A stretch of DNA of 64,000 bases, from positions 1 to 64,000 of the forward strand of contig NZ_SLXL01000012.1 in NCBI RefSeq assembly GCF_004345735.1, read 5' to 3'. This document shows positions 1 to 64,000 of the stretch, piece by piece. The notes under the pieces are model-generated. The model was not told the DNA's origin. It searched no databases and was given only the letters and a program-made list of their open reading frames with translations. A program made the position numbers and the translations under genes. Position 1 is the stretch's first letter, and each line of letters starts with the position of its first letter. Origin of the DNA: Rhodovulum adriaticum (GTDB lineage: Bacteria > Pseudomonadota > Alphaproteobacteria > Rhodobacterales > Rhodobacteraceae).

Positions 1-94
1 AAGCAGAGGAGGCATTCTACGCACGCTTGAAAGCCAACGAAAAAGCAGCCTAATCATTGAACCAGAAACTCTCCGGTAAACCCGGGGCGGTTCA
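1..94 (+). mobile_element. Right end of an IS3-family-like insertion sequence
   Basis: Bases 3-53 finish an open frame ending in residues AEEAFYARLKANEKAA, which resembles the C-terminus of an IS3-family OrfB transposase. It is followed by a terminal sequence at 69-94 whose reverse complement begins TGAACCGCCCCGGGTTTACC, the kind of inverted repeat found at IS3-family ends. The metE reading frame resumes at base 95, inside a codon. The element runs off the left edge, so its other end, full transposase and target duplication cannot be seen. The family assignment is from memory of the repeat type. Confidence 0.72.
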
Positions 95-765
95 GGTCCG
101 CCTATGCCCAATCCCTGACAGAACGCCCGATGAAGGGCATGCTGACCGGGCCGGTGACGATCCTGCAATGGTCCTTCGTCCGTGACGACCAACCGCGCGA
201 GGCGACCTGCCGCCAGATCGCGCTGGCCATCCGCGACGAGGTGATCGACCTGGAGGCTGCCGGCCTGCCTGCGATCCAGATCGACGAACCGGCGTTCCGC
301 GAGGGGCTGCCGCTGCGCCATGCGGACTGGTCGCACTATCTGAACTGGGCGGTGGATGCGTTCCGGCTGTCCTCCTCGGGTGTGCGCGACGACACACAGA
401 TTCACACGCACATGTGCTATTCCGAATTCAACGACATCATCGCCGCCATCGCCGAGATGGATGCCGACGTGATCTCGATCGAGACATCGCGCTCGGACAT
501 GGAACTGTTGGATGTGTTCGGGCAGTTCAAATACCCCAACGAGATCGGGCCGGGCATCTGGGACATCCATTCGCCCCGCGTGCCGCCGCAGGCAGAGATG
601 GCCGCGCTGTTGCGCAAGGCCGCCGAGGTGATCCCCGCCGAACAGCTTTGGGTGAACCCCGATTGCGGGCTCAAGACCCGCGGCTGGCCCGAGGTGAAGG
701 CCGCGCTTGCCAATCTGGTGGCGGCGGCGCGGGGGATGCGGCGGACGGCACTGGCCGCCGAATAG
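95..765 (+). pseudogene. metE: 3' part of metE interrupted by the insertion sequence
   Basis: This is the C-terminal ~220 residues of cobalamin-independent methionine synthase, which methylates homocysteine from 5-methyl-tetrahydropteroyltri-glutamate. The zinc and substrate ligands are visible: His and Cys in THMCYSEF, Glu in SIETSRSD and Cys in NPDCGLKTR. The family is about 750-780 residues, so some 540 N-terminal residues are missing on this side. The frame upstream of base 61 is closed by a stop within the element. Bases 95-96 (GG) are the last two bases of what is normally a Trp codon before S-A-Y-A-Q-S-L-T, so the insertion split that codon. A Met at 130 could start a 211-residue product, but a catalytic C-terminal half alone should not be active. 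Confidence 0.88.
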
Positions 766-816
766 GGTATCGGGGCGATGCGCGGGGGAATGGCCCGCGC
801 ATCCCCCGGCCTGCAT

Positions 817-1947
817 TCAGTGCATCCTCGCGCCCGGCCGCGCCGCGGCCAGCGCCGCGACCGCGGACCAATCGACCCCACGGCCCGCAAAGGGCGCGCG
901 GGCCTGCGTCAGAAACTCCAGCCGGTCGGGCCATTCAGACAGGGCGCCTGTGGCCCGCCCGCAGGTCAGGACCGTCCGCCCGGGACGCTCTCCGGCCAGC
1001 CATGCGCCAAGCGCCCGCGCACGCCGCGCATCGCCCGCATCGATTCCAAGGCGTCCACCATAGACCATGACAGGGCATCCTTCGGTGGCGTCCAGAACCG
1101 GGGCCAGGGTCCGCGTCTGGGCCGCAGGCAGGAATTTCACCGAATACCCCGATGCGCGCAGCAGGTCGGCCTTTACCATCGCGCCGATAATCTCTGTGGC
1201 ATTCTCGGGCACCAGCAGGACGACCGCCCCCCGAGACTGGATCGGTTCGCAGGACCGGCCCGCGCGTAACAGCAGTCGGTTCAGCCGGACGCTCGCCAGG
1301 GCGACATCCAGCCCCGTGAACCTGTCCTCGGTCCAACCCTGCGCAAGCATTCGGCACAGCGCATCGGTGAAAGCCGCCCGCGCGCGCGGCGAGGTCAGCA
1401 AAACCTCGGGCAAGGGCGCAAGCGCGGCCTCGCCCCCCTTGGCAAGGGGCTGGACAAGGTCAGCTGCGAGATCCTCCCAGATCGGACCGCCCAACCCATC
1501 CGCCAGGTAAAGCCGGGCAGCGGCATCAAAGGCGCGGGCTGCCTGCGCCGCCCGGGTGCGGCCGCGATCCCCGCCGGCCAGCGGAACCAGGATGGCCGCG
1601 CCATCGGATCCGGTCGGCCCGATAACCCGCATCGACCAGTCCGAAAACCGCCGCTGCCCGATCCAGCCCGCACATAGAACGGCGACCTCCTCATGGCGCG
1701 GATCTCGCTCGATCCGGGCCATCAGGTCACACACCTCTGCCGCCGGCCCTTCGAGCCACTGCAAAAACAGCCCGTGGCCGTGCAGCAGAACGCCGGACAC
1801 CCCCCTTTCGCGGTTCTGCCCCGCCGAGGCAACGGCAAGCGCCTCGGCCTCGGGCCGGGTCAGCGCGCGGCGGGCGCGGCTGACATAGGCCAGCCTGAAC
1901 ACATTCGTTTCATCGGTCCGTGCGGGAAGCGCTTCGCTCAGCAGCAT
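817..1947 (-). CDS. AppA-like BLUF blue-light sensor with C-terminal SCHIC/B12-binding-like domain
   Basis: This 376-residue protein has an N-terminal BLUF (FAD-binding) domain, residues ~15-110. With the ATG at 1947 as start, the photocycle residues fall at Tyr21, Asn45, Gln63, Trp104 and Met106, the same numbers as in Rhodobacter AppA. Residues ~225-350 resemble the cobalamin-binding fold used by AppA (SCHIC, heme) and PpaA/AerR; the region around [10 protein letters not shown] lacks the DxHxxG cobalamin-ligand motif. AppA is ~450 residues with a Cys-rich tail; that tail is absent here. AppA antagonises the repressor PpsR, but no photosynthesis genes are nearby, so the target is unknown. 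An SD (GGTGGAG) precedes the ATG; a GTG at 1962 is a weaker alternative start. The gene follows a cobalamin riboswitch. Confidence 0.88.
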
Positions 1948-1956
1948 CCATGAGAT

Positions 1957-1971
1957 CTCCACCCTGGGTGG
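1957..1971 (-). promoter_or_regulatory. Possible SD-sequestering hairpin of the riboswitch leader
   Basis: On the minus strand CCACC-CAG-GGTGG can fold over the Shine-Dalgarno GGTGGAG just ahead of the ATG at 1947. This could be the expression platform through which the upstream cobalamin aptamer controls translation. The stem is short (5 bp), so this is tentative. Confidence 0.4.
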
Positions 1972-2063
1972 CGGGATGTGGCCGGGTGCGCATGACCTGT
2001 CCGGCCGCCTTGGCCGGTCCGCACCGTGTCCGCCGGGGCACCCCGCCCGTTGTCAACACCAAG

Positions 2064-2243
2064 CAGATGGCAGGTCTCCTGGCTCGTGGGTCGTCGCCTG
2101 TCCGGACCTTCCCGGGCACATCGCCCAGTGGCATTTCCGAACCCGCTCGCCACATACAGTTGCGGGGGCAGCCGCGGCCCTGGCACAAGGCCTTACCGCG
2201 TTCCCTTTTCAGGCACGCCCCAGTCGGACGCGCACACCATCTG
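2064..2243 (-). promoter_or_regulatory. Cobalamin (AdoCbl-type) riboswitch
   Basis: Read on the minus strand, the aptamer has the conserved core GCTGCCCCCGCAACTGTA, the box GCCACTGG, the GGGAAGG segment and the 3' signature GAGCCAGGAGACCTGCC. A closing P1 helix is formed by CAGATGG (2243-2237) and CCATCTG (2070-2064). The aptamer is about 180 nt, normal for the class. The next gene on this strand is the BLUF sensor, starting 116 nt further on; no other open frame intervenes. B12 riboswitches usually precede cobalamin synthesis, transport or B12-independent isozyme genes. Confidence 0.96.
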
Positions 2244-2624
2244 GCACGATGCTAAGTGACCGCGCCCCCCTTGTCGAAGGAAACCTGCCAACCGCGACAC
2301 CGCCATTCCGAATTTGACCTGGGATCGCATTGATCTGCCACGGAACAGATCGACCCGCGCAAGAGCGCGCGATGGCCGGTCTATGGCGCCACGCAACGCC
2401 AATCGGCGCGCCGTCCTGCAAAGGCCCGACTGGCAGCCCCGCCGGATCATGTCGTGGACTGGGCAGATCGATGACGGGGTACTGCCAGCGCCGTCGAACG
2501 TAGCTACGCCCGAATCTCCCCCAGCACCTGCGCCGCACGGCGGATGTGGTGGACTTAAGGAAACGGCGACAGGTTCAGTGAACCCGGGCGCACCTCGCAA
2601 ATATCTGCAAGCCACTGAAAGGAC
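2244..2624. other. Gene-free stretch upstream of the riboswitch
   Basis: About 380 bases between the riboswitch and the tRNA-Val pair. The open frames here (both strands) are arginine/proline-rich and show no family resemblance or credible ribosome-binding site. It should contain the minus-strand promoter of the riboswitch leader, but I cannot pick out a convincing one. Confidence 0.5.
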
Positions 2625-2700
2625 TGGTGGGCGATGAGAGGCTCGAACTCCCGACATCCTCGGTGTAAACGAGGCGCTCTACCAACTGAGCTAATCGCCC
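2625..2700 (-). tRNA. tRNA-Val (anticodon TAC)
   Basis: The minus strand folds as a cloverleaf: acceptor GGGCGAT pairs with ATCGCCC, the D arm contains GCTCAGTTGGTAGAGC, the anticodon stem-loop is CCTCG-TTTACAC-CGAGG and the T loop contains GTTCGAG. The anticodon TAC reads GUA/GUG valine codons. CCA is encoded (bases 2627-2625). It lies downstream of tRNA-Val(CAC), probably on the same transcript. Confidence 0.97.
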
Positions 2701-2886
2701 GATGCACGGGGTTTAGACCGCGCCGCGCCCATAGCGCAAGCCCCTGCCCCGCACGATCTTGTCCCGTTCAGGTTGCGGCTGCTTCAGCGCCGGTCGCTAG
2801 CTATCCCCTGCCGCCAGGCCGGGGGTCCACATGCGTGGCTGCGAAAACGCCAGCCACCAGAGAACGGCGGCATAAATTGCAGAAAA

Positions 2887-2961
2887 TGGTGGGTGATGAG
2901 AGATTCGAACTCCCGACATCTTCGATGTGAACGAAGCGCTCTACCACTGAGCTAATCACCC
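2887..2961 (-). tRNA. tRNA-Val (anticodon CAC)
   Basis: Minus-strand cloverleaf with acceptor GGGTGAT/ATCACCC, D arm GCTCAGTGGTAGAGC and anticodon stem-loop CTTCG-TTCACAT-CGAAG, giving anticodon CAC (GUG codon). CCA is encoded at 2889-2887. It starts 13 bases after the HU-like gene stop, so it may be processed from a hup-tRNA transcript. Confidence 0.97.
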
Positions 2962-2974
2962 GGTAGCGCGGCTT

Positions 2975-3394
2975 TTAGCTTTCCTCGCCAGGCTCTGCAA
3001 GGGGGGTTTTCACCTCTTCGGCGGCCTGGTCTGCCGCTTGCTGCGAGCGGCGAATCCGGGTGATCAGGACCTCGCCGTTTTCCTTGTCCTTGCGGTTCGT
3101 GACCATCAGCTTGCCGAAGGGCTGCAGGTTCATCGTCCGGCCCTCAGACACTGTCTGTCCCAGCACCGCCAGCATCGCCTCGACGACGGGTTTGACGTGC
3201 TTCTTCTTCTCGCCCGAGGCGGCGACGACCTTTTCGATCAGGTCGCTCTTGCGCAGTTCGTCCGCCGTTTCGCCAGCCCCGGTATCGGCCTGCTCCGCAC
3301 CCTCGGTCACGCTGGCGTCGGGGGCGTTGCGGGCGGTGGTGGCTTTGCGAACGGCGGTCGTGCTACGCGTGCGCGTGGTCGTTGCTTTGGTCAT
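2975..3394 (-). CDS. HU/IHF-family DNA-binding protein with N-terminal extension
   Basis: This 139-residue protein carries a nucleoid HU-type DNA-bending domain at about residues 47-117 (LRKSDLIEKVVAASGEKK through VLITRIRRSQQ). The first ~45 residues are a low-complexity Thr/Arg/Ala then acidic extension, and there is also an acidic C-terminal tail; classical HU is ~90 residues. HU compacts and bends DNA as a dimer. The gene follows lon on the same strand, the common lon-hup arrangement, but a strong hairpin separates the two. The extension resembles basic tails of histone-like HU variants, so it may add non-specific DNA contacts. The HU arm appears shortened: the usual RNP motif is not seen. 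Confidence 0.85.
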   Translation of the reverse strand: MTKATTTRTRSTTAVRKATTARNAPDASVTEGAEQADTGAGETADELRKSDLIEKVVAASGEKKKHVKPVVEAMLAVLGQTVSEGRTMNLQPFGKLMVTNRKDKENGEVLITRIRRSQQAADQAAEEVKTPLAEPGEES

Positions 3395-3479
3395 GCTGCC
3401 CCTGCTGATTGTGGTTCATGCCTCTTGAACCGCATCATATCGAAGGACGCAGAAAATTTCCATCCGCAATACCGGCGAA

Positions 3480-3514
3480 AACGAAACGCGGCGCGCCACT
3501 TGGGCGCGCCGCGT
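3480..3514 (-). terminator. Rho-independent terminator after lon
   Basis: On the minus strand a 12-bp GC stem (ACGCGGCGCGCC / GGCGCGCCGCGT) with a short loop is followed by TTCGTTTTC. It sits 30 bases after the lon stop codon and before the HU-like gene. Confidence 0.8.
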
Positions 3515-3543
3515 CATGTCACATGTCAGCGTATTGCGCGGGA

Positions 3544-5952
3544 TCAGTGGGCGATCTGGCCCGCCCCGGCGCCTGCGGCCGCCTTGGCGGCCTGCGCGGC
3601 GGCCTCTTCGGCCTCTTCGTCCCAATCGATGGCCTCGGGCTGGGCGACCAGCGCGTGATCCAGCACATCCCGCACGTCAGAGACGGGAATGATCTCCAGC
3701 CCCTCCTTCACGTTGTCGGGGATTTCGCGCAGGTCCTTTTCGTTTTCCTGGGGGATCAGCACGGTCTTGATCCCGCCACGCAGCGCGGCCAGCAGCTTTT
3801 CCTTCAGCCCGCCGATGGCCAGCACCTGCCCGCGCAGGGTGACCTCGCCGGTCATGGCGATGTCCTTGCGCACCGGGATGCCGGTCAGCACCGACACGAT
3901 GGAGGTCACCATCGCAATGCCCGCCGACGGACCGTCCTTGGGCGTGGCGCCCTCGGGGACGTGAACGTGGATGTCCCATTTTTCGAACCGGGGCGGTTTC
4001 ACCCCAATCTCGGGCGCGATGGAGCGGACATAGCTGGAGGCCGCATCGATGGATTCCTTCATCACCTCGCCCAGCTTGCCGGTCGTCTTCATCCGGCCCT
4101 TGCCAGGCAGTTTCAGCGCCTCGATGGACAGCAGGTCGCCGCCCACGCTGGTCCAGGCCAGCCCGGTGACCACGCCGATCTGATCCTCTTTCTCGGCCAG
4201 GCCATAGCGGAACTTCTTGACGCCCAGGAAATCCTCCAGCGTGTCGGGCGTGATTGTGACCTTTTCGGCCTCTCTCTTGATCAGCTTGGTCACCGCCTTG
4301 CGGGCCAGCTTGGCGATCTCGCGCTCCAGGTTCCGCACGCCCGCCTCGCGGGTGTAGTAGCGGATGATGCCGGTCAGGGCCTCTTCGGTCAGTTCGAACT
4401 CGGACGCCTTCAGGCCGTGGTTCTTCATCTGCTTGGGCACGAGGTGGCGCAGCGCGATCTCGCGCTTTTCGTCCTCGGTATAGCCCGCAAGGCTGATGAT
4501 CTCCATCCGGTCCAGCAACGGCCCGGGCATGTTGTAGCTGTTGGCCGTGGTCAGGAACATCACGTTGGACAGGTCGTACTCGACCTCCAGGTAATGGTCG
4601 ACGAAGGTGCCGTTCTGTTCGGGGTCCAGAACCTCCAGCATGGCGCTGGCCGGATCGCCCCGGAAATCCTGGCCCATCTTGTCGATCTCATCCAGCAGGA
4701 TCAGCGGATTGGTCGTCTTGGCCTTTTTCAGCGCCTGGATGATCTTGCCGGGCATGGAGCCGATATAGGTGCGCCGGTGGCCGCGGATTTCGGATTCATC
4801 GCGCACGCCGCCCAGGGAAATACGGATGAACTCGCGCCCCGTGGCGCGCGCCACGGATTTGCCCAGCGAGGTCTTGCCCACGCCCGGCGGGCCGACCAGG
4901 CACAGGATCGGGCCTTTCAGCTTTTTGCTGCGCTGCTGCACGGCGAGGTATTCGACGATGCGTTCCTTGACCTTTTCCAGCCCGTAATGATCGTCGTCCA
5001 GAATGCTCTCGGCCCGGGTCAGATCCTTTTTCACGCGGGATTTCACGCCCCACGGGATCGCCAGCATCCAGTCCAGGTAATTGCGCACGACCGTCGCCTC
5101 GGCCGACATCGGCGACATCGACTTCAGCTTCTTGATTTCGGCCTCGGCCTTTTCGCGCGCCTCTTTCGACAGCTTGGTGTTCGCGATGCGCTCTTCCAGT
5201 TCGGCGATCTCGTTCTGGCCCTCATCGCCATCGCCCAGTTCGCGCTGGATCGCCTTCATCTGTTCGTTCAGGTAATACTCGCGCTGCGTCCGCTCCATCT
5301 GGGATTTCACGCGGGTCTTGATCTTCTTCTCGACCTGAAGGACCGACATCTCGCCCTGCATCAGGCCGTAGACCTTTTCCAGCCGCTCGGCGACGGACAG
5401 GGTTTCCAGCAGTTCCTGCTTCTGATCGACCTCGACGCCCAGATGCCCGGACACCAGATCGGCCAGCTTGGCCGGCTCGCGCGTTTCGGCCACCGCCGAC
5501 AGCGCCTCTTCGGGGATGTTCTTCTTGATCTTGGCGTAACGCTCGAACTCGGCCCCGACAGAGCGCAGCAGAGCCTCGACCGCGGCGGGGTCACCCGCCA
5601 CCTCGTCCAAGGTTTCGGCGTGGGCCTCGAAAAAGGCCTCGTTCTCGACGAAATCAGTGATGCGCACGCGGGTCTTGCCCTCGACCAGCACCTTCACCGT
5701 GCCGTCGGGCAATTTCAGCAGTTGCAGCACGTTGGCCAGAACCCCGGCGCGGTAAATACCGTCGGAGTCGGGATCGTCCACCGCCGGGTCGATCTGGGCC
5801 GACAGCAGGATCTGCTTGTCGTCCTGCATCACCTCTTCCAGCGCGCGCACGGATTTCTCGCGCCCGACGAAAAGCGGAACGATCATGTGGGGGAATACCA
5901 CGATGTCGCGCAGCGGCAGGACGGGGAAGGATTGACTCAGTTGCTCGGTCAT
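3544..5952 (-). CDS. lon: ATP-dependent protease La (Lon)
   Basis: This 802-residue, full-length bacterial Lon degrades misfolded and regulatory proteins in the cytoplasm as a hexamer. Domain order: N-terminal substrate-binding domain (~10-205), coiled-coil linker, AAA+ module with Walker [14 protein letters not shown] (~residue 353) and Walker B ILLDEIDK, then the serine protease domain with the Ser-Lys dyad in KDGPSAG (~676) and GLKEKLLAA (~718). The open frame extends 90 codons further upstream, but [21 protein letters not shown] is the family N-terminus and AAGGAA sits just before that ATG. A terminator follows the gene, ahead of the HU-like gene. Confidence 0.98.
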
Positions 5953-6136
5953 ATGGGTTCCTTGGCTATGGCAAGAGGACACCGGCCCCGATCGCGGCAG
6001 CCTTGCGGCCCTCTCCTGTCTGGCACAATATCTGGGGCCGGACGGCCCACATTCAACCAGAGTCTTCGTTGCGGCTTGGGATTCAGCATGCCCGTCCGCG
6101 CCTGCAGGCGCAAGCGCGGTTTCCGGCGGTTTCGCC

Positions 6137-7267
6137 CTAAAGCGGCGGGATATCGCCCTGGGCCCGCTGGGCGTGGAACGCCTCCTGCCAGTCGGCAAAG
6201 CGCCCCTCGGCGATCGCCGCACGCATGCCGGCCATCAACTCTTGATAATAATGCAGGTTGTGCCAGGTCAGCAGCATGGACGCGATGATTTCCTGCGCGC
6301 GAAATACATGATGCAGGTAGGCGCGCGAATAGTTGCGGCAGGCCGGGCAGGTGCACTGTTCGTCCAGGGGGCGGGGATCGTCGGCGTGGCGGGCATTCTT
6401 GATGTTCACAACGCCCCGGCGGGTAAAGACCTGCCCCGTCCGCCCCGACCGCGTGGGCAGAACACAATCCATCATGTCGATGCCGCGGGCCACCGCACCG
6501 ACGATATCGTCGGGCTTGCCCACGCCCATCAGGTAGCGCGGCTTGTCCACCGGCAGGCAATCGGGGGCATAGTCCAGAACGTCGAACATGGCCTCTTGCC
6601 CCTCGCCCACGGCCAGGCCACCGACCGCGTAGCCGTCAAAGCCGATGGCTTTCAGCGCCTCGGCGGATTCCTCGCGCAGCTCGCGCGTCACGCCGCCCTG
6701 CATGATCCCGAACAGCGCATGGCCCGGCCGGTCGCCAAAGGCGGCCTTGGACCGTTCCGCCCACCGCATCGACAGGCGCATGGCGCGGGCGACCTCCGCG
6801 TCGGTGGCGGGCAGTGCGGGGCATTCGTCGAAACACATCACGATGTCCGACCCCAGCAGGCGCTGGATTTCCATGCTGCGTTCCGGGGTCAGGGTGTGGC
6901 GCGAGCCGTCGATATGGCTTTTGAAGGTCACGCCCTCCTCGGTCAGCTTGCGCAGTTCGGCCAGGCTCATCACCTGAAAGCCACCGGAATCGGTCAGGAT
7001 CGGCCCCTGCCAGTTCATGAAACGGTGCAAGCCCCCCAGCCGGTCGATCCGTTCCGCCGTGGGCCGCAGCATCAGGTGGTAGGTGTTGCCCAGGATGATA
7101 TCGGCCCCGGTCGCGGCCACGCTGTCGGGCATCATCGCCTTGACCGTGGCCGCCGTGCCCACCGGCATGAAGGCCGGCGTGCGGATTTCGCCCCGCGGCG
7201 TCGAGATGACACCACTGCGTGCCTTGCCATCGGTAGCCTTAAGATCGAAGGTGAACGCAACCGTCAT
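6137..7267 (-). CDS. tgt: Queuine/preQ1 tRNA-guanine transglycosylase
   Basis: This 376-residue enzyme exchanges guanine-34 for preQ1 in tRNAs with GUN anticodons, the committed step of queuosine modification. Asp in TDSGGFQ (~93) and the nucleophile Asp in [11 protein letters not shown] (~266) are present, as are the zinc ligands in [16 protein letters not shown]. The start is [14 protein letters not shown], matching the family; the frame continues upstream without homology. It is on the same strand as lon, 184 bases upstream, and divergent from the RimB-RimK fusion. No other queuosine genes are seen nearby. Confidence 0.97.
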
Positions 7268-7337
7268 AGTTCTTCCCGCCTGAACCCCTAGACGAGGGTT
7301 CATAGGCGATTCTGACCGGAATCCAAGGAGACCCCGC

Positions 7338-8750
7338 ATGAGCGAGACCGAAATCCCCGAACCGGACCTTTTCCGCCTGGGCTGGGAAGAATGGGTCGCG
7401 CTGCCGGGCCTTGGGCTGCCGGCGATGAAGGCCAAGGTCGATACCGGGGCCAAGACCTCGGCGCTGCATGCATTCGACATCGAACCTTTCGGCCCGGCCA
7501 GCCGCCCCAAGGTGCGGTTTGCCATTCACCCGATTCCCGGGCGCGAGGATCTGTCGATCCCCTGCTCGGCCGAAATCGTGGACCGGCGCGAGGTCATCTC
7601 CTCCAACGGCGAATCCGAATGGCGCTATGTCATCGCGGCAGAAATCCAGATCGGCCCCCGCACCTGGCCGATCGAACTGACCCTGACCAATCGCGGGGGC
7701 ATGGCCTATCGGATGTTGCTGGGCCGCCAGGCATTGGGCGAGGATGTTGTCGTCAGCCCGGGCGACAGTTTTTGCCAGCCAAAGCTGTCCTATGATGTCT
7801 ATCACACGTCCGAGGTGCGCCAGGTCGCGCCGCTGCGCGTTCTGCGCATTGCCGTGCTGTCGCGCGAGGGCAAGAATTACTCGACCACCCGGCTGGTGGA
7901 CGAGGGCGAGAAGCGCGGCCATGTGGTCGAGGTGATCGATACCACCCGCTGCTACATGGCGCTAAGCGCGCTGTCGCCCGAGGTTTATTACGACGGCACG
8001 CGCCTGCCCCGCTACGACGCGATCATCCCGCGCGTGGGCGCCTCCGTCACCTCTTACGGGACGGCCGTGATCCGCCAGTTCGAAACCATCGGCACCTATT
8101 GCGTGAACGGGTCCGAAGGCATCACCGCCAGCCGGGACAAGCTGCACGCCCACCAGATCCTGGCCCGCCACAAGATCGGCATGCCGATGACGGCCTTTGC
8201 CGCCTCGCCCAAGGACACGAACAACCTGATTTCGCTGGTCGGCGGGGCACCGCTGATCGTGAAACTGCTGGAATCGACCCAGGGCAAAGGCGTGGTGCTG
8301 GCCGAAACGAAAAAGGCCGCGGAATCGGTGATTACCGCGTTCCGGGGGCTCAAGGCCTCGTTTCTTGTCCAGCAATTCGTAAAGGAGGCCGCGGGCGAGG
8401 ATATCCGCTGCCTGGTGGTCGGCAACAAGGTGGTCGCCGCGATGAAACGGACCGGGGCCGAGGGCGATTTCCGCTCGAACCTGCATATGGGCGGCAGCGC
8501 GACGGCGGTGCGCATCACCAAGGCCGAGCGCGAAACCGCCGTGAAGGCTGCCCGCGCCTTTCGCCTGAACCTGGCGGGGGTGGACCTGCTGCGCTCGGAA
8601 ACCGGGCCCAAGGTGCTGGAGGTCAACTCCTCGCCCGGGCTGGAGGGGATCGAGAAGGCCTCGGGCAAGAACATCGTCGGGCTGCTGTATGACGAGATCG
8701 AGAAGCGCGCCCGACCGCTGCCCATCCCCAAGGGGCGGCGGCGCAGCTGA
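7338..8750 (+). CDS. RimB-like retropepsin domain fused to RimK-type glutamate ligase
   Basis: This 470-residue protein has two parts. Residues ~1-150 match the RimB / ATP-dependent zinc protease-like aspartic protease family, with the catalytic Asp in [12 protein letters not shown] (Asp35). Residues ~160-465 match RimK, an ATP-grasp ligase that adds glutamate to the C-terminus of ribosomal protein S6; the ATP-grasp core and the [13 protein letters not shown] metal-binding stretch are visible. RimB trims the poly-Glu tails that RimK makes. In many bacteria these are separate genes; here both activities appear to be on one chain. The ATG follows an AAGGAGA Shine-Dalgarno. Confidence 0.9.
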
Positions 8751-8852
8751 CGCCGATCACATCGCCGTGCGCACGGGGCACATCCCGTCGCAGGGCGATT
8801 GACCGGGCGCGTCGCCGGACAAGCTGTTCCCCCAATGACCAGGAGGGAACCG

Positions 8853-9485
8853 ATGTTCGACAAATCCCACGACCCGGTGGCGGAGCTGAACCGCCACAAG
8901 ACACCCGAGGATTTCGGCGACCGCGTGGCGCTGCGGCTGGTGAAATTCATGCGCGTCTTTGCCGACGCGTTCTTTGCCAAGCGCTATGGCCACCGCGCAG
9001 TGGTGCTGGAAACCGTGGCCGCCGTGCCCGGCATGGTCGGCGGCATGTTGCAGCACCTCAAGGCGATCCGCCACATCCGCGACGATCAGGGCTGGATTCG
9101 CGAATTGCTGGACGAGGCCGAGAACGAGCGGATGCACCTGATGACCTTCATCAAGATCGCGCAGCCCACGGTTCTGGAACGCGCGATCATCCTTGTCGGG
9201 CAGGCGCTGTTCTTCAACGCGTATTTCTTTCTCTACCTGCTGTTCCCGCGCATCGCGCACCGCGTCGTGGGTTACCTGGAGGAAGAGGCCGTCATCAGCT
9301 ACACGCAATATCTGGCGCAGATCGACGCCGGGCAGGCCGAAAACGTGGCCGCGCCGCGCATCGCGATCGACTATTGGTCCCTGCCCGAAGACGCCCGCCT
9401 GCGCGAGGTGGTGATCGCCGTGCGCGCAGACGAGGCCGGACACCGCGACCGCAACCATGAAATGGCCGACAGCCTGACCGGCTGA
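8853..9485 (+). CDS. aox: Bacterial alternative oxidase (di-iron quinol oxidase)
   Basis: This 210-residue enzyme oxidises ubiquinol and reduces O2 to water without pumping protons, resisting cyanide and NO. The di-iron ligands are all present: Glu53 (VLET), Glu92/His95 (ENERMH), Glu143-144 (LEEEA) and Glu194/His197 (DEAGH). Hydrophobic helices at ~108-130 fit interfacial membrane binding. It lacks the mitochondrial N-terminal extension and regulatory Cys. The ATG at 8853 has an AGGAGGG Shine-Dalgarno; the longer frame from 8799 does not. It converges with the LOV gene, 7 bases apart. It may protect against over-reduction or nitrosative stress. Confidence 0.95.
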
Positions 9486-9492
9486 ATACCCC

Positions 9493-9861
9493 TCAGACCG
9501 GGTTTTGCGCCCCCGCGAAATACAGCAGCCGCCCGTCCTCGTCGAAGATCGGGCGGATGCGCAGCCGGTTCATGAAGGGCGTGCCATCCTTGCGGTAATT
9601 CAGGATGTCGATGGTAAAGGTCGTCTGCGCCTTCAGGGCATGGCGGATCGCCTCTACCGCGTTGGGGTCGGTCCCCTCCCCCTGCAAAAACCGGCAGTTC
9701 TGGCCCACGGCCTCTTCGGCGCTGTAGCCTGTCTGCCGCTCGAATTCCTCGCTGACATAGATCATCGGGTTGTCGGGCAGGTGCGGATCAGAGATGACGA
9801 CGCTCATCTCCTGCTCTTCCGTTTCCAGCAGCCCGCGCGCCTGGTCAAAGGACAAGTTCAT
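9493..9861 (-). CDS. Short LOV blue-light receptor
   Basis: This 122-residue protein is a single LOV (flavin-binding PAS) domain with no output domain. The adduct-forming cysteine is Cys56 in GQNCRFLQG; the flavin-contacting Asn88, Asn98 and Gln119 are in the expected places (LNYRKDG, FMNRLR, FAGAQN). Size and architecture match short LOV proteins such as DsLOV of Dinoroseobacter shibae, which affects photopigment formation. Start chosen at MNLSF because AAGGAAGG precedes it; the frame extends 9 codons further. It converges on the alternative oxidase gene. The signalling partner is unknown. Confidence 0.94.
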   Translation of the reverse strand: MNLSFDQARGLLETEEQEMSVVISDPHLPDNPMIYVSEEFERQTGYSAEEAVGQNCRFLQGEGTDPNAVEAIRHALKAQTTFTIDILNYRKDGTPFMNRLRIRPIFDEDGRLLYFAGAQNPV

Positions 9862-9984
9862 CTTCGGCCTTCCTTTCTGCTTGCCCAATCGCTATCCCGC
9901 CCGTGTGGCCGGGACAAGTCAATCGCGCTCTGGACGGCGCCGCGCCCTTTCCTTATATCTTTTGTAGGAATTGCAGGAGCCCCA

Positions 9985-10347
9985 ATGTCCGAGCCTCAGG
10001 AAAAGCTCGAGGGAACGCCCCTCATCAAGCCGTCATCGACCGAGCACCCGCTTTACGAGCAGGTCGTCGAGGCATGCCGCAGCGTTTATGACCCGGAAAT
10101 CCCGGTCAATATCTACGACCTGGGTCTGATCTACACGATCGAGATCGACGCCGAGAACGCGGTTCACATCACCATGACCCTGACCGCGCCGGGCTGCCCG
10201 GTGGCGGGCGACATGCCCGGCTGGCTGCAAGAGGCGGTGGAACCCGTGGCCGGCGTCAAACAGGTGGACGTGGACATCACCTGGGATCCGCCCTGGGGCA
10301 TGGACATGATGTCGGACGAGGCGCGGCTGGAACTGGGCTTCATGTAG
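9985..10347 (+). CDS. sufT: SufT-like Fe-S cluster assembly protein (MIP18/DUF59)
   Basis: This 120-residue single-domain MIP18-family protein is involved in maturation or delivery of Fe-S clusters. It shows the family core YDPEIPVNIYDLGLIY, the conserved Cys in TLTAPGCPVAGDMP and the C-terminal WDPPWGMDMMSDEARLELGF. SufT usually closes suf operons; here only sufA follows, so the rest of the SUF system must lie elsewhere. The ATG at 9985 follows CAGGAG; the longer frame reading through the LOV gene antisense is not used. Confidence 0.92.
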   Translation: MSEPQEKLEGTPLIKPSSTEHPLYEQVVEACRSVYDPEIPVNIYDLGLIYTIEIDAENAVHITMTLTAPGCPVAGDMPGWLQEAVEPVAGVKQVDVDITWDPPWGMDMMSDEARLELGFM

Positions 10348-10527
10348 GCGCGATGCCACTTAACCCGCGCTGACATCAGCACGGACGCTGACACCTGTCG
10401 GTGTGCGCCTCTATATTCCCGGCTCAAACACTCAAGAAACCGGCACATTCCGCCAAACACGGCCCGCGCCCCTTGAGTGCCCCGGTGCAAGCCCCTACCC
10501 TTAAGTGGGAAAAGGGAGCCACGAAAC

Positions 10528-10896
10528 ATGTTCGGAATACCCGGCAAAGCACCGGTCACACTCACCCCTGCCGCGGCGGCGCAGGTGGCGAAACTCATGG
10601 CGCGCGACAGCGGCGCCGGTCTGCGTATCGGCGTCAAGAAGGGCGGCTGCGCGGGCATGGAATACACGATGGAGGTCGTGACCCAGACCGACCCCCTGGA
10701 CGAGGTGGTCGAACAGGACGGCGCCCGGGTGATGATCGCGCCGATGGCCCAGATGTTCCTGTTCGGCACCGAAATCGATTACGAGGTGTCGCTGTTGGAA
10801 TCAGGCTTCAAGTTCCGCAACCCTAACGTGGTGGATGCCTGCGGCTGCGGCGAGTCGATCAAGTTCCGCGACATGGACGCCCCCGCCGAAGGCTGA
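10528..10896 (+). CDS. sufA: A-type Fe-S carrier protein (SufA/IscA)
   Basis: This 122-residue A-type carrier holds Fe-S clusters or iron for transfer to apoproteins. The three invariant cysteines are Cys41 (GGCAGM), Cys105 and Cys107 (CGCGES). The start [13 protein letters not shown] has GGGAG upstream; the alternative Met 17 codons earlier gives a non-homologous leader. It lies 180 bases after sufT on the same strand, and a separate promoter in that gap is possible. Confidence 0.94.
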
Positions 10897-10982
10897 CCCG
10901 CCCACGCGGCGAATTGGGCTGTTCCGCCGCGCGCCCAAATGCCCTAGGAAAGCCGTCAAAGCAATTCCAAGGGAGTGAGGAC

Positions 10983-11732
10983 ATGCGCAAGAAACTGGCC
11001 GCCGGCAACTGGAAGATGAACGGCACCGCCGCCGCCCTGGAAGAGGTGACGGCCCTGGCCGGCGCCCACCCCAGGCCCGTTGCCGACATCCTGATCTGCC
11101 CCCCGGCCACACTGATCGACCGCATGGCCACGGTCGCCAAGGGCACGGCCATCGCCCTGGGCGGGCAGGATTGCCACGCCGCCCATACCGGCGCCCATAC
11201 CGGCGACATCGCCGCGCACATGCTGGCCGATGCGGGCGCGACCCATGTCATTCTGGGCCATTCCGAGCGCCGCACCGACCACGGCGAAACCGACGCGGAT
11301 GTCCGGGCCAAGACCCTGGCCGCGCTGGATGCCGGGCTGGTCGCCGTGGTCTGCGTCGGCGAAACCGAAGGCCAGCGCGACGCGGGCGAAACGTTGAACG
11401 TGATCGGCACGCAACTGGCCGGATCGCTGCCCGACGAGGGCGTGACCGGCGCAACGGTCGTCGTCGCCTATGAACCCGTCTGGGCCATCGGCACCGGCCG
11501 CGTGCCCACCATCGAACAGATCGCCGAGGTGCACGATTTCATGCGCGCCGAACTGGCCAAACGCTTCGGCGATGTGGCCGAGGGCATCCGCCTGCTTTAC
11601 GGCGGGTCGGTCAAGCCTGCCAATGCGGCGGAAATCTTCGCAACCTCGAACGTGGATGGCGCGCTGGTGGGCGGCGCCTCGCTGAAGGCGGTGGATTTCT
11701 CGGCCATCATCTCGGCGCTGGAAGTGGCCTGA
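10983..11732 (+). CDS. tpiA: Triosephosphate isomerase
   Basis: This 249-residue TIM barrel interconverts dihydroxyacetone phosphate and glyceraldehyde 3-phosphate. The catalytic residues Lys11 (NWKMNG), His93 (LGHSERR) and Glu164 ([11 protein letters not shown]), and the phosphate loop YGGSVKPAN, are intact. Length is normal. It stands alone and is closed by a strong bidirectional terminator that it shares with the convergent TRAP operon. Confidence 0.98.
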
Positions 11733-11756
11733 GCGGCACCCAGTATCCCGAAACGC

Positions 11757-11788
11757 ACAAAGGGCCGCGCGATCTGCGCGGCCCTTTT
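11757..11788. terminator. Bidirectional terminator between tpiA and dctM
   Basis: AAAGGGCCGCGC and GCGCGGCCCTTTT form a 12-bp stem flanked by A-run and T-run, so it can stop transcription from both convergent genes. Confidence 0.9.
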
Positions 11789-11826
11789 CGTTTGGCTGGC
11801 GCCACCCACAAGGGGCGGCGCACCAT

Positions 11827-13224
11827 CTAGTTCACGATGATCTCTGGCCCCATCAACGCCGTTGGCAGCGCGGTAGACAGCCAGGGCACATAGGTCACCA
11901 GGATCAGGAACACGAACAGCACGCCCAGGAAGGGCAGCGCCGCCTTGACCACGCGCATCATCGGCATGCCCGCCACGCCCGAGGTCACGAACAGGTTCAG
12001 ACCCACCGGCGGCGTGATCATCCCGATTTCCATGTTCACCACCATGATGATGCCCAGATGGATCGGGTCGATCCCCAGTTCGATCGCGATGGGGAACACC
12101 AGCGGCGCCACGATCACGATCAGGCCAGAGGGTTCCATGAACTGACCGCCGATCAGCAGGATGATGTTGACCATCACCAGGAACATGATCGGGCCAAGCC
12201 CGGCCTCCAGCATCGCGCCGGCGATCTGTTGCGGGATCTGCTCGTCGGTCAGGACGTGTTTCAGGATCAGAGCGTTGGCAATGATGAACATCAGCATGAT
12301 GGTCAGCTTGCCCGCATCCAGCAGGGTGCGCCGCGTATCGGCATGGACGAAGCCGGTCAACAGCGCCTGCGGGCGGCGCATCAGGCTGACCGGGGCGCCC
12401 CCCTCGCCCGCCGCCTTCAGCGGGCCCATGTCGCGGTAGACAAAGACCGCGATCACGAAGGCATAGACAGAGGCAACCGCCGCGGCCTCGGTCGGGGTAA
12501 AGATGGCGCCGGTCACGCCGGGAATGCCGTAGATGCCGCCCATGATGATGACGATCAGCATCAGGCCCCAGAACGCATCCCTGAAACTGGCGGCAACCTC
12601 GCCCCAGCCCTGCCACTGGCCCTTGGGCATGTTGCGGATCGTGGCAATGACATAGATCGACACCATCAGCATCAGGCCCGCCAGCAGACCCGGAATGACG
12701 CCCGCTAGGAACATCCGGCCCACCGACACATCGGTCGCCGAGGCATAGACCACCATCACGATGGAGGGCGGGATCAGGATGCCCAGCGTACCCGCGTTAC
12801 AGATCACACCGGCGGCGAAATCGTTGGTATACCCCACCTTGCGCATCGCCGCGATAACGATAGAGCCGATGGCAACCACCGTCGCGGGCGACGACCCCGA
12901 CAGGGCGGCGAACATCATGCAGGCGAAAACGCCCGCAATCGCCAGACCGCCGCGCAGATGCCCCACGCAGGCGATGGAAAAGCGGATGATCCGCCGCGCC
13001 ACGCCGCCCGTCGACATGAAGCTGGAGGCCAGGATAAAGAACGGGATCGCCAAGAGCGTGTAATGCCCCGCCATCGCCTGATAGAGCGATTGCGCAATCG
13101 ACGCCAACGACGTGTCCGAAAAGGCCAGCAGGAAGATGATCGAGGCCATGCCCAGCGACACCGCGATCGGCACGCCGATCAGCAGGAACCCGATCACCAT
13201 CGTGAAAAGAAGGACGACATCCAT
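11827..13224 (-). CDS. dctM: TRAP transporter large permease DctM
   Basis: This 465-residue protein with about 12-13 hydrophobic segments belongs to the DctM family. It shows typical motifs such as AALSGSSPATVVAIGSI, GILIPPSIVMVVYA and GMITPPVGLNLFVTSG, which form the sodium- and substrate-binding elements of the elevator domain. It works with DctQ and the periplasmic DctP to import C4-dicarboxylates or related organic acids using the sodium gradient. The gene starts 2 bases after dctQ. The length is slightly above the usual ~430. Confidence 0.95.
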   Translation of the reverse strand: MDVVLLFTMVIGFLLIGVPIAVSLGMASIIFLLAFSDTSLASIAQSLYQAMAGHYTLLAIPFFILASSFMSTGGVARRIIRFSIACVGHLRGGLAIAGVFACMMFAALSGSSPATVVAIGSIVIAAMRKVGYTNDFAAGVICNAGTLGILIPPSIVMVVYASATDVSVGRMFLAGVIPGLLAGLMLMVSIYVIATIRNMPKGQWQGWGEVAASFRDAFWGLMLIVIIMGGIYGIPGVTGAIFTPTEAAAVASVYAFVIAVFVYRDMGPLKAAGEGGAPVSLMRRPQALLTGFVHADTRRTLLDAGKLTIMLMFIIANALILKHVLTDEQIPQQIAGAMLEAGLGPIMFLVMVNIILLIGGQFMEPSGLIVIVAPLVFPIAIELGIDPIHLGIIMVVNMEIGMITPPVGLNLFVTSGVAGMPMMRVVKAALPFLGVLFVFLILVTYVPWLSTALPTALMGPEIIVN

Positions 13225-13226
13225 AA

Positions 13227-13922
13227 TCAGTTGCCTCGCTCGGCGGCCACTTCCTCGACCGCGTCTTCAGCCTCGTGGCTGACGATCAGCCCCTCCTGGC
13301 GGCCGGTCACGATGCGCCAACCCGCCTGCAGCAGGCGATACAACATCAGCGCAACCGCGAAGGGGATCATCGTGTAGGGCAGCGCCACCGGGAGCTTTTC
13401 ATACGGATCCTCGCCCTCGGGCAGGAACAGATACTCCAGCGGCGCGCGCAGGATCTCGGGCATCGGGATCCGCTCTGTCGGGACGTAGCCGCGGTAATCC
13501 CAGGGTTTCATGTCCTCGAACCCGGTGGGGAACCAGCGGCCCGTGGTCGGCGCAAGGTTGGCATAGGGCGCCCAGTAATCATACGCGCCCTTCATCAGCA
13601 GCAGCGCATAGGCCATACAGACGGCCAGCGCCAGGAACGCCATCAACCGCCGTGGCCCGTGGCCCAGCATGTTGATCACCGCGTCCACGCCCAGGTGCAT
13701 GGTGATCTTGAACCCGTAGGCGATGCCGAACAGCACCAGCCAGGCAAACAGCACCAGCGTCAATTCCAGGCCCCAGATCAGGCCGGAATTGAACCCGTAT
13801 CGCAGCACGACGTTGACGAATGTCACCAGGGCCATCAGCCCCAGCAGCGTTGCGATCACCGTTTCCTCGACCGCGTGCACGGCTCGCGCCAGCGCGGTCT
13901 TGGGGCGGTAAGATGCGCTCAT
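13227..13922 (-). CDS. dctQ: TRAP transporter small permease DctQ
   Basis: This 231-residue membrane protein has four main hydrophobic helices and the family signature LIWGLELTLVLFAWLVLFG. A periplasmic or loop insertion of about 75 residues (YDYWAPYANLAPTTGRW onwards) sits between helices 3 and 4, as in larger DctQ variants. It scaffolds DctM. The start MSASYRPK has a GA-rich Shine-Dalgarno; the frame extends 47 codons upstream into the intercistronic hairpin without homology. Confidence 0.92.
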   Translation of the reverse strand: MSASYRPKTALARAVHAVEETVIATLLGLMALVTFVNVVLRYGFNSGLIWGLELTLVLFAWLVLFGIAYGFKITMHLGVDAVINMLGHGPRRLMAFLALAVCMAYALLLMKGAYDYWAPYANLAPTTGRWFPTGFEDMKPWDYRGYVPTERIPMPEILRAPLEYLFLPEGEDPYEKLPVALPYTMIPFAVALMLYRLLQAGWRIVTGRQEGLIVSHEAEDAVEEVAAERGN

Positions 13923-13963
13923 CCCCTCGGCCCTCCGGTCATGTTCGGCTAATCCCTCGAAAG

Positions 13964-13990
13964 GCGACGGCCCGAGAATCGGGCCGTCGC
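13964..13990 (-). terminator. Intercistronic hairpin between dctP and dctQ
   Basis: GCGACGGCCCG and CGGGCCGTCGC form a perfect 11-bp stem around AGAAT. It lies directly after the dctP stop and has no U-run. It probably attenuates dctQM or protects the dctP mRNA end, so that binding protein exceeds permease. Confidence 0.75.
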
Positions 13991-14007
13991 GTGATATGCA
14001 AAGCGCC

Positions 14008-15009
14008 TTAGTTCTGCGCGTTGATTTCCTGCGCGGCGGCGATGGTGTCGGCGCCAACGTCACCCTCGAACTGGGCCCAGACCGGCTTCATCGCGTCGAC
14101 CCATTCCTGGCGCTGCTCGGCGGTCAGCTGGCGCACTTCGCCGCCGGCGTCGATGATCGCCTGCTTGGCGGCCTGGTTCACAGTGAAGGACTCGGAGTTG
14201 CGGGTCTCGGTCACCTCGGCCAGGATGGTGGCCAGCTGGTCGCGCACGTCGGCATCCAGACCGTCCCACCACTCGACCGAGGTCACGACCAGGTAGTCCA
14301 GGATGCCGTGGTTGGTCTCGGTGATGCCGTCCTGCACCTCGAAAAACTTCTGGCCGTAGATGTTCGACCAAGTGTTTTCCTGCCCGTCGACGACGCCGGT
14401 TTGCAGCGCGCCGTAGACCTCGGAGAACGCCATCGGCTGCGGGCTGGCGCCCAGAGCCTCCATCTGCGCGACCAGAACATCAGAGGTCTGCACGCGGAAT
14501 TTCAGGCCCGCGGCATCGCTGGGCGACAGCAGCGGCTTGTTGGCCGAGAACTGCTTCATCCCGTTGTGCCAGAAGGCCAGCCCCAGCAGGCCGCGGCGCG
14601 CCATGGAACCTTTCATCGCCTCGCCGGTCTCGGACGCCTGGAACGCGTTCACCGCATCGATGTTCTTGAACATGAAGGGCAGATCGAAGATGCGGAACTG
14701 CTTGGTGTATTTCTCGAATTTCGACAGCGAGGGCGCAGCCATCTGCACGTCGCCGTTCAGCATGGCCTCCAGCACCTGGTCGTCGTTGTAAAGCGTGGAG
14801 TTGGGGTAGACCTCCATGCAGGCCACGCCATCCATTTCGGCGTTCACGCGCTCGGCCAGCAGGGTGGCAGCGATGCCCTTGGGGTGGCGGTCAGAGTTGG
14901 TGACGTGGCTGAACTTGATCACCATCTCGCCATCGTCGCAGGCCGCGATCGCGGAACCGGCGGAGAAAGACAGCGCCACGGCAGCGGCGGCGGCAGTCAC
15001 GAATTTCAT
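14008..15009 (-). CDS. dctP: TRAP transporter periplasmic binding protein DctP
   Basis: This 333-residue secreted protein has a Sec signal peptide (~1-22, ending GSAIAA). The DctP fold is recognised by FSHVTNSDRHPKG, the carboxylate-binding Arg region in AGLKFRVQTS and VVDGQENTWSNIYGQKFFEVQ. It delivers C4-dicarboxylates or similar acids to DctQM. It is first in the dctPQM operon. An inverted repeat 60 bases upstream may be an operator. The exact ligand cannot be read from sequence. Confidence 0.94.
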   Translation of the reverse strand: MKFVTAAAAAVALSFSAGSAIAACDDGEMVIKFSHVTNSDRHPKGIAATLLAERVNAEMDGVACMEVYPNSTLYNDDQVLEAMLNGDVQMAAPSLSKFEKYTKQFRIFDLPFMFKNIDAVNAFQASETGEAMKGSMARRGLLGLAFWHNGMKQFSANKPLLSPSDAAGLKFRVQTSDVLVAQMEALGASPQPMAFSEVYGALQTGVVDGQENTWSNIYGQKFFEVQDGITETNHGILDYLVVTSVEWWDGLDADVRDQLATILAEVTETRNSESFTVNQAAKQAIIDAGGEVRQLTAEQRQEWVDAMKPVWAQFEGDVGADTIAAAQEINAQN

Positions 15010-15314
15010 GTGCTATCCTCCCAGATAACCGTTCTGATTGTACCGCCCGTTTCGGGGGCGGTGACCGACTATCACCGATGATAGCCGATGTCTCAAGAAA
15101 AACGAAAGCAGCGCCCCGCGCAGCCGCCCCGACGCCTGCGACAATCGTGCTTGATCTGTGTCATGGTCGCGCGGCCCGCGTTTTGGAAAACCCGTGCGGA
15201 CGGGAAACGCCGGGCCCGCGTGCCCGGTCCGTGCGAAGGAAGAGGGGTTTCCCCACCCTGCGAGGACACCTATAGGAGAGGAGCGGGACCGAAGGCCCCG
15301 TTGCGTGATACATC
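15010..15314. other. Divergent intergenic region dctP / fpr
   Basis: 305 bases between two divergent genes. It holds the dctP ribosome-binding site (GGGAGGA on the minus strand), the inverted repeat at 15069-15084 and, near fpr, no strong Shine-Dalgarno. A sequence TTGATCTGTGTCAT near 15150 resembles half of an FNR box but its right half is poor. No gene seen. Confidence 0.6.
15069..15084. promoter_or_regulatory. Inverted repeat, candidate operator of dctPQM
   Basis: CTATCA-CCGA-TGATAG is a perfect 6-bp inverted repeat 60-75 bases upstream of the dctP start. Position and symmetry fit a dimeric repressor site, but no regulator gene is adjacent. Confidence 0.45.
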
Positions 15315-16133
15315 ATGAACCAGCAGAGCGCCGTGACCCAGACCGCCGCCAAGAAGACCCTGCCCGACGCGCAGACCGTGACCGAGGTGCGCCACTACAC
15401 CGACGATCTGTTCTATTTCCGCACGACGCGGCCGCAGTCCCTGCGCTTCCGCTCGGGCGAATTCGTGATGATCGGGCTGCCCGGCGACGACGGCAAGCCG
15501 ATCATGCGGGCCTATTCCATCGCCTCGCCGTCCTGGGACGACGGGCTGGATTTCTACTCGATCAAGGTGCAGGACGGCCCGCTAACCAGCCGCCTGCAAC
15601 ATATCAAGCCCGGCGACGAGATCATCCTGCGGCCCAAGCCGGTGGGAACCCTGGTGCTGGACGCGCTGCTGCCCGGCAAGCGACTGTGGTTCCTGGCCAC
15701 CGGCACCGGCATCGCCCCCTTTGCCAGCCTGATGCGCGACCCCGAGACATACGAACAGTATGACGAGGTCATCATGATGCACACCTGCCGCCATGTGGCA
15801 GAGCTGGAATTCGGGCGCGAGCTGGTCGAAAGCCTGCCCGAGGATCCGCTGATCGGCGAGTTCGTCGGCGACAAGCTGAAATACTACCCCACCACTACCC
15901 GCGAAGACTTCAAGACCATGGGCCGGGTGACCGACAACCTGACCTCGGGCAAGGTGTTCGCCGATCTGGGTCTGGGAACGGACAAGATGGACCCGGCGAT
16001 CGACCGCGCGATGATCTGCGGTTCGCTGGCGTTCAACAAGGATCTGATGGCCATCCTGGATGGCTGGGGCCTGCGCGAAGGCGCCAATTCCGAACCGGCG
16101 GAATACGTGGTCGAAAAGGCCTTCGTCGGCTAA
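15315..16133 (+). CDS. fpr: Ferredoxin/flavodoxin-NADP(+) reductase
   Basis: This 272-residue bacterial (subclass I) FNR transfers electrons between NADPH and ferredoxin or flavodoxin in the cytoplasm. The FAD-binding RAYSIAS motif (~residue 63), the NADP-binding GTGIAPFASL and the C-terminal EYVVEKAFVG are present. Family length is 255-275. The first ~18 residues are variable. It is a single gene, ended by a terminator shared with the convergent repeat-protein gene. In Rhodobacter such an enzyme serves oxidative stress defence and nitrogen metabolism; here the role is not shown. Confidence 0.95.
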   Translation: MNQQSAVTQTAAKKTLPDAQTVTEVRHYTDDLFYFRTTRPQSLRFRSGEFVMIGLPGDDGKPIMRAYSIASPSWDDGLDFYSIKVQDGPLTSRLQHIKPGDEIILRPKPVGTLVLDALLPGKRLWFLATGTGIAPFASLMRDPETYEQYDEVIMMHTCRHVAELEFGRELVESLPEDPLIGEFVGDKLKYYPTTTREDFKTMGRVTDNLTSGKVFADLGLGTDKMDPAIDRAMICGSLAFNKDLMAILDGWGLREGANSEPAEYVVEKAFVG

Positions 16134-16152
16134 ATCGCGACGATGTAAAAAC

Positions 16153-16187
16153 AAAACCCCGCAGGCCATCGGCTTGCGGGGTTTTTT
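16153..16187. terminator. Bidirectional terminator after fpr
   Basis: AAAACCCCGCAGGCC / GGCTTGCGGGGTTTTTT forms a stem with T-run downstream on the plus strand and an A-run on the other side, serving fpr and the convergent repeat-protein gene. Confidence 0.9.
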
Positions 16188-16212
16188 CGTTCGGGTGCGC
16201 GCTGGCGTTGGC

Positions 16213-17058
16213 TTACTCGCCGAGCGCCTCTTGCACGCGCGTCTGCACCTCGTCGATCAGGGACGGGGCGGTCCGTGCACGCTCTACGATCTCGATCAGC
16301 GTGCGTTTTTCCGCCTCGCCAAGGTCCGATCCCTCGATCCGCGCGACCAACGCATCCGCGTCGAACCCTTCCGATGCGGGCGTCGCCGCCTGTTCGGCTG
16401 CCTCGGTCGCCGTATCCTCGGCAGGGGCCGTTTCTTGGGCCGGTTCGGCGGCCTGCTCTGTGGCGGCTTCCTCTGTCGCCTCGACCGCGTCCGTCGCGCC
16501 TTCAGCGGCTTCGGTTGCCATATCTTCCGCCGCTTCGCTTGCGTCGGTGGCGATGTCTTCAGCGGCCTCGGCCGCATCGGTCGCCATATCGGCAGCACCT
16601 TCAGCGGCTTCGGTCGCCGTCTCTTCCACTGCTTCGCTAGCATCGGTGGCGATGTCTTCGGCAGCTTCGGTCGTTTCGGTCCCCATCTCGGCCGCGTCTT
16701 CCGCCGCTTCGGTCGCCATATCTTCGGCTGCCTCGACGGCCTCTTGCGCCATATCGGCCGCGCCTTCGGCGGCCTCGGTCGCGGTTTCCTCAACGGCCTC
16801 GACCGCGTCCGCTGCCATCTCGGCGGCGGCATCAGCCGCTTCGCCCGCGGCGTCCATCACCTCGTCCGCGGTTTCCTGCACCGCCTCCACCGCGTCTTCG
16901 GCCGCGGCCGTGCCCTCTTCAATCGCCTCCTCCGCCTCGCTCACGGCCTCTTGGGCTGCCTCCTCGGGCTCGGGCGCCGTCGATTGGCTGGCATACCAAT
17001 AGTAACCGCCCCCGGCCAGGGCGGCGAGCACGACGACAATTGCAACTATACGTCCCAT
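16213..17058 (-). CDS. Membrane-anchored Ala/Glu-rich 11-mer-repeat protein (LEA-like)
   Basis: I do not recognise a named family. The 281-residue protein has one N-terminal transmembrane segment (MGRIVAIVVVLAALAGGGYY), then ~190 residues almost entirely of Ala, Glu, Asp, Thr and Met in imperfect repeats of about 11 residues, such as AAEDIATDASE and AAEGAADMATE. Residues ~225-281 are a more ordinary helical domain (FDADALVARIEGSDLGEAEK). The pattern predicts a long amphipathic helix or coiled coil, like group-3 LEA or apolipoprotein-type proteins, probably projecting into the periplasm. The start is chosen just before the membrane segment; a 25-codon upstream extension looks non-coding. Confidence 0.75.
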   Translation of the reverse strand: MGRIVAIVVVLAALAGGGYYWYASQSTAPEPEEAAQEAVSEAEEAIEEGTAAAEDAVEAVQETADEVMDAAGEAADAAAEMAADAVEAVEETATEAAEGAADMAQEAVEAAEDMATEAAEDAAEMGTETTEAAEDIATDASEAVEETATEAAEGAADMATDAAEAAEDIATDASEAAEDMATEAAEGATDAVEATEEAATEQAAEPAQETAPAEDTATEAAEQAATPASEGFDADALVARIEGSDLGEAEKRTLIEIVERARTAPSLIDEVQTRVQEALGE

Positions 17059-17235
17059 CGCGGTCTTCCCTCCGACTCTGCGATCATCCAATACCCTAAG
17101 GGTGGGTGCGCGCACGCCCCACCGCAAGCCCATGCGGCGCCGCAGCCCCGATCCGGCGGATTAGCCGCTTGAAACACCCCATCGCGGCGGGTAATTTGAG
17201 ATCTGGACAACAGCAACGGCAACAGGAGCATTCCC

Positions 17236-17781
17236 ATAGCCCGCAGACCGCACAACGCGCCCCCCACGCGCGACACTGGCCCCCGCGTCAACCAGCGCAT
17301 CCGGGCCCCCGAAATCCGTTTGATCGGCGCCGAGGGCGAAAATATCGGCGTCGTGCCGCCCGCCAAAGCGATGGCGCTGGCCGAGGAGGCTGGGCTTGAC
17401 CTGGTCGAAATCTCGCCGAACGCCACGCCGCCGGTCTGCAAGATCATGGATTTCGGCAAGTATAAATATGAAACGCAGAAGCGCGAAGCCGAGGCCCGGA
17501 AAAAGCAGAAGATCATCGAGGTCAAGGAGGTCAAGTTCCGCCCGAACACCGACACCCATGACTACGGCGTCAAGATGCGCAACGTCTTCAAGTTCCTGGA
17601 AAACGGCGACAAGGTGAAGGTGACCCTGCGGTTCCGTGGGCGCGAGATGGCACACCAGAATCTGGGACGCGAGTTGCTGGAACGGGTGGCCGAGGACGTG
17701 AAGGAAATCGGCAAGGTCGAAAACATGCCGAAGATGGAAGGCCGCCAGATGATCATGATGATCGGACCGCTGGCCAAGTAA
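17236..17781 (+). CDS. infC: Translation initiation factor IF-3, probable AUA start
   Basis: This 181-residue IF-3 binds the 30S subunit, prevents 50S joining and checks the start codon. N-domain ([20 protein letters not shown]), linker helix ([17 protein letters not shown]) and C-domain ([12 protein letters not shown] to MIMMIGP) are intact. There is no ATG or GTG where homologues begin: the frame before residue ARRPHNAPP has ATA at 17236, 7 bases after AGGAG (17224-17228); an ATT lies at 17230 but only 1 base from the SD. Non-canonical starts are the known autoregulatory device of infC. The first ATG in frame, 17320, would delete 28 conserved residues. rpmI and rplT do not follow. Confidence 0.93.
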
Positions 17782-17807
17782 CGGCGACCGACCCACCCCC
17801 GAATGCG

Positions 17808-17833
17808 AACGCCCCGCCCCTAGGCGGGGCGTT
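17808..17833 (+). terminator. Terminator after infC
   Basis: AACGCCCCGCC / GGCGGGGCGTT form an 11-bp stem around CCTA, followed by GTCGTTT. It lies 26 bases after the infC stop. Confidence 0.8.
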
Positions 17834-17925
17834 GTCGTTTGGCAGGGCCGGACACCGCGCTTGACGGGCGCGGGCGTGGGCGGCACGCTCGCCCGATCCC
17901 GCCATTTTCGCGCAGGCCAAACGCC

Positions 17926-18561
17926 ATGACATATGCCGATATCCTGTCCTTTGCCCTTGTCGCCACGCTATTGACCCTGACACCGGGGCCCAACGGGGTG
18001 TTGATTGCCCGCACGGTGCCGGGGTCCGGGCGGCTGGCGGGGTTTGCCAATATCGCGGGCTTCGTCACCGCCTTCGGGCTGCACGGGGCGCTGTCGGTCC
18101 TCGGGATCTCGGTCCTGCTGGTGCAATCGGCGCAGGCCTTCATGGTGGTCAAGCTGTTGGGCGCCGGCTACCTGATATGGATCGGGGTCAAGGCGCTGCG
18201 CGCCGCCTTTGCCGCCGATCCGCAGGCAGGAACCCCGCCGCCGCCGCGTCGCCGGTCGCTGCGCGCCGCCTATGCCGAGGGGGTGTTGACCAACGCGCTG
18301 AACCCCAAGGTTTCGATGTTCTACCTGGCGGCGTTTCCACAGTTCATTGCCCCCGGTGAAACGCCAGTTGCCGGGGCATTCCTGCTGGTCGCGCTGCATG
18401 CGGGCATCGTGGCCGCTTGGTTCGGCACGCTCACGATGATGTTCGCGCGGCTTGCCCGCGCCACCCGGTCAGGCGCATTTCGCCGCTGGGTCAACGGAAT
18501 CACCGGGCTGGCCTTCGTCGGTTTCGGCGCCAAGCTGGCGACCTATCGGCCCAACCTATAG
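17926..18561 (+). CDS. LysE/RhtB-family amino acid exporter
   Basis: This 211-residue inner-membrane protein has about six hydrophobic segments and the LysE-superfamily signature TLTPGPNGVLIARTVPGSG near the N-terminus, plus GVLTNALNPKVSMFYLAAFPQFI. Such proteins export amino acids or homoserine lactones. The start MTYADILSF is the family N-terminus; the frame extends 29 codons upstream into Arg-rich sequence. It is a single gene converging on the cox-like cluster. Substrate unknown. Confidence 0.92.
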   Translation: MTYADILSFALVATLLTLTPGPNGVLIARTVPGSGRLAGFANIAGFVTAFGLHGALSVLGISVLLVQSAQAFMVVKLLGAGYLIWIGVKALRAAFAADPQAGTPPPPRRRSLRAAYAEGVLTNALNPKVSMFYLAAFPQFIAPGETPVAGAFLLVALHAGIVAAWFGTLTMMFARLARATRSGAFRRWVNGITGLAFVGFGAKLATYRPNL

Positions 18562-18566
18562 CGTGC

Positions 18567-18600
18567 AGGCCCCGCGCCCTGGGGACGCGGGGCGCGCGTT
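18567..18600. terminator. Probable bidirectional terminator lysE / coxM
   Basis: GCCCCGCG (18569-18576) and CGCGGGGC (18586-18593) form an 8-bp stem between two convergent genes, with TTTT at 18599-18602 on the plus-strand side. Confidence 0.5.
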
Positions 18601-18601
18601 T

Positions 18602-19390
18602 TCACACCGCGTCGCGCACGGCCCGGGCGGTCATCACCCCCACCAGATGCGCGCGGTAGTCCGGCGTGCCGTGCAGATCGCCGATCATGTCGTCGGACGG
18701 CACGCTCAGCCCCGCGATGGCCTCGGGGCTGAAATCGGCGGACAGGGCCGCCTCGGCCTCGGTCCAGCGGAACACGCCCTCTTCAGACGCGCCGGTCACG
18801 GCCACGCGCACCCCGTCGGGGTATTTCGCCACGAACACCCCCACCAGCGCAAAGCGTGAGGCGGGCTGTTCAAACTTCATATAGGCGGCCTTCTCGGGCA
18901 GGGGGAAGCGGACCTCGGTGATGATCTCGCCCTCGTCCAGGGCCGTTGCGAACATCCCCTGAAAATAGTCGTCCGCCGCGATCTGGCGCGCATTGGTCAC
19001 GATGGTCGCGCCAGAGGCCAGCGCCGCCGCCGGGTAGCAAGCCGAAGGGTCGTTATTGGCCAGGCTCCCGCCGATGGTACCGCGGTTGCGCACCGCCGGA
19101 TCGCCGATCTGGGCGGCCAGACAGGCCAGGGCCGGATAGCTGCCCGCCGCCTGCTCCGCCACGGCGGCATGGGTCGTCGCCGCGCCGATGGTCAGCGCGC
19201 CATCGTCGGCCCGCACGCCGCTCAGTTCAGGGATCGCGGTCAGGCTGACCAGTTTCGAGGGCTGCGCCAGACGCTGTTTCAGCGTCGGGATCAGCGTCTG
19301 CCCGCCGCCCAGGGCCTGAGCGTCCTCGTCCTGCAGCGCGGCCAGCGCCGCGTCCAGCGTGGCGGGGCGGTCGAAATCGAATGCATACAT
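18602..19390 (-). CDS. FAD-binding subunit of a CODH-like molybdenum hydroxylase
   Basis: This 262-residue medium subunit (CoxM-like, FAD_binding_5 family) passes electrons from the Fe-S subunit to FAD. The FAD-binding elements LGGGQTLIPTLKQRL (~28-42) and RNRGTIGGSLANNDPSACYPA (~ residue 102) are clear. It is the last gene of the S-L-M cluster, 11 bases after the large subunit. This order differs from the M-S-L order of true (form I) carbon monoxide dehydrogenase. Confidence 0.93.
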   Translation of the reverse strand: MYAFDFDRPATLDAALAALQDEDAQALGGGQTLIPTLKQRLAQPSKLVSLTAIPELSGVRADDGALTIGAATTHAAVAEQAAGSYPALACLAAQIGDPAVRNRGTIGGSLANNDPSACYPAAALASGATIVTNARQIAADDYFQGMFATALDEGEIITEVRFPLPEKAAYMKFEQPASRFALVGVFVAKYPDGVRVAVTGASEEGVFRWTEAEAALSADFSPEAIAGLSVPSDDMIGDLHGTPDYRAHLVGVMTARAVRDAV

Positions 19391-19401
19391 GATGTGCCTC
19401 C

Positions 19402-21768
19402 TCAGCCCTGCATGGCGGCCCAGACGCGCGCGGGCGTCAGGGGCATGTCGATATGGGTGACGTTTGTATGGCCTGACCGTTGCAGCGCATCCACCACCGC
19501 ATTGACCACGGCAGGGGGCGAACCGATCGCCCCGGCCTCGCCACAGCCCTTTACGCCCAGTGGGTTATGGGTGCAGGGCGTCTGGCAGGAATGGTCGACT
19601 GTAAAGGACGGCATGTCACCGGCCCGCGGCATGGCATAGTCCATGTAGGAGCCGGACAAGAGCTGGCCGTATTCGTCATAGGCCGCACCTTCCAGCAGGG
19701 CCTGCCCGATCCCCTGGGCCAGCCCGCCATGCACCTGCCCGTCCACGATCATCGGGTTGACGATATTGCCGAAATCGTCAGCCGCCGCAAAGGAACAGAT
19801 TTCCACCTTGCCGGTGTCGGGGTCGACCTCCACCTCGCAGGAATAGGCACCCGCCGGATAGGTGAAGTTGTTGGGATCGTAGAAGGCCGTTTCCTCCAGC
19901 CCCGGTTCTATTTCCTCCAGAGGGTAGTTGTGGGGAACGTAGGCCGCCAGCGTGACATCGCCCCAAGCGACCGACTTGTCGGTGCCGGCCACGGTGAAGG
20001 CGCCGTCCTTCAGCTCGATATCCTCGGGCGCGGCCTCCATCAGGTGGGCAGCAATCTTCTTGGCCTTGGCGATGATCTTTTCGGTCGCCCGCACCATCGC
20101 AGAGCCGCCGACCGCCAGCGAGCGCGAACCATAGGTGCCCATGCCCATCGGCGTGTTGGCGGTGTCGCCATGGACGATTTCGACCATGTTCTCATCAATG
20201 CCGATCATGTCGGCCACGACCTGCGCGAACGAGGTTTCGTGCCCCTGCCCGTGGGAATGGCTGCCGGTCATCACCACCAGACCGCCGGTCGCGTTCACCC
20301 GCACCGTTGCCGATTCATACAGCCCAGCACGCGCGCCTAATTGGCCGACCAAATGCGACGGCGCGATCCCGCAGGCCTCGATATAGCTGTTGATGCCCAG
20401 GCCGCGCAGCTTGCCGCGCGCCTTGCTGTCGGCCAGCCGTTTTTCGAACCCGGCCAAATCCGCGATCTCGGCCAGCTTGTCCATCGTGGCGTGGTAATCG
20501 CCGGTGTCGTATTCCACCGCGACGGGCGTGGCATAGGGAAACTCGGTGATGAAATTCTTGCGCCGAATGTCCACCGGATCCATCCCCATCTCGCGCGCGG
20601 CCTTGTCGATGACGCGTTCCAATTGGAACGTCGCCTCGGGCCGCCCTGCCCCGCGATAGGCATCAACTGGCACGGTGTTCGTGAACACCGCCTTGACGTT
20701 CACATAGATCAGCGGGGTCTTGTAGTTGCCCGCCATCAGCGTACCGTGCAGCCATGTGGGCACCGAGGGCGCGAAGGTGGACAGATACGCCCCCATATTC
20801 GCGTAGGTTTCCGTGCGCAGCGCCTGGAAATGCCCCTCCGCATCCAGTGCCAATTCGATCTTGGTGACGTGATCGCGGCCATGGGCATCGGTGATGAAGG
20901 ATTCGCTGCGCGTGCAGGTCCATTTCACCGGGCGGCGCAGCTGTTTCGCGGCGAAGGTGCAGAACGCCTCTTCGGCATAGTGGAAGATCTTGGAGCCGAA
21001 GCCGCCGCCGACATCGGGCGCCACCACCCGCAGCTTGTGTTCCGGGATGCCGAGGACAAAGGCGCCCATCAGCAGCCGGATCACATGCGGGTTCTGGCTG
21101 GTGGTATAGAGTGTGGAGTCCCCGGTCGCAGGCGCGTAATCGCCCACCGCCACGCGGGGTTCCATCGCGTTGGGGACCAGCCGCTGGTTGACCAGTTCCA
21201 GCGTGGTGACATGGGCCGCCTTTTGAAAGGCCGCGTTCACCGCCTCGCGGTTCTCCTCGACGAAGCCCCAGTCATAGCACAGGTTGCCGGTCAGATCGTC
21301 GTGCACCTTGGGCGCGCCTTCCGCCAGCGCGGCCTTCATGTCCAGGACGGGTTCCAGTTCCTCGATATCGACCTCGACCGCCTCGGCGGCGTCGCGGGCC
21401 TGCTCCAGCGTTTCCGCGACGACCACGGCGATGGGATCGCCCACATGGCGCACCTTGCCCTGGGCCAGAACCGGATGGCCGGGTTCCTGCATCGGCTGTC
21501 CGTGCCGGTCGGTCACCTGCCAGCCGCAGGGCAGACCGCCCACGCCCTCGAAATCCGCGCCGGTAAAGACGCGGATCACGCCGGGCATGGCCGCGGCCGC
21601 GGCGGTATCGACCCCGTTCAGCCGCCCATGGGCCACCTGGCTGCGCACGAAAACCGCATGGGCCTGACCGTGCAGGTTGATGTCGTCAGTATAGCGGCCC
21701 TGTCCCGTCAGGAACCGCACATCCTCGCGGCGCTTGGACGGCGCCCCGATGCCGTGATCTTTCGGCAT
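19402..21768 (-). CDS. Form II CoxL-like molybdopterin-binding large subunit
   Basis: This 788-residue xanthine-dehydrogenase-family large subunit binds the molybdenum-cytosine dinucleotide cofactor. The active-site segment reads AYRGAGR (~residue 370), the form II signature; genuine CO dehydrogenase (form I) has AYxCSFR, so the Cu-binding Cys is missing. Further family stretches are [15 protein letters not shown] and the C-terminal [17 protein letters not shown] with the catalytic Glu. Form II enzymes have uncertain substrates (purines, aldehydes, aromatics have been considered). It sits between the 2Fe-2S and FAD subunit genes. Confidence 0.94.
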
Positions 21769-21814
21769 GTCTTATCCTCCCTGTTGACGCGGACCTCCCC
21801 GCCCGCGCGGCCGC

Positions 21815-22300
<486 letters not shown>

Positions 22301-22381
22301 TCCTCTCCTCCCTGTTTATTGACCTGAGTAAAGCACGCAGGTTGCAGTTTGAGAACCATTCAATTTCGCGGGCGCGGCGGC

Positions 22382-23368
22382 TCAGCCCTTGCGCAGACGC
22401 TCGACGATCTGGGACAGGATGGATACAGCGATCTCACCGGGGGTTTTCGCGCCGATATCCAGCCCAACCGGGCCGTGGATGCGCGCGATCTGCGCAGGCG
22501 TGACCCCGGCCGCCTGCAGCCGCGCGACGCGCTTGGCATGGGTGCGGGTTGACCCAAGGCAGCCCAGGTAGAACACGTCCGAGGCCAGCGCCGCCAGGAT
22601 CGCGGGATCGTCCAGCTTGGGGTCGTGGGTCAGGGTCACGACAGCGGTGCGCCGGTCCAGCCCGTGGGCGGCCAGCGCGGCATCGGGCCAATCCTCGACG
22701 ATTGCCTCCCCCGGAAAACGCGCGGCAGCGGCAAAGGCCGGACGCGGGTCGATCAGCGTGGGCGACAGCCCCGCCAGCCGCGCCATGGGGACCAGTGCCT
22801 GTGCGATATGCACCGCGCCGATAATCGCCAGGCGCAGGGGCGGATTGTGGATGTGAACAAACCAGTCCCCCTCGAAGCCGGACTTGTCGCTGCGCATCCG
22901 CTCGGCGATGACCGCCCCAAGCTCCGGGTCGCGCCCATCGGCCAGTCGCCGTGCGCCCTGCTCGGGCGCGATCAGGTAGGCAATGGGGCGGCGCGCGGCG
23001 CGGGCGGCGACCAGCTCGGCCAGTATGGATTCCGGTAGCGCCGCCCCCACGGGTTCCACCAGCACGCGGATGCGCCCGCCGCAGGCCAGGCCCACGGCAA
23101 AGGCGTCCTCGTCGCTGACACCGAATTCCAGCAGGCGGGGCTGGCCATCGGCCAAGGCGTCCATCGCCTCGGTCACGACGGCGCCCTCCACGCAGCCGCC
23201 AGAGACAGAGCCCGCCATGTCGCCCGCGCCCGAAACCGCCAGCTGGCTGCCGACCCCGCGCGGCGCGCTGCCCCATGTTTCCAACACCGTGGCCAGGGCC
23301 GCGCCCTTGCCCGCGCGGTGCCAATTCAGCGCGATCTCGGGGATCGCGTCGTGATCCGTCTGGTTCAT
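22382..23368 (-). CDS. XdhC/CoxF-family molybdoenzyme maturation factor
   Basis: This 328-residue XdhC-family protein has the N-terminal domain with GSVSGGCVEG (conserved Cys) and a C-terminal Rossmann domain (LRLAIIGAVHIAQALVPMARLAG; DRRTAVVTLTHDPKLD). Members bind and sulfurate the molybdenum cofactor before insertion into xanthine-dehydrogenase-type enzymes. It lies 81 bases upstream of the small-subunit gene on the same strand, so it probably serves that enzyme. Confidence 0.9.
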   Translation of the reverse strand: MNQTDHDAIPEIALNWHRAGKGAALATVLETWGSAPRGVGSQLAVSGAGDMAGSVSGGCVEGAVVTEAMDALADGQPRLLEFGVSDEDAFAVGLACGGRIRVLVEPVGAALPESILAELVAARAARRPIAYLIAPEQGARRLADGRDPELGAVIAERMRSDKSGFEGDWFVHIHNPPLRLAIIGAVHIAQALVPMARLAGLSPTLIDPRPAFAAAARFPGEAIVEDWPDAALAAHGLDRRTAVVTLTHDPKLDDPAILAALASDVFYLGCLGSTRTHAKRVARLQAAGVTPAQIARIHGPVGLDIGAKTPGEIAVSILSQIVERLRKG

Positions 23369-23423
23369 GGTTCATCCTCCCTGCGCCGATTGTGCCGCGC
23401 AGACAGGCCAAGGACCAGAACGG

Positions 23424-23453
23424 AAAACGCCGTGGACCGGGGTCCACGACGTT
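23424..23453 (-). terminator. Terminator after the YeeE/YedE pair
   Basis: On the minus strand AACGTCGTGGACC-CC-GGTCCACGGCGTTTTC forms a 13-bp stem with one mismatch and a T-run. It separates the transporter pair from the xdhC-like gene. Confidence 0.75.
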
Positions 23454-23475
23454 CAGTGTCATTTGTCGGGTCGGC

Positions 23476-24066
23476 TTATTCCGCCGGCTGGGTGCCCGCC
23501 GGCGCCTTCTTGCGCGAGAAACGGCGCGGCAGGATAAAGGCGATCACGATGAAGGCCGCCCCGATCGCGAGCCCGGCCAAGTCCCCCTGCAGGTCCGGAA
23601 AGGCCGCCGGGTAATCGGCGCCGGGAATCGCGCCCAGCGTGATCTTGTCCCCCTCCAGGACGCCGAGATCCTTCCACACGGGATAGGACAGCATGTAGGC
23701 CGCCGCGCCCAACAGGCCGCCCGCGACAAAGAACAGCGCGTCGATCCGGCCCACGGCCAGCGCGCAAACGCCGGTGCCGGGGCAAAAGCCCGACATGGCC
23801 CACCCCAGGCCCAGCATCAGCCCGCCGATGAACACGCCGACATAGGCGGTCTTGACCGACATGTGGCCGACATCGACCAGGCCCAGCATCTGCCCGCCGA
23901 AGGTCAGCACCGAGGCCACGCCGATGGCCAGCAGGATGGTCTTCATCAGGTGCAGGTTGGTCAGGTTCAGCATGCGGCCGATCCAGTTGGGATTGGTCGC
24001 GCCGATGCGGTCCAGCACGAAACCGAAGGCCGCGCCGATGACGATGGCAAGAACGATGGTCATCAT
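23476..24066 (-). CDS. YeeE/YedE-family membrane protein (second of pair)
   Basis: This 196-residue membrane protein has about five hydrophobic helices and the conserved Cys motif SGFCPGTGVCALAVGRID. YeeE/YedE proteins import thiosulfate or other sulfur species. In many bacteria the family is split into two half-size genes, as here; the pair probably forms one transporter. It starts 3 bases after its partner. No BigR-type sulfide regulator is visible nearby. A MMTIV start is used; either Met is possible. Confidence 0.9.
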   Translation of the reverse strand: MMTIVLAIVIGAAFGFVLDRIGATNPNWIGRMLNLTNLHLMKTILLAIGVASVLTFGGQMLGLVDVGHMSVKTAYVGVFIGGLMLGLGWAMSGFCPGTGVCALAVGRIDALFFVAGGLLGAAAYMLSYPVWKDLGVLEGDKITLGAIPGADYPAAFPDLQGDLAGLAIGAAFIVIAFILPRRFSRKKAPAGTQPAE

Positions 24067-24069
24067 GGC

Positions 24070-24624
24070 TCAGCCCTCTTCCTTGAACATGTAAAGCGCG
24101 GTCGGAAAGGCCGCGAGGAAGGCGCCAAGCGCAAAGATGTAGCCCGAGATCGCCGTCTGCGACATGCCCGACATCATATGCCCCGAGGTGCAGCCCCCCG
24201 CCAAGCGCGCGCCGTAAAGCACGATGAACCCGCCGGCAAAGGCCACCAGCCAGCGCTTCAGCACGTTGCCGCCGTAATTGGCCCGCCAGATCGCGGGAAC
24301 CATACGTTCGCCCTTGGGCACGCTGTTGCGCAGGATCGAGGAGATCAGCGCCCCCAGCATCATCGCGCCCACGAAGATGAAGGAATAGTTGACCGGGTTG
24401 GCCACGGCCTTGGCGTATTTTCCGTCCGATTTCGCCAGGTAGGCGTTGGTCGAGGTGTAGGCCCCATCATCGGCCTGGGTCACGATATCGGGGTTCTGCA
24501 TGTCCCACAGAATACCGTCCAGAATGACGAACTGCGTGGACACCCCGATCGGCTTGACCAGCAGCACCGCGAGGAAGAACACGAGCCCCAATGCAAGCCC
24601 GCCGTATTTCCAGTTTAAGACCAT
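24070..24624 (-). CDS. YeeE/YedE-family membrane protein (first of pair)
   Basis: This 184-residue partner of the preceding protein has the motif ARLAGGCTSGHMMSGMSQ, with the Cys that handles the sulfur substrate. Four to five hydrophobic segments are visible. The start MVLNWKYGGLALGL follows GGGGAGG on the minus strand; the frame continues upstream for over 200 codons antisense to the next gene, which I reject. A loop of ~50 hydrophilic residues (DMQNPDIVTQADDGAY onwards) after helix 1 is longer than usual. Confidence 0.88.
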   Translation of the reverse strand: MVLNWKYGGLALGLVFFLAVLLVKPIGVSTQFVILDGILWDMQNPDIVTQADDGAYTSTNAYLAKSDGKYAKAVANPVNYSFIFVGAMMLGALISSILRNSVPKGERMVPAIWRANYGGNVLKRWLVAFAGGFIVLYGARLAGGCTSGHMMSGMSQTAISGYIFALGAFLAAFPTALYMFKEEG

Positions 24625-24736
24625 GGGTTTACCTCCCCGTGACATTCGTTTCTTTGAATGTAACTGTCGCGCGGCAGGTTGGTTCCGATCCAGAAGAAAA
24701 GCCTGCGCCTGTATGCGGCATTTTGTCGCCTGCTTT

Positions 24737-25633
24737 TCACGCCTCCGCGACATCCGCGGCCGGGGGCGGCAGCGCCCCGCCGGGGGCCTCCCCCTCCAGC
24801 CGCACCGCCCGTTCGCCATGGGCCTGGCCAAGCCGCCCCTGCGCCAGGGGGATGGCGCCCGCCCCCTCCAGCCGCACGCGCGCGAGGGCCGCGGCGGGCA
24901 GAACCAGATCCTGCCCGGGCGCAAGCTGGCGCAGCGCCGCCGCCGGCATCTGCATCCGCCACAAGACCGCGCGCAATGGCACCCGCGCAGCCAGAACGCT
25001 GTCCTGCAATGCCCCGGCGGAAAAAGGTTCGGCCCCGCGGTCAGGCGAGGCAGGCGCCTGCGGGCCCGGCAGGGCCAGAAACAGCGTGCCGCCGCGCGCG
25101 CCCTCGCCCAGGGAAACGGTCGTGGCGAATCCACGATAGGCCCCCGGCGCCAGGCGCAGGGCCAGGTGGCGGGCATCCTCCAGAACCGGGCCCTGGGCAT
25201 AGCCGCGCGCCCAGTCGGGCCCGGTTTCGCCCCCAAGCGCGGACAGCATCGGATCGGTGAAATCGGCCAACACCGCCGCATCGGTCGCGGTCAGCGGACG
25301 CAAGGGCGGGGCCTGGGCGGCAATATCCCCGGTCAGGCACCATTCCAGCAGCGCCAGCGCCAGCTCTGCGGAAAAAACGGCCAGCCCGACGCCGGATGCC
25401 CCGCGCAACAAAAGCGGCAGCCCTGCCCCCGGCAACACCTCTGCCAGCCCGCCCAGCGCGGGGGCGCTGACCGTCACCTTACCGGCGACCAGCGTCAGGC
25501 CCAGGCGTTCATGCCCTGCGCGCGCCACCGCCAGCGGCAGGGCCGCGGCCACCGCCTGCACGTCACACGCCCCCACCCCGCCATCGGCAGGGGCGAACAG
25601 ACGTTCCATGAGGGCCCGGTGCGTGTCGTCCAT
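24737..25633 (-). CDS. FliM/FliN-like (SpoA-domain) protein
   Basis: This 298-residue protein is diverged. The C-terminal ~75 residues (AVLWRMQMPAAALRQLAPGQ through GERAVRLEGE) look like the SpoA/FliN surface-presentation domain of flagellar switch proteins. The middle region resembles a FliM middle domain. FliM controls rotor direction and torque. No other flagellar gene is present, and the gene follows the SSF histidine kinase by 67 bases. The start is set at MDDTHRALMERLF; the frame extends 19 codons further. It may be a FliM paralogue rather than the main switch protein. Confidence 0.7.
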   Translation of the reverse strand: MDDTHRALMERLFAPADGGVGACDVQAVAAALPLAVARAGHERLGLTLVAGKVTVSAPALGGLAEVLPGAGLPLLLRGASGVGLAVFSAELALALLEWCLTGDIAAQAPPLRPLTATDAAVLADFTDPMLSALGGETGPDWARGYAQGPVLEDARHLALRLAPGAYRGFATTVSLGEGARGGTLFLALPGPQAPASPDRGAEPFSAGALQDSVLAARVPLRAVLWRMQMPAAALRQLAPGQDLVLPAAALARVRLEGAGAIPLAQGRLGQAHGERAVRLEGEAPGGALPPPAADVAEA

Positions 25634-25700
25634 CTCTGCCTGGTTGCCGCTGCGTGTTTTCCTGCGGTGTACCCCCGGCAAGGTTGCCAAATCGTTGCCA

Positions 25701-28391
25701 TCAGGCAGCCGCCGCCATCTCGCGCGGCAGGGTTAGGCGGAACGCAGCCCCCGGCCGACCATCGCGATAAACGATCGACCCGCCCAGGCGCAGCATGATC
25801 TCGCGGCAGATCGCCAGGCCCAGCCCCGCCCCACCGGCAGAGCGGGGATCGGACAGACGGGCGAATTTCTCAAATATGATCGCCTGGCTTTTCTGGGGAA
25901 TGCCGCTGCCGTTATCGGTGAAATCCACCGCGACACCCTCTGCGGTGCTGCGAACGCTGATGCGCAGTTCAGGTGCGGACGCATCGCAGTATTTCTGCGC
26001 GTTGGAAATGAGGTTGATGAAAACCTGGCTGAGCCGGTCGCCATCGGTGACAATCTGCACCCGCTCGGCCGCCGGATCGCGGGTGATGCGCAGTGCGTGC
26101 CCCCCTTGCAGCCGCGCGGTCGCCGCAAGCGCCCGTTCGATCAGGTCGTGCAGATCGACAGGTTGCAGGTTCAGCGTCACCTGCCCGTTTTCCAGGACCG
26201 ACAGATCCAGCAGATCGTCCAGCAGCCGGGTCAGGCGCAGGCTTTCCTCGTGGATGATGCGCGCGTATTTTCCCAACTCCTGGGGCGAGAGGTCCGCCCC
26301 CTCCATCAGGATCTCGGAAAACGCCCGGATCGAGGTCATCGGCGTGCGCAGTTCGTGGCTGATCTGGCTGAGGAACGCGTCCTTCTGCACCGACAGTTCG
26401 GTCAGCTTCTCGTTGGCTTCGCGCAACTGACGGGCGGTGCGGGCCAGTTCCTCGGATTTGGCCTCCAGCTGGCTGGAATATTCCATCATCTGGGCGGTCT
26501 CGTCGGCCACGGCCATCAGGTCCTCGACCGAAACCGAAGAGCGGCCCACGATCTGGCCCACCATCGCATGCGCGGTGGCCGCGCCCACGGACCCTGCCAG
26601 AACCCGTTCCAGCTGTTGCAGGAATTCCGGCGTGATCTCGGGCAGATAGCCCTGGCGCCCCTGCCCCGCCGCCGCCCTCTGGAACAACCGCTGCGCATCC
26701 TCGGCCCCCAGGATGCGCTGGGTCATCAGCAACAGATCTTCGGCCTCGGCGCGGCCCTGGCTCCAGCCCTGGCCGGCGCTGGAGTGGTCAAAGACATTGA
26801 CGAACTGCGCGCCCTGCAACCGCTCCATGGGCGAGGGGAAATCGAACAGCGACACCGTGACGAAGGCCAGGACATTCGCGAAGATGGAGAACACCACCGC
26901 GTGCACCAGCGGGTCCATCCCATCCAGGCCGAACAACGCCTGGGGGCGCAGCCAGCCGATGCCGCCCGGCCCCTCGGCCAGCAGGGTCGCGCCCATAATC
27001 GCCCCCTCGCCGAAGCTGGGCAGGAACAGCGTGTAGGCCCAGACGAAAAACCCTGCCAGCAACCCGGCAATCGCCCCCTTGCGCGTCGCGCCGCGCCACA
27101 GGATGGCGCCCAGCAGCGCCGGCAGCACCTGCGCCACCCCGGCAAAGGCGATCAGCCCGATGGCGGCCAGGGCCTCGGACCCGCCGGTAAGGCGATAGTA
27201 GAGATACCCCAGCAGCAGCACCCCTGCGATGGACAACCGCCGGGACCGCAGCACCAGTTTGCGCACATCCCCCGACATCGTGGCCCCGTGACGGCTGAGG
27301 TTCAGGAAAAGCGGCATCACAATATGGTTCGAAACCATCGTGGACAGGGCGATGGCGGCCACGATGACCATAGAGGTTGCCGAAGAAAACCCGCCCAAAA
27401 ACGCCAGCGTCGCCAGCCCGTCATGCCCATGGGCCAGCGGCACGGTCAGCACGAACAGGTCGGGGTTGGCGCCCGGCGGCATCTCGTCCAGGCCGATCAC
27501 GGCGATGGGGACGACGAACAGGCTCATCAGAAACAGATAGGCGGGAAAGGCCCAGGACGCGGTTGCCAGGTGGCGCTCGTCCTCGTTTTCGACCACCAGC
27601 ACCTGGAACATGCGTGGCAGGGTCAGGATCGCTGCGGCGGCCAGAAAGGTCAGCCCGGCCCAGCGCCCCGGCTGGATCGGCATTCCGGCAAGCGCCGAGG
27701 CATCGATACGCGCCAGCGCCGCAGCGGCACCGCCAGCGATCCCCCAGACCACGAAGATCCCGACGGCGAGCAGCGCCACCAGCTTGACCACGGCCTCGAC
27801 CGCGATGGCGGTGACCACGCCGTGGTGGCGTTCGTTGGCATCCAGGTTGCGCGTACCGAACAGCACCGTGAACAGCGCCAGCCCCACCGCAACGGTCAGC
27901 GACGCCGAATTCAGGTCCGAGGCCAGCCAAGGCCCCACGCCCCCGGGCGCGAACACGGCAAAGGACAGCGTCACCGATTGCAGTTGCAGCGCGATATAGG
28001 GCGTGGTACCCACGACTGCGATCAGGGTAACGATGACACCCAGCGTGTTGGATTTCCCGTAGCGCGAAGAAATCAGGTCGGCGATCGAGGTGATCCGCTG
28101 GGTCCGTCCGATGCGCACCAGCTTGCGCAGGGTCCACCACCAGCCGATAAAGACCAGCGTCGGCCCAAGGTAGATCGTGACGAACTCCAGCCCCGACCGC
28201 GCCGCGTAGCCGACCGCGCCGTAGAACGTCCAGGCGGTGCAATAGACCGACAGCGACAGCGTATAGATCATGGGCGAGCGCAACCAGCCGCCGCGCCCGC
28301 GCGCCGCCCGGCGTTCCGCCCAGAAAGCCACGCCGAACAGGAACACGACGTAGACCAGACAGATCGCCACAAGCAGGTCGAAGGAGATCAT
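25701..28391 (-). CDS. SSF-domain sensor histidine kinase (CbrA/CrbS type)
   Basis: This 896-residue hybrid has a sodium:solute symporter (SSF) domain of ~13 membrane helices (residues ~5-500), a STAC-like helical linker (~565-620, LLMTQRILGAEDAQRLFQRA), a coiled coil, a HisKA domain with the phospho-acceptor His in SQISHELRTP (~678), and an HATPase domain (N box NLISNAQKY, G boxes DNGSGI and GGAGLGLAI). No PAS or receiver domain is evident. CbrA/CrbS kinases sense or transport a carbon source; CrbS controls acs in some gammaproteobacteria. The start overlaps the stop of the small membrane gene by 4 bases, implying coupling. Confidence 0.93.
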   Translation of the reverse strand: MISFDLLVAICLVYVVFLFGVAFWAERRAARGRGGWLRSPMIYTLSLSVYCTAWTFYGAVGYAARSGLEFVTIYLGPTLVFIGWWWTLRKLVRIGRTQRITSIADLISSRYGKSNTLGVIVTLIAVVGTTPYIALQLQSVTLSFAVFAPGGVGPWLASDLNSASLTVAVGLALFTVLFGTRNLDANERHHGVVTAIAVEAVVKLVALLAVGIFVVWGIAGGAAAALARIDASALAGMPIQPGRWAGLTFLAAAAILTLPRMFQVLVVENEDERHLATASWAFPAYLFLMSLFVVPIAVIGLDEMPPGANPDLFVLTVPLAHGHDGLATLAFLGGFSSATSMVIVAAIALSTMVSNHIVMPLFLNLSRHGATMSGDVRKLVLRSRRLSIAGVLLLGYLYYRLTGGSEALAAIGLIAFAGVAQVLPALLGAILWRGATRKGAIAGLLAGFFVWAYTLFLPSFGEGAIMGATLLAEGPGGIGWLRPQALFGLDGMDPLVHAVVFSIFANVLAFVTVSLFDFPSPMERLQGAQFVNVFDHSSAGQGWSQGRAEAEDLLLMTQRILGAEDAQRLFQRAAAGQGRQGYLPEITPEFLQQLERVLAGSVGAATAHAMVGQIVGRSSVSVEDLMAVADETAQMMEYSSQLEAKSEELARTARQLREANEKLTELSVQKDAFLSQISHELRTPMTSIRAFSEILMEGADLSPQELGKYARIIHEESLRLTRLLDDLLDLSVLENGQVTLNLQPVDLHDLIERALAATARLQGGHALRITRDPAAERVQIVTDGDRLSQVFINLISNAQKYCDASAPELRISVRSTAEGVAVDFTDNGSGIPQKSQAIIFEKFARLSDPRSAGGAGLGLAICREIMLRLGGSIVYRDGRPGAAFRLTLPREMAAAA

Positions 28392-28672
28392 TCCGCCCCC
28401 TCCTGCCCCCCGGCCTCTGCGCCGGGCTTGGCCGGATCGGGGGCCGGGGCAGAGGCCGCGCACAGCCGCCGGGCCAGCAGTGCGGCGGTGGCGATCAGCC
28501 CGAACCAGGCCGCGAACAGATAGATCAGCAGCCCCGCGCCCAGACCGTCATCGGCATCCAGAACCGGCAACAGGAACAGGCAAAGGCCCAGCAGGGGCAA
28601 CAGGCGCGCCAGGTCCATCAGCCGGCGGCGGCGATACCCCTCTGGGTCGGGAAAGGCCGGCGCGCGGGCCAT
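28388..28672 (-). CDS. Small two-helix membrane protein, possible SSF partner
   Basis: This 94-residue protein has two hydrophobic segments (~20-37, LLPLLGLCLFLLPVL; ~46-68, LLIYLFAAWFGLIATAALLA) between a basic N-terminus (EGYRRRRLM) and an acidic/Ala C-tail. I do not recognise the sequence. The topology and position recall the small DUF485/DUF4212 subunits encoded beside SSF acetate or solute permeases. Its stop overlaps the kinase start (ATGA), so the two are translationally coupled. Function is inferred from context only. Confidence 0.7.
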   Translation of the reverse strand: MARAPAFPDPEGYRRRRLMDLARLLPLLGLCLFLLPVLDADDGLGAGLLIYLFAAWFGLIATAALLARRLCAASAPAPDPAKPGAEAGGQEGAE

Positions 28673-28675
28673 CGT

Positions 28676-29044
28676 CTAGCCGCCCGCAAGATCGCGCACC
28701 GAGGCCAGGACCTCGGTGTTGGAAAACGGCTTGGCCATGAAGCGGCTGACGCCCATCCGCTCGGCCATCTCGCGGTCCTTGACCTGGCCCTTGGCGGTCA
28801 GCATCAGGACCGGCAGCGCGGCCAGCGCCGCGTCCGCGCGAATGTCGCGCAGGATGTCGAACCCCGAACGCCCGGGCAGCATCACGTCGAGAATGACGAT
28901 ATCCGGGGCCAGCGCGGACACCCTTTGAAAGGCGGTCGTTCCCTCGGAATGGGTGTCCACCTGCCAGCCGTCGCGCGACAGGATGAAGCGGATCGCCTCG
29001 ATGATATTCGGCTCGTCCTCTATCAGAAGGACATGTTTGCCCAT
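28676..29044 (-). CDS. Single-domain response regulator
   Basis: This 122-residue CheY-like receiver has no output domain. Phosphorylation residues: acidic pair Glu9/Asp10/Glu11, phospho-acceptor Asp53 (VILDVMLPG), Thr83 and Lys105 (MAKPF). It is the first gene of a three-gene run with the small membrane protein and the SSF kinase (3-base and overlapping spacing), so it is the likely partner of that kinase. Without a DNA-binding domain it must act by protein contact or in a phosphorelay. Confidence 0.93.
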   Translation of the reverse strand: MGKHVLLIEDEPNIIEAIRFILSRDGWQVDTHSEGTTAFQRVSALAPDIVILDVMLPGRSGFDILRDIRADAALAALPVLMLTAKGQVKDREMAERMGVSRFMAKPFSNTEVLASVRDLAGG

Positions 29045-29113
29045 TCCGTTTCCCCCCGCATGCGGAACTGCGCCCGCTTTGTCAGACGACTATCCCCGCA
29101 AAGCGCGCCCCTG

Positions 29114-30424
29114 TCAAAACCCGTCCGCCAGGATCGACGGCTCGCGCCGGGCCACGCAGTCGCGGCGCGGGCAGATCCGGCAGGACGTGCCGATGGGCTG
29201 GGGCGGCGTCTGGGGCAGGTTGGCCACCTCTTCGGGCAGGATCAGCATCGCCGCCTCCAGCACCTGCGGACCGTCGAAGCCGGAGTTCAGCACCGGCTGG
29301 CACAGTGCATAGGTCAGGAACCGCGCGTGCGCCCGTCCGGAATGTTCGACCACCGCACGCAAGGGCGCCATGGGACGCGACAGCGCCTGATAGAGCGGCC
29401 ATAGCGGACAGGCCGCCCCGAACCGCGGCAGGGCGAACCCCGCCACCGGCTTGCGAAAGGTCAACGTGCCCGAGCCATCGCAGGTGACCAGCCCGATGGG
29501 ACCGCCTGCCAATGCCTCGGGCAGGGCCGCCAGCCGCCGGAACGCGGCGCCGGGATCGACGCCGTAGCGCTGCGCCAGCCGGCCGGGATCCAGCGAAAGC
29601 GCGCGCGCGGCCTCGGCGAAATCGGCCAGCGGCATCAGTTCTGCATCGCGGCGATACCGGCGCAACCAGGCCAGCGCCAGGTCGCGCGCCGGTCCCGAGG
29701 ACAGCTCGGCCGCGCCATCGACCAGGCGTTCCGGCGCGGGCGGCAGGGCCCGTTCCAGTTCGGCGACGTGATAATGGCGGGCGCGCAGAAAGGCCTCGAC
29801 CTCTTCTTGCGGGGTGGTCTGTCCCCCGGCCTCTTCGGCGCCCTCGTCCAGATAGGCGACCAGCGCCTGTGCCCCGTCCGCCAGGCGCTGGCTTTCCTCG
29901 GACAGGTTGCGGTGAAAACGGCGCTGCCAGTCCGGATCGATATCGTCGGTCTCGTTCAGGATCGCGGCGGTCGACCGGATCGCCGTCACGGTCGAGATCA
30001 CCTCGTGCAGCGAGGCCGACAGGAACGGATCGTGGGTCAGCCGATCGGTCAGCATCTCTACGGTACGTTCCAGTTCGGCGACCCGGCGGTGACGGTCGGC
30101 CAGCAATTGCGCCCAGCCCGGAAACCGCCCGGCGAATTCCTCGATCCGGGGCAACTCGTCCTGGGCGCCCTTGTGACCGGCCGCGGCCTCGCGCAGGGCC
30201 TCGATCTGGGCGGCCCCCGCCCCTTCGGTCAGGGCGCTGGCCTCGACATCCAGGGCGCGGGCGATCTCGACCAGCAACTTGCCGCCGATTCTACGGCGGT
30301 TATGCTCGATCAGGTTGAGGTAGGAGGCCGAAATCCCGACGGAACGCGCCAGATCGGCCTGCCGGATGCCCAGCACGGTGCGCCGCTCGCGGATGCGGGT
30401 GCCGGTCAGGGTGGAACGGGGCAT
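29114..30424 (-). CDS. ScfR-type XRE regulator of short-chain fatty acyl metabolism
   Basis: This 436-residue protein has an N-terminal XRE helix-turn-helix (~8-63, GIRQADLARSVGISASYLNLIEHNRRR), a large middle domain and a C-terminal DUF2083-like region with a Cys cluster (Cys415, Cys418, Cys423 in GTSCRICPRRDCVA). This architecture is that of RamB/PrpR/MccR/PccR-type regulators, which respond to acyl-CoA levels and control acetate or propionate genes. It is divergent from the ABC-acs operon, and the shared region has two palindromes rich in TGC/AAA half-sites. It probably controls that operon and itself. Confidence 0.88.
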   Translation of the reverse strand: MPRSTLTGTRIRERRTVLGIRQADLARSVGISASYLNLIEHNRRRIGGKLLVEIARALDVEASALTEGAGAAQIEALREAAAGHKGAQDELPRIEEFAGRFPGWAQLLADRHRRVAELERTVEMLTDRLTHDPFLSASLHEVISTVTAIRSTAAILNETDDIDPDWQRRFHRNLSEESQRLADGAQALVAYLDEGAEEAGGQTTPQEEVEAFLRARHYHVAELERALPPAPERLVDGAAELSSGPARDLALAWLRRYRRDAELMPLADFAEAARALSLDPGRLAQRYGVDPGAAFRRLAALPEALAGGPIGLVTCDGSGTLTFRKPVAGFALPRFGAACPLWPLYQALSRPMAPLRAVVEHSGRAHARFLTYALCQPVLNSGFDGPQVLEAAMLILPEEVANLPQTPPQPIGTSCRICPRRDCVARREPSILADGF

Positions 30425-30543
30425 GGCGTGAAACCTTGTTTCTTTCCAAGGACTTTCTGCGGGCGCGCGATAATTTGTTTACAAGCCTTCGCAATCCTCT
30501 GTGGATATATTTACAAAAAAATCGTTCTCAGGAAAGCAGTTGT

Positions 30544-30558
30544 TGCCAAATTTTCGCA
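30544..30558. promoter_or_regulatory. Candidate ScfR operator 1
   Basis: TGCCAAA-T-TTTCGCA is an imperfect inverted repeat (6 of 7 positions) in the divergent region between the ScfR-type gene and the ABC-acs operon. It resembles TTTGC-type sites of this regulator family. Not proven. Confidence 0.45.
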
Positions 30559-30577
30559 CTACCCGCGATAATTGCCC

Positions 30578-30591
30578 TGCTTTGTAAAGCA
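30578..30591. promoter_or_regulatory. Candidate ScfR operator 2
   Basis: TGCTTT-GT-AAAGCA is a perfect 6-bp inverted repeat 20 bases downstream of candidate operator 1 and 53 bases before the binding-protein start. The two sites could bind two dimers. Confidence 0.48.
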
Positions 30592-30643
30592 ATGGGTCCG
30601 CGCAGAGGAGGCGCAGGCCCGCTCACATCACGGGAGGATGTAC

Positions 30644-31993
30644 ATGACGAATTCGACCTTCACGCGCCGCGGCGTGCTCAAGACCGGTGCGGTCACCGGC
30701 GCGGGCCTGGCCCTGCCGACGATCTTCACCTCGTCCGCCTCGGCCTTTACCAACGAACCGACCGGCAGCACGGTCAAGTTCGGTTTCAACGTGCCCCAGA
30801 CCGGCCCCTACGCCGAAGAAGGCCTGGACGAACTGCGCGCCCAGGAACTGGCCGTCGAACATATCAACGGCATGGGCGATGGCGGCATGCTGAACACCTT
30901 CACCTCCAAGGCGCTGGATGGCACCGGCATCCTGGGCAAGAAGGTGGAATTCGTGACCGGCGACACCCAGACCAAGTCTGACGCCGCCCGCGCCAGCGCC
31001 AAGTCGATGATCGAAAAAGACGGCGTGGTGATGATCAACGGCGGCTCGTCCTCGGGCGTGGCCATCGCCGTTCAGGGCCTCTGCCAAGAGGCCGGCATCA
31101 TCTTCATGGCCGGTCTGACCCACTCCAACGACACCACCGGCAAGGACCGCAAGGCCAACGGCTTCCGCCACTTCTTCAACGCCTACATGTCGGGTGCCGC
31201 CCTGGCCCCGGTGCTGGAGAAGGAATACGGCACCGAGCGCCGCGCCTATCACCTGACCGCCGACTACACCTGGGGCTACACCCAGCAGGAGTCGATCCAG
31301 TCCTTCACCGAGGCCATGGGCTGGGAAACCGTCAACAACGTGCTGACCCCGGTCGGCGCCGGTGACTTCTCGTCCTACATCACGCCGGTCCTGCAGTCGG
31401 GCGCCGACGTGCTGATCCTGAACCACTACGGCGGCGACATGGTGAACTCGCTGACCCAGGCGGTGCAGTTCGGCCTGCGCGACAAAATGGTCAACGGCAA
31501 GCAGTTCGAGATCGTCGTGCCGCTCTACTCGGAGCTGATGGCCGCCGGTGCGGGCGAAAACATCAAGGGCGTGTTCGGTTCGATGAACTGGAACTGGCAG
31601 CTGCAGGATGCGGGCACCAAGGCGTTCGTTCAGTCCTTCGGCCAGAAATACGGCCGTCCGCCCTCGAACTCGGCGCATACCTGCTACGTGCAGACGCTGC
31701 TGTACGCGGATGCCGTTGCGCGCGCCGGTTCGTTCAACCCCTGCGCCGTGGCCGAGGCCCTGGAAGGCTTCGAATTCGACGGCATGGGCAACGGCCCGAC
31801 CCTCTACCGTGCCGATGACCACCAGTGCTTCAAGGACGTGCTGGTCATGAAAGGCGCCGAGAACCCGACCACCCAGTACGACACGCTGGAAGTGGTCGAG
31901 GTCACCCCGCGCGCCCAGGTCGAGTATGCCCCGAACCACCCGATGTTCGGTGGCGACGCGGCCACGCTGGGCACCTGCAACGACGGCGCCTGA
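30644..31993 (+). CDS. Tat-exported ABC substrate-binding protein (branched-chain amino acid type)
   Basis: This 449-residue periplasmic-binding protein is of the LivJ/UrtA-like Peripla_BP_6 class. It has a twin-arginine signal (TFTRRGVLKTGAVTGAG, cleaved near SASA-F), unusual for Liv proteins. The ligand-binding core runs from VKFGFNVPQTGPYAEEG to about residue 380; GGSSSGVAIAVQ and YHLTADYTWGYTQQ are typical. The start at 30644 lies 6 bases after GGGAGG; an ATG at 30638 abuts the SD. It is followed by two permeases, two ATPases and acs, so the ligand may be a short-chain carboxylate or a compound yielding acetate. Amino acid or urea uptake cannot be excluded. Confidence 0.9.
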   Translation: MTNSTFTRRGVLKTGAVTGAGLALPTIFTSSASAFTNEPTGSTVKFGFNVPQTGPYAEEGLDELRAQELAVEHINGMGDGGMLNTFTSKALDGTGILGKKVEFVTGDTQTKSDAARASAKSMIEKDGVVMINGGSSSGVAIAVQGLCQEAGIIFMAGLTHSNDTTGKDRKANGFRHFFNAYMSGAALAPVLEKEYGTERRAYHLTADYTWGYTQQESIQSFTEAMGWETVNNVLTPVGAGDFSSYITPVLQSGADVLILNHYGGDMVNSLTQAVQFGLRDKMVNGKQFEIVVPLYSELMAAGAGENIKGVFGSMNWNWQLQDAGTKAFVQSFGQKYGRPPSNSAHTCYVQTLLYADAVARAGSFNPCAVAEALEGFEFDGMGNGPTLYRADDHQCFKDVLVMKGAENPTTQYDTLEVVEVTPRAQVEYAPNHPMFGGDAATLGTCNDGA

Positions 31994-32010
31994 TGCCGGC
32001 ATGAACCCGT

Positions 32011-32040
32011 CCGGCCGCGTGCGACCCTGCGCGCGGCCGG
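32011..32040 (+). terminator. Intercistronic hairpin after the binding protein
   Basis: CCGGCCGCG (32011-32019) pairs with CGCGGCCGG (32032-32040) just after the binding-protein stop. No T-run, so it likely stabilises the upstream mRNA or partly attenuates the permease genes. Confidence 0.6.
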
Positions 32041-32116
32041 CCTTCACGTCAGGGCAAGGCCAAGGCGGCCGGCCCGGACGCGCCAGACCTAAACCGACAT
32101 CACGGGTGGGGACACG

Positions 32117-33148
32117 ATGGACGCGATCCTTCTGCAAATCCTGAACGGGCTCGACAAGGGCTCTGCCTATGCGCTGATCGCGCTGGGCCTGACGCTGATC
32201 TTCGGCACGCTGGGTGTCGTCAACTTTGCCCATGGCGCGCTGTTCATGATCGGGGCCTTCTGCGCCGTCGTGATGCAACGCCTGCTGAATCTTTCCTACG
32301 AGGTGGTGGACCCGACCCGGACCGACTTTCTGGGCAACCCGCTGAAGGTCCAGATGCCTTACGTCGAATCCTGGTTCGGGACCGAATTCGGCGGCGGGCT
32401 GATCGAGTGGTCTGTGCCGCTGTCGATCCTGCTGGCCATCCCTGTCATGGTGGGGCTGGGCTTTGCCATGGAACGCGGCCTGATCAAGCATTTCTACAAG
32501 CGCCCCCATGCCGACCAGATCCTGGTGACCTTTGGCCTGGCGATCGTGCTGCAGGAAATCATCAAGTATTTCTTCGGCGCCAACCCGATCCCCACCACAT
32601 CGCCGGACCTGTTCTCGGGCTCGTTCGATTTCGGGGTGCTGCTGGGCTTCGATCCCAACACGATCATCTACCCCTACTGGCGCATGGTCTATTTCCTGTT
32701 CGCGCTGATCATCATCGGTGGCGTGTTCTCGTTCCTGCAATTCACCACCTTCGGGATGGTGGTGCGCGCGGGCATGGCCGACCGTGAAACCGTGGGCCTG
32801 CTGGGCATCAACATCGACCGTCGCTTTACCATCATGTTCGGGCTTGCCGCCGCGGTGGCGGGGCTGGCCGGCGTGATGTACGCGCCGATCCTGTCGCCAA
32901 ACTATCACATGGGCATGGACTTCCTCGTGCTCAGTTTCGTGGTGGTCGTGGTCGGCGGCATGGGCAGCCTGCCCGGCGCCGTGCTGGCCGGGTTCCTGCT
33001 GGGCATCCTGCAGAGCTTTGCCTCGATGAACGAGGTCAAAAGCATCATCCCCGGTATCGACCAGGTCATCATCTATCTGATTGCCATCATCATCCTGCTG
33101 ACCCGCCCGCGGGGGCTGATGGGCCGCAAGGGCGTGATGGAGGATTGA
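32117..33148 (+). CDS. LivH-type ABC permease
   Basis: This 343-residue inner-membrane permease of the branched-chain amino acid transport family (LivH) has about 8-9 helices. Signatures: [32 protein letters not shown] and [23 protein letters not shown] 35-residue hydrophilic insertion after helix 2 ([16 protein letters not shown]) is longer than in LivH of enterics. It pairs with the LivM-type protein 4 bases downstream. Confidence 0.93.
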
Positions 33149-33152
33149 GAAC

Positions 33153-34364
33153 ATGCTTGGACTGAGCGCAAAAGACACCCGTTTCCTGCTGATCGTCGTC
33201 TTCCTGACCCTGGCGACGCCGTTCCTGCTGCAACCCTTCCCCGAAACCTCCAGCCTGGCGCAGTTCAACGCGGGCTATCCGGACCTGATGCAGAAATTCG
33301 CGATCTTCGGCATCTTCGCGATCGGGTTCAACATCCTGTTCGGGCTGACCGGCTACCTGTCCTTCGGGCATGCCGCCTTCCTGGGGGTGGGATCCTACAC
33401 CGTGGTCTGGATGTACAAGCTCCTGGGCTACAACGTTCTGCCGGGCCTGGTGCTGGCGATCATCATCTCGGCGCTGTTCGCGCTGGTGATCGGCTTCATC
33501 TCGCTGCGGCGGTCCGGGATCTACTTCTCGATCCTGACGCTGGCCTTCGCACAGATGAGCTATAACCTCGCCTACTCGGTGCTGACGCCGATCACCAACG
33601 GGGAAACGGGCCTGCAGGTCTACCTGAACGACCCGCAGATCCTGATGGGGGAAAACTCGCCCACCAGCCCGCACCTTTTCGGGATCGTGATGCGCGATTC
33701 CACCCAGATCCAGATGGGCGACTGGCTGTTCACGATGAACAACGGCTACTACTTCTGCGCCGTCATCGCGATCATCGCCTTCTACATCTCGCTCCGGATC
33801 TTCCGCTCGCCCTTCGGCATGATGCTGCGCGCGATCAAGACCAACCAGACCCGGATGAACTATACCGGCCTGAACTCGCGCCCCTACACGCTGGCGGCCT
33901 TCGTGATCTCGGGCATGTATGCCGGCCTGGCCGGTGGCCTCTTGGCCGCGATGGACCCGCTGGCGGGCGCCGAGCGGATGCAGTGGACCGCCTCGGGCGA
34001 GGTGGTGCTGATGACCATCCTGGGCGGTGCGGGCACCCTGATGGGGCCGGTGCTGGGCGCGGGCTTCATCAAGTATTGCGAGAACATCTTCTCCAAGATC
34101 AACGATGGGGTTCTGCACGGCTGGTTCGCCTTCATGCCCGACGGGATAGAGGATTTGATCGTCGCGATGATCCATCCCTTCGTGGGCAAGGGCTGGCACC
34201 TGACGCTGGGCATCCTGTTCATGCTGGTGGTCATCTTCCTGCCCGGCGGCCTGGTCGAGGGGGGGCAGCGCGTCGCACGCCTGTTCCGCCGCAACAAGAA
34301 GGCCGGCCCGGGCGACAAGGACCCCGAGCATCACCCGAAACAAGCGCCCCACGTGGCCGAGTGA
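33153..34364 (+). CDS. LivM-type ABC permease
   Basis: This 403-residue second permease has about 10 helices. Signatures: [22 protein letters not shown] and [21 protein letters not shown]. The C-terminal 30 residues are basic and cytoplasmic. It follows the LivH-type gene closely and precedes the two ATPase genes, completing a five-gene importer. Confidence 0.93.
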
Positions 34365-34376
34365 GGAGACGGATCA

Positions 34377-35135
34377 ATGGGTATCCTTGAAGTCAAAGGC
34401 GTGAACAAGCGCTTCGGCGGGCTCCAGGCACTGGGTGACGTGAACCTGTCGGTGGCAGAGAATACCGTTCACGCCATCATCGGGCCGAACGGCGCGGGCA
34501 AGTCCACCTTGCTGAACTGCCTGGTGGGCAAGCTGATCCCCGACACCGGCTCTGTCATGTTCGACGGGCAGTCGGTGCTGGGGCGCAAGCCGCACGAGAT
34601 CAACCAGATGGGCATTTCCCGGGTGTTTCAGACGCCCGAGATCTTTGGCGATCTGACGGTGATGGAAAACGTGCTGATCCCGTGTTTCGCCCGGCGCGAC
34701 GGTGCATTCCGCATGCGTGCCTTCGAAACGGTGGCCCATGAAAAGGACATCGTCGAGAAGGCCCTGCAAATGCTGGAGGACGTGAACATGGCCGACAAGA
34801 AGGACATGCACGCGGCCTCCATGTCGCGCGGCGACAAGCGCCGGCTGGAAATGGCGATGTGCCTGGTGCAGGAACCGCGCCTGCTGCTGCTGGACGAACC
34901 CACCGCCGGCATGGCGCGGGCCGACACCAACAACACCATCGACCTGTTGCGCGAAATCAAGGAAAAGCGTGACATCACCATGGCGATCATCGAACACGAC
35001 ATGCATGTCGTGTTCTCGCTCGCTGACCGGATCACGGTGCTTGCCCAGGGCACGCCGTTGGTTGAGGATGTGCCCGAAAAGATCAAGGGCCACCCCAAGG
35101 TGCAAGAGGCCTATCTGGGCCAGGCGCACGGATAA
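34377..35135 (+). CDS. LivG-type ABC ATPase
   Basis: This 252-residue ATPase has Walker A GPNGAGKSTLLN (~39), the Q loop in RVFQTPEIFGDLTV, the family signature MSRGDKRRLEMAM (in place of the usual LSGGQ-type sequence) and Walker B LLLLDEPTAGM. The signature motif begins S-R-G-D rather than S-G-G-E/Q, as in a subset of this family. It energises the importer with the LivF-type partner. Confidence 0.93.
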   Translation: MGILEVKGVNKRFGGLQALGDVNLSVAENTVHAIIGPNGAGKSTLLNCLVGKLIPDTGSVMFDGQSVLGRKPHEINQMGISRVFQTPEIFGDLTVMENVLIPCFARRDGAFRMRAFETVAHEKDIVEKALQMLEDVNMADKKDMHAASMSRGDKRRLEMAMCLVQEPRLLLLDEPTAGMARADTNNTIDLLREIKEKRDITMAIIEHDMHVVFSLADRITVLAQGTPLVEDVPEKIKGHPKVQEAYLGQAHG

Positions 35136-35147
35136 GGAGGAGCGGAG

Positions 35148-35903
35148 ATGAACGTCAAACCCGACTTCAACAAGAACGCCAACCAGGCGGCGACCGCCCC
35201 GGCCTTTCTGTCGGTCTACGATCTGCACGCCTATTACGGCGAAAGCTACATCGTGCAGGGCGTCAGCTTCAACGTGCACGAGGGCGAGATCCTGGCCCTG
35301 CTGGGCCGCAACGGCGCGGGCAAGACCTCGACCCTGCGCGCGGTGGCGCGGCTGTCCGATCCGCAGGTCACCTATGGCGAGATCTGGCTGGACCACCAGC
35401 CGCTGCACATGATGGCTGCCCACCAGGCCAGCGCGGCGGGCCTGGGGCTGGTGCCCGAGGACCGGCGCATCATCTCGGGCCTGACGGTCGAGGAAAACCT
35501 GCAACTGGCCCAGATCGCACCGCCCATCGGCTGGACGCTGGACCGCCTGTACGACCTGTTCCCCCGCCTGGGCGAGCGGCGCAAGCAGGAGGGCGTCACG
35601 CTGTCGGGTGGCGAACAGCAGATGCTGGCCATTGCCCGTGCGCTGGCCCGCGACATCAAGGTGTTGCTGCTGGACGAACCCTACGAGGGGCTGGCCCCCG
35701 TGATCGTGGACGAGATCGAAAAGACCCTTGTCCACATCAAGGAACAGGGCATCACCACCGTTATCGTCGAGCAGAACGCAATCCGCGCCCTGGAACTGGC
35801 CGACCGGGCCGTGATCCTGGATACCGGGCAGATCGTCTTTGACGGCACCGCTGCCGAGGTGCTGAAAGACGAAGCCTTGCGCGCCGAATACCTGGCCATC
35901 TAG
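35148..35903 (+). CDS. LivF-type ABC ATPase
   Basis: This 251-residue ATPase has Walker A GRNGAGKTSTLRA, signature LSGGEQQMLAIARAL and Walker B VLLLDEPYEGLAP. The first ~18 residues (NVKPDFNKNANQAATAPA) are an extra leader relative to typical LivF. It starts 12 bases after the LivG-type gene with GGAGG, and is followed by a hairpin and acs. Confidence 0.93.
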   Translation: MNVKPDFNKNANQAATAPAFLSVYDLHAYYGESYIVQGVSFNVHEGEILALLGRNGAGKTSTLRAVARLSDPQVTYGEIWLDHQPLHMMAAHQASAAGLGLVPEDRRIISGLTVEENLQLAQIAPPIGWTLDRLYDLFPRLGERRKQEGVTLSGGEQQMLAIARALARDIKVLLLDEPYEGLAPVIVDEIEKTLVHIKEQGITTVIVEQNAIRALELADRAVILDTGQIVFDGTAAEVLKDEALRAEYLAI

Positions 35904-35911
35904 GTCAGGAT

Positions 35912-35934
35912 GCCCCGGCCCGCGCGGCCGGGGC
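35912..35934 (+). terminator. Hairpin between the ABC importer and acs
   Basis: GCCCCGGCC / GGCCGGGGC form a 9-bp stem with a short CGCGC loop and then TTTCAC. It could partly terminate or attenuate, setting acs expression below the transporter, or allow an independent acs promoter. Confidence 0.55.
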
Positions 35935-35972
35935 TTTCACATAAGAAACTGCCCATTAAGAGGGATTTGGAG

Positions 35973-37922
35973 ATGACCGAACCGACCTATCCGCCCAGCG
36001 AGGAATTCGCCAAGGCCGCGCATATCGACGCGGCCAAGTACGAAGAGATGTACAAGGCCTCGGTCCAGGACCCCGACACGTTCTGGGCAGAGCATGGCAA
36101 GCGAATCGACTGGATCAAGCCCTATACCGAGGTGAAGAACACCAACTTCGACATGGGCGAGGTGGAGATTCACTGGTTCCGGGACGGCACCCTGAACGTG
36201 GCGGCCAACTGTATCGACCGGCATCTGGCCAAGCGCGCGAACCAGACGGCGATCATCTTTGTCCCGGACGAGCCGGGCGACCCGGTGCAGCACATCACCT
36301 ATGCCGAACTGCATGAAAAGGTGAACCGCTTTGCCAACGTGCTGCTGTCCCAGGGCGTGATGCGCGGCGACCGGGTGGTGATCTACCTGCCCATGATCCC
36401 CGAGGCCGCCTATGCGATGCTGGCCTGCGCGCGGATCGGCGCGATCCACTCGATCGTGTTCGCCGGTTTCTCGGCCGACGGCCTGGCCAACCGGATCAAC
36501 GACTGTGGCGCCAAGGTGGTCATCACCGCCGACACCGCCCCCCGCGGCGGTCGCAAGACCAACCTGAAATCGAACACCGACGCGGCGCTGCTGCACTGTT
36601 CCGACAAGGTGCGCTGCATGGTGGTGAAACACACCGGCGACCAAACCACCTGGATCGACGGGCGCGACGTGGACGTGCTGGCGCTGATGGAACATGCCAG
36701 CCCCGACTGCCCCGCCCGTGAACTGGAGGCCGAGCACCCGCTGTTCATCCTCTACACCTCTGGCTCCACCGGCAAGCCCAAGGGCGTTGTGCACAGCTCG
36801 GGCGGCTATCTGGTCTATGCCTCGATGACGATGGAATACACCTTCGACTATCACGAGGGGGACATCTTCTGGTGCACGGCCGATGTGGGCTGGGTCACCG
36901 GCCACAGCTACATCGTCTACGGGCCGCTGGCCAACGGCGCGACCACGGTGATGTTCGAGGGCGTGCCGACCTACCCGGATGCGGGCCGTTTCTGGCAGGT
37001 CTGCCAGGATCTGAAGGTCAACCAGTTCTACACCGCCCCCACCGCGATCCGCGCGCTGATGGGCCAGGGCCCCGAATGGGTGGACAAGTACGACCTGTCC
37101 AGCCTCAAGGTGCTGGGCTCGGTCGGCGAACCGATCAACCCCGAGGCCTGGAACTGGTACAACGACCATGTCGGCAAGGGGAAATGCCCCATCGTCGACA
37201 CTTGGTGGCAGACCGAAACCGGCGGCCACCTGATCACCCCCCTGCCCGGCGCCACGCCGCTGAAACCCGGCTCTGCGACGCGCCCCTTCTTCGGGGTGCA
37301 GCCGGTCATCCTGGAACCCGAATCGGGCAAGGAGATCGACACGACCGAGGCCGAGGGCGTTCTGTGCCTGAAGGACAGCTGGCCCGGCCAGATGCGCACG
37401 GTCTGGGGCGATCATCAGCGCTTTCAGGACACGTATTTCAGCCACTACAAGGGCTACTACTTCTCCGGTGACGGGTGCCGGCGCGATGCGGACGGCTATT
37501 ACTGGATCACCGGCCGCGTGGATGACGTGATCAACGTGTCCGGCCACCGGATGGGCACGGCAGAGGTCGAATCGGCCCTGGTCGCCCATGCGGATGTGGC
37601 CGAAGCCGCGGTTGTGGGCTACCCGCATGAAATCAAGGGCCAGGGCATCTACGCCTATGTCACCCTGATGAACGGCGTCGAACCCAGCGACGAGCTGCGC
37701 AAAGAGCTTGAGAAATGGGTCCGTACCGAGATCGGCCCGATCGCCAAGCCCGACCTGATCCAGTGGTCGCCCGGCCTGCCCAAGACCCGTTCGGGCAAGA
37801 TCATGCGCCGCATCCTGCGCAAGATCGCCGAAAACGACTACGGCAGCCTGGGCGACACCTCGACCCTGGCCGATCCCTCTGTGGTCGATGACCTGATCGC
37901 GAACCGGATGAACAAGGGCTGA
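35973..37922 (+). CDS. acs: Acetyl-CoA synthetase (AMP-forming)
   Basis: This 649-residue enzyme activates acetate with ATP and CoA through acetyl-AMP. ANL-family motifs are complete: P-loop [11 protein letters not shown] (~262), [29 protein letters not shown], and the acetylation-site lysine Lys609 in [13 protein letters not shown], at the same position as in enteric Acs. The start [12 protein letters not shown] lies 7 bases after AGAGGGA; the frame opens 21 codons earlier in the hairpin. It follows the ABC importer within 70 bases, linking uptake to activation. A strong terminator follows. Confidence 0.97.
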
Positions 37923-37942
37923 TCCCCAGCCCCGCGGCATCG

Positions 37943-37973
37943 AAAGGGCCGGTGCGATGGCACCGGCCCTTTT
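37943..37973 (+). terminator. Terminator after acs
   Basis: AAAGGGCCGGTGC-GATG-GCACCGGCCCTTTT forms a perfect 13-bp stem with a T-run, 20 bases after the acs stop. Flanking A/T runs could let it serve the convergent lipoprotein gene too. Confidence 0.9.
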
Positions 37974-38031
37974 CCATACGTCCCGCGCGGACGACCCGCC
38001 GGATCAATCCGGTGCCGGACCGTTCCGCAAA

Positions 38032-38181
38032 TCAGCACCCCGGCGGCGTCACCGTTCCCATTTCGCTGATCTCGCTCACACCGGGTTCGCATTCGCTCAC
38101 CGGCTCTTGGGCGCAGGCAGCCAGCAGGGCCACCACCCCGAAGCCGAGAATCAGGCCCCGAACCTTCTTGCTGCGTGTCAT
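38032..38181 (-). CDS. Small 49-residue lipoprotein, possibly FNR-controlled
   Basis: This short gene is easily missed. It reads MTRSKKVRGLILGFG, then VVALLAAC as lipobox, with Cys23 the lipidation site; the mature part is only 27 residues (CAQEPVSECEPGVSEISEMG and TVTPPGC) with three cysteines in all after processing. GGGAGA sits 6 bases before the ATG. A perfect FNR/FnrL box lies ~74 bases upstream on the same strand. Ala at +2 suggests outer-membrane sorting if Lol rules apply. I do not recognise a family; the role is unknown. Confidence 0.78.
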   Translation of the reverse strand: MTRSKKVRGLILGFGVVALLAACAQEPVSECEPGVSEISEMGTVTPPGC

Positions 38182-38248
38182 CGATATCTCCCTTTTCAGT
38201 CGAGCTTGACGCCCAAAAATGAACTACACCGTTCAGTAAAGGTTTGCC

Positions 38249-38262
38249 TTGATCCGGATCAA
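38249..38262 (-). promoter_or_regulatory. FNR/FnrL binding site upstream of the small lipoprotein
   Basis: TTGAT-CCGG-ATCAA is a perfect match to the FNR-family consensus. Its centre is ~74 bases from the lipoprotein ATG. If the start of transcription is near 38214, the centre would be at -41.5, the class II activating position; the -10 there is weak. Confidence 0.78.
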
Positions 38263-38278
38263 GACCTGTCCGGCAGGA

Positions 38279-39604
38279 TCAGTCCAGCCCGCGCAAAACC
38301 TCGCCCAGGGTGTCCACGATGCGGTCGATCTGGGCCTTGTCGATCATCAGCGGCGGGGACAGGGCGATGATGTCGCCGGTGGTGCGAATCATCAGCCCCT
38401 TTTCGTAGGCGTCCAGGAACGCAGCAAAGGCACGCTTGGTCGGCGCGCCCGGAATCGGCGCCAGTTCCACCGCACCGACAAGCCCCATGTTGCGAATATC
38501 GATAACGTGGGGCAGGTCCTTCAGCGAATGCAGCGCCTCCTCCCAATAGGGGGCCAGGGTGGCGGCGTTTTCGAACAGCCCCTCTTCGCGATAGGTGTCC
38601 AGCGTGGCCAGGCCCGCCGCGGCGGCAATGGGGTTGCCGGAATAAGTATAGCCGTGGAACAGTTCGATCAGGTGTTCCGGCCCCTCCATGAAGGCGTCGT
38701 GAATCGCCGGTGTCGTCAGAACCGCCCCCATGGGAATCACCCCGTTGGTCAGCCCCTTGGCGGTGGTCATCATGTCAGGCAGCACCCCGAAATAGTCGGC
38801 AGCGAAACTGGCGCCCAGCCGCCCGAACCCGGTAATCACCTCGTCGAAGATCAACAGGATACCGTGTTTCGCCGTGATCTCGCGCAGGCGTTCCAGATAG
38901 CCCTTGGGCGGCAGCAGAACGCCGGTGGACCCGGCCATGGGTTCCACGATTACCGCGGCAATGGTCTCGGCCCCGTGCAGGGCGACGATGCGCTCCAGCT
39001 CGTCGGCCAGATGCGCGCCGTGTTCCGGTTGCCCCCTGGAAAAGGCGTTCTCGGGCAGGTGGGTATGCGGCAAATGATCGACGCCGGTCAGCAAGGCCCC
39101 GTAAACCTTGCGGTTATTGACGATCCCGCCCACCGAAATGCCGCCGAAATTCACCCCGTGATAACCCCGCTCGCGCCCGATCAGGCGGGTGCGCTGCCCC
39201 TCGCCCCGGGCGCGGTGATAGGCGATGGCGATCTTCAGCGCGGTCTCGACCGACTCGGACCCCGAATTGGTGAAGAACACATGCTCCATCCCCTCGGGCG
39301 CCATGTCGCGCAGCGCGCTGGCCAGTTCGAATGCCTTGGGATGGCCCATCTGAAAGGCCGGGGCATAATCCAGTTCCCCCGCCTGCGCCTGGATCGCCTG
39401 CGTGATCTTCGGCCGGCAATGGCCCGCGTTGCAGCACCACAGACCGGCGGTGCCGTCCAGCACCTCGCGCCCGTCGGCGGTGTGGTAGAACATCCCCTCT
39501 GCGCCAACCAGCATGCGCGGCGCCTTCTTGAACTGGCGGTTCGCGGTGAACGGCATCCAGAAGGCGGACAGGTCGTTGGGCACGGGTTTGCGATCAAGCG
39601 CCAT
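38279..39604 (-). CDS. Class III omega-amino acid--pyruvate aminotransferase
   Basis: This 441-residue PLP enzyme is of the beta-alanine/omega-amino acid:pyruvate transaminase group. Visible: NSGSESVETALKIA (PLP phosphate), RERGYHGVNFGGISVGG, the Asp in LIFDEVITGFGRLG and PLP lysine Lys283 (TTAKGLTNG). It moves amino groups from beta-alanine or similar omega-amino acids to pyruvate, giving malonate semialdehyde and alanine. Start MALDRKPVPND has TGGAG upstream. It stands alone. Exact donor is uncertain. Confidence 0.9.
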   Translation of the reverse strand: MALDRKPVPNDLSAFWMPFTANRQFKKAPRMLVGAEGMFYHTADGREVLDGTAGLWCCNAGHCRPKITQAIQAQAGELDYAPAFQMGHPKAFELASALRDMAPEGMEHVFFTNSGSESVETALKIAIAYHRARGEGQRTRLIGRERGYHGVNFGGISVGGIVNNRKVYGALLTGVDHLPHTHLPENAFSRGQPEHGAHLADELERIVALHGAETIAAVIVEPMAGSTGVLLPPKGYLERLREITAKHGILLIFDEVITGFGRLGASFAADYFGVLPDMMTTAKGLTNGVIPMGAVLTTPAIHDAFMEGPEHLIELFHGYTYSGNPIAAAAGLATLDTYREEGLFENAATLAPYWEEALHSLKDLPHVIDIRNMGLVGAVELAPIPGAPTKRAFAAFLDAYEKGLMIRTTGDIIALSPPLMIDKAQIDRIVDTLGEVLRGLD

Positions 39605-39868
39605 GAGTCACTCCAGTATCTTGGGTCGCCCGCGGACGGACGACCCGGTTGCAATTTTCCGAAAGGATGGGCTGTTGATTATGAAATGAAAAGAAAAATC
39701 CCTGCCCGATGAGGGCCTTGGCCCCGCCAAACGCATGCCTGCAAGGGCAAAAAGCGCCCTGATCCGCTTTCCTTGGGTTTTTCCCTCGCGTATAAGCGGC
39801 CCAATTCCAACGCAGGATGCGGGCGCGCCCAGGCCGGGCGGCAAACGCGCAAGCGATCGAGGACTGGC

Positions 39869-40354
39869 ATGACGAAAACTTCCCACGAGTCGGACGTGGC
39901 CTTCATTCAGGCGCTGGCGGAACTGCTGCGCGAGCACGACCTGACCGAGCTTCAGGTCAAGCGCGAATACGGCGAGGACGACTCGCTGGATGTGCGGGTG
40001 TCGCGCAGCGCCCCGGTGGCCGCGCCGGTTCAGGTGGCCGCCCCCGCCGCCCCGGCCCCCGCGCCCGCCGCCACCCCGGCACCCGCCGCAGAGGCCCCGG
40101 CCGAGGATCCCGCGCTGCACCCCGGCGCCGTGACCTCGCCCATGGTCGGCACCGCCTATCTGCAACCCGAACCGGGCGCCGATTCCTTCGTCAAGGTTGG
40201 CGATGCGGTCAAGGAAGGGCAGACCCTGCTGATCGTCGAGGCCATGAAGACGATGAACCACATCCCCGCGCCCAGTTCCGGCACCGTCAAGCGTATCCTG
40301 GTCGAGGACGGCGCGCCGGTGGAATTCGGCGCCCCCCTGATGATCATCGAATAA
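39869..40354 (+). CDS. accB: Biotin carboxyl carrier protein of acetyl-CoA carboxylase
   Basis: This 161-residue BCCP carries biotin between the biotin carboxylase and carboxyltransferase for malonyl-CoA synthesis. An N-terminal helical part ([20 protein letters not shown]), an Ala/Pro linker (~48-88) and the biotinyl domain with Lys127 in EAMKTM are clear. GAGG precedes the ATG. It is co-transcribed with accC (10-base gap). Confidence 0.97.
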
Positions 40355-40364
40355 GGCCCCGCGC

Positions 40365-41714
40365 ATGTTCGAGAAAATTCTCATCGCCAACCGGGGGGAA
40401 ATCGCGCTGCGCGTCATCCGCGCCTGCCGCGAAATGGGCATCCGCTCTGTTGCGGTGCACTCCACCGCCGACGCCGACGCCATGCATGTGCGTATGGCCG
40501 ACGAAAGCGTCTGCATCGGCCCGCCCGCCGGCACCGACAGCTACCTGTCGATTCCCGCGATCATCTCGGCCTGTGAAATCACCGGCGCACAGGCGATCCA
40601 TCCCGGCTATGGCTTCTTGTCGGAAAACGCCCGTTTCGTGCAGATCGTCGAGGATCACGGCCTGACCTTCATCGGCCCCTCGGCGGAACATATTCGCATG
40701 ATGGGCGACAAGATCACCGCTAAGGAAACCATGAAGGCCCTTGGCGTGCCCTGCGTGCCCGGGTCCGACGGCGGCGTGCCCGACCTGGAAACCGCCCGCA
40801 CCGTGGCCGCAGAAATCGGCTATCCGGTCATCATCAAGGCCACCGCTGGCGGCGGTGGGCGCGGGATGAAGCTGGCCCGCACCGCCGATGATCTGGACCA
40901 TGCCTTTCAGACCGCCCGGGCCGAGGCGAAATCCGCCTTCGGCAATGACGAGGTCTATATCGAGAAATACCTAGGCCAGCCGCGCCATATCGAGATTCAG
41001 GTCTTTGGCGACGGCAAGGGCCGCGCGGTGCATCTGGGCGAGCGGGATTGCTCGCTGCAGCGGCGCCACCAGAAGGTGTTCGAAGAGGCCCCCGGCCCCG
41101 CCATCGACGCCGAAACCCGTGCGCGCATCGGCAAGACCTGTGCCGAGGCGGTCGCCAAGATCAACTATATCGGCGCGGGCACGATCGAATTCCTGTACGA
41201 AAACGGCGAGTTCTACTTCATCGAGATGAACACCCGCCTGCAAGTGGAACACCCCGTCACCGAGGCAATCTTCGGTGTGGACCTGGTGCGTGAACAGATC
41301 CGCGTCGCCGAGGGACAGCCGCTGTCCTTCACCCAGGACGAGCTGGAGCTGAACGGCCACGCCATCGAGGTACGCATCAACGCCGAGCGGGTGCCGCAAT
41401 TCGCCCCCTGCCCCGGCAAGATTACCGCCTATCACGCGCCGGGCGGCCTGGGCGTGCGGATGGATTCGGCGCTGTATGACGGCTATTCGATCCCGCCCTA
41501 TTACGACAGCCTGATCGGCAAGCTGATCGTGCACGGCCGCGACCGGGGCGAGGCGCTGGCGCGTCTGAACCGCGCGTTGGGTGAGTTGATCGTGGATGGC
41601 GTCGATACCACCGTGCCCCTGTTCACCGCGCTGCTGCGCGAACCCGAGATCCTGCGCGGCGATTACGACATCCACTGGCTGGAACGCTGGTTGGAGTCCG
41701 GCCCCGAATTGTAA
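40365..41714 (+). CDS. accC: Biotin carboxylase subunit of acetyl-CoA carboxylase
   Basis: This 449-residue ATP-grasp enzyme carboxylates biotin on AccB with bicarbonate. Standard elements: [20 protein letters not shown], glycine-rich ATP loop [25 protein letters not shown], and [14 protein letters not shown]. Normal length. It sits between accB and aat in one run of genes. Confidence 0.98.
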
Positions 41715-41740
41715 GGGGCGGCCCCGCCGGGGCGGAAGCG

Positions 41741-42385
41741 ATGGACGACACGCGCCTGACGCCCGAGTTGCTGTTGCACGCCTATGCGGCGGGCATCTTT
41801 CCCATGTCCGAATCGCGGGACGATCCGGATATCTTCTGGGTGGAACCGCGACTGCGTGGCATCCTTCCGCTGGATGGTTTTCACATTTCCCGCAGCTTGC
41901 GCCATACCCTCCGGCGCGCGCCCTTCACGATCCGCACCGATACCGATTTCGCAGGGGTGGTCCGGGGATGCGCCGACCGCGAGGAAACCTGGATCAACGC
42001 CACCATCTTTGACCTGTACGCCGCACTGCACGCGATGGGCCATGCCCATTCGCTGGAGGTCTGGGAGGGCGATACGCTGGTCGGCGGCGTCTACGGGGTC
42101 GCCCTGGGCGGCGCCTTCTTCGGCGAAAGCATGTTCTCACGCCGCACCGACGCATCCAAGGTGGCGCTCGCCTACCTGGTGGATCGCCTGCGGCAGGGCG
42201 GTTTCACGCTGTTCGATACGCAGTTCCTGACCGATCACCTGGCCAGCCTGGGCGGGATAGAAATCAGCCGCGACGACTACCGCGCCCGCCTGGCCGCCGC
42301 CCTGAAGGTCAGGGCCGGGTTTCACTGGGCCGGGCCGTTGCCCTCGCCCGAAACGTTGTTACAGCGCAGCACCCAGACATCGTAG
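41741..42385 (+). CDS. aat: Leucyl/phenylalanyl-tRNA--protein transferase
   Basis: This 214-residue enzyme attaches Leu or Phe to proteins with N-terminal Arg or Lys, making them ClpS/ClpAP substrates (N-end rule). Family stretches: [72 protein letters not shown] and [16 protein letters not shown]. It is 26 bases after accC. Its last 64 bases overlap the end of the convergent DUF2155 gene. Confidence 0.97.
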
Positions 42386-42918
42386 CGCGGGTGGTCCAAC
42401 GGGTTCAGCGCCGGGCTGGAGGCCAGCATCCACCCAGAAAACAACGCCCCGTCCCGGCCATCCTCAAAGATCGTCAGATAGGCATAGGCGTCCGAGGCCG
42501 GGTTGTCCTCGGGGTAGCGGCATTCGCCCAGGGTCACCGCCAGCCGCCCCACGCGCCCGGTCTGCCCAGGCTGCAGGTTCAGGTCCAGCGTTTCGCCGGC
42601 CATCTTGTCCAGCCCGCGCAGCACCGCGCCATCGGGGGCGACGGCAGCCACGATACGGGGTGTGGCCGGCGGGTCGTCCATTTCCAGCAGAATGCCGTTT
42701 TCGATGGGCTGGTCATACATTTCCAGCGGTCCGCTTTCGGGCTGCAAGGGGTCCATGTCCAGCGGACCGATTTCCAGGTCCATCTCTGGCAGGTCGTCCA
42801 GCGGCGCAGCGTTCCACCCCTCGGGCGACCAGCCGGATAGCGGGGCTTGCCCCGTTTCCTGGGCCGCAACAGGCACAGCGGACAGGGCCAGCGAAAGGAG
42901 TGCCGCACGCCAGGTCAC
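42322..42918 (-). CDS. DUF2155-domain secreted protein
   Basis: This 198-residue protein has a Sec signal peptide (~1-19, ending PVAAQ) and an acidic Pro-rich stretch. The C-terminal DUF2155 domain (~85-190) has [49 protein letters not shown]-type features: a conserved Cys in LGECRYP and a second one (VLRCNNV) near the end, which may pair. Function is unknown in the family. It overlaps the mlaD-like gene by 4 bases and is antisense to the end of aat over 64 bases. Confidence 0.85.
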
Positions 42919-43373
42919 GGGGTATCCTCGCCAGAGGATACGAACTTCAGCAACAGGCTTATCAGGCTTACCGCGCCCTGCGTGTCCAGCATTTCGTCCC
43001 CGGGTTCCAGATCAAAGGGCGACCCGCCGGGCACGAGTTCAAGGAAGGTGCCGCCCAGCAGCCCCTCGGACGCGACAACGGCGGTGCTGTCATCGGGCAG
43101 GACGATATCGTCTTTCACGGTAAAGCGGGCATCGGCGCGAAATGTCTGCGGGTTCAGATCCAACCCGGTGACGGTGCCGACCTTGACGCCGGCCAGCCGC
43201 ACATCGGTCCCGACCGAAACCCCCTCGGCAGAGCGGAAACTGGCGGTCAGTTCATACTGCCCGTCCGCCCCCGCGCCCAACCCGGCCGAGTTCGCGGCAT
43301 AGACCAGGAATCCAAACGCCAGCGCCAGAACGGCGCCACCTGCCAGTACCTCGGAGGGGCTGTTCTCGGCCAT
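42915..43373 (-). CDS. mlaD: MlaD-type MCE-domain protein
   Basis: This 152-residue protein has one N-terminal membrane anchor (EVLAGGAVLALAFGFLVYA) and a single MCE domain (ELTASFRSAEGVSVGTDVRLAGVKVGTV). MlaD forms a periplasmic hexamer that carries phospholipids between membranes with the MlaFEB ABC complex. mlaE, mlaF and mlaC are not seen here. The start MAENSPSEV is the family N-terminus; the frame extends 41 codons upstream into the neighbouring gene. Four-base overlap with the DUF2155 gene suggests coupling. Confidence 0.9.
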   Translation of the reverse strand: MAENSPSEVLAGGAVLALAFGFLVYAANSAGLGAGADGQYELTASFRSAEGVSVGTDVRLAGVKVGTVTGLDLNPQTFRADARFTVKDDIVLPDDSTAVVASEGLLGGTFLELVPGGSPFDLEPGDEMLDTQGAVSLISLLLKFVSSGEDTP

Positions 43374-43375
43374 GG

Positions 43376-43759
43376 TTATTCGGGCTGCCATGCCTCGTAG
43401 TCGCGCCGCTCTGCCGGTTGTGCCTGGCGCAGCGATCCGGTCGGCGCATAGGCCATCGGCGTGCCGGTCAGGTTGGCCACATGCGGTTTCTGCCACGGCT
43501 TGGTCGGCAGCGGCGCCTCTGTCGGGGGCGCGTCATAGGTGTGATGCAGCCAACCGTGCCAATCGGGCGACACGCGGCTGGCCTCGTTTTCGCCGTTATA
43601 GATCACCCAGCGGCGCTTGCCGTCGCGGGACTGGTAGAACACGTTGCCCTGATCGTCCTCGCCAACCTTCTGACCATGGCGCGCAGTGAAAAGCCGGGTG
43701 CCGATGGTTTCGCCGTTCCACCAGATGACGTATTTCAGCAGGCTGTCGATCACGCCCAT
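43376..43759 (-). CDS. NDUFA12-family subunit of NADH dehydrogenase
   Basis: This 127-residue protein is the alphaproteobacterial homologue of mitochondrial complex I subunit NDUFA12 (B17.2). Motifs: [47 protein letters not shown] and [15 protein letters not shown] type features at residues ~10-80. It associates with the peripheral arm of complex I. The nuo operon is not in the window. GGAGGA precedes the ATG at 43759. It begins a tightly packed set with mlaD and the DUF2155 gene. Confidence 0.95.
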
Positions 43760-43922
43760 GGGCTCCTCCCGATCCTTTGGGACTGTATGGCGCATGCGCG
43801 CCTCTAGGTCCAGTGCCCCGCATACGATGGCGCACCGACGATGCGGGTGTTTGGCCAAGGACAGTCTTGCGATGGCACTGGCCGCCCCGCCCCCGTGGGG
43901 ATCACGGGACGCCCGGTCGGGA

Positions 43923-45188
43923 TCACCCGGCGCTTGCGCCGCCCTTCTTGTGATCGACGTAGATCATCAGCGGGGCCGCGTCGGAATTCACCGTCTCGTC
44001 GTTGACCACGACCTCTTCGACGCCCTCCATGCCGGGCAAGTCGAACATCGTGTCCAGCAGGATATCCTCCAGGATCGAGCGCAGGCCACGCGCGCCGGTC
44101 TTGCGGGCAATCGCCCGCTTGGCGATGGCCGTCAGCGCGTCGTCGGTGAAGGTCAGCTTGACATCTTCCAGCTCGAACAGGCGCTGGTACTGACGAACAA
44201 GGGCGTTCTTGGGCTTGGTCAGGATTTCAACCAGCGCGTCCTCGTCCAGATCCTGCAGCGTGGCGATCACGGGCAGACGGCCGACGAATTCCGGGATCAG
44301 GCCGAACTTCAGCAGGTCTTCGGGTTCCAGCTCCTTGAACATCTCGCCCACGCCGCGGGTATCGTTCGCCTTCACATCGGCGCCAAAGCCGATGGCAGAC
44401 CCCTTGCCGCGCTGCGCGATGATCTTTTCCAGCCCGGCAAAGGCGCCGCCGCAGATGAACAGGATGTTGGTGGTGTCCACCTGCAGGAATTCCTGCTGCG
44501 GATGCTTGCGCCCGCCCTGCGGCGGCACGCTGGCAACCGTACCCTCCATGATCTTGAGCAGGGCCTGTTGCACGCCCTCGCCCGACACGTCGCGGGTGAT
44601 GGACGGGTTGTCGGACTTGCGCGTGATCTTGTCGACCTCGTCGATATAGACGATGCCGCGCTGCGCGCGTTCGACATTGTATTCGCTGGCCTGAAGCAGT
44701 TTCAGGATGATGTTTTCCGCATCCTCGCCGACATAGCCCGCCTCGGTCAGGGTGGTGGCATCGGCCATGGTAAAGGGCACGTCCAGAATGCGCGCCAGCG
44801 TCTGCGCCAACAGCGTCTTGCCGCAGCCGGTCGGCCCGATCAGCAGGATGTTCGACTTGGCCAGTTCGATGTCGCCGGATTTGCCGACATGGTTCAGCCG
44901 CTTGTAGTGGTTGTGCACCGCGACCGACAATACGCGTTTGGCGTGGGCCTGGCCGATCACGTAATCGTCCAGCACCTCGCAGATTTCCTTGGGCGTCGGC
45001 ACACCCTCGGAGGATTTCAGCCCCGCGGATTTGGTCTCTTCGCGGATGATGTCCATGCACAGCTCGACGCATTCGTCGCAGATGAACACGGTCGGTCCGG
45101 CGATCAGCTTGCGCACCTCGTGCTGACTCTTGCCGCAGAACGAGCAGTAGAGCGTGTTTTTCGAGTCGCTGCCGGAAGTATTCGCCAT
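43923..45188 (-). CDS. clpX: ATP-dependent Clp protease ATP-binding subunit ClpX
   Basis: This 421-residue AAA+ unfoldase feeds substrates to ClpP. The N-terminal zinc finger uses Cys15, Cys18, Cys37 and Cys40. Walker A is [14 protein letters not shown] and Walker [11 protein letters not shown]. The pore loop GYVGED, the [16 protein letters not shown] pore-2 region and the ClpP-binding IGFGAD (IGF) loop are present. [11 protein letters not shown] is the start; the longer frame has no homology. It is downstream of clpP by 169 bases, the usual order. Confidence 0.98.
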
Positions 45189-45357
45189 GTCGGTCCTCTG
45201 GGCTTTCTGACTGGCCCGCCTTGCGGAGGGGGGACGTTGCATCCGAACGCCCCTGACCTGTCAGCGTAGGACAGGTCGTTTCAGGGCACAACGCCAAAAT
45301 CCGGGGCGTCGTGCGGGTGAAAAACCGGGCGCGCGCAGGCCCGCCCGGCCAGATGTA

Positions 45358-45990
45358 TCAGCTGGCGCCGTCTTCAAGCGCCTCGCGGCTGTCGACGATT
45401 TCGTCGATCAGGCCCCACGCCTTGGCAGCCTCGGGATCCATGAAATTGTCGCGCTCCAGCGCGTCGACCACGGCCTGGAATTCCTGGCCCGTGTGTTTCA
45501 CGTAGATCTGGTTCAGCCGGTCCTTCAGCTTTTGCGTTTCTTGGGCGTGGATCATGATATCCGTCGCCTGCCCCTGATAGCCGCCCGAGGGCTGGTGCAC
45601 CATGATGCGCGAGTTGGGCAACGAGAACCGCATGCCCGGCGCCCCCGCCGCCAGCAGCAGCGACCCCATCGAGGCCGCCTGGCCGACAACCAGCGTCGAC
45701 ACCTTGGGCTTGATGTATTGCATCGTGTCGTAGATCGACAGGCCCGAGGTGACGACACCGCCGGGGCTGTTGATATACATCGAGATGTCCTTGGTCGGGT
45801 TCTCCGCCTCAAGGTGCAGCAACTGCGCCACGATCAGGCTGGCCATCCCGTCATGGACCGGCCCGGTGACGAAGATGATCCGTTCCTTCAGCAGGCGCGA
45901 AAAGATGTCATAGGCCCGCTCGCCGCGCGAGGTCTGCTCGACCACCATGGGCACGAGGTTGTTCATGTAATGCTCGATCGGATCGGTCAT
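45358..45990 (-). CDS. clpP: ATP-dependent Clp protease proteolytic subunit ClpP
   Basis: This 210-residue serine protease forms a double-heptamer barrel with ClpX or ClpA. The catalytic triad is Ser107 (QAASMGS), His132 (MVHQPSGG) and Asp181 (ERDNFM). The IGF-pocket region is normal. It precedes clpX on the same strand and is divergent from the photolyase-like gene. Confidence 0.98.
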
Positions 45991-46162
45991 GTGTGCCTGC
46001 CTTCGATGTTCAATGGGACAGAACTAGTCCCGGGTGCCAAACGGAGTCTTAGTGCCGCGCCCGGACCCCTGCAAGGGCAGGCGGGCGGTTTCGCGCCATG
46101 CGGTTGATCCGCACGCCCGGCGCGATAACTGACAGGCAAACGGCCCGCGAAAGAGGCACAGA

Positions 46163-47395
46163 ATGAGCGATCCCATTTCCCCGACCCGCCGTGCCGCCCT
46201 GGAACGGCTGTCGCGTTTCGTGCCTCATGCGGGCCGCGACTATGCCGCCCGGCGCAATTTCGACCTGGGGCCGGGCCAGCATGTCCATGTCTCGGGCCTG
46301 TCGCCATGGCTGCGTCATCGCACGATCACCGAGCAGGAGGTGCTGCACGCGGTCCTGGCCCGGCACACGCCCGCAGCGACCGAGAAATTCGTGCAAGAGG
46401 TGTTCTGGCGCACCTACTGGAAGGGATGGCTGGAACGCCGCCCCGCGACCTGGGCCGAATACCGGGCCGGGGTCACGCGCGCGTTGAACCGGATCGACAC
46501 CGAGGACGGTCTGCGCACATGCTGGGCGGCCGCTTGTCGGGGCGAAACCGGGATCGACGCGATGGACGCCTGGGCGCGAGAGCTGGTCGACACCGGCTAT
46601 CTGCACAATCACGCGCGGATGTGGTTCGCCTCGATCTGGATCTTCACCCTGCGCCTGCCGTGGGAACTGGGGGCCGATTTCTTTCTGCGCCACCTGCTGG
46701 ACGGCGACCCGGCCGCGAACACGCTGGGGTGGCGTTGGGTGGCGGGACTGCACACCCCCGGCAAGCACTACGTCGCCCGGCCGGACAACATCGCGAAATA
46801 CACCGAGGGGCGGTTTCACCCGCAAGGGCTGGCGCCCGCCCCTGCCCCGCTGGACGGCCCGGCCCCGCCGCCACCAGGCCCGGTGCCCGCAGCCGCCGCG
46901 CTGCCCGATGGCCGCGTCGGGCTTTTGCTGACAGAGGACGACCTGTCCCCTGGCTGGCTGATCGAGGAGGGACTGCAACCCGCCGCCTGCGCGGCGCTGC
47001 TGTCCCATGGGGGGCGCTCGCCACTGGCGGTTTCAACGCAGGTCGCGCGCTTCACCCGGGGGCTGGCCGGCGATGCGCTGGACCGGCTGGGCGCAACCGG
47101 GCCGCTGTCCGAAAACCCGCAGGACATTGTGGATTGGGCCGCCGCAGAAGGGCTGAACGCGGTTGCCACACCTTATGCGCCTGTCGGGCCTGCGGCCGAG
47201 GCGCTGGACCGCCTGGCAGATGCGCTGAACGGACATGGCATCGCATTGACCCGCCACCCGCGCCCCTATGACCTGCGCGCCTGGCCCCATGCGACCCACG
47301 GGTTCTTTCGCTTCAAGTCGCGGATACCGGACCTGCTCTCGGCGATGGGTCTTGGCGACAGCCCGGCCACAGAGGCACGACTGCCAGGCCTCTGA
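46163..47395 (+). CDS. Photolyase/cryptochrome-like FAD protein with apparent swapped domain order
   Basis: This 410-residue protein begins directly with the FAD-binding helical domain of the photolyase/cryptochrome family (~1-220): SGLSPWLRHRTITEQEVL, FVQEVFWRTYWKGWLE, YLHNHARMWFASIWIF and NTLGWRWVAGLHTPGKHY. In standard photolyases a Rossmann-like antenna domain comes first. Here, after a Pro/Ala linker (~225-245), residues ~250-405 look like a diverged antenna domain (GRVGLLLTEDDLSPGW, AVATPYAPVGPAAEAL, HGFFRFKSRIPDLL). A repair or signalling role cannot be decided. It is divergent from clpP. Confidence 0.82.
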   Translation: MSDPISPTRRAALERLSRFVPHAGRDYAARRNFDLGPGQHVHVSGLSPWLRHRTITEQEVLHAVLARHTPAATEKFVQEVFWRTYWKGWLERRPATWAEYRAGVTRALNRIDTEDGLRTCWAAACRGETGIDAMDAWARELVDTGYLHNHARMWFASIWIFTLRLPWELGADFFLRHLLDGDPAANTLGWRWVAGLHTPGKHYVARPDNIAKYTEGRFHPQGLAPAPAPLDGPAPPPPGPVPAAAALPDGRVGLLLTEDDLSPGWLIEEGLQPAACAALLSHGGRSPLAVSTQVARFTRGLAGDALDRLGATGPLSENPQDIVDWAAAEGLNAVATPYAPVGPAAEALDRLADALNGHGIALTRHPRPYDLRAWPHATHGFFRFKSRIPDLLSAMGLGDSPATEARLPGL

Positions 47396-47401
47396 GCCGT
47401 T

Positions 47402-47905
47402 TCAGCCCGCCGGGGGGCTTTTCTTGATGTCACCCAGGTCCAGAACCGGCGCCACGTCCAAGTGCCCGGCGTCCAGCAGGCCCGCCACCCGTTCCAGCGC
47501 CGCCACGATCATCGCCTGTTCCCAGTCGGGCAGGCCATCGAAAGCATGGACATATCGGTCATGCAGGGGATCGGGCGCACGCTCGATCGCGTCGCTTCCC
47601 GACTGCGTAATAAAGATGTTCATCTGCCGACGATCGGTTTCGGACCTGCGCCGTTCGACCAGCCCCTTTGTCACCAGCCGGTCGACCAGCGTGGTCATCG
47701 TGGCCTGGGACACCCCCATGCGCGAGGCCAGCGCCTTGGGCGTGCTGCGCCCGGTCTCGGCCACGATCTGCAAGACCCGAATCTGCACCGCGGTCAGACC
47801 CGCGGCCTTGGCCAGCTCACGACCGTAAAGCTCGGTCGCCCGCAGGATGCGCCGCAGCGCGACAAGGCTGATATCCGACCGTTTCACCACCCGCCCTCCG
47901 GCCAT
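47402..47905 (-). CDS. ectR: MarR-family regulator, EctR-like
   Basis: This 167-residue winged-helix MarR protein has the recognition region TPKALASRMGVSQATMTTLVDRLVTKGLVERR followed by the wing SETDRRQMNIFITQSG. It is divergent from ectABC-ask, the position of EctR1, the repressor of ectoine genes in methylotrophs. The start is MAGGRVVKRSD; the frame extends 33 codons further into the promoter region. It likely represses the ect operon and itself at low salinity. Confidence 0.9.
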   Translation of the reverse strand: MAGGRVVKRSDISLVALRRILRATELYGRELAKAAGLTAVQIRVLQIVAETGRSTPKALASRMGVSQATMTTLVDRLVTKGLVERRRSETDRRQMNIFITQSGSDAIERAPDPLHDRYVHAFDGLPDWEQAMIVAALERVAGLLDAGHLDVAPVLDLGDIKKSPPAG

Positions 47906-48081
47906 GCATGTGCCCCCTTTTCCATCAAGCGCGCCCCGACGCAAGCAGCAAAAATTCGCAAGACAAAGCTTTATTTCGGATACGCGCCAAGGTGAAGTTT
48001 TCATGTCGAAGCGATATGGGGTGCATTAAACGCAAAAAATACGAGCGTTTACCCCAGATTTCGGGCCATAAGCTTAGCCTG

Positions 48082-48110
48082 TTGAAATTTCTTATGACTA
48101 ACTATATATC
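48082..48110 (+). promoter_or_regulatory. Probable ectA promoter
   Basis: TTGAAA (48082-48087) and TATATC (48105-48110) with a 17-base spacer lie in an AT-rich patch ~30 bases before the ectA start. This is close to a sigma-70 consensus, and the area is where an EctR site would be expected. Confidence 0.6.
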
Positions 48111-48139
48111 TTCGCGTGACAGAAACGAGGACAGGACCT

Positions 48140-48679
48140 ATGGGCCAGACCATCACTGCCAAACTGCCGGCCAAGGCCGCGCCGATCACCTTCCGCATGC
48201 CCTCCAGCGAGGATGGCGCCGCGATCTGGGATCTGATCCGCGCCTGCAAGCCGCTGGACGAGAATTCTGTCTACTGCAACCTGCTGCAATGCGATCACTT
48301 CCGCGACACCTGCATCGTGGCGGAAATGGACGGCGACATCGTGGGCTGGATTTCGGCGTATGTTCTGCCGAACGACCCCGAAACGCTGTTCGTCTGGCAG
48401 GTCGCGGTGTCGGAAAAGGCGCGCGGCCGCGGGCTGGGGCGCAAGATGCTGTTCGCCCTGCTGGAACGCGAGGCCTGCGCCGAGGTGTTCCGCCTGCAAA
48501 CCACGATCACGCCGGACAACGGCGCATCTTGGGGTCTGTTCCGCAGCTTTGCCCGCTCGCTGGGCGCGCGGCTGGAGGATGAACCCTACTTCAAGCGCGA
48601 CACCCATTTCGAGGGCAAGCACGAGACCGAGCACATGGTCACGATCGCGCTGGCCGAGGAGCTGCGCCTGGCCGCCTGA
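48140..48679 (+). CDS. ectA: L-2,4-diaminobutyrate acetyltransferase
   Basis: This 179-residue GNAT enzyme acetylates L-2,4-diaminobutyrate at the gamma amino group, the second step to ectoine. Motifs: ENSVYCNLLQCDHFRDTCIVAE, the acetyl-CoA loop VSEKARGRGLGRKML and LQTTITPDNGASWGLFRSFA. The ATG at 48140 follows a GAGG-type site; a GTG at 48116 in the same frame is less likely. First gene of ectABC-ask. Confidence 0.97.
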   Translation: MGQTITAKLPAKAAPITFRMPSSEDGAAIWDLIRACKPLDENSVYCNLLQCDHFRDTCIVAEMDGDIVGWISAYVLPNDPETLFVWQVAVSEKARGRGLGRKMLFALLEREACAEVFRLQTTITPDNGASWGLFRSFARSLGARLEDEPYFKRDTHFEGKHETEHMVTIALAEELRLAA

Positions 48680-48726
48680 TCGGCTGCCCGCGTCGCCCAA
48701 GATTCAAGAAACCCGAAAGGTACCCC

Positions 48727-50016
48727 ATGTCGACTGCACAGACAGCCGAACCCACCATCTATGAACGCCGCGAATCCGAAGCGCGGAGCTATTGCCGCAG
48801 CTTCCCGGTCAGCTTTGCCAAGGCCGAGGGCGCGACCCTGACCGATTCCGACGGCAACAGCTATATCGACTTTCTCGCCGGGTGTTCGTCGCTGAACTAT
48901 GGCCATAACGACCCCGACATGAAGGCCGCCCTGGTCGAGCATCTGACGCGCGACGGCATCGCCCACGCGCTGGACATGCACACCGAGGAAAAAGCCGCCT
49001 TCCTGGAAACGATGGAACACCTGATTCTGCGTCCGCGCGGGATGGACCACAAGGTGATGATGACCGGCCCCACCGGCACCAACGCGGTCGAGGCCGCGAT
49101 CAAGCTGGCGCGCAAGGTCACGGGCCGCAAGAACGTCATCTCGTTCACCAACGGCTTTCACGGCATGACCCTGGGCGCGCTGGCGCTGACCGGCAACGCC
49201 GGCAAGCGCGCGGGCGCGGGGGGCGTGTCGCTGAACGACGTGACCCGCCTGCCCTATGAGGGCGCGATGGGCGACGACATGGACACGCTGGCCTATATCG
49301 AGGCGATGCTCACCAACCCCTCTTCGGGGGTCGAGCCGGCCGCCGCCTTCGTGGTGGAACTGGTGCAGGGCGAGGGCGGGCTGAACGCCGCCTCGGCCGA
49401 ATGGGTGCAAGGCATCGCGCGCATCGCGAAAGAGCATGGCGCGCTGCTGATCATCGACGACATCCAGGCGGGCGTGGGCCGCACCGGCAGCTTCTTCAGC
49501 TTCGACCACATGGGCATCCAGCCCGACATGGTGACGCTGGCCAAATCGCTGTCGGGCTTTGGCCTGCCGTTTGCCTGCCTGCTGATCAAGCCGGAACACG
49601 ACATCTGGAAACCGGCCGAACATAACGGCACCTTCCGGGGCAACACCCATGCCTTTGTCACCGCCCGCGTGGCGCTGGAAAAATTCTGGTCCGACGACCG
49701 GCTGCGCAACCAGATCGCGCTGAAATCCCAGGTGCTGGAGGAACGGCTGCACGGCGTCGCCGCCCGCATCGACGGCGCCCGGATCAAGGGCCGCGGGATG
49801 ATGCGCGGGGTGGATGTCGGCAATGGCGAGCTGGCCGCGCAGATCTGCGCGGAATGCTTCCGCCGTGGCCTGATCATCGAAACATCGGGCGCCCATGACG
49901 AGGTGGTCAAGGTGCTGGCACCGCTGACCATCCCGATGGAACAATTCAAAGAGGGGCTCGATATCCTGGAGGCGGCCGTCGACACCCTCGTCCCTTTTCC
50001 GGTCGCCGCGGAGTGA
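48727..50016 (+). CDS. ectB: L-2,4-diaminobutyrate--2-oxoglutarate aminotransferase
   Basis: This 429-residue class III PLP enzyme makes diaminobutyrate from aspartate semialdehyde and glutamate, the first ectoine-specific step. The PLP lysine is Lys273 in [12 protein letters not shown]; the Asp in [15 protein letters not shown] and the phosphate-binding [16 protein letters not shown] are present. It lies 47 bases after ectA and 4 bases before ectC. Confidence 0.97.
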
Positions 50017-50020
50017 GCCA

Positions 50021-50416
50021 ATGATCGTACGTGACTTCAACAAGCTGAAAGACACCAACCGCGCCGTGTCGGACGCACAGTGGACCAGCGTGCGGATGCT
50101 GCTGGCCGATGACGGGATGGGCTTTTCCTTCCACATCACCACGCTTTACGCGGGCAGCGAACACACGTTCCACTACAAGCACCACTTCGAAAGCGTCTAT
50201 TGCATCTCGGGCAAGGGCGCGATCACCGACCTGGCCACCGGCGAAACGTTCGAGATCACGCCGGGCGTGATGTACGCGCTGGACCAGCATGACAAGCACA
50301 CGATCCGCGCCGACGAAGACCTGGTGATGGCGTGCTGCTTCAACCCGCCCGTGACCGGTAACGAGGTCCACCGCGAGGACGGCTCTTACGCGCCGCCCGC
50401 GAGTGCGGCGGAATAA
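50021..50416 (+). CDS. ectC: L-ectoine synthase
   Basis: This 131-residue cupin metalloenzyme cyclises N-gamma-acetyl-diaminobutyrate to ectoine. Iron-binding and active-site residues lie in [19 protein letters not shown] and [12 protein letters not shown]; both are intact. Ectoine is the compatible solute and stress protectant. No hydroxylase gene (ectD) follows; the next gene is the dedicated aspartate kinase. Confidence 0.97.
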
Positions 50417-50461
50417 ATTTACCCAAAAGGGGCGCGCGCGGGGCCAACCCGCGTGCGGAAC

Positions 50462-51901
50462 ATGACAGTGACCAAGCGACACCATACCGTCGAGAAAATC
50501 GGCGGCACGTCGATGAGCCGCGTCCATGAACTGGCGGAAACGCTGTTCATCGGCGACCGCGAAGGCACCGACCTGTATAACCGGATCTTCGTGGTCTCGG
50601 CCTTTGGCGGCATTACCAACCTGCTGCTGGAACACAAGAAATCCGGCGAGCCGGGGGTTTATGCCCTGTTTTCCAATGCCGATAACGACCAGGGCTGGTC
50701 GGATGCGCTGAACACCGTGGCCGAGGCGATGCGCAAGGCCCATGAGGGCGTTCTGAACCACCCCGCCGACCGCGCCAGCGCCGACGATTTCGTGCGCGAG
50801 CGGATCGAGGGGGCGCGCTCCTGCCTGATCGACCTGCAGCGGCTGTGCTCTTACGGGCATTTCCGCCTGTCCAGCCATATGGCGGTGATCCGCGAACTGC
50901 TTTCCGGCCTGGGTGAGGCGCATTCAGCCTTCGTCACCGCACTGATGCTGCGTCGGCAGGGCGTCGATGCACGCTTCGTCGATCTGTCGGGCTGGCGCGA
51001 CGAGGACAGCTATACGCTGGAGGAACGCATCGTCGCCGGGCTGCGCGACGTGGATGTCAGCCGCGAAATGCCCATCGTCACGGGGTACGCCCAGTGCACC
51101 GAAGGATTGATGCGGGAATTCGACCGCGGCTATTCCGAGGTCACGTTTTCCAAGATCGCCGCGCTGACCGGCGCGGCCGAGGCGATCATTCACAAGGAAT
51201 TCCACCTGTCCTCGGCCGACCCGAAGCTGGTGGGCGAGGAAAACGTGGTCAAGCTGGGGCACACCAATTACGACGTGGCCGACCAGCTGTCGAACATGGG
51301 GATGGAGGCCGTGCACCCCAAGGCTGCCAAGATGCTGCGCCAGGCGGGCATTCCCCTGCGCGTGACCAACGCGTTCGAGCCGCATGACCCCGGCACCCTG
51401 ATCGACGAGGCAGAGGCCGAAACCCGCCGCGTGGAAATGGTCACCGGCCTGGGCGTCTACGCGCTGGAGCTGTTCGAACAGGACATGGTGGGGGTCAAAG
51501 GCTATGACACCGCGATCCTGGAGGTGCTGACGCGGCACAACGTACGGATCGTGGCAAAGACCTCGAACGCGAACACCATCACGCATTACCTGGACGCGCC
51601 GCTGAAATCCGTCCGCCGGGTCGAAAGCGACCTGGAAAAGATCTACCCCGGCGCCACGCTCAAGGCGCGCAACCTGGCCGTCGTGTCGGCCATCGGGCGC
51701 GATCTGTCCGGGCTGAAGGTTCTGTCGCGCGGCCTGGCCGCGCTGGAAACCGCCGGGATCGAGCCGGTGGCGGTACAGCAGACCACCCGCGACGTGGACG
51801 CGCAATTCGTCGTGCCCCGCGACCGCATGGACGAAGCGATCCGCGCCCTGCATGGAGTACTGGTCGAGGAAAAGCGCCAACGCCCGCGCCTGGCGGCGTA
51901 A
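50462..51901 (+). CDS. ask: Ectoine-specific aspartate kinase
   Basis: This 479-residue aspartokinase (Ask_Ect type) supplies aspartyl phosphate for ectoine synthesis. The N-terminal KIGGTSMS nucleotide-binding motif, VVSAFGGITNLLLEHK and two C-terminal ACT regions (EMVTGLGVYALELFEQDMVG; LAVVSAIGRDLSGLKVLSRG) are visible. Ask_Ect enzymes are far less feedback-inhibited than housekeeping kinases. The ATG at 50462 is chosen; a GTG at 50453 is in frame. It ends the operon, before a terminator. Confidence 0.96.
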   Translation: MTVTKRHHTVEKIGGTSMSRVHELAETLFIGDREGTDLYNRIFVVSAFGGITNLLLEHKKSGEPGVYALFSNADNDQGWSDALNTVAEAMRKAHEGVLNHPADRASADDFVRERIEGARSCLIDLQRLCSYGHFRLSSHMAVIRELLSGLGEAHSAFVTALMLRRQGVDARFVDLSGWRDEDSYTLEERIVAGLRDVDVSREMPIVTGYAQCTEGLMREFDRGYSEVTFSKIAALTGAAEAIIHKEFHLSSADPKLVGEENVVKLGHTNYDVADQLSNMGMEAVHPKAAKMLRQAGIPLRVTNAFEPHDPGTLIDEAEAETRRVEMVTGLGVYALELFEQDMVGVKGYDTAILEVLTRHNVRIVAKTSNANTITHYLDAPLKSVRRVESDLEKIYPGATLKARNLAVVSAIGRDLSGLKVLSRGLAALETAGIEPVAVQQTTRDVDAQFVVPRDRMDEAIRALHGVLVEEKRQRPRLAA

Positions 51902-51924
51902 GGGCGGCGCAGAACTGAACGGGG

Positions 51925-51951
51925 AGGCCCTGCCGCACGGCGGGGCCTTTT
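51925..51951 (+). terminator. Terminator after the ectoine operon
   Basis: AGGCCCTGCCG-CA-CGGCGGGGCCTTTT forms an 11-bp stem with one G-T pair and a T-run, 23 bases after the ask stop. Confidence 0.82.
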
Positions 51952-51984
51952 CATTCGGCGGGGCCGCTCCCGCCCCCGGCCGGC

Positions 51985-52074
51985 GCGGGCAAGCCCGCTT
52001 GTCCGGCGTTGGGTTGGGCGCGCCCGCAAGCGGGCGCGCGCCTCCGGCGGGGGTATTTGAACCAAGAAGAAGGC
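51985..52074 (+). repeat. Intergenic palindromic repeat element
   Basis: Two short palindromes (GCGGGC-AA-GCCCGC at 51985-51998; GCGCGCCCGC-AA-GCGGGCGCGC at 52018-52039) are followed by CCTCCGGCGGGGGTATTTGA and ACCAAGAAGAAGG. From memory, this GC-rich block plus GGGTATTTGAACCAAGA tail recurs between genes in Rhodobacteraceae chromosomes as a REP-like element. No second copy is seen in this window. Confidence 0.55.
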
Positions 52075-52164
52075 CAGGATCACGCGGAATTTTCCCTGCG
52101 GTATTTCCCGAAGGCCGGTTCCCTTGGCATAAGGAGGAAAACAATTCTCCAGGGAGACCCGAAA

Positions 52165-53376
52165 ATGACGCTGATCGCCCGCCTTGCCGCGCTGGCCGCC
52201 CTGCTTGCCCCCCCCGCCGCCCTGGCCGAACCTGACCCGGCCGACTGGGATGCCGTCCTGGCCGAGGCGCGCGGGCAGACGGTCTACTGGAACGCTTGGG
52301 GCGGGGCGACGGCGACCAATGCCTTCATCCGCTGGGCGGGCGATACGGTGGAGGCGCGGTTCGGCGTTACGGTCGAGCATGTGAAGCTGTCGGACACGGG
52401 CGACGCGGTTTCCCGTGTGCTGGCCGAGAAGACGGCCGGCAAGGACACGGGCGGCGCGATCGACCTGATCTGGATCAACGGCGCCAATTTCGCCGCGATG
52501 AAGGAAGCGGGGCTGCTGTTCGGCCCCTGGGCGGAGGAGCTGCCGAACTGGCGCTATGTCGACGTGGCGGGCAAACCGGCGGTGACATCCGATTTCACCG
52601 TACCCACCGAGGGGCTGGAGGCCCCCTGGGCCATGGCGCAGGTGGTGTTCTATCACGACACCGCCCGCCTGCCCGACCCGCCGCGCACCATGGCGGCGCT
52701 GCTAGACTGGGCGCGGGCGCATCCGGGTCGCTTCACCTTTCCGCAGCCGCCCGATTTCCTGGGGTCGACCTTTTTGAAACAGGCGCTTTACGGGGTGGTG
52801 GACGACCCCGATCTGCTGCAACAGCCCGTGGAGATGGCGGATTACGCGGCTGTGACAGCGCCGCTTTGGGTCTTTCTGGACGAACTGACCCCGCAGTTGT
52901 GGCGGTCGGGGCGGGCCTATCCGCAGACCGGGCCGCGGCAGATCCAGTTGATGGCCGATGGCGAGATCGACCTGGCGATCTCTTTCAGCCCCGGAGAGGC
53001 CTCTACCGCGATCGCGAACGGGCAATTGCCCGACACGGTGCGGACCTATGTGCTGGAGGGGGGCACCATCGGCAATGCCAGTTTCGTGGCGATCCCCTAT
53101 AACGCCACGGCCAAGGCCGGCGCGATGGTGCTGGCCGATTTCCTGCTGTCGCCCGAGGCACAGGCCCGCGCGCAGGACCCGGACGTTCTGGGCTATGGCA
53201 CCGTGCTGGCGATGGACAAGCTGTCGGAGGCGGACCGCGCGCGCTTCGCCGCGCTGGATCTGGGCATCGCAACGCTGAGCCCCGAGGACCTGGGCCCCGC
53301 CCTGCCCGAGCCGCACCCCAGCTGGATGACCCGCCTACAGGACGACTGGATCGCGCGCTATGGCGTGGCCGACTGA
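52165..53376 (+). CDS. ynjB: YnjB-like ABC substrate-binding protein
   Basis: This 403-residue periplasmic binding protein has a Sec signal peptide (~1-21, ending AALA-EP) and matches YnjB: VYWNAWGGATATNAFIRWAG, DLIWINGANFAAMKEAGLLFGPW and ISFSPGEASTAIANGQLPD. The family is related to thiamine/iron/polyamine binding proteins, but the ligand of YnjBCD systems is not established. The ATG at 52165 follows AGGGAGA. First gene of a three-gene importer. Confidence 0.9.
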   Translation: MTLIARLAALAALLAPPAALAEPDPADWDAVLAEARGQTVYWNAWGGATATNAFIRWAGDTVEARFGVTVEHVKLSDTGDAVSRVLAEKTAGKDTGGAIDLIWINGANFAAMKEAGLLFGPWAEELPNWRYVDVAGKPAVTSDFTVPTEGLEAPWAMAQVVFYHDTARLPDPPRTMAALLDWARAHPGRFTFPQPPDFLGSTFLKQALYGVVDDPDLLQQPVEMADYAAVTAPLWVFLDELTPQLWRSGRAYPQTGPRQIQLMADGEIDLAISFSPGEASTAIANGQLPDTVRTYVLEGGTIGNASFVAIPYNATAKAGAMVLADFLLSPEAQARAQDPDVLGYGTVLAMDKLSEADRARFAALDLGIATLSPEDLGPALPEPHPSWMTRLQDDWIARYGVAD

Positions 53377-53379
53377 GCG

Positions 53380-55065
53380 ATGCGCCCGCTGCGCGCGGCC
53401 CCCGCGCTGACGCTGATCCTGATGCTGGGGCCGGTGGCGGCCGGTCTGCTGGGCACGCTGGCCCCGGCACTGGGCGTTCTGCCCGCACTGGGGGGCGTGC
53501 GGCCCGGGCTGACGCCGTTCGACACGCTGCTGCACTGGCCCGGATTACCGCGCGCGGTGGGGCTGTCGCTGGGCACGGGGCTGGCGGCAACCGCAATATC
53601 GCTGGCGGTGGTCGTGCTGTTTGTCGCGGGCTGGCAGGGCGGCCGCGCGATGCGGGGCTTGGAACGGCTGCTTGCCCCGCTTTTGTCGGTGCCCCATGCG
53701 GCCGCGGCCTTTGGCATTGCCTTCCTGATCGCGCCCTCGGGGTGGGTGGCGCGGGCATTGTCCCCATGGGCCACGGGCTGGGACCGCCCCCCGGACCTGC
53801 TGATCGTGCAGGATCCTTGGGGCGTGGCCATGGTGGCCGGGCTGGTCGCCAAGGAGGTACCGTTCCTGCTGTTGATGACGCTGGCCGCCCTGCCCCAGGC
53901 CCGGCCGGTCCAGCGGATGGGCGTGGCGCGTGCCCTGGGCTATGGCCCTGTCACGGGTTGGCTGAAGGCCGTGTTCCCGGCGGTCTATGCCCAGATCCGC
54001 CTGCCGGTCTACGCGGTGCTGGCCTATTCGATGTCGGTGGTGGACGTGGCCATCATCCTGGGCCCCAACACGCCGCCGCCCCTGGCCGTACAGGTGGTGC
54101 GCTGGATGGCGGACCCGGACCTTTCGATGCGCTTCACCGCCTCGGCGGGGGCGGTGCTGCAACTGGTGCTGGTGGTCGGTGCGCTGGCCCTGTGGCATCT
54201 GGGCGAGCGGTTGGCGGGCGCCACAGGCCGACGCTGGGCCACAGGCGGGGCACGGCGCCATGGCGACGGCGCGCTAAGGGCACTGGGGCTAGGCGCCGTC
54301 ACGCTGGCCGGGCTGGCGGTGGTGGCGGGGCTGGCCGGGCTGGCGGTCTGGTCAGTGGCCGGGTTCTGGGCCTTTCCCGACGCGCTGCCCGGCGGGCTGA
54401 GCTTGCGTCACTGGGGGGCGCAGGCGCCTGCCCTGGCCGACACGGCGGGGCGCACGGTCTGGATCGCGGGGGCGGCAACGGCGCTGGCGATGGCATTGGT
54501 GCTGGCCTGCCTGGAGGCCGAGCACCGCTTTGGCCTGACCCCCGGGGCGCGCAGTCTGTGGCTGCTATATGCGCCGCTGCTGGTGCCGCAGGTGGCCTTT
54601 CTGCCCGGGGTGCAGACCCTTGCGCTGATGGGCGGGGTCAATGTCGGTATGGGCGCGGTGATCCTGGGCCACCTGGTGTTCGTGTTGCCCTATGTCTTTC
54701 TGTCGCTCGCCGCGCCATGGCGGGCTTGGGATCGGCGATACGCCACGGTGGCCGCGGCCCTGGGGGCGGGGCCTGGGCGGATCTTCTGGACGGTGCGCCT
54801 GCCAATGCTGGCGGCACCCGTACTGACGGCGGCAGCGGTAGGATTTGCAGTGTCGGTCGGGCAATACCTGCCCACGCTGCTGATCGGCGGCGGGCGGGTG
54901 CAGACCCTGACGACCGAGGCGGTGGCGCTGGCCTCGGGCGGGGATCGACGGGTCATCGGGGTGACCGCGCTGATGCAGACGGGGGTTGTGGTGCTGGGCT
55001 TTGCCCTGGCGCTGGCACTGCCCCGGGTCATCGCACGCAATCGACGGGGGCTGCGGCCGGAATGA
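53380..55065 (+). CDS. ynjC: YnjC-like fused ABC permease
   Basis: This 561-residue permease has two homologous halves, each of about six helices, as in ThiP/FbpB-type fused permeases. The EAA-type loops are around ARALGYGPVTGWLKAVFPAVY (first half) and AAALGAGPGRIFWTVRLPML (second half). It starts 3 bases after ynjB and its stop overlaps the ynjD start (ATGA). Confidence 0.92.
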   Translation: MRPLRAAPALTLILMLGPVAAGLLGTLAPALGVLPALGGVRPGLTPFDTLLHWPGLPRAVGLSLGTGLAATAISLAVVVLFVAGWQGGRAMRGLERLLAPLLSVPHAAAAFGIAFLIAPSGWVARALSPWATGWDRPPDLLIVQDPWGVAMVAGLVAKEVPFLLLMTLAALPQARPVQRMGVARALGYGPVTGWLKAVFPAVYAQIRLPVYAVLAYSMSVVDVAIILGPNTPPPLAVQVVRWMADPDLSMRFTASAGAVLQLVLVVGALALWHLGERLAGATGRRWATGGARRHGDGALRALGLGAVTLAGLAVVAGLAGLAVWSVAGFWAFPDALPGGLSLRHWGAQAPALADTAGRTVWIAGAATALAMALVLACLEAEHRFGLTPGARSLWLLYAPLLVPQVAFLPGVQTLALMGGVNVGMGAVILGHLVFVLPYVFLSLAAPWRAWDRRYATVAAALGAGPGRIFWTVRLPMLAAPVLTAAAVGFAVSVGQYLPTLLIGGGRVQTLTTEAVALASGGDRRVIGVTALMQTGVVVLGFALALALPRVIARNRRGLRPE

Positions 55066-55697
55066 GCGCACAATTGCACCTGGACAACCTACAGATCACC
55101 TGCAACGGCGCCCCGCTGGTCGCGCTGGACGCCACCGTGCACGCCGGAGAGGTGCTGAGCGTCATGGGCCCCTCGGGCATCGGCAAATCCACCCTGCTGG
55201 CCGCAGTGATGGGCACGCTGCCCCCCGGTTTCGCAATGACCGGGCGCATCCGGCTGAACGGCCAGGACATCACCCACCTGCCGCCGGAAAAACGACGCGT
55301 CGGCATCCTGTACCAAGAGGAACTGCTGTTTCCCCATCTCAGCGTCGCGGGCAACCTGGCCTTTGCCCTGCCGCGCCACCTGAGGGGGCGCAACAAACGG
55401 CGGGCGCATGTCGACGCCGCCCTGGAACAGATCGGACTGGCAGGCTTTGGCCCGCGCGACCCGGCCACGCTGTCGGGCGGGCAAAAGGCGCGCGTCGCGT
55501 TGATGCGGATGCTGCTGGCAGAGCCGCGCGCCCTGCTGCTGGACGAACCCTTTTCGCGGCTGGATGCGGCGTTGCGCGGCCAGATCCGGCAGTTGGTTTT
55601 CGACCGGGCGCGGGCGCAGGGATTGCCGGTGTTGCTGGTCACCCATGACGCCGCGGATGCGCAGGCCGCCGGGGGGCCGGTGGTGGAGCTGGGCTAA
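55062..55697 (+). CDS. ynjD: YnjD-like ABC ATPase
   Basis: This 211-residue ATPase has Walker A GPSGIGKSTLLAAV, signature LSGGQKARVALMR and Walker B ALLLDEPFSRLD. It is short for an ABC ATPase, as YnjD proteins are. The start lies in the ATGA overlap with ynjC. The last 4 bases overlap the convergent channel gene. Confidence 0.93.
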   Translation: MSAQLHLDNLQITCNGAPLVALDATVHAGEVLSVMGPSGIGKSTLLAAVMGTLPPGFAMTGRIRLNGQDITHLPPEKRRVGILYQEELLFPHLSVAGNLAFALPRHLRGRNKRRAHVDAALEQIGLAGFGPRDPATLSGGQKARVALMRMLLAEPRALLLDEPFSRLDAALRGQIRQLVFDRARAQGLPVLLVTHDAADAQAAGGPVVELG

Positions 55698-56137
55698 CGT
55701 TCGTCCACCATGCCGCGCACCTGTTCGGACCGCACCCGGCGCAGGATTTCCACCATCAGCGCGGTGTATAGCCCGATATTCAGCAGCCCGTTGGCCGCGG
55801 CCATGCCGCCCAGGATGCGCCATTCAATCGGCAGCAGGATATCGCCGAACCCCAGCGTGGTGAACGCCACAAGCGAAAAGTAGGCCGCCGGTTCAAGGGT
55901 CTGGAACACCCCCACCCCGACAAAGGCCAGCGCCCAGATCCAGACAGAGGCCGTCATCACCCCCAGCACCATCAGCACCGCAGCGATCAGCACCAGCGCC
56001 AGCTTCGGCGGGTGCGGGCGGCGGATCAGCCACGGGTTGGCAAGCGTCACCAGCGTTTCGGCCAGCCAGAACGCCCCGGCCGCGATCAAGATCGTGGCCA
56101 GGATCAGGCCGGTGCCGATTCCGATTTGCAGCAACAT
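55694..56137 (-). CDS. Two-pore-helix potassium-channel-like protein
   Basis: This 147-residue membrane protein has about four hydrophobic segments. The last two flank a pore loop with the selectivity filter TTLGFGD, typical of Ion_trans_2 potassium channels (consensus T-x-G-[YF]-G-D). No cytoplasmic RCK or cyclic-nucleotide domain follows. It probably forms a simple cation channel in the inner membrane. It converges on ynjD with a 4-base overlap. Confidence 0.85.
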   Translation of the reverse strand: MLLQIGIGTGLILATILIAAGAFWLAETLVTLANPWLIRRPHPPKLALVLIAAVLMVLGVMTASVWIWALAFVGVGVFQTLEPAAYFSLVAFTTLGFGDILLPIEWRILGGMAAANGLLNIGLYTALMVEILRRVRSEQVRGMVDER

Positions 56138-56178
56138 GGCCTTTGTGTCGCCGGAAACCGCGCTGCCGTCCAGCCCGC

Positions 56179-58545
56179 TCAGCCCTCGGCCGCTGCCACG
56201 TTACGCTTGACCGACAGGAAACTGTCGGGCGTGACCGAAATCGTGTCGATGCCATAGCCCACCAGCAACCGCGCAAAATCCGGGTCGTTCGACGGCGCCT
56301 GTCCGCAGAACCCGACCTTGGCGCCGACCGCATGGGCGCGCTCGATCACCGAGCGGATCATCCATTGCACCGCCGCGTTACGCTCATCGAACAGGGACGC
56401 CAGTTCGCCCGAGTCCCGGTCCACGCCCAGGGTCAGCTGGGTCAGGTCGTTCGACCCGATGGAAAACCCGTCGAACCGCTTGGCGAATTCCTCGGCCAGG
56501 ATCACGTTAGAGGGCACCTCGCACATCACATAGACCTGCAACCCGTTTTCCCCGCGCCGCAGACCGTTTGCCGCCATGACCTCAAGCACGCGGTCGGCCT
56601 CTTCGGGGGTTCGGCAGAACGGGATCATCACGACCACATTGTCAAATCCCATCCGTTCCCGCAGGTGCCGGATCGCCTGGCATTCCAGCGCGAACCCCGG
56701 CCCATAGGCGTCGGAGTAGTAGCGCGAGGCGCCGCGAAACCCGATCATGGGGTTTTCTTCCTGCGGCTCGAACCCGCGCCCGCCCAGCAGATCGGCATAT
56801 TCGTTGGTCTTGAAATCGCTCATCCGCACGATCACCGGCTCAGGATAGCTGACGGCGGCGATCCGGCTGAGGCCCATCGCCAGCTTTTCCACGAAGAACC
56901 GCTTCTTGTCGGCATACCCGGCGGTCAGCGCATCGATCTGCTCGCGCGTCTCGTCGTCCAGCGTCTCGGGGTGGATCAGCGCCATCGGGTGCGCCTTGAT
57001 CGCGTTGTTCACCACGAATTCCATCCGCGCCAGCCCCACGCCGCCCGCGGGCAGTCGCCACCAGCGCAGCGCAGCCGAGGGGTTGGCCATGTTCAGCATC
57101 ACCCGCGTTCTGGTCGCGGGCATCTCGGACAGCGCGATGTCCTCAACCTCGTAATCCGAAATGCCTTGGTAGACGAAACCAGTCTCACCCTCGGCGCAGG
57201 AAACCGTCACCTCTTGTTCGTCATGCAGGATATGGGTGGCGTTTCCCGTACCCACGATGGCCGGCAACCCCAGTTCGCGGCTGACGATGGCCGCATGGCT
57301 GGTCCGGCCGCCATGATCCGTCACAATGGCGGCGGCGCGTTTCATGATCGGCACCCAATCGGGATCGGTGATCGAGGTAACCAGGATCGCGCCGTCTATG
57401 AAACGGTCGATATCGCGCGCGCTTTCGATCACACAGACCGGGCCGGTGGCAATCGCGCCGCCCACCGACAGGCCGGTCAGCAATTCCTTGCCCTTCGTTT
57501 TCAGGGTGTAACTGCGAAAGGCCGCGGCATCGGCGCGCGACTGCACCGTTTCGGGCCGAGCCTGCACGATGAACAATTCGCCCGTATCCCCGTCGCGCGC
57601 CCATTCCATATCCATCGGGCAGCCATAATGCCGTTCGATGGTGGCGGCCATGCGGGCAAGCTCCAGGATCTCGGCATCCGACAGGACAAAGCGGCCCCGC
57701 TCGGCGCGCGAGGTCGGCACGTTGCGGGTTGATCGCCCGTCGCGGCCGTAGATCATCTTCTTTTCCTTGGCGCCCAGGCTTTTTTCCAGGATCGGCATCA
57801 GGTCGGGCCGGTCTAGGAAGGGCTTGTAGACCTGGTATTCATCCGGCGTCACCGCGCCCTGCACCACGTTTTCACCCAGCCCCCAGGCGGCGTTGATCAG
57901 CACCATGTCCGGATAGCCGGTTTCCGTATCCAAAGAGAACATCACGCCAGACCCGCCGGTGTCGGACCGCACCATTTGCTGCACCCCGATGGACAGCGCC
58001 ACCTTGGCGTGATCGAACCCCTTGAGTCGGCGATAGGTGATCGCCCGATCGGTGAAGAGCGAGGCAAAGCAGCGTCGGCAGGCGGCCAGCAATGCCTCTG
58101 GCCCCTGCACGTTCAGATAGGTTTCCTGCTGGCCTGCGAAACTGGCGTCCGGCAGATCCTCGGCGGTGGCCGAGGACCGCACCGCGACCGACACGTTTTC
58201 AACCCCGGCCCTGTCCGACAACTGGGCATAGGCGTCCCGGATCTGGGCCAGGATGTCGTCGGGCCAATGCCCCTCGCGGATCATCTTGCGGATGGCGGCG
58301 CCCGCCTCGGCCAATTCGATCCGGTGGCTGTCCAGCGCGGCCAACGTATCCGCGATGCGCGCGTTCAGATCGTTGTGGTCCAGATAGGCGCGGTAGGCAT
58401 CGGCGGTGGTGGCAAAGCCGCCCGGCACCTTGATCCCCTGCCCAGCCAGGGTGGCCACCATTTCCCCCAGCGAGGCGTTCTTGCCCCCCACGGTCGCCAC
58501 ATCGCCGCGGCGCAGGTCTCCGAACCATTTCACGAAATCGCCCAT
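56179..58545 (-). CDS. ppsA: Phosphoenolpyruvate synthase
   Basis: This 788-residue enzyme converts pyruvate and ATP to PEP, AMP and phosphate for gluconeogenesis. Domain order: ATP-grasp (VRSSATAEDLPDASFAGQQETYL; VMFSLDTETGYPD), phospho-His domain with His417 in GGRTSHAAIVSRELGLPA, and the PEP/pyruvate TIM barrel (LDDETREQIDAL onwards, ending IGSNDLTQLTLGVDRDSG and GFCGQAPSNDP with the catalytic Cys). Start MGDFVKWFGDL has GGGAGG; the frame opens 19 codons earlier. A perfect FNR box lies ~73 bases upstream. Confidence 0.97.
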   Translation of the reverse strand: MGDFVKWFGDLRRGDVATVGGKNASLGEMVATLAGQGIKVPGGFATTADAYRAYLDHNDLNARIADTLAALDSHRIELAEAGAAIRKMIREGHWPDDILAQIRDAYAQLSDRAGVENVSVAVRSSATAEDLPDASFAGQQETYLNVQGPEALLAACRRCFASLFTDRAITYRRLKGFDHAKVALSIGVQQMVRSDTGGSGVMFSLDTETGYPDMVLINAAWGLGENVVQGAVTPDEYQVYKPFLDRPDLMPILEKSLGAKEKKMIYGRDGRSTRNVPTSRAERGRFVLSDAEILELARMAATIERHYGCPMDMEWARDGDTGELFIVQARPETVQSRADAAAFRSYTLKTKGKELLTGLSVGGAIATGPVCVIESARDIDRFIDGAILVTSITDPDWVPIMKRAAAIVTDHGGRTSHAAIVSRELGLPAIVGTGNATHILHDEQEVTVSCAEGETGFVYQGISDYEVEDIALSEMPATRTRVMLNMANPSAALRWWRLPAGGVGLARMEFVVNNAIKAHPMALIHPETLDDETREQIDALTAGYADKKRFFVEKLAMGLSRIAAVSYPEPVIVRMSDFKTNEYADLLGGRGFEPQEENPMIGFRGASRYYSDAYGPGFALECQAIRHLRERMGFDNVVVMIPFCRTPEEADRVLEVMAANGLRRGENGLQVYVMCEVPSNVILAEEFAKRFDGFSIGSNDLTQLTLGVDRDSGELASLFDERNAAVQWMIRSVIERAHAVGAKVGFCGQAPSNDPDFARLLVGYGIDTISVTPDSFLSVKRNVAAAEG

Positions 58546-58611
58546 CTGCACTCCTCCCATCGCGTCTGGGTTGTTCCGTGCAAGGCTAGGCACAGGGCGC
58601 ATCGCCCTGCG

Positions 58612-58625
58612 TTGATCCGTATCAA
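58612..58625 (-). promoter_or_regulatory. FNR/FnrL binding site upstream of ppsA
   Basis: TTGAT-CCGT-ATCAA matches the FNR-family consensus in all ten defined positions. It lies between the ackA stop and ppsA, with the centre ~73 bases from the ppsA ATG, nearly the same distance as the other FNR box in this window has from its gene. Suggests oxygen-responsive control of ppsA. Confidence 0.8.
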
Positions 58626-58640
58626 GGCCGGGTGGGCCGC

Positions 58641-59837
58641 TCAGCCGGCCCCGGCCAGGCTGTCGCGCGCGGCCCGTGCGATCACGATTTCCTCGTTCGT
58701 GGGGATCACCAGGATGCGCACCCGGCTAAGGTCGGTGGAAATGATCCGCTCGCCCCGCAGGTTACGGCCGGTGTCCAGTTCCATCCCGATCCAGCCCATG
58801 CCCTCGCAGACCTTTTCGCGGATATGGGCCGAGTTTTCGCCGATCCCCCCGCAAAAGACCAAGGTGCTGATCCCACCAAGGGCCGCAGCCAGCGCGCCCA
58901 GTTCACGGCGGATGCGGAACACGAAATAGTCGATCGCCTCGCGCGCGGGTTCGGTGCCCGCGGCCTCCAGCGTGCGCATGTCGTTGGACAGGCCCGACAG
59001 GCCCAAAAGGCCGGACTGGCGATACAGCACATCCTCGATTTCCTTGGGCGTCATCCCCTCGTTCATCAGCATGTACAGCAGAACGCCGGGGTCCAGCTGC
59101 CCGCAGCGGCTGCCCATCGGCAACCCGTCCAGCGCCGAGAACCCCATCGAGGACGCAACCGAACGCCCGCCCATCAGCGCGCACATCGAGGCGCCATTGC
59201 CCAGATGCGCGACGATGGTCCGGCCCGAATGCAGGTGCGGCGCCGTCTTTTCCAGCGTTTCCGAAATGTATTGATAGCTGAGCCCATGAAACCCGTAACG
59301 CCGCACGCCCTGGTCGTAGAACTTGCGCGGAATCGCGAAGGTGTCGTTGACCCAAGGGTGATGCCGGTGAAAGGCCGTGTCGAAACAGGCCACCTGGATG
59401 GCGTCGGGAAACAGCTCCAGCGCGGCGCGCGCGCCTGACAGGTTGTGTGGCTGGTGCAGGGGGGCCAACGGCTCGAACTGGGCCAGGCGGTCCATCACCG
59501 GCGGTGTCAGGCGGGTGGGTTCCGCGTAATCGGGGCCGCCATGGACGACGCGGTGGCCCACCGCCGCAAGCCGCGCATCGGGGCGCTGTTCGCGCAGGAA
59601 GTCCACCACGCGGGCAAGCGCGGTGCCATGATCGGGCACATGATTGCGCCCGTATTCCTGGTCCAGTAGCACCTGCCCGTCGGCGCCCTTGGCCTTGATA
59701 TGGGCGCGTTCCCCCTGCCCGATCCGTTCCACCAGGCCCAGGATGCGCGACTGCGGTTCGCCCTGCAGATCGCCCAGTTCGAAAAACCCGAATTTCAGCG
59801 AGGACGACCCCGCATTCAGTGTCAGTGCGTGGGGCAT
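58641..59837 (-). CDS. ackA: Acetate kinase
   Basis: This 398-residue enzyme interconverts acetate + ATP and acetyl phosphate + ADP. Family motifs: LTLNAGSSSLKFGFFEL, VACFDTAFHRHHPWV, RRYGFHGLSYQYIS, VAHLGNGASMCAL, and CGGIGENSAHIREKVCEGMGW. The start MPHALTLNAG is chosen; 6 extra codons are possible. It starts 4 bases after the MaoC-Pta gene and precedes ppsA, so acetyl-CoA, acetyl phosphate and acetate are linked in one operon. Confidence 0.97.
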   Translation of the reverse strand: MPHALTLNAGSSSLKFGFFELGDLQGEPQSRILGLVERIGQGERAHIKAKGADGQVLLDQEYGRNHVPDHGTALARVVDFLREQRPDARLAAVGHRVVHGGPDYAEPTRLTPPVMDRLAQFEPLAPLHQPHNLSGARAALELFPDAIQVACFDTAFHRHHPWVNDTFAIPRKFYDQGVRRYGFHGLSYQYISETLEKTAPHLHSGRTIVAHLGNGASMCALMGGRSVASSMGFSALDGLPMGSRCGQLDPGVLLYMLMNEGMTPKEIEDVLYRQSGLLGLSGLSNDMRTLEAAGTEPAREAIDYFVFRIRRELGALAAALGGISTLVFCGGIGENSAHIREKVCEGMGWIGMELDTGRNLRGERIISTDLSRVRILVIPTNEEIVIARAARDSLAGAG

Positions 59838-59841
59838 GGGC

Positions 59842-61230
59842 CTAGCTCCGTCCACTCAGGCGGGCATCGTGCAGTGCTGCCACCGCGCAAGAGGCCAGCC
59901 GCGCCATGTCATCGTCCGAGCGCGAGTTCAGGATGATCGGTACCCGCGCACCCATCACCACGCCAGCCCCCTCGGCATGGCTGATATAGGCCAGTTGCTT
60001 GGCCAGCATGTTGCCCGAATCGAGGTTCGGCACCACCAGCACCTCGGCCCGGCCCGCCACCTGCGAGGTGATCCCCTTGGTCCGCGCGGCCGAGATGTCC
60101 ACGGCGTTGTCCATCGCCAGCGGCCCGTCCACCATACCGCCGGTGATCTGGCCGCGTTCGGCCATCTTGGACAACAGCGCCGCATCCAGAGAGGACGGGA
60201 TATCAGGGTTCACGGTTTCCACCGCCGACAGCACCCCAACCTTGGGCACCTCTATCCCCAGGGAAATCGCCAGGTCGATGGCATTCTGACAGATGTCCAA
60301 CTTGGTGCGCAGATCGGGCGCGATGTTAATCGCCGCGTCCGTGACCAGCAGCGGATGCGGCACCCCCGGCACGTCCATCACAAAGACATGGGTCAGCCGG
60401 CGCCCGGCGCGCAGGCCGTTTTCCTTGCGCAGCACCGCCTTCAGCATCACGTCGGTGTGCAGATGCCCCTTCATCAGCGCGGCCGCCCGCCCCTCGGCCA
60501 CCAGATCGACGGCAAGATTGGCCGCCCTTGCATGATCCGGCGCATCCACGATCTCGATCCCGTCCAGCACGGCGCCCAGCTCGGCTGCCGCGGCGGCGAT
60601 CTTGGCGGCGTTCCCGATCAGGATCGGCGCGATGATCGTATGCCGCGCCCCCAGCAGCGCGCCGCCCAGCGATTTCGGCTCTTCGGGGGCGATCACGGCG
60701 GTCGGCAGCGGCGCCAGCGGCTCGGCCCGTTCGATCAGCGCGTCGAAATGGCGGTGCCGTTCGATCAGCAGGCCGGGGATTTCCAGATCCTCGAACACCA
60801 TCTTGCGCGGTGGCGTCTGCACCTCGGCCTCGCCGGTCAGGATCACCGCACCGTCGGATTTGCGGATAACCTCGGTCGCCATGATCAGCCCATTGGGCGG
60901 GCACTTTTCGGTCACGGTCACCCGCGCCACCAGTTCGTCGCCCGCATGGGCGCGCTCCTTGAACACAAAGTTCTGCGCCCGGTACAGCGTCCCCGCCCCC
61001 GGCAGCACGTTGCCGATCGCCGCCGAGACCAGCGAACCCACCCACAGCGCGGGGGCGATCGCCTCTTGCCGGCCATCGCCATCGCCATCATGGCGGGCAA
61101 GGTGCATCGGGTTGTGATTGCCCGAGGCCGTGGCAAACACGTAGAAATCATCCTCGGTGCAGACCCGCACGATCTCGGCCGTATCGCCTGGCGCGATCTC
61201 TTCGAAGGTGCGGTTTTCCTCGATCCTCAT
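59842..61230 (-). CDS. MaoC hot-dog domain fused to phosphate acetyltransferase
   Basis: This 462-residue protein combines a MaoC-like enoyl-CoA hydratase domain (~1-145; DDFYVFATASGNHNPMHL holds the Asp/His motif) with a phosphate acetyl/butyryltransferase domain (~165-455; ALMKGHLHTDVMLKAVL, TDAAINIAPDL, GPLAMDNAVD). Pta interconverts acetyl-CoA and acetyl phosphate. The fusion is a known annotation in alphaproteobacteria, but the job of the MaoC part is not clear. It is first in the run pta-ackA-ppsA. Confidence 0.92.
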   Translation of the reverse strand: MRIEENRTFEEIAPGDTAEIVRVCTEDDFYVFATASGNHNPMHLARHDGDGDGRQEAIAPALWVGSLVSAAIGNVLPGAGTLYRAQNFVFKERAHAGDELVARVTVTEKCPPNGLIMATEVIRKSDGAVILTGEAEVQTPPRKMVFEDLEIPGLLIERHRHFDALIERAEPLAPLPTAVIAPEEPKSLGGALLGARHTIIAPILIGNAAKIAAAAAELGAVLDGIEIVDAPDHARAANLAVDLVAEGRAAALMKGHLHTDVMLKAVLRKENGLRAGRRLTHVFVMDVPGVPHPLLVTDAAINIAPDLRTKLDICQNAIDLAISLGIEVPKVGVLSAVETVNPDIPSSLDAALLSKMAERGQITGGMVDGPLAMDNAVDISAARTKGITSQVAGRAEVLVVPNLDSGNMLAKQLAYISHAEGAGVVMGARVPIILNSRSDDDMARLASCAVAALHDARLSGRS

Positions 61231-61476
61231 CCCGATTCTTCCTTTCGTCGGTCATAGATGCGACCCATCCGCTGCACGGGTCGGGCCGCCTTGGCGCGGG
61301 CCTAGCATGCGGGAACGACAGCGCGGTAACAACGCCCCGCCCACGCAATGCGCACGCAAACGGTCACCGCGCGCCCTGCCCCGGAAAACTGTTGCGGTTC
61401 TGATCGCGCCAAGGCTACGTTTCCCGTGACTGGGATGTCTCCGCGCGCTGCGCGGGACGGGAAACGATTTGTTGGC

Positions 61477-63240
61477 ATGATGCTTTCGCAGATTTCTTTT
61501 TCGCGGATCACGATCCGGGCAATAGCGGCTGGCCTGGTGGCAGGTCTGGCCTTGGGCAGCACCGCCGCCGGGGCAGCACAATCCATCGGGCGGCCCGGGG
61601 CGGTGCAACTGGCATTGCAGAATGCCGCCGCGCTGGAGGTCCGCTCAAAATCCATCATGGAGTTGCAGGTCTTTCGCAACGCCCAGACCGCGACCGGGCC
61701 GGGCGGATTGCGGCTGCGTCTGGTCTCGACCAAGCCGTCCACCAACGCCTGGTTCTTGCTGGAGGTAACCCAGCCCGGCATCGGGCGCGACACCTACCAC
61801 CTGGAAAACACCGACCCGCACCATGTCACCGTCGGGCTGACGCCGGGGCCGAACCCCGCCCTGTCGCTAAGCGTGGAGGGCACCGAACACCTGTGCCGCC
61901 CCTGGTCCGGCGATGATGCGCTGGCCGCGGCGCGGGCCGAGGGCCTGCCCTACATGCCGGTCTGCAACGGACGGCTCAGCCTGCGCAACCCCGCCTCCGG
62001 CGCCCGCTCCAACCTGGAACGGACGGCCGAATTCCTGCGTGACAACGTTTCCTTCGGCGAATCGCTGGTCGGCTTCGTCAAAAGCACGCTTTACAAGGAC
62101 AAGTACCTGGAAAGCGGGGATGTCCTGGATACGGACGAGGCCGGGCGCGTGGCCGAACGGCTGGGGCGGGCACAGCTGGCCGACTACCCGGTGATGTATA
62201 CGACCATGGCCTTTGACCTGGTCGGCGGCAGCACCGACCGGATGCAGATGGGCGCCTGGTACGCCGTCGCGGGGGCGCCGGGCATCTATGCCAGCGCGAT
62301 GCAACCGCGGATGATCCACCCCGACATCCTGAACCGCCGGGGCGAGGTCAACTGGCTGGACGGGGTCGAAAGCCGGGCGGATGTCTACCTTGTCGGATTT
62401 GACATGTCGCAATTCGAGATCGGCTATGAAATCGGGACCGAGCATCCCCGCCTGGGCTGGTCGTCGCGCCCCTCGGGCGCGGGGCGCAACCACCGCATTC
62501 CCTGCCCCGACGGGTTCAACCGCCCAGCCCCCCTGGCAATGACCGGGATGCTGAACCCCGCCCATGCCAATCGCGCCGCCGCCACCTTTACCGGCGGGTT
62601 CAAGCGCGACCACGGCGCCTTTCGCTTCGGACCCAAGGCCACGACGAATTACGGGCACCATTACGGCTTTGTGGTGCATGGCACGGTGCTCAGCCGGCTG
62701 CATCCCGACCTGGCCACGTTCTACGTGCTGAATGACGGCACCATCGGCATGAAGACCTGGACCGAGGCCGACAACGCCACGCTGGGTGACATCCGGTTCG
62801 CCCGGCAGAACGGCGTCGCCCTGATCGAGGACGGCACCCCCGGCCCCCTGGTCACCAGTTGGGGCGGCGGCAACTGGTCCGGCTCGGCCAATGCCGACCT
62901 GCGCACCCTGCGCGCGGGCGCCTGCCTGAAACAAGAGGGCGACATACCCTTCCTCATGTATGCGTGGTTCTCGACCGCGACGCCCTCGGCGATGGCGCGC
63001 ACGTTTCAGGCCTATGGGTGCGACTATGCCATGCTGCTGGACATGAACGCGCTGGAACACACCTACATGGCGCTTTACACCCCCGACGGTCAGGGCGGCA
63101 TCGATCAGCGGCACCTTGTGTCGGGCATGGCCCGGATCGACGCCCGCCGCCGCGACGGCAGCCGCATTCCCCGCTTTATCGGTTATCCGGACAACCGCGA
63201 TTTCTTTTACCTGTTGCGTAAAGAGGAGGACGGGACATGA
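61477..63240 (+). CDS. Secreted phosphodiester-glycosidase-like (NAGPA) protein
   Basis: This 587-residue exported protein has a Sec signal peptide (~1-36, ending STAAGAAQ). The C-terminal ~200 residues resemble NAGPA/phosphodiester glycosidase domains: TFYVLNDGTIGMKTWTEAD, SWGGGNWSGSANADLRTLRAG and MARTFQAYGCDYAMLLDMNA, where classical members have a DGG motif that here reads LDMN. The N-terminal 300 residues are not recognised. The start is one of two adjacent ATGs (61477, 61480) before the signal; the frame opens 43 codons earlier. It overlaps the following gene by 4 bases. Substrate unknown. Confidence 0.7.
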   Translation: MMLSQISFSRITIRAIAAGLVAGLALGSTAAGAAQSIGRPGAVQLALQNAAALEVRSKSIMELQVFRNAQTATGPGGLRLRLVSTKPSTNAWFLLEVTQPGIGRDTYHLENTDPHHVTVGLTPGPNPALSLSVEGTEHLCRPWSGDDALAAARAEGLPYMPVCNGRLSLRNPASGARSNLERTAEFLRDNVSFGESLVGFVKSTLYKDKYLESGDVLDTDEAGRVAERLGRAQLADYPVMYTTMAFDLVGGSTDRMQMGAWYAVAGAPGIYASAMQPRMIHPDILNRRGEVNWLDGVESRADVYLVGFDMSQFEIGYEIGTEHPRLGWSSRPSGAGRNHRIPCPDGFNRPAPLAMTGMLNPAHANRAAATFTGGFKRDHGAFRFGPKATTNYGHHYGFVVHGTVLSRLHPDLATFYVLNDGTIGMKTWTEADNATLGDIRFARQNGVALIEDGTPGPLVTSWGGGNWSGSANADLRTLRAGACLKQEGDIPFLMYAWFSTATPSAMARTFQAYGCDYAMLLDMNALEHTYMALYTPDGQGGIDQRHLVSGMARIDARRRDGSRIPRFIGYPDNRDFFYLLRKEEDGT

Positions 63241-64000
63241 CCCACCCGCTGAAGGCGGTGGCGCTGGCTGCGGCCTGCATTCTGCCGCTGGCCCAGCCGG
63301 TCGCCGCCCAAAGCCTGGCCGAAGCCAACGCCCAGCTGTTCGACGAGTTGCGCAGCGTCCGTGGCGTCAGCGGCGCGCGGCTGGAACGGATCAAGGCGAT
63401 CTTCGCCCGCTCGGGGTTTATGGGTCAGGGCAATCCCGCCATCACCCGCCACGCCATGAGCCGCGCCGAATGCAACGCGCGCGCGGGCGGCAACGCGGTT
63501 GCTGCCTATTCCAACCGCCAGTTCGAGCGGATCTGCGGCGCGAAATTCATGGCACCGCTTTACGATCCCCGCACCCAACGCCCCGAGGATGCCACCGCCT
63601 GCATCGACCAGTTCGAATACCCCAACATCCCGTGCACCTACCCGGTGGTCTGGGTCAAGGCCAAGGAGGCGGCCGAGATCTGCGCCGCCGAGGGCAAGCG
63701 CCTGTGCGACGCCCATGAATGGGAGGGCGCCTGCGCGGGCGCCCTGACCCCGCCCGACTACCGCTTCGACTTGGCCGCCGGGATGTCGGCCAGCGGCGCG
63801 GTCAACCGGATGCGCGCGGCACATAACGCGAAATACGCGCCCTCCAAGCAGTGGAGCTATGGCGCCAATTTCCGCCGCGGCGTGTGCGCCCAGGACAGCG
63901 TGAAAAGCCCGACCTGCCCCGGCGGCGGCTTTCGCAATTGCGGCTCTAACACCTATCCGACGGGGGCCTTCAGCGGCTGCACCAGCCCGTTGAAGGTCTA
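63237..64000 (+). CDS. Secreted formylglycine-generating-enzyme-like (SUMF1) protein, 3' end outside window
   Basis: The frame runs open to the window edge (254 residues seen). It has a Sec signal peptide (~1-24, ending PVAAQS), a helical region, then a SUMF1/FGE-sulfatase domain from about residue 120: ACIDQFEYPNIPCTYPVVWV and EICAAEGKRLCDAHEWEGACAG match the family core. In this family some members oxidise a Cys to formylglycine in sulfatases, others have different or no enzymatic roles. The active-site Cys region lies outside the window. ATGA overlap with the preceding gene suggests coupling. Numerous cysteines fit an exported protein. Confidence 0.82.
   Translation, partial: MTHPLKAVALAAACILPLAQPVAAQSLAEANAQLFDELRSVRGVSGARLERIKAIFARSGFMGQGNPAITRHAMSRAECNARAGGNAVAAYSNRQFERICGAKFMAPLYDPRTQRPEDATACIDQFEYPNIPCTYPVVWVKAKEAAEICAAEGKRLCDAHEWEGACAGALTPPDYRFDLAAGMSASGAVNRMRAAHNAKYAPSKQWSYGANFRRGVCAQDSVKSPTCPGGGFRNCGSNTYPTGAFSGCTSPLKV

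Follow-up and report, generated by a model that had tools for sequence, protein, structure and literature searches.

Introduction

Cobalamin (vitamin B12) riboswitches are known for governing B12 synthesis, B12 uptake or B12-independent enzymes. At one locus of the alphaproteobacterium Rhodovulum adriaticum, the gene that follows such a riboswitch encodes a blue-light photoreceptor of the BLUF type, which raises the question of what a vitamin-sensing RNA element is doing there. The locus lies within a stretch of 64,000 nucleotides (hereafter ‘the window’), which is the start of contig C12 in the R. adriaticum assembly.

Two kinds of antirepressor of the transcriptional regulator PpsR are relevant to this question. 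AppA is a BLUF antirepressor of PpsR (PMC5362033), and proteins of the AerR/PpaA type bind cobalamin; in Dinoroseobacter shibae, the interaction of PpaA with PpsR depends on added B12 (PMC10890935). Riboswitch control of a B12-independent alternative has a precedent in P. megaterium, in which a cobalamin riboswitch represses the B12-independent methionine synthase MetE, matching the needs of MetH (PMC9600662).

Here, we describe the riboswitch and the photoreceptor gene, compare them with their relatives in other genomes, and outline a role for the pair that would link vitamin supply to photosynthesis regulation.

Riboswitch, promoter-like site and photoreceptor gene

The B12 aptamer noticed in the initial annotation is complete: the match to RF00174 covers the whole model (positions 1–189) and scores far above its gathering score of 31.5 (Table 1). 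Eight cobalamin riboswitches were found in the R. adriaticum genome, with scores of 100–135 bits, and the window copy scores like its siblings. Others among them precede a TonB receptor gene; a DUF4198 gene together with a cobalt-transporter-like gene (the latter named by eye); a DUF1636 gene together with cobW- and cobN-like genes (by eye); a gene for a small Cys-rich protein; and a truncated DUF4198-like open reading frame (ORF; by eye).

The next gene on the same strand, directly after the aptamer, is the BLUF ORF, as originally annotated; it starts approximately 90 to 105 bases past the aptamer and has its stop codon at 819–817. The ATG at 1947 is a likelier start than the GTG at 1962, and a ribosome-binding-like GGTGGAG, read by eye, lies at 1963–1957. 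When the protein is counted from this ATG, Tyr21, Asn45, Gln63, Trp104 and Met106 are all present and fall at their AppA numbers, as had been claimed.

Between 600 and 2900, the sigma-70-like site at 2277–2249 on the minus strand was the only promoter-like site found (mean of 0.1 in shuffled sequences). The pattern TCGACA-N16-18-TANCAT, which was chosen after the site had been seen, occurs once in the window, with a chance mean of 0.01. No intrinsic-terminator-like site was found in the same 600–2900 interval. Control may be exerted at the ribosome-binding site: CCACCC, just upstream, can pair with GGGTGG (1964–1959) of this site, which is paired in the local single-sequence fold of the R. adriaticum leader. 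The element GGGCGGGGTGC that follows the aptamer was considered as proof of a platform specific to this group of genes and dropped, because similar GGGGTGC elements lie 3′ of other riboswitches in the same genome.

Table 1. Features of the riboswitch–photoreceptor locus in the window
Feature	Position	Strand	Details
Promoter-like site TCGACA-N17-TAGCAT	2249..2277	-	Overlaps 5′ edge of aptamer match
Cobalamin riboswitch aptamer, RF00174	2052..2256	-	123.1 bits, E 2e-30; homologous leaders aligned
Putative expression platform, GGGCGGGGTGC (2048-2038) and CCACCC (1971-1966)	1957..2048	-	Inferred
BLUF-SCHIC photoreceptor gene, 376 aa	817..1947	-	ATG 1947 start; GTG 1962 possible
BLUF domain, residues 17-106 of 376-aa form	1630..1899	-	PF04940, E 7.5e-26
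SCHIC / B12-binding-like domain, about residues 189-330	958..1383	-	Profile match; Glu252, Ala250
14-bp inverted repeat between metE and BLUF gene stops	773..807		93% complementary, 7 nt between arms
metE 3′ part (B12-independent methionine synthase)	92..765	+	Convergent neighbour, split from 5′ part by IS3-family element

Conservation of the riboswitch–BLUF arrangement

A cobalamin riboswitch also stands directly upstream, on the same strand, of the homologous gene in Rhodovulum euryhalinum DSM 4868 (72% identity) and of a homologue with 46–47% identity in Rhodovulum sulfidophilum DSM 1374, a non-pathogen available in culture, where the pair sits on a plasmid of 113,163 bases. Homologues in genome G133 (30–33% identity) and in G788, a MAG labelled gammaproteobacterial (39–40% identity), are preceded by a riboswitch as well, and so are both of the decayed gene copies, in G010 and G357. 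Within what we refer to as the BLUF-SCHIC clade, the riboswitch is thus present on five of the six intact and two of the two decayed copies, in differing neighbourhoods, and no gene lies between the riboswitch and the BLUF gene copies. Because the riboswitch precedes homologues ranging from 72% to 30–33% identity in such varied neighbourhoods, we consider that it belongs to the BLUF gene; on these comparisons, riboswitch control of that gene is well supported. The earlier concern that the riboswitch might have been left by another gene, which was to be checked in related genomes, is answered by the same pairing, and an orphan riboswitch of a lost gene was rejected as a candidate since the same gene follows in seven genomes, two of them with the gene decayed.

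A related reading holds that the riboswitch is a leftover or a mobile regulatory cassette that has lost control of the BLUF gene or never had it. The insertion-type gene adjoining the G010 copy (identified by eye), the plasmid location of some copies and the existence of one clade member without a riboswitch all speak for it. We nevertheless regard it as extremely unlikely, given not only the constant succession of riboswitch and gene but also several signs of maintenance. The aptamer is retained even though the leaders of intact copies diverge to approximately 51% identity. Of 54 predicted pairs, 16 survive two-sided changes in one or more of the five leaders compared, although the covariation term of their alignment is small (−0.8). 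The promoter-like site at the aptamer edge recurs in four Rhodovulum leaders (R. adriaticum, R. euryhalinum, R. sulfidophilum and G010), its position and spacing with respect to the aptamer being unchanged, with TAGCAT, TACCAT and TAACAT as variants of the −10 element. The scan did not find this site in G788 and found only a weaker one in G357; G133, whose locus ends at a contig edge, lay outside it. Finally, the gene is under purifying selection, because dN/dS versus the R. euryhalinum homologue is 0.25 (dN 0.183, dS 0.744, NG86).

The single intact member without a riboswitch is encoded on plasmid pORIO2 of Cereibacter azotoformans, where none was detected even at E values up to 1; the riboswitch–BLUF coupling is therefore not universal in the clade. 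The protein encoded there has Phe in place of Tyr21, a residue essential to BLUF photochemistry, and this copy, although only one case, may have left the system.

Outside the clade, cobalamin riboswitches were found at none of 46 BLUF loci (12 + 16 + 18) with flanks of approximately 1.5 kb, some shorter. These loci are the scanned BLUF matches minus the clade members and six other BLUF-SCHIC genes, many weaker matches falling outside the scan. The longer frames L089, L093, L106, L127 and L128 among them entered the count on their BLUF matches alone, stops occur within the BLUF match at L013, L041 and L106, and the AerR/PpaA-type loci L018 and L029 were scanned but excluded from the 46. The six other BLUF-SCHIC genes encode the AppA of G066 (agreeing by eye with the printed AppA residues), relatives of AppA in G358 and G106, and proteins in G077, G905 and G893; none of the six has a cobalamin riboswitch within the flanks scanned.

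The clade is rare within the genomes searched. Only R. adriaticum, R. euryhalinum, R. sulfidophilum and G133 score as members in a profile search of 389 relatives (E 2.5e-133 or better), followed by G077 at E 8.9e-48. Searches with the clade profile of 385 alphaproteobacterial genomes and of 296 genomes from the order of the MAG, in which only the best few candidates per genome were scored, yielded, among the matches listed, no member besides R. adriaticum and G788 (next best E 2.1e-26 and 5.6e-29, respectively). The genus searches for G133 and G357 covered one genome each.

The C-terminal domain and its ligand residues

The C-terminal half of the window protein has no Pfam match at E values up to 1 and no AppA_SCHIC match. 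A profile built from five homologues, however, matches AppA (4hh0) at E 3.3e-36 over chain positions 15–366 and AerR (7te2) at E 2.8e-6. The DxHxxG motif is absent, as the initial annotation stated, with Glu252 in its His column. An NCBIfam scan of a three-protein alignment returned no family, a search of a phage collection returned no match, and an AlphaFold model computed from a three-sequence alignment was poor (mean pLDDT 47.2).

In AerR, cobalamin has His145 as its lower ligand; the heme ligand of AppA is His284, two residues away from that position (PMC9144470). In our alignment, the His145 column (HxxG in AerR/PpaA) holds Glu in all five intact riboswitch-controlled proteins (Glu252 in the window protein), as well as in that of C. 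azotoformans. G077, G905, G893 and six AerR/PpaA proteins have His there, and AppA and the two proteins related to it carry Pro, Gln or Arg. The heme ligand is missing as well: the His284 column reads Ala, Ala, Cys, Ser and Ala in the five riboswitch-controlled proteins (Ala250 in the window protein), and among AppA and its relatives in G358 and G106 only AppA itself has His there. The Cys-rich C-terminal tail, present in G066 and G106, is absent from the five riboswitch-controlled proteins and from G358. In the BLUF domain, Tyr21, Asn45 and Gln63 are present in 5/5 riboswitch-controlled proteins, and the G133 protein lacks Trp104 and Met106. With the heme ligand and the Cys-rich tail missing, the output of these proteins may differ from that of AppA.

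A maximum-likelihood tree unites the riboswitch-controlled proteins in one clade (support 96/93), and the C. azotoformans protein, when added, falls inside it (support 98/96). The clade adjoins the G077 protein, which keeps the His and has no riboswitch, and G133 forms a long branch that the tree program flags as uncertainly placed. Of the six BLUF-SCHIC proteins outside the clade, three retain the cobalamin His, the others being AppA or closely related to it. On these few sequences, the replacement of His by Glu falls on roughly the same part of the tree as the acquisition of the riboswitch.

These residues bear on the circuit envisaged in the initial annotation, in which B12 would act both on the mRNA and, by binding to the C-terminal domain, on the protein. 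The first half of this idea stands, the riboswitch being assigned to the BLUF gene. The second half has in its favour the relationship of the domain to cobalamin-binding AerR, but the Co ligand is replaced by Glu in each of the five riboswitch-controlled proteins, and likewise in that of C. azotoformans, and the three relatives that do keep it have no riboswitch in the flanks scanned. Since the cobalamin ligand has become Glu and the His at the heme position is absent, a protein-level B12 input is unlikely, as is B12 binding by this domain despite its kinship to B12-binding ones, and we hold the double-input circuit as a whole to be very improbable. A B12-independent photoreceptor expressed at low B12 is a better frame than a receptor of light plus cobalamin, and is in keeping with neighbouring genes that mostly encode B12-independent enzymes.

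Gene neighbourhoods and the presumed partner

These neighbours are mostly metE, aceBA, prp and nrd genes. The gene order is aceA, riboswitch, BLUF gene, metE and prpB-, prpC- and prpD-like genes in R. euryhalinum (aceA and metE named by eye), and aceB, aceA, riboswitch and BLUF gene in R. sulfidophilum. In C. azotoformans, aceB, aceA and the BLUF gene are followed by genes for an ScfR regulator and a thioesterase, prpD, prpC, prpB and a gene for an anaerobic ribonucleotide reductase activase; metH, encoding the B12-dependent methionine synthase, is also nearby. Except for metH, such neighbours serve methionine and deoxyribonucleotide synthesis or the use of acetate and propionate by routes that do not need B12. 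The decayed copy in G357 comes after a riboswitch and an nrdI/nrdB gene, and in G788 a second riboswitch points in the opposite direction, toward a gene for the large chain of ribonucleotide reductase, which is followed by an ORF that reads, by eye, like a class I small chain.

PpsR scored above the curated cut-off in all eight genomes searched (R. adriaticum, R. euryhalinum, G010, R. sulfidophilum, G133, G357, G077 and G788). Since many members of the family carry PpsR in any case (165 of 394 in a sample of genomes), this co-occurrence is weak evidence for PpsR as the target. In six of the eight, including R. adriaticum, ppsR has beside it a gene for an AerR/PpaA protein that keeps the cobalamin His; the ppsR flanks scanned in G357 and G077 showed no such gene. 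The ppsR gene of R. adriaticum is on contig C1 with its own aerR, and the BLUF gene is not beside it. Reaction-centre genes are present in 16/16 genomes of the genus.

The chief rival to a role of the BLUF-SCHIC protein at PpsR starts from the neighbourhoods: the gene would be B12-repressed, and its product would act, tuned by light, on the nearby B12-independent carbon and nucleotide genes, for example via an ScfR-type regulator. The recurrence of aceBA, prp-like genes, metE, nrd genes and ScfR regulators beside the gene in several genomes fits this proposal, as do the missing AppA heme ligand and Cys-rich tail and the occurrence of a clade member in C. azotoformans, Cereibacter being a genus known for AppA. 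The near full-length profile match is, however, to AppA, a known partner of PpsR, and PpsR occurs in 8/8 genomes, including the MAG labelled gammaproteobacterial. We judge a metabolic target to be rather unlikely.

A proposed role at low B12

We favour, with a confidence slightly above even, a B12-repressed, flavin-only photoreceptor that stands in, via PpsR, for the B12-needing AerR/PpaA when B12 is low. The gene would have its own promoter, and its transcript would open with the cobalamin riboswitch and encode the AppA-like BLUF-SCHIC protein. With plentiful B12, the riboswitch would silence the gene, probably by making its ribosome-binding site inaccessible. As B12 falls, AerR/PpaA would lose its chromophore; once B12 is scarce, the riboswitch would open, and the BLUF-SCHIC protein would be made and presumably sense blue light via FAD. 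This protein would then relieve, in a light-dependent manner, the repression of photosystem genes by PpsR, thereby replacing AerR/PpaA functionally. Both the repression of the BLUF gene by B12 and the action on PpsR are steps that we infer. The arrangement would resemble that of metE and the B12-independent ribonucleotide reductase, each an alternative likewise kept in reserve by a B12 riboswitch.

A more far-reaching version, to which we give somewhat less than even credence, is a swap of chromophores dictated by vitamin supply: cobalamin in AerR would serve when B12 is present, and a riboswitch-induced flavin receptor would serve when it is absent, the latter having lost its cobalamin site at about the time when riboswitch control began, with a ligand destroyed by light adding a light input at the level of the RNA. 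If true, this would extend the logic of the ‘B12-independent isozyme’ from enzymes to a sensory photoreceptor.

Such an input has also been considered as an explanation in its own right, whereby photolysis of adenosylcobalamin in daylight empties the riboswitch, and light thus raises the amount of a blue-light receptor. The aptamer is of the RF00174 class, and light does cleave adenosylcobalamin, as in CarH (PMC8123684); the effect would, however, extend to all riboswitches of this class in a cell, eight having been found in R. adriaticum, and as the sole explanation it seems to us highly improbable.

Relation to known systems

The window protein shares with AppA of Cereibacter (Rhodobacter) sphaeroides an N-terminal BLUF domain with the five residues, a SCHIC-type C-terminal half and the presence of PpsR in the genome. 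It differs in having neither the heme ligand His284 nor the Cys-rich tail, and its gene has a B12 riboswitch, whereas AppA of G066 and the two AppA relatives have none. With the AerR/PpaA antirepressors of CrtJ/PpsR, it shares a related C-terminal domain and the same presumed partner, and aerR is also present in R. adriaticum; unlike the window protein, which has Glu at this position, AerR/PpaA proteins bind cobalamin via His, and they have no BLUF domain. Because it lacks two AppA features (heme ligand and Cys-rich tail) and the ligand His of AerR, the window protein, AppA-like as its sequence is, is assigned to neither AppA nor AerR.

A BLUF protein encoded on plasmid 1 of R. sulfidophilum was called an AppA ortholog in 2013, at about 22% identity (PMC3738892), and the plasmid-borne clade member of R. 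sulfidophilum DSM 1374 is very probably the same gene. That account, in the portion available, mentions neither a riboswitch nor a link to B12. Two further systems show parts of the proposed scheme. HP1 of Rhodospirillum rubrum is a PpaA/AerR-like protein whose cobalamin motif has been lost but which continues to act on photosynthesis genes; it differs in lacking a BLUF domain and in being encoded next to ppsR, and the word riboswitch does not occur in the main text describing it (PMC10734443). LdaP of D. shibae is a flavin-based blue-light antirepressor of PpsR that exists alongside the B12-dependent PpaA; its sensor domain is LOV rather than BLUF, and the corresponding main text again does not contain the word riboswitch (PMC10890935). 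The cobalamin riboswitches located before metE and ribonucleotide reductase genes similarly precede a B12-independent alternative (PMC9600662), but the window riboswitch regulates a sensor and not an enzyme or a transporter.

Among the matches listed in a search of open-licence literature, we found no description of a BLUF or AppA-type gene under riboswitch control. Each part belongs to a known kind, and the combination of a riboswitch with a BLUF-SCHIC gene appears to be new. It hints at a reason for phototrophs to retain PpsR antirepressors of both kinds, flavin and cobalamin, and offers a natural part for control in two layers, vitamin and light.

The interrupted metE gene

Attribution of the window riboswitch to metE was rejected, as metE is convergent and lies on the other strand. 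The 5′ part of metE is at the end of contig C3 and the 3′ part is in the window, so that C3 and C12 are probably adjacent. Near that end of C3, riboswitches precede a homocysteine S-methyltransferase gene and nrdD, and from nrdD onward follow genes for a radical-SAM protein, an ScfR-type regulator and a thioesterase, and then metE; none of the eight riboswitches of the genome was found between C3:323129 and the metE start near C3:328250. The inverted repeat between the stop codons of metE and the BLUF gene is a possible shared terminator of the two; it has no T run and does not appear in the output of the terminator scan. The IS3-family element that splits metE was found to contain an ALIL element.

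Decayed and variant copies of the BLUF-SCHIC gene

The cobalamin riboswitch (RF00174) persists before two decayed BLUF-SCHIC genes, where it scores below all five leaders of intact genes (120-130 bits in four, 102.5 bits in G133).

Three BLUF proteins keep the cobalamin ligand His and, judged from sequence, are possible flavin and cobalamin double photoreceptors; no riboswitch was found in the scanned flanks of their genes. The clade member on Cereibacter azotoformans pORIO2, a plasmid typed as conjugative, is surrounded by an aceBA/ScfR/prpDCB/nrdG cluster.

Features of the compared loci
Locus (genome)	Position	Strand	Feature	Detail
L024 (G010)	1195-1890		Decayed BLUF-SCHIC gene	Riboswitch present, 101.3 bits
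L031 (G357)	1175-2324		Decayed BLUF-SCHIC gene	Riboswitch present, 85.5 bits
L124 (G905)	868-1950	minus	BLUF + C-terminal B12-binding-like domain	His kept, PGEPHILG
L125 (G893)	832-1947	minus	As L124	His kept, PGEPHYLR
L030 (G077)	1501-2586		As L124	His kept, PGNPHFLG
L165 (pORIO2)	3989-5092		Clade member	Phe at Tyr21, no riboswitch
L080 (G000:C5)	8952-9484		Cobalamin riboswitch	Directed into truncated DUF4198-like ORF

Neighbouring genes

Because an IS3-family element splits metE at the contig break (window 1-765; L077 17719-20000), the R. adriaticum strain probably lacks the B12-independent methionine synthase that this gene encodes. The riboswitch-preceded BLUF gene is retained beside the broken metE. 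Contig C3 carries an intact unit of riboswitch, DUF4198 and cobalt transporter, which the L080 riboswitch and truncated ORF resemble by eye. In R. euryhalinum, the isocitrate-lyase-like frame 5' of the riboswitch (L010 3-374) carries an in-frame TAG.
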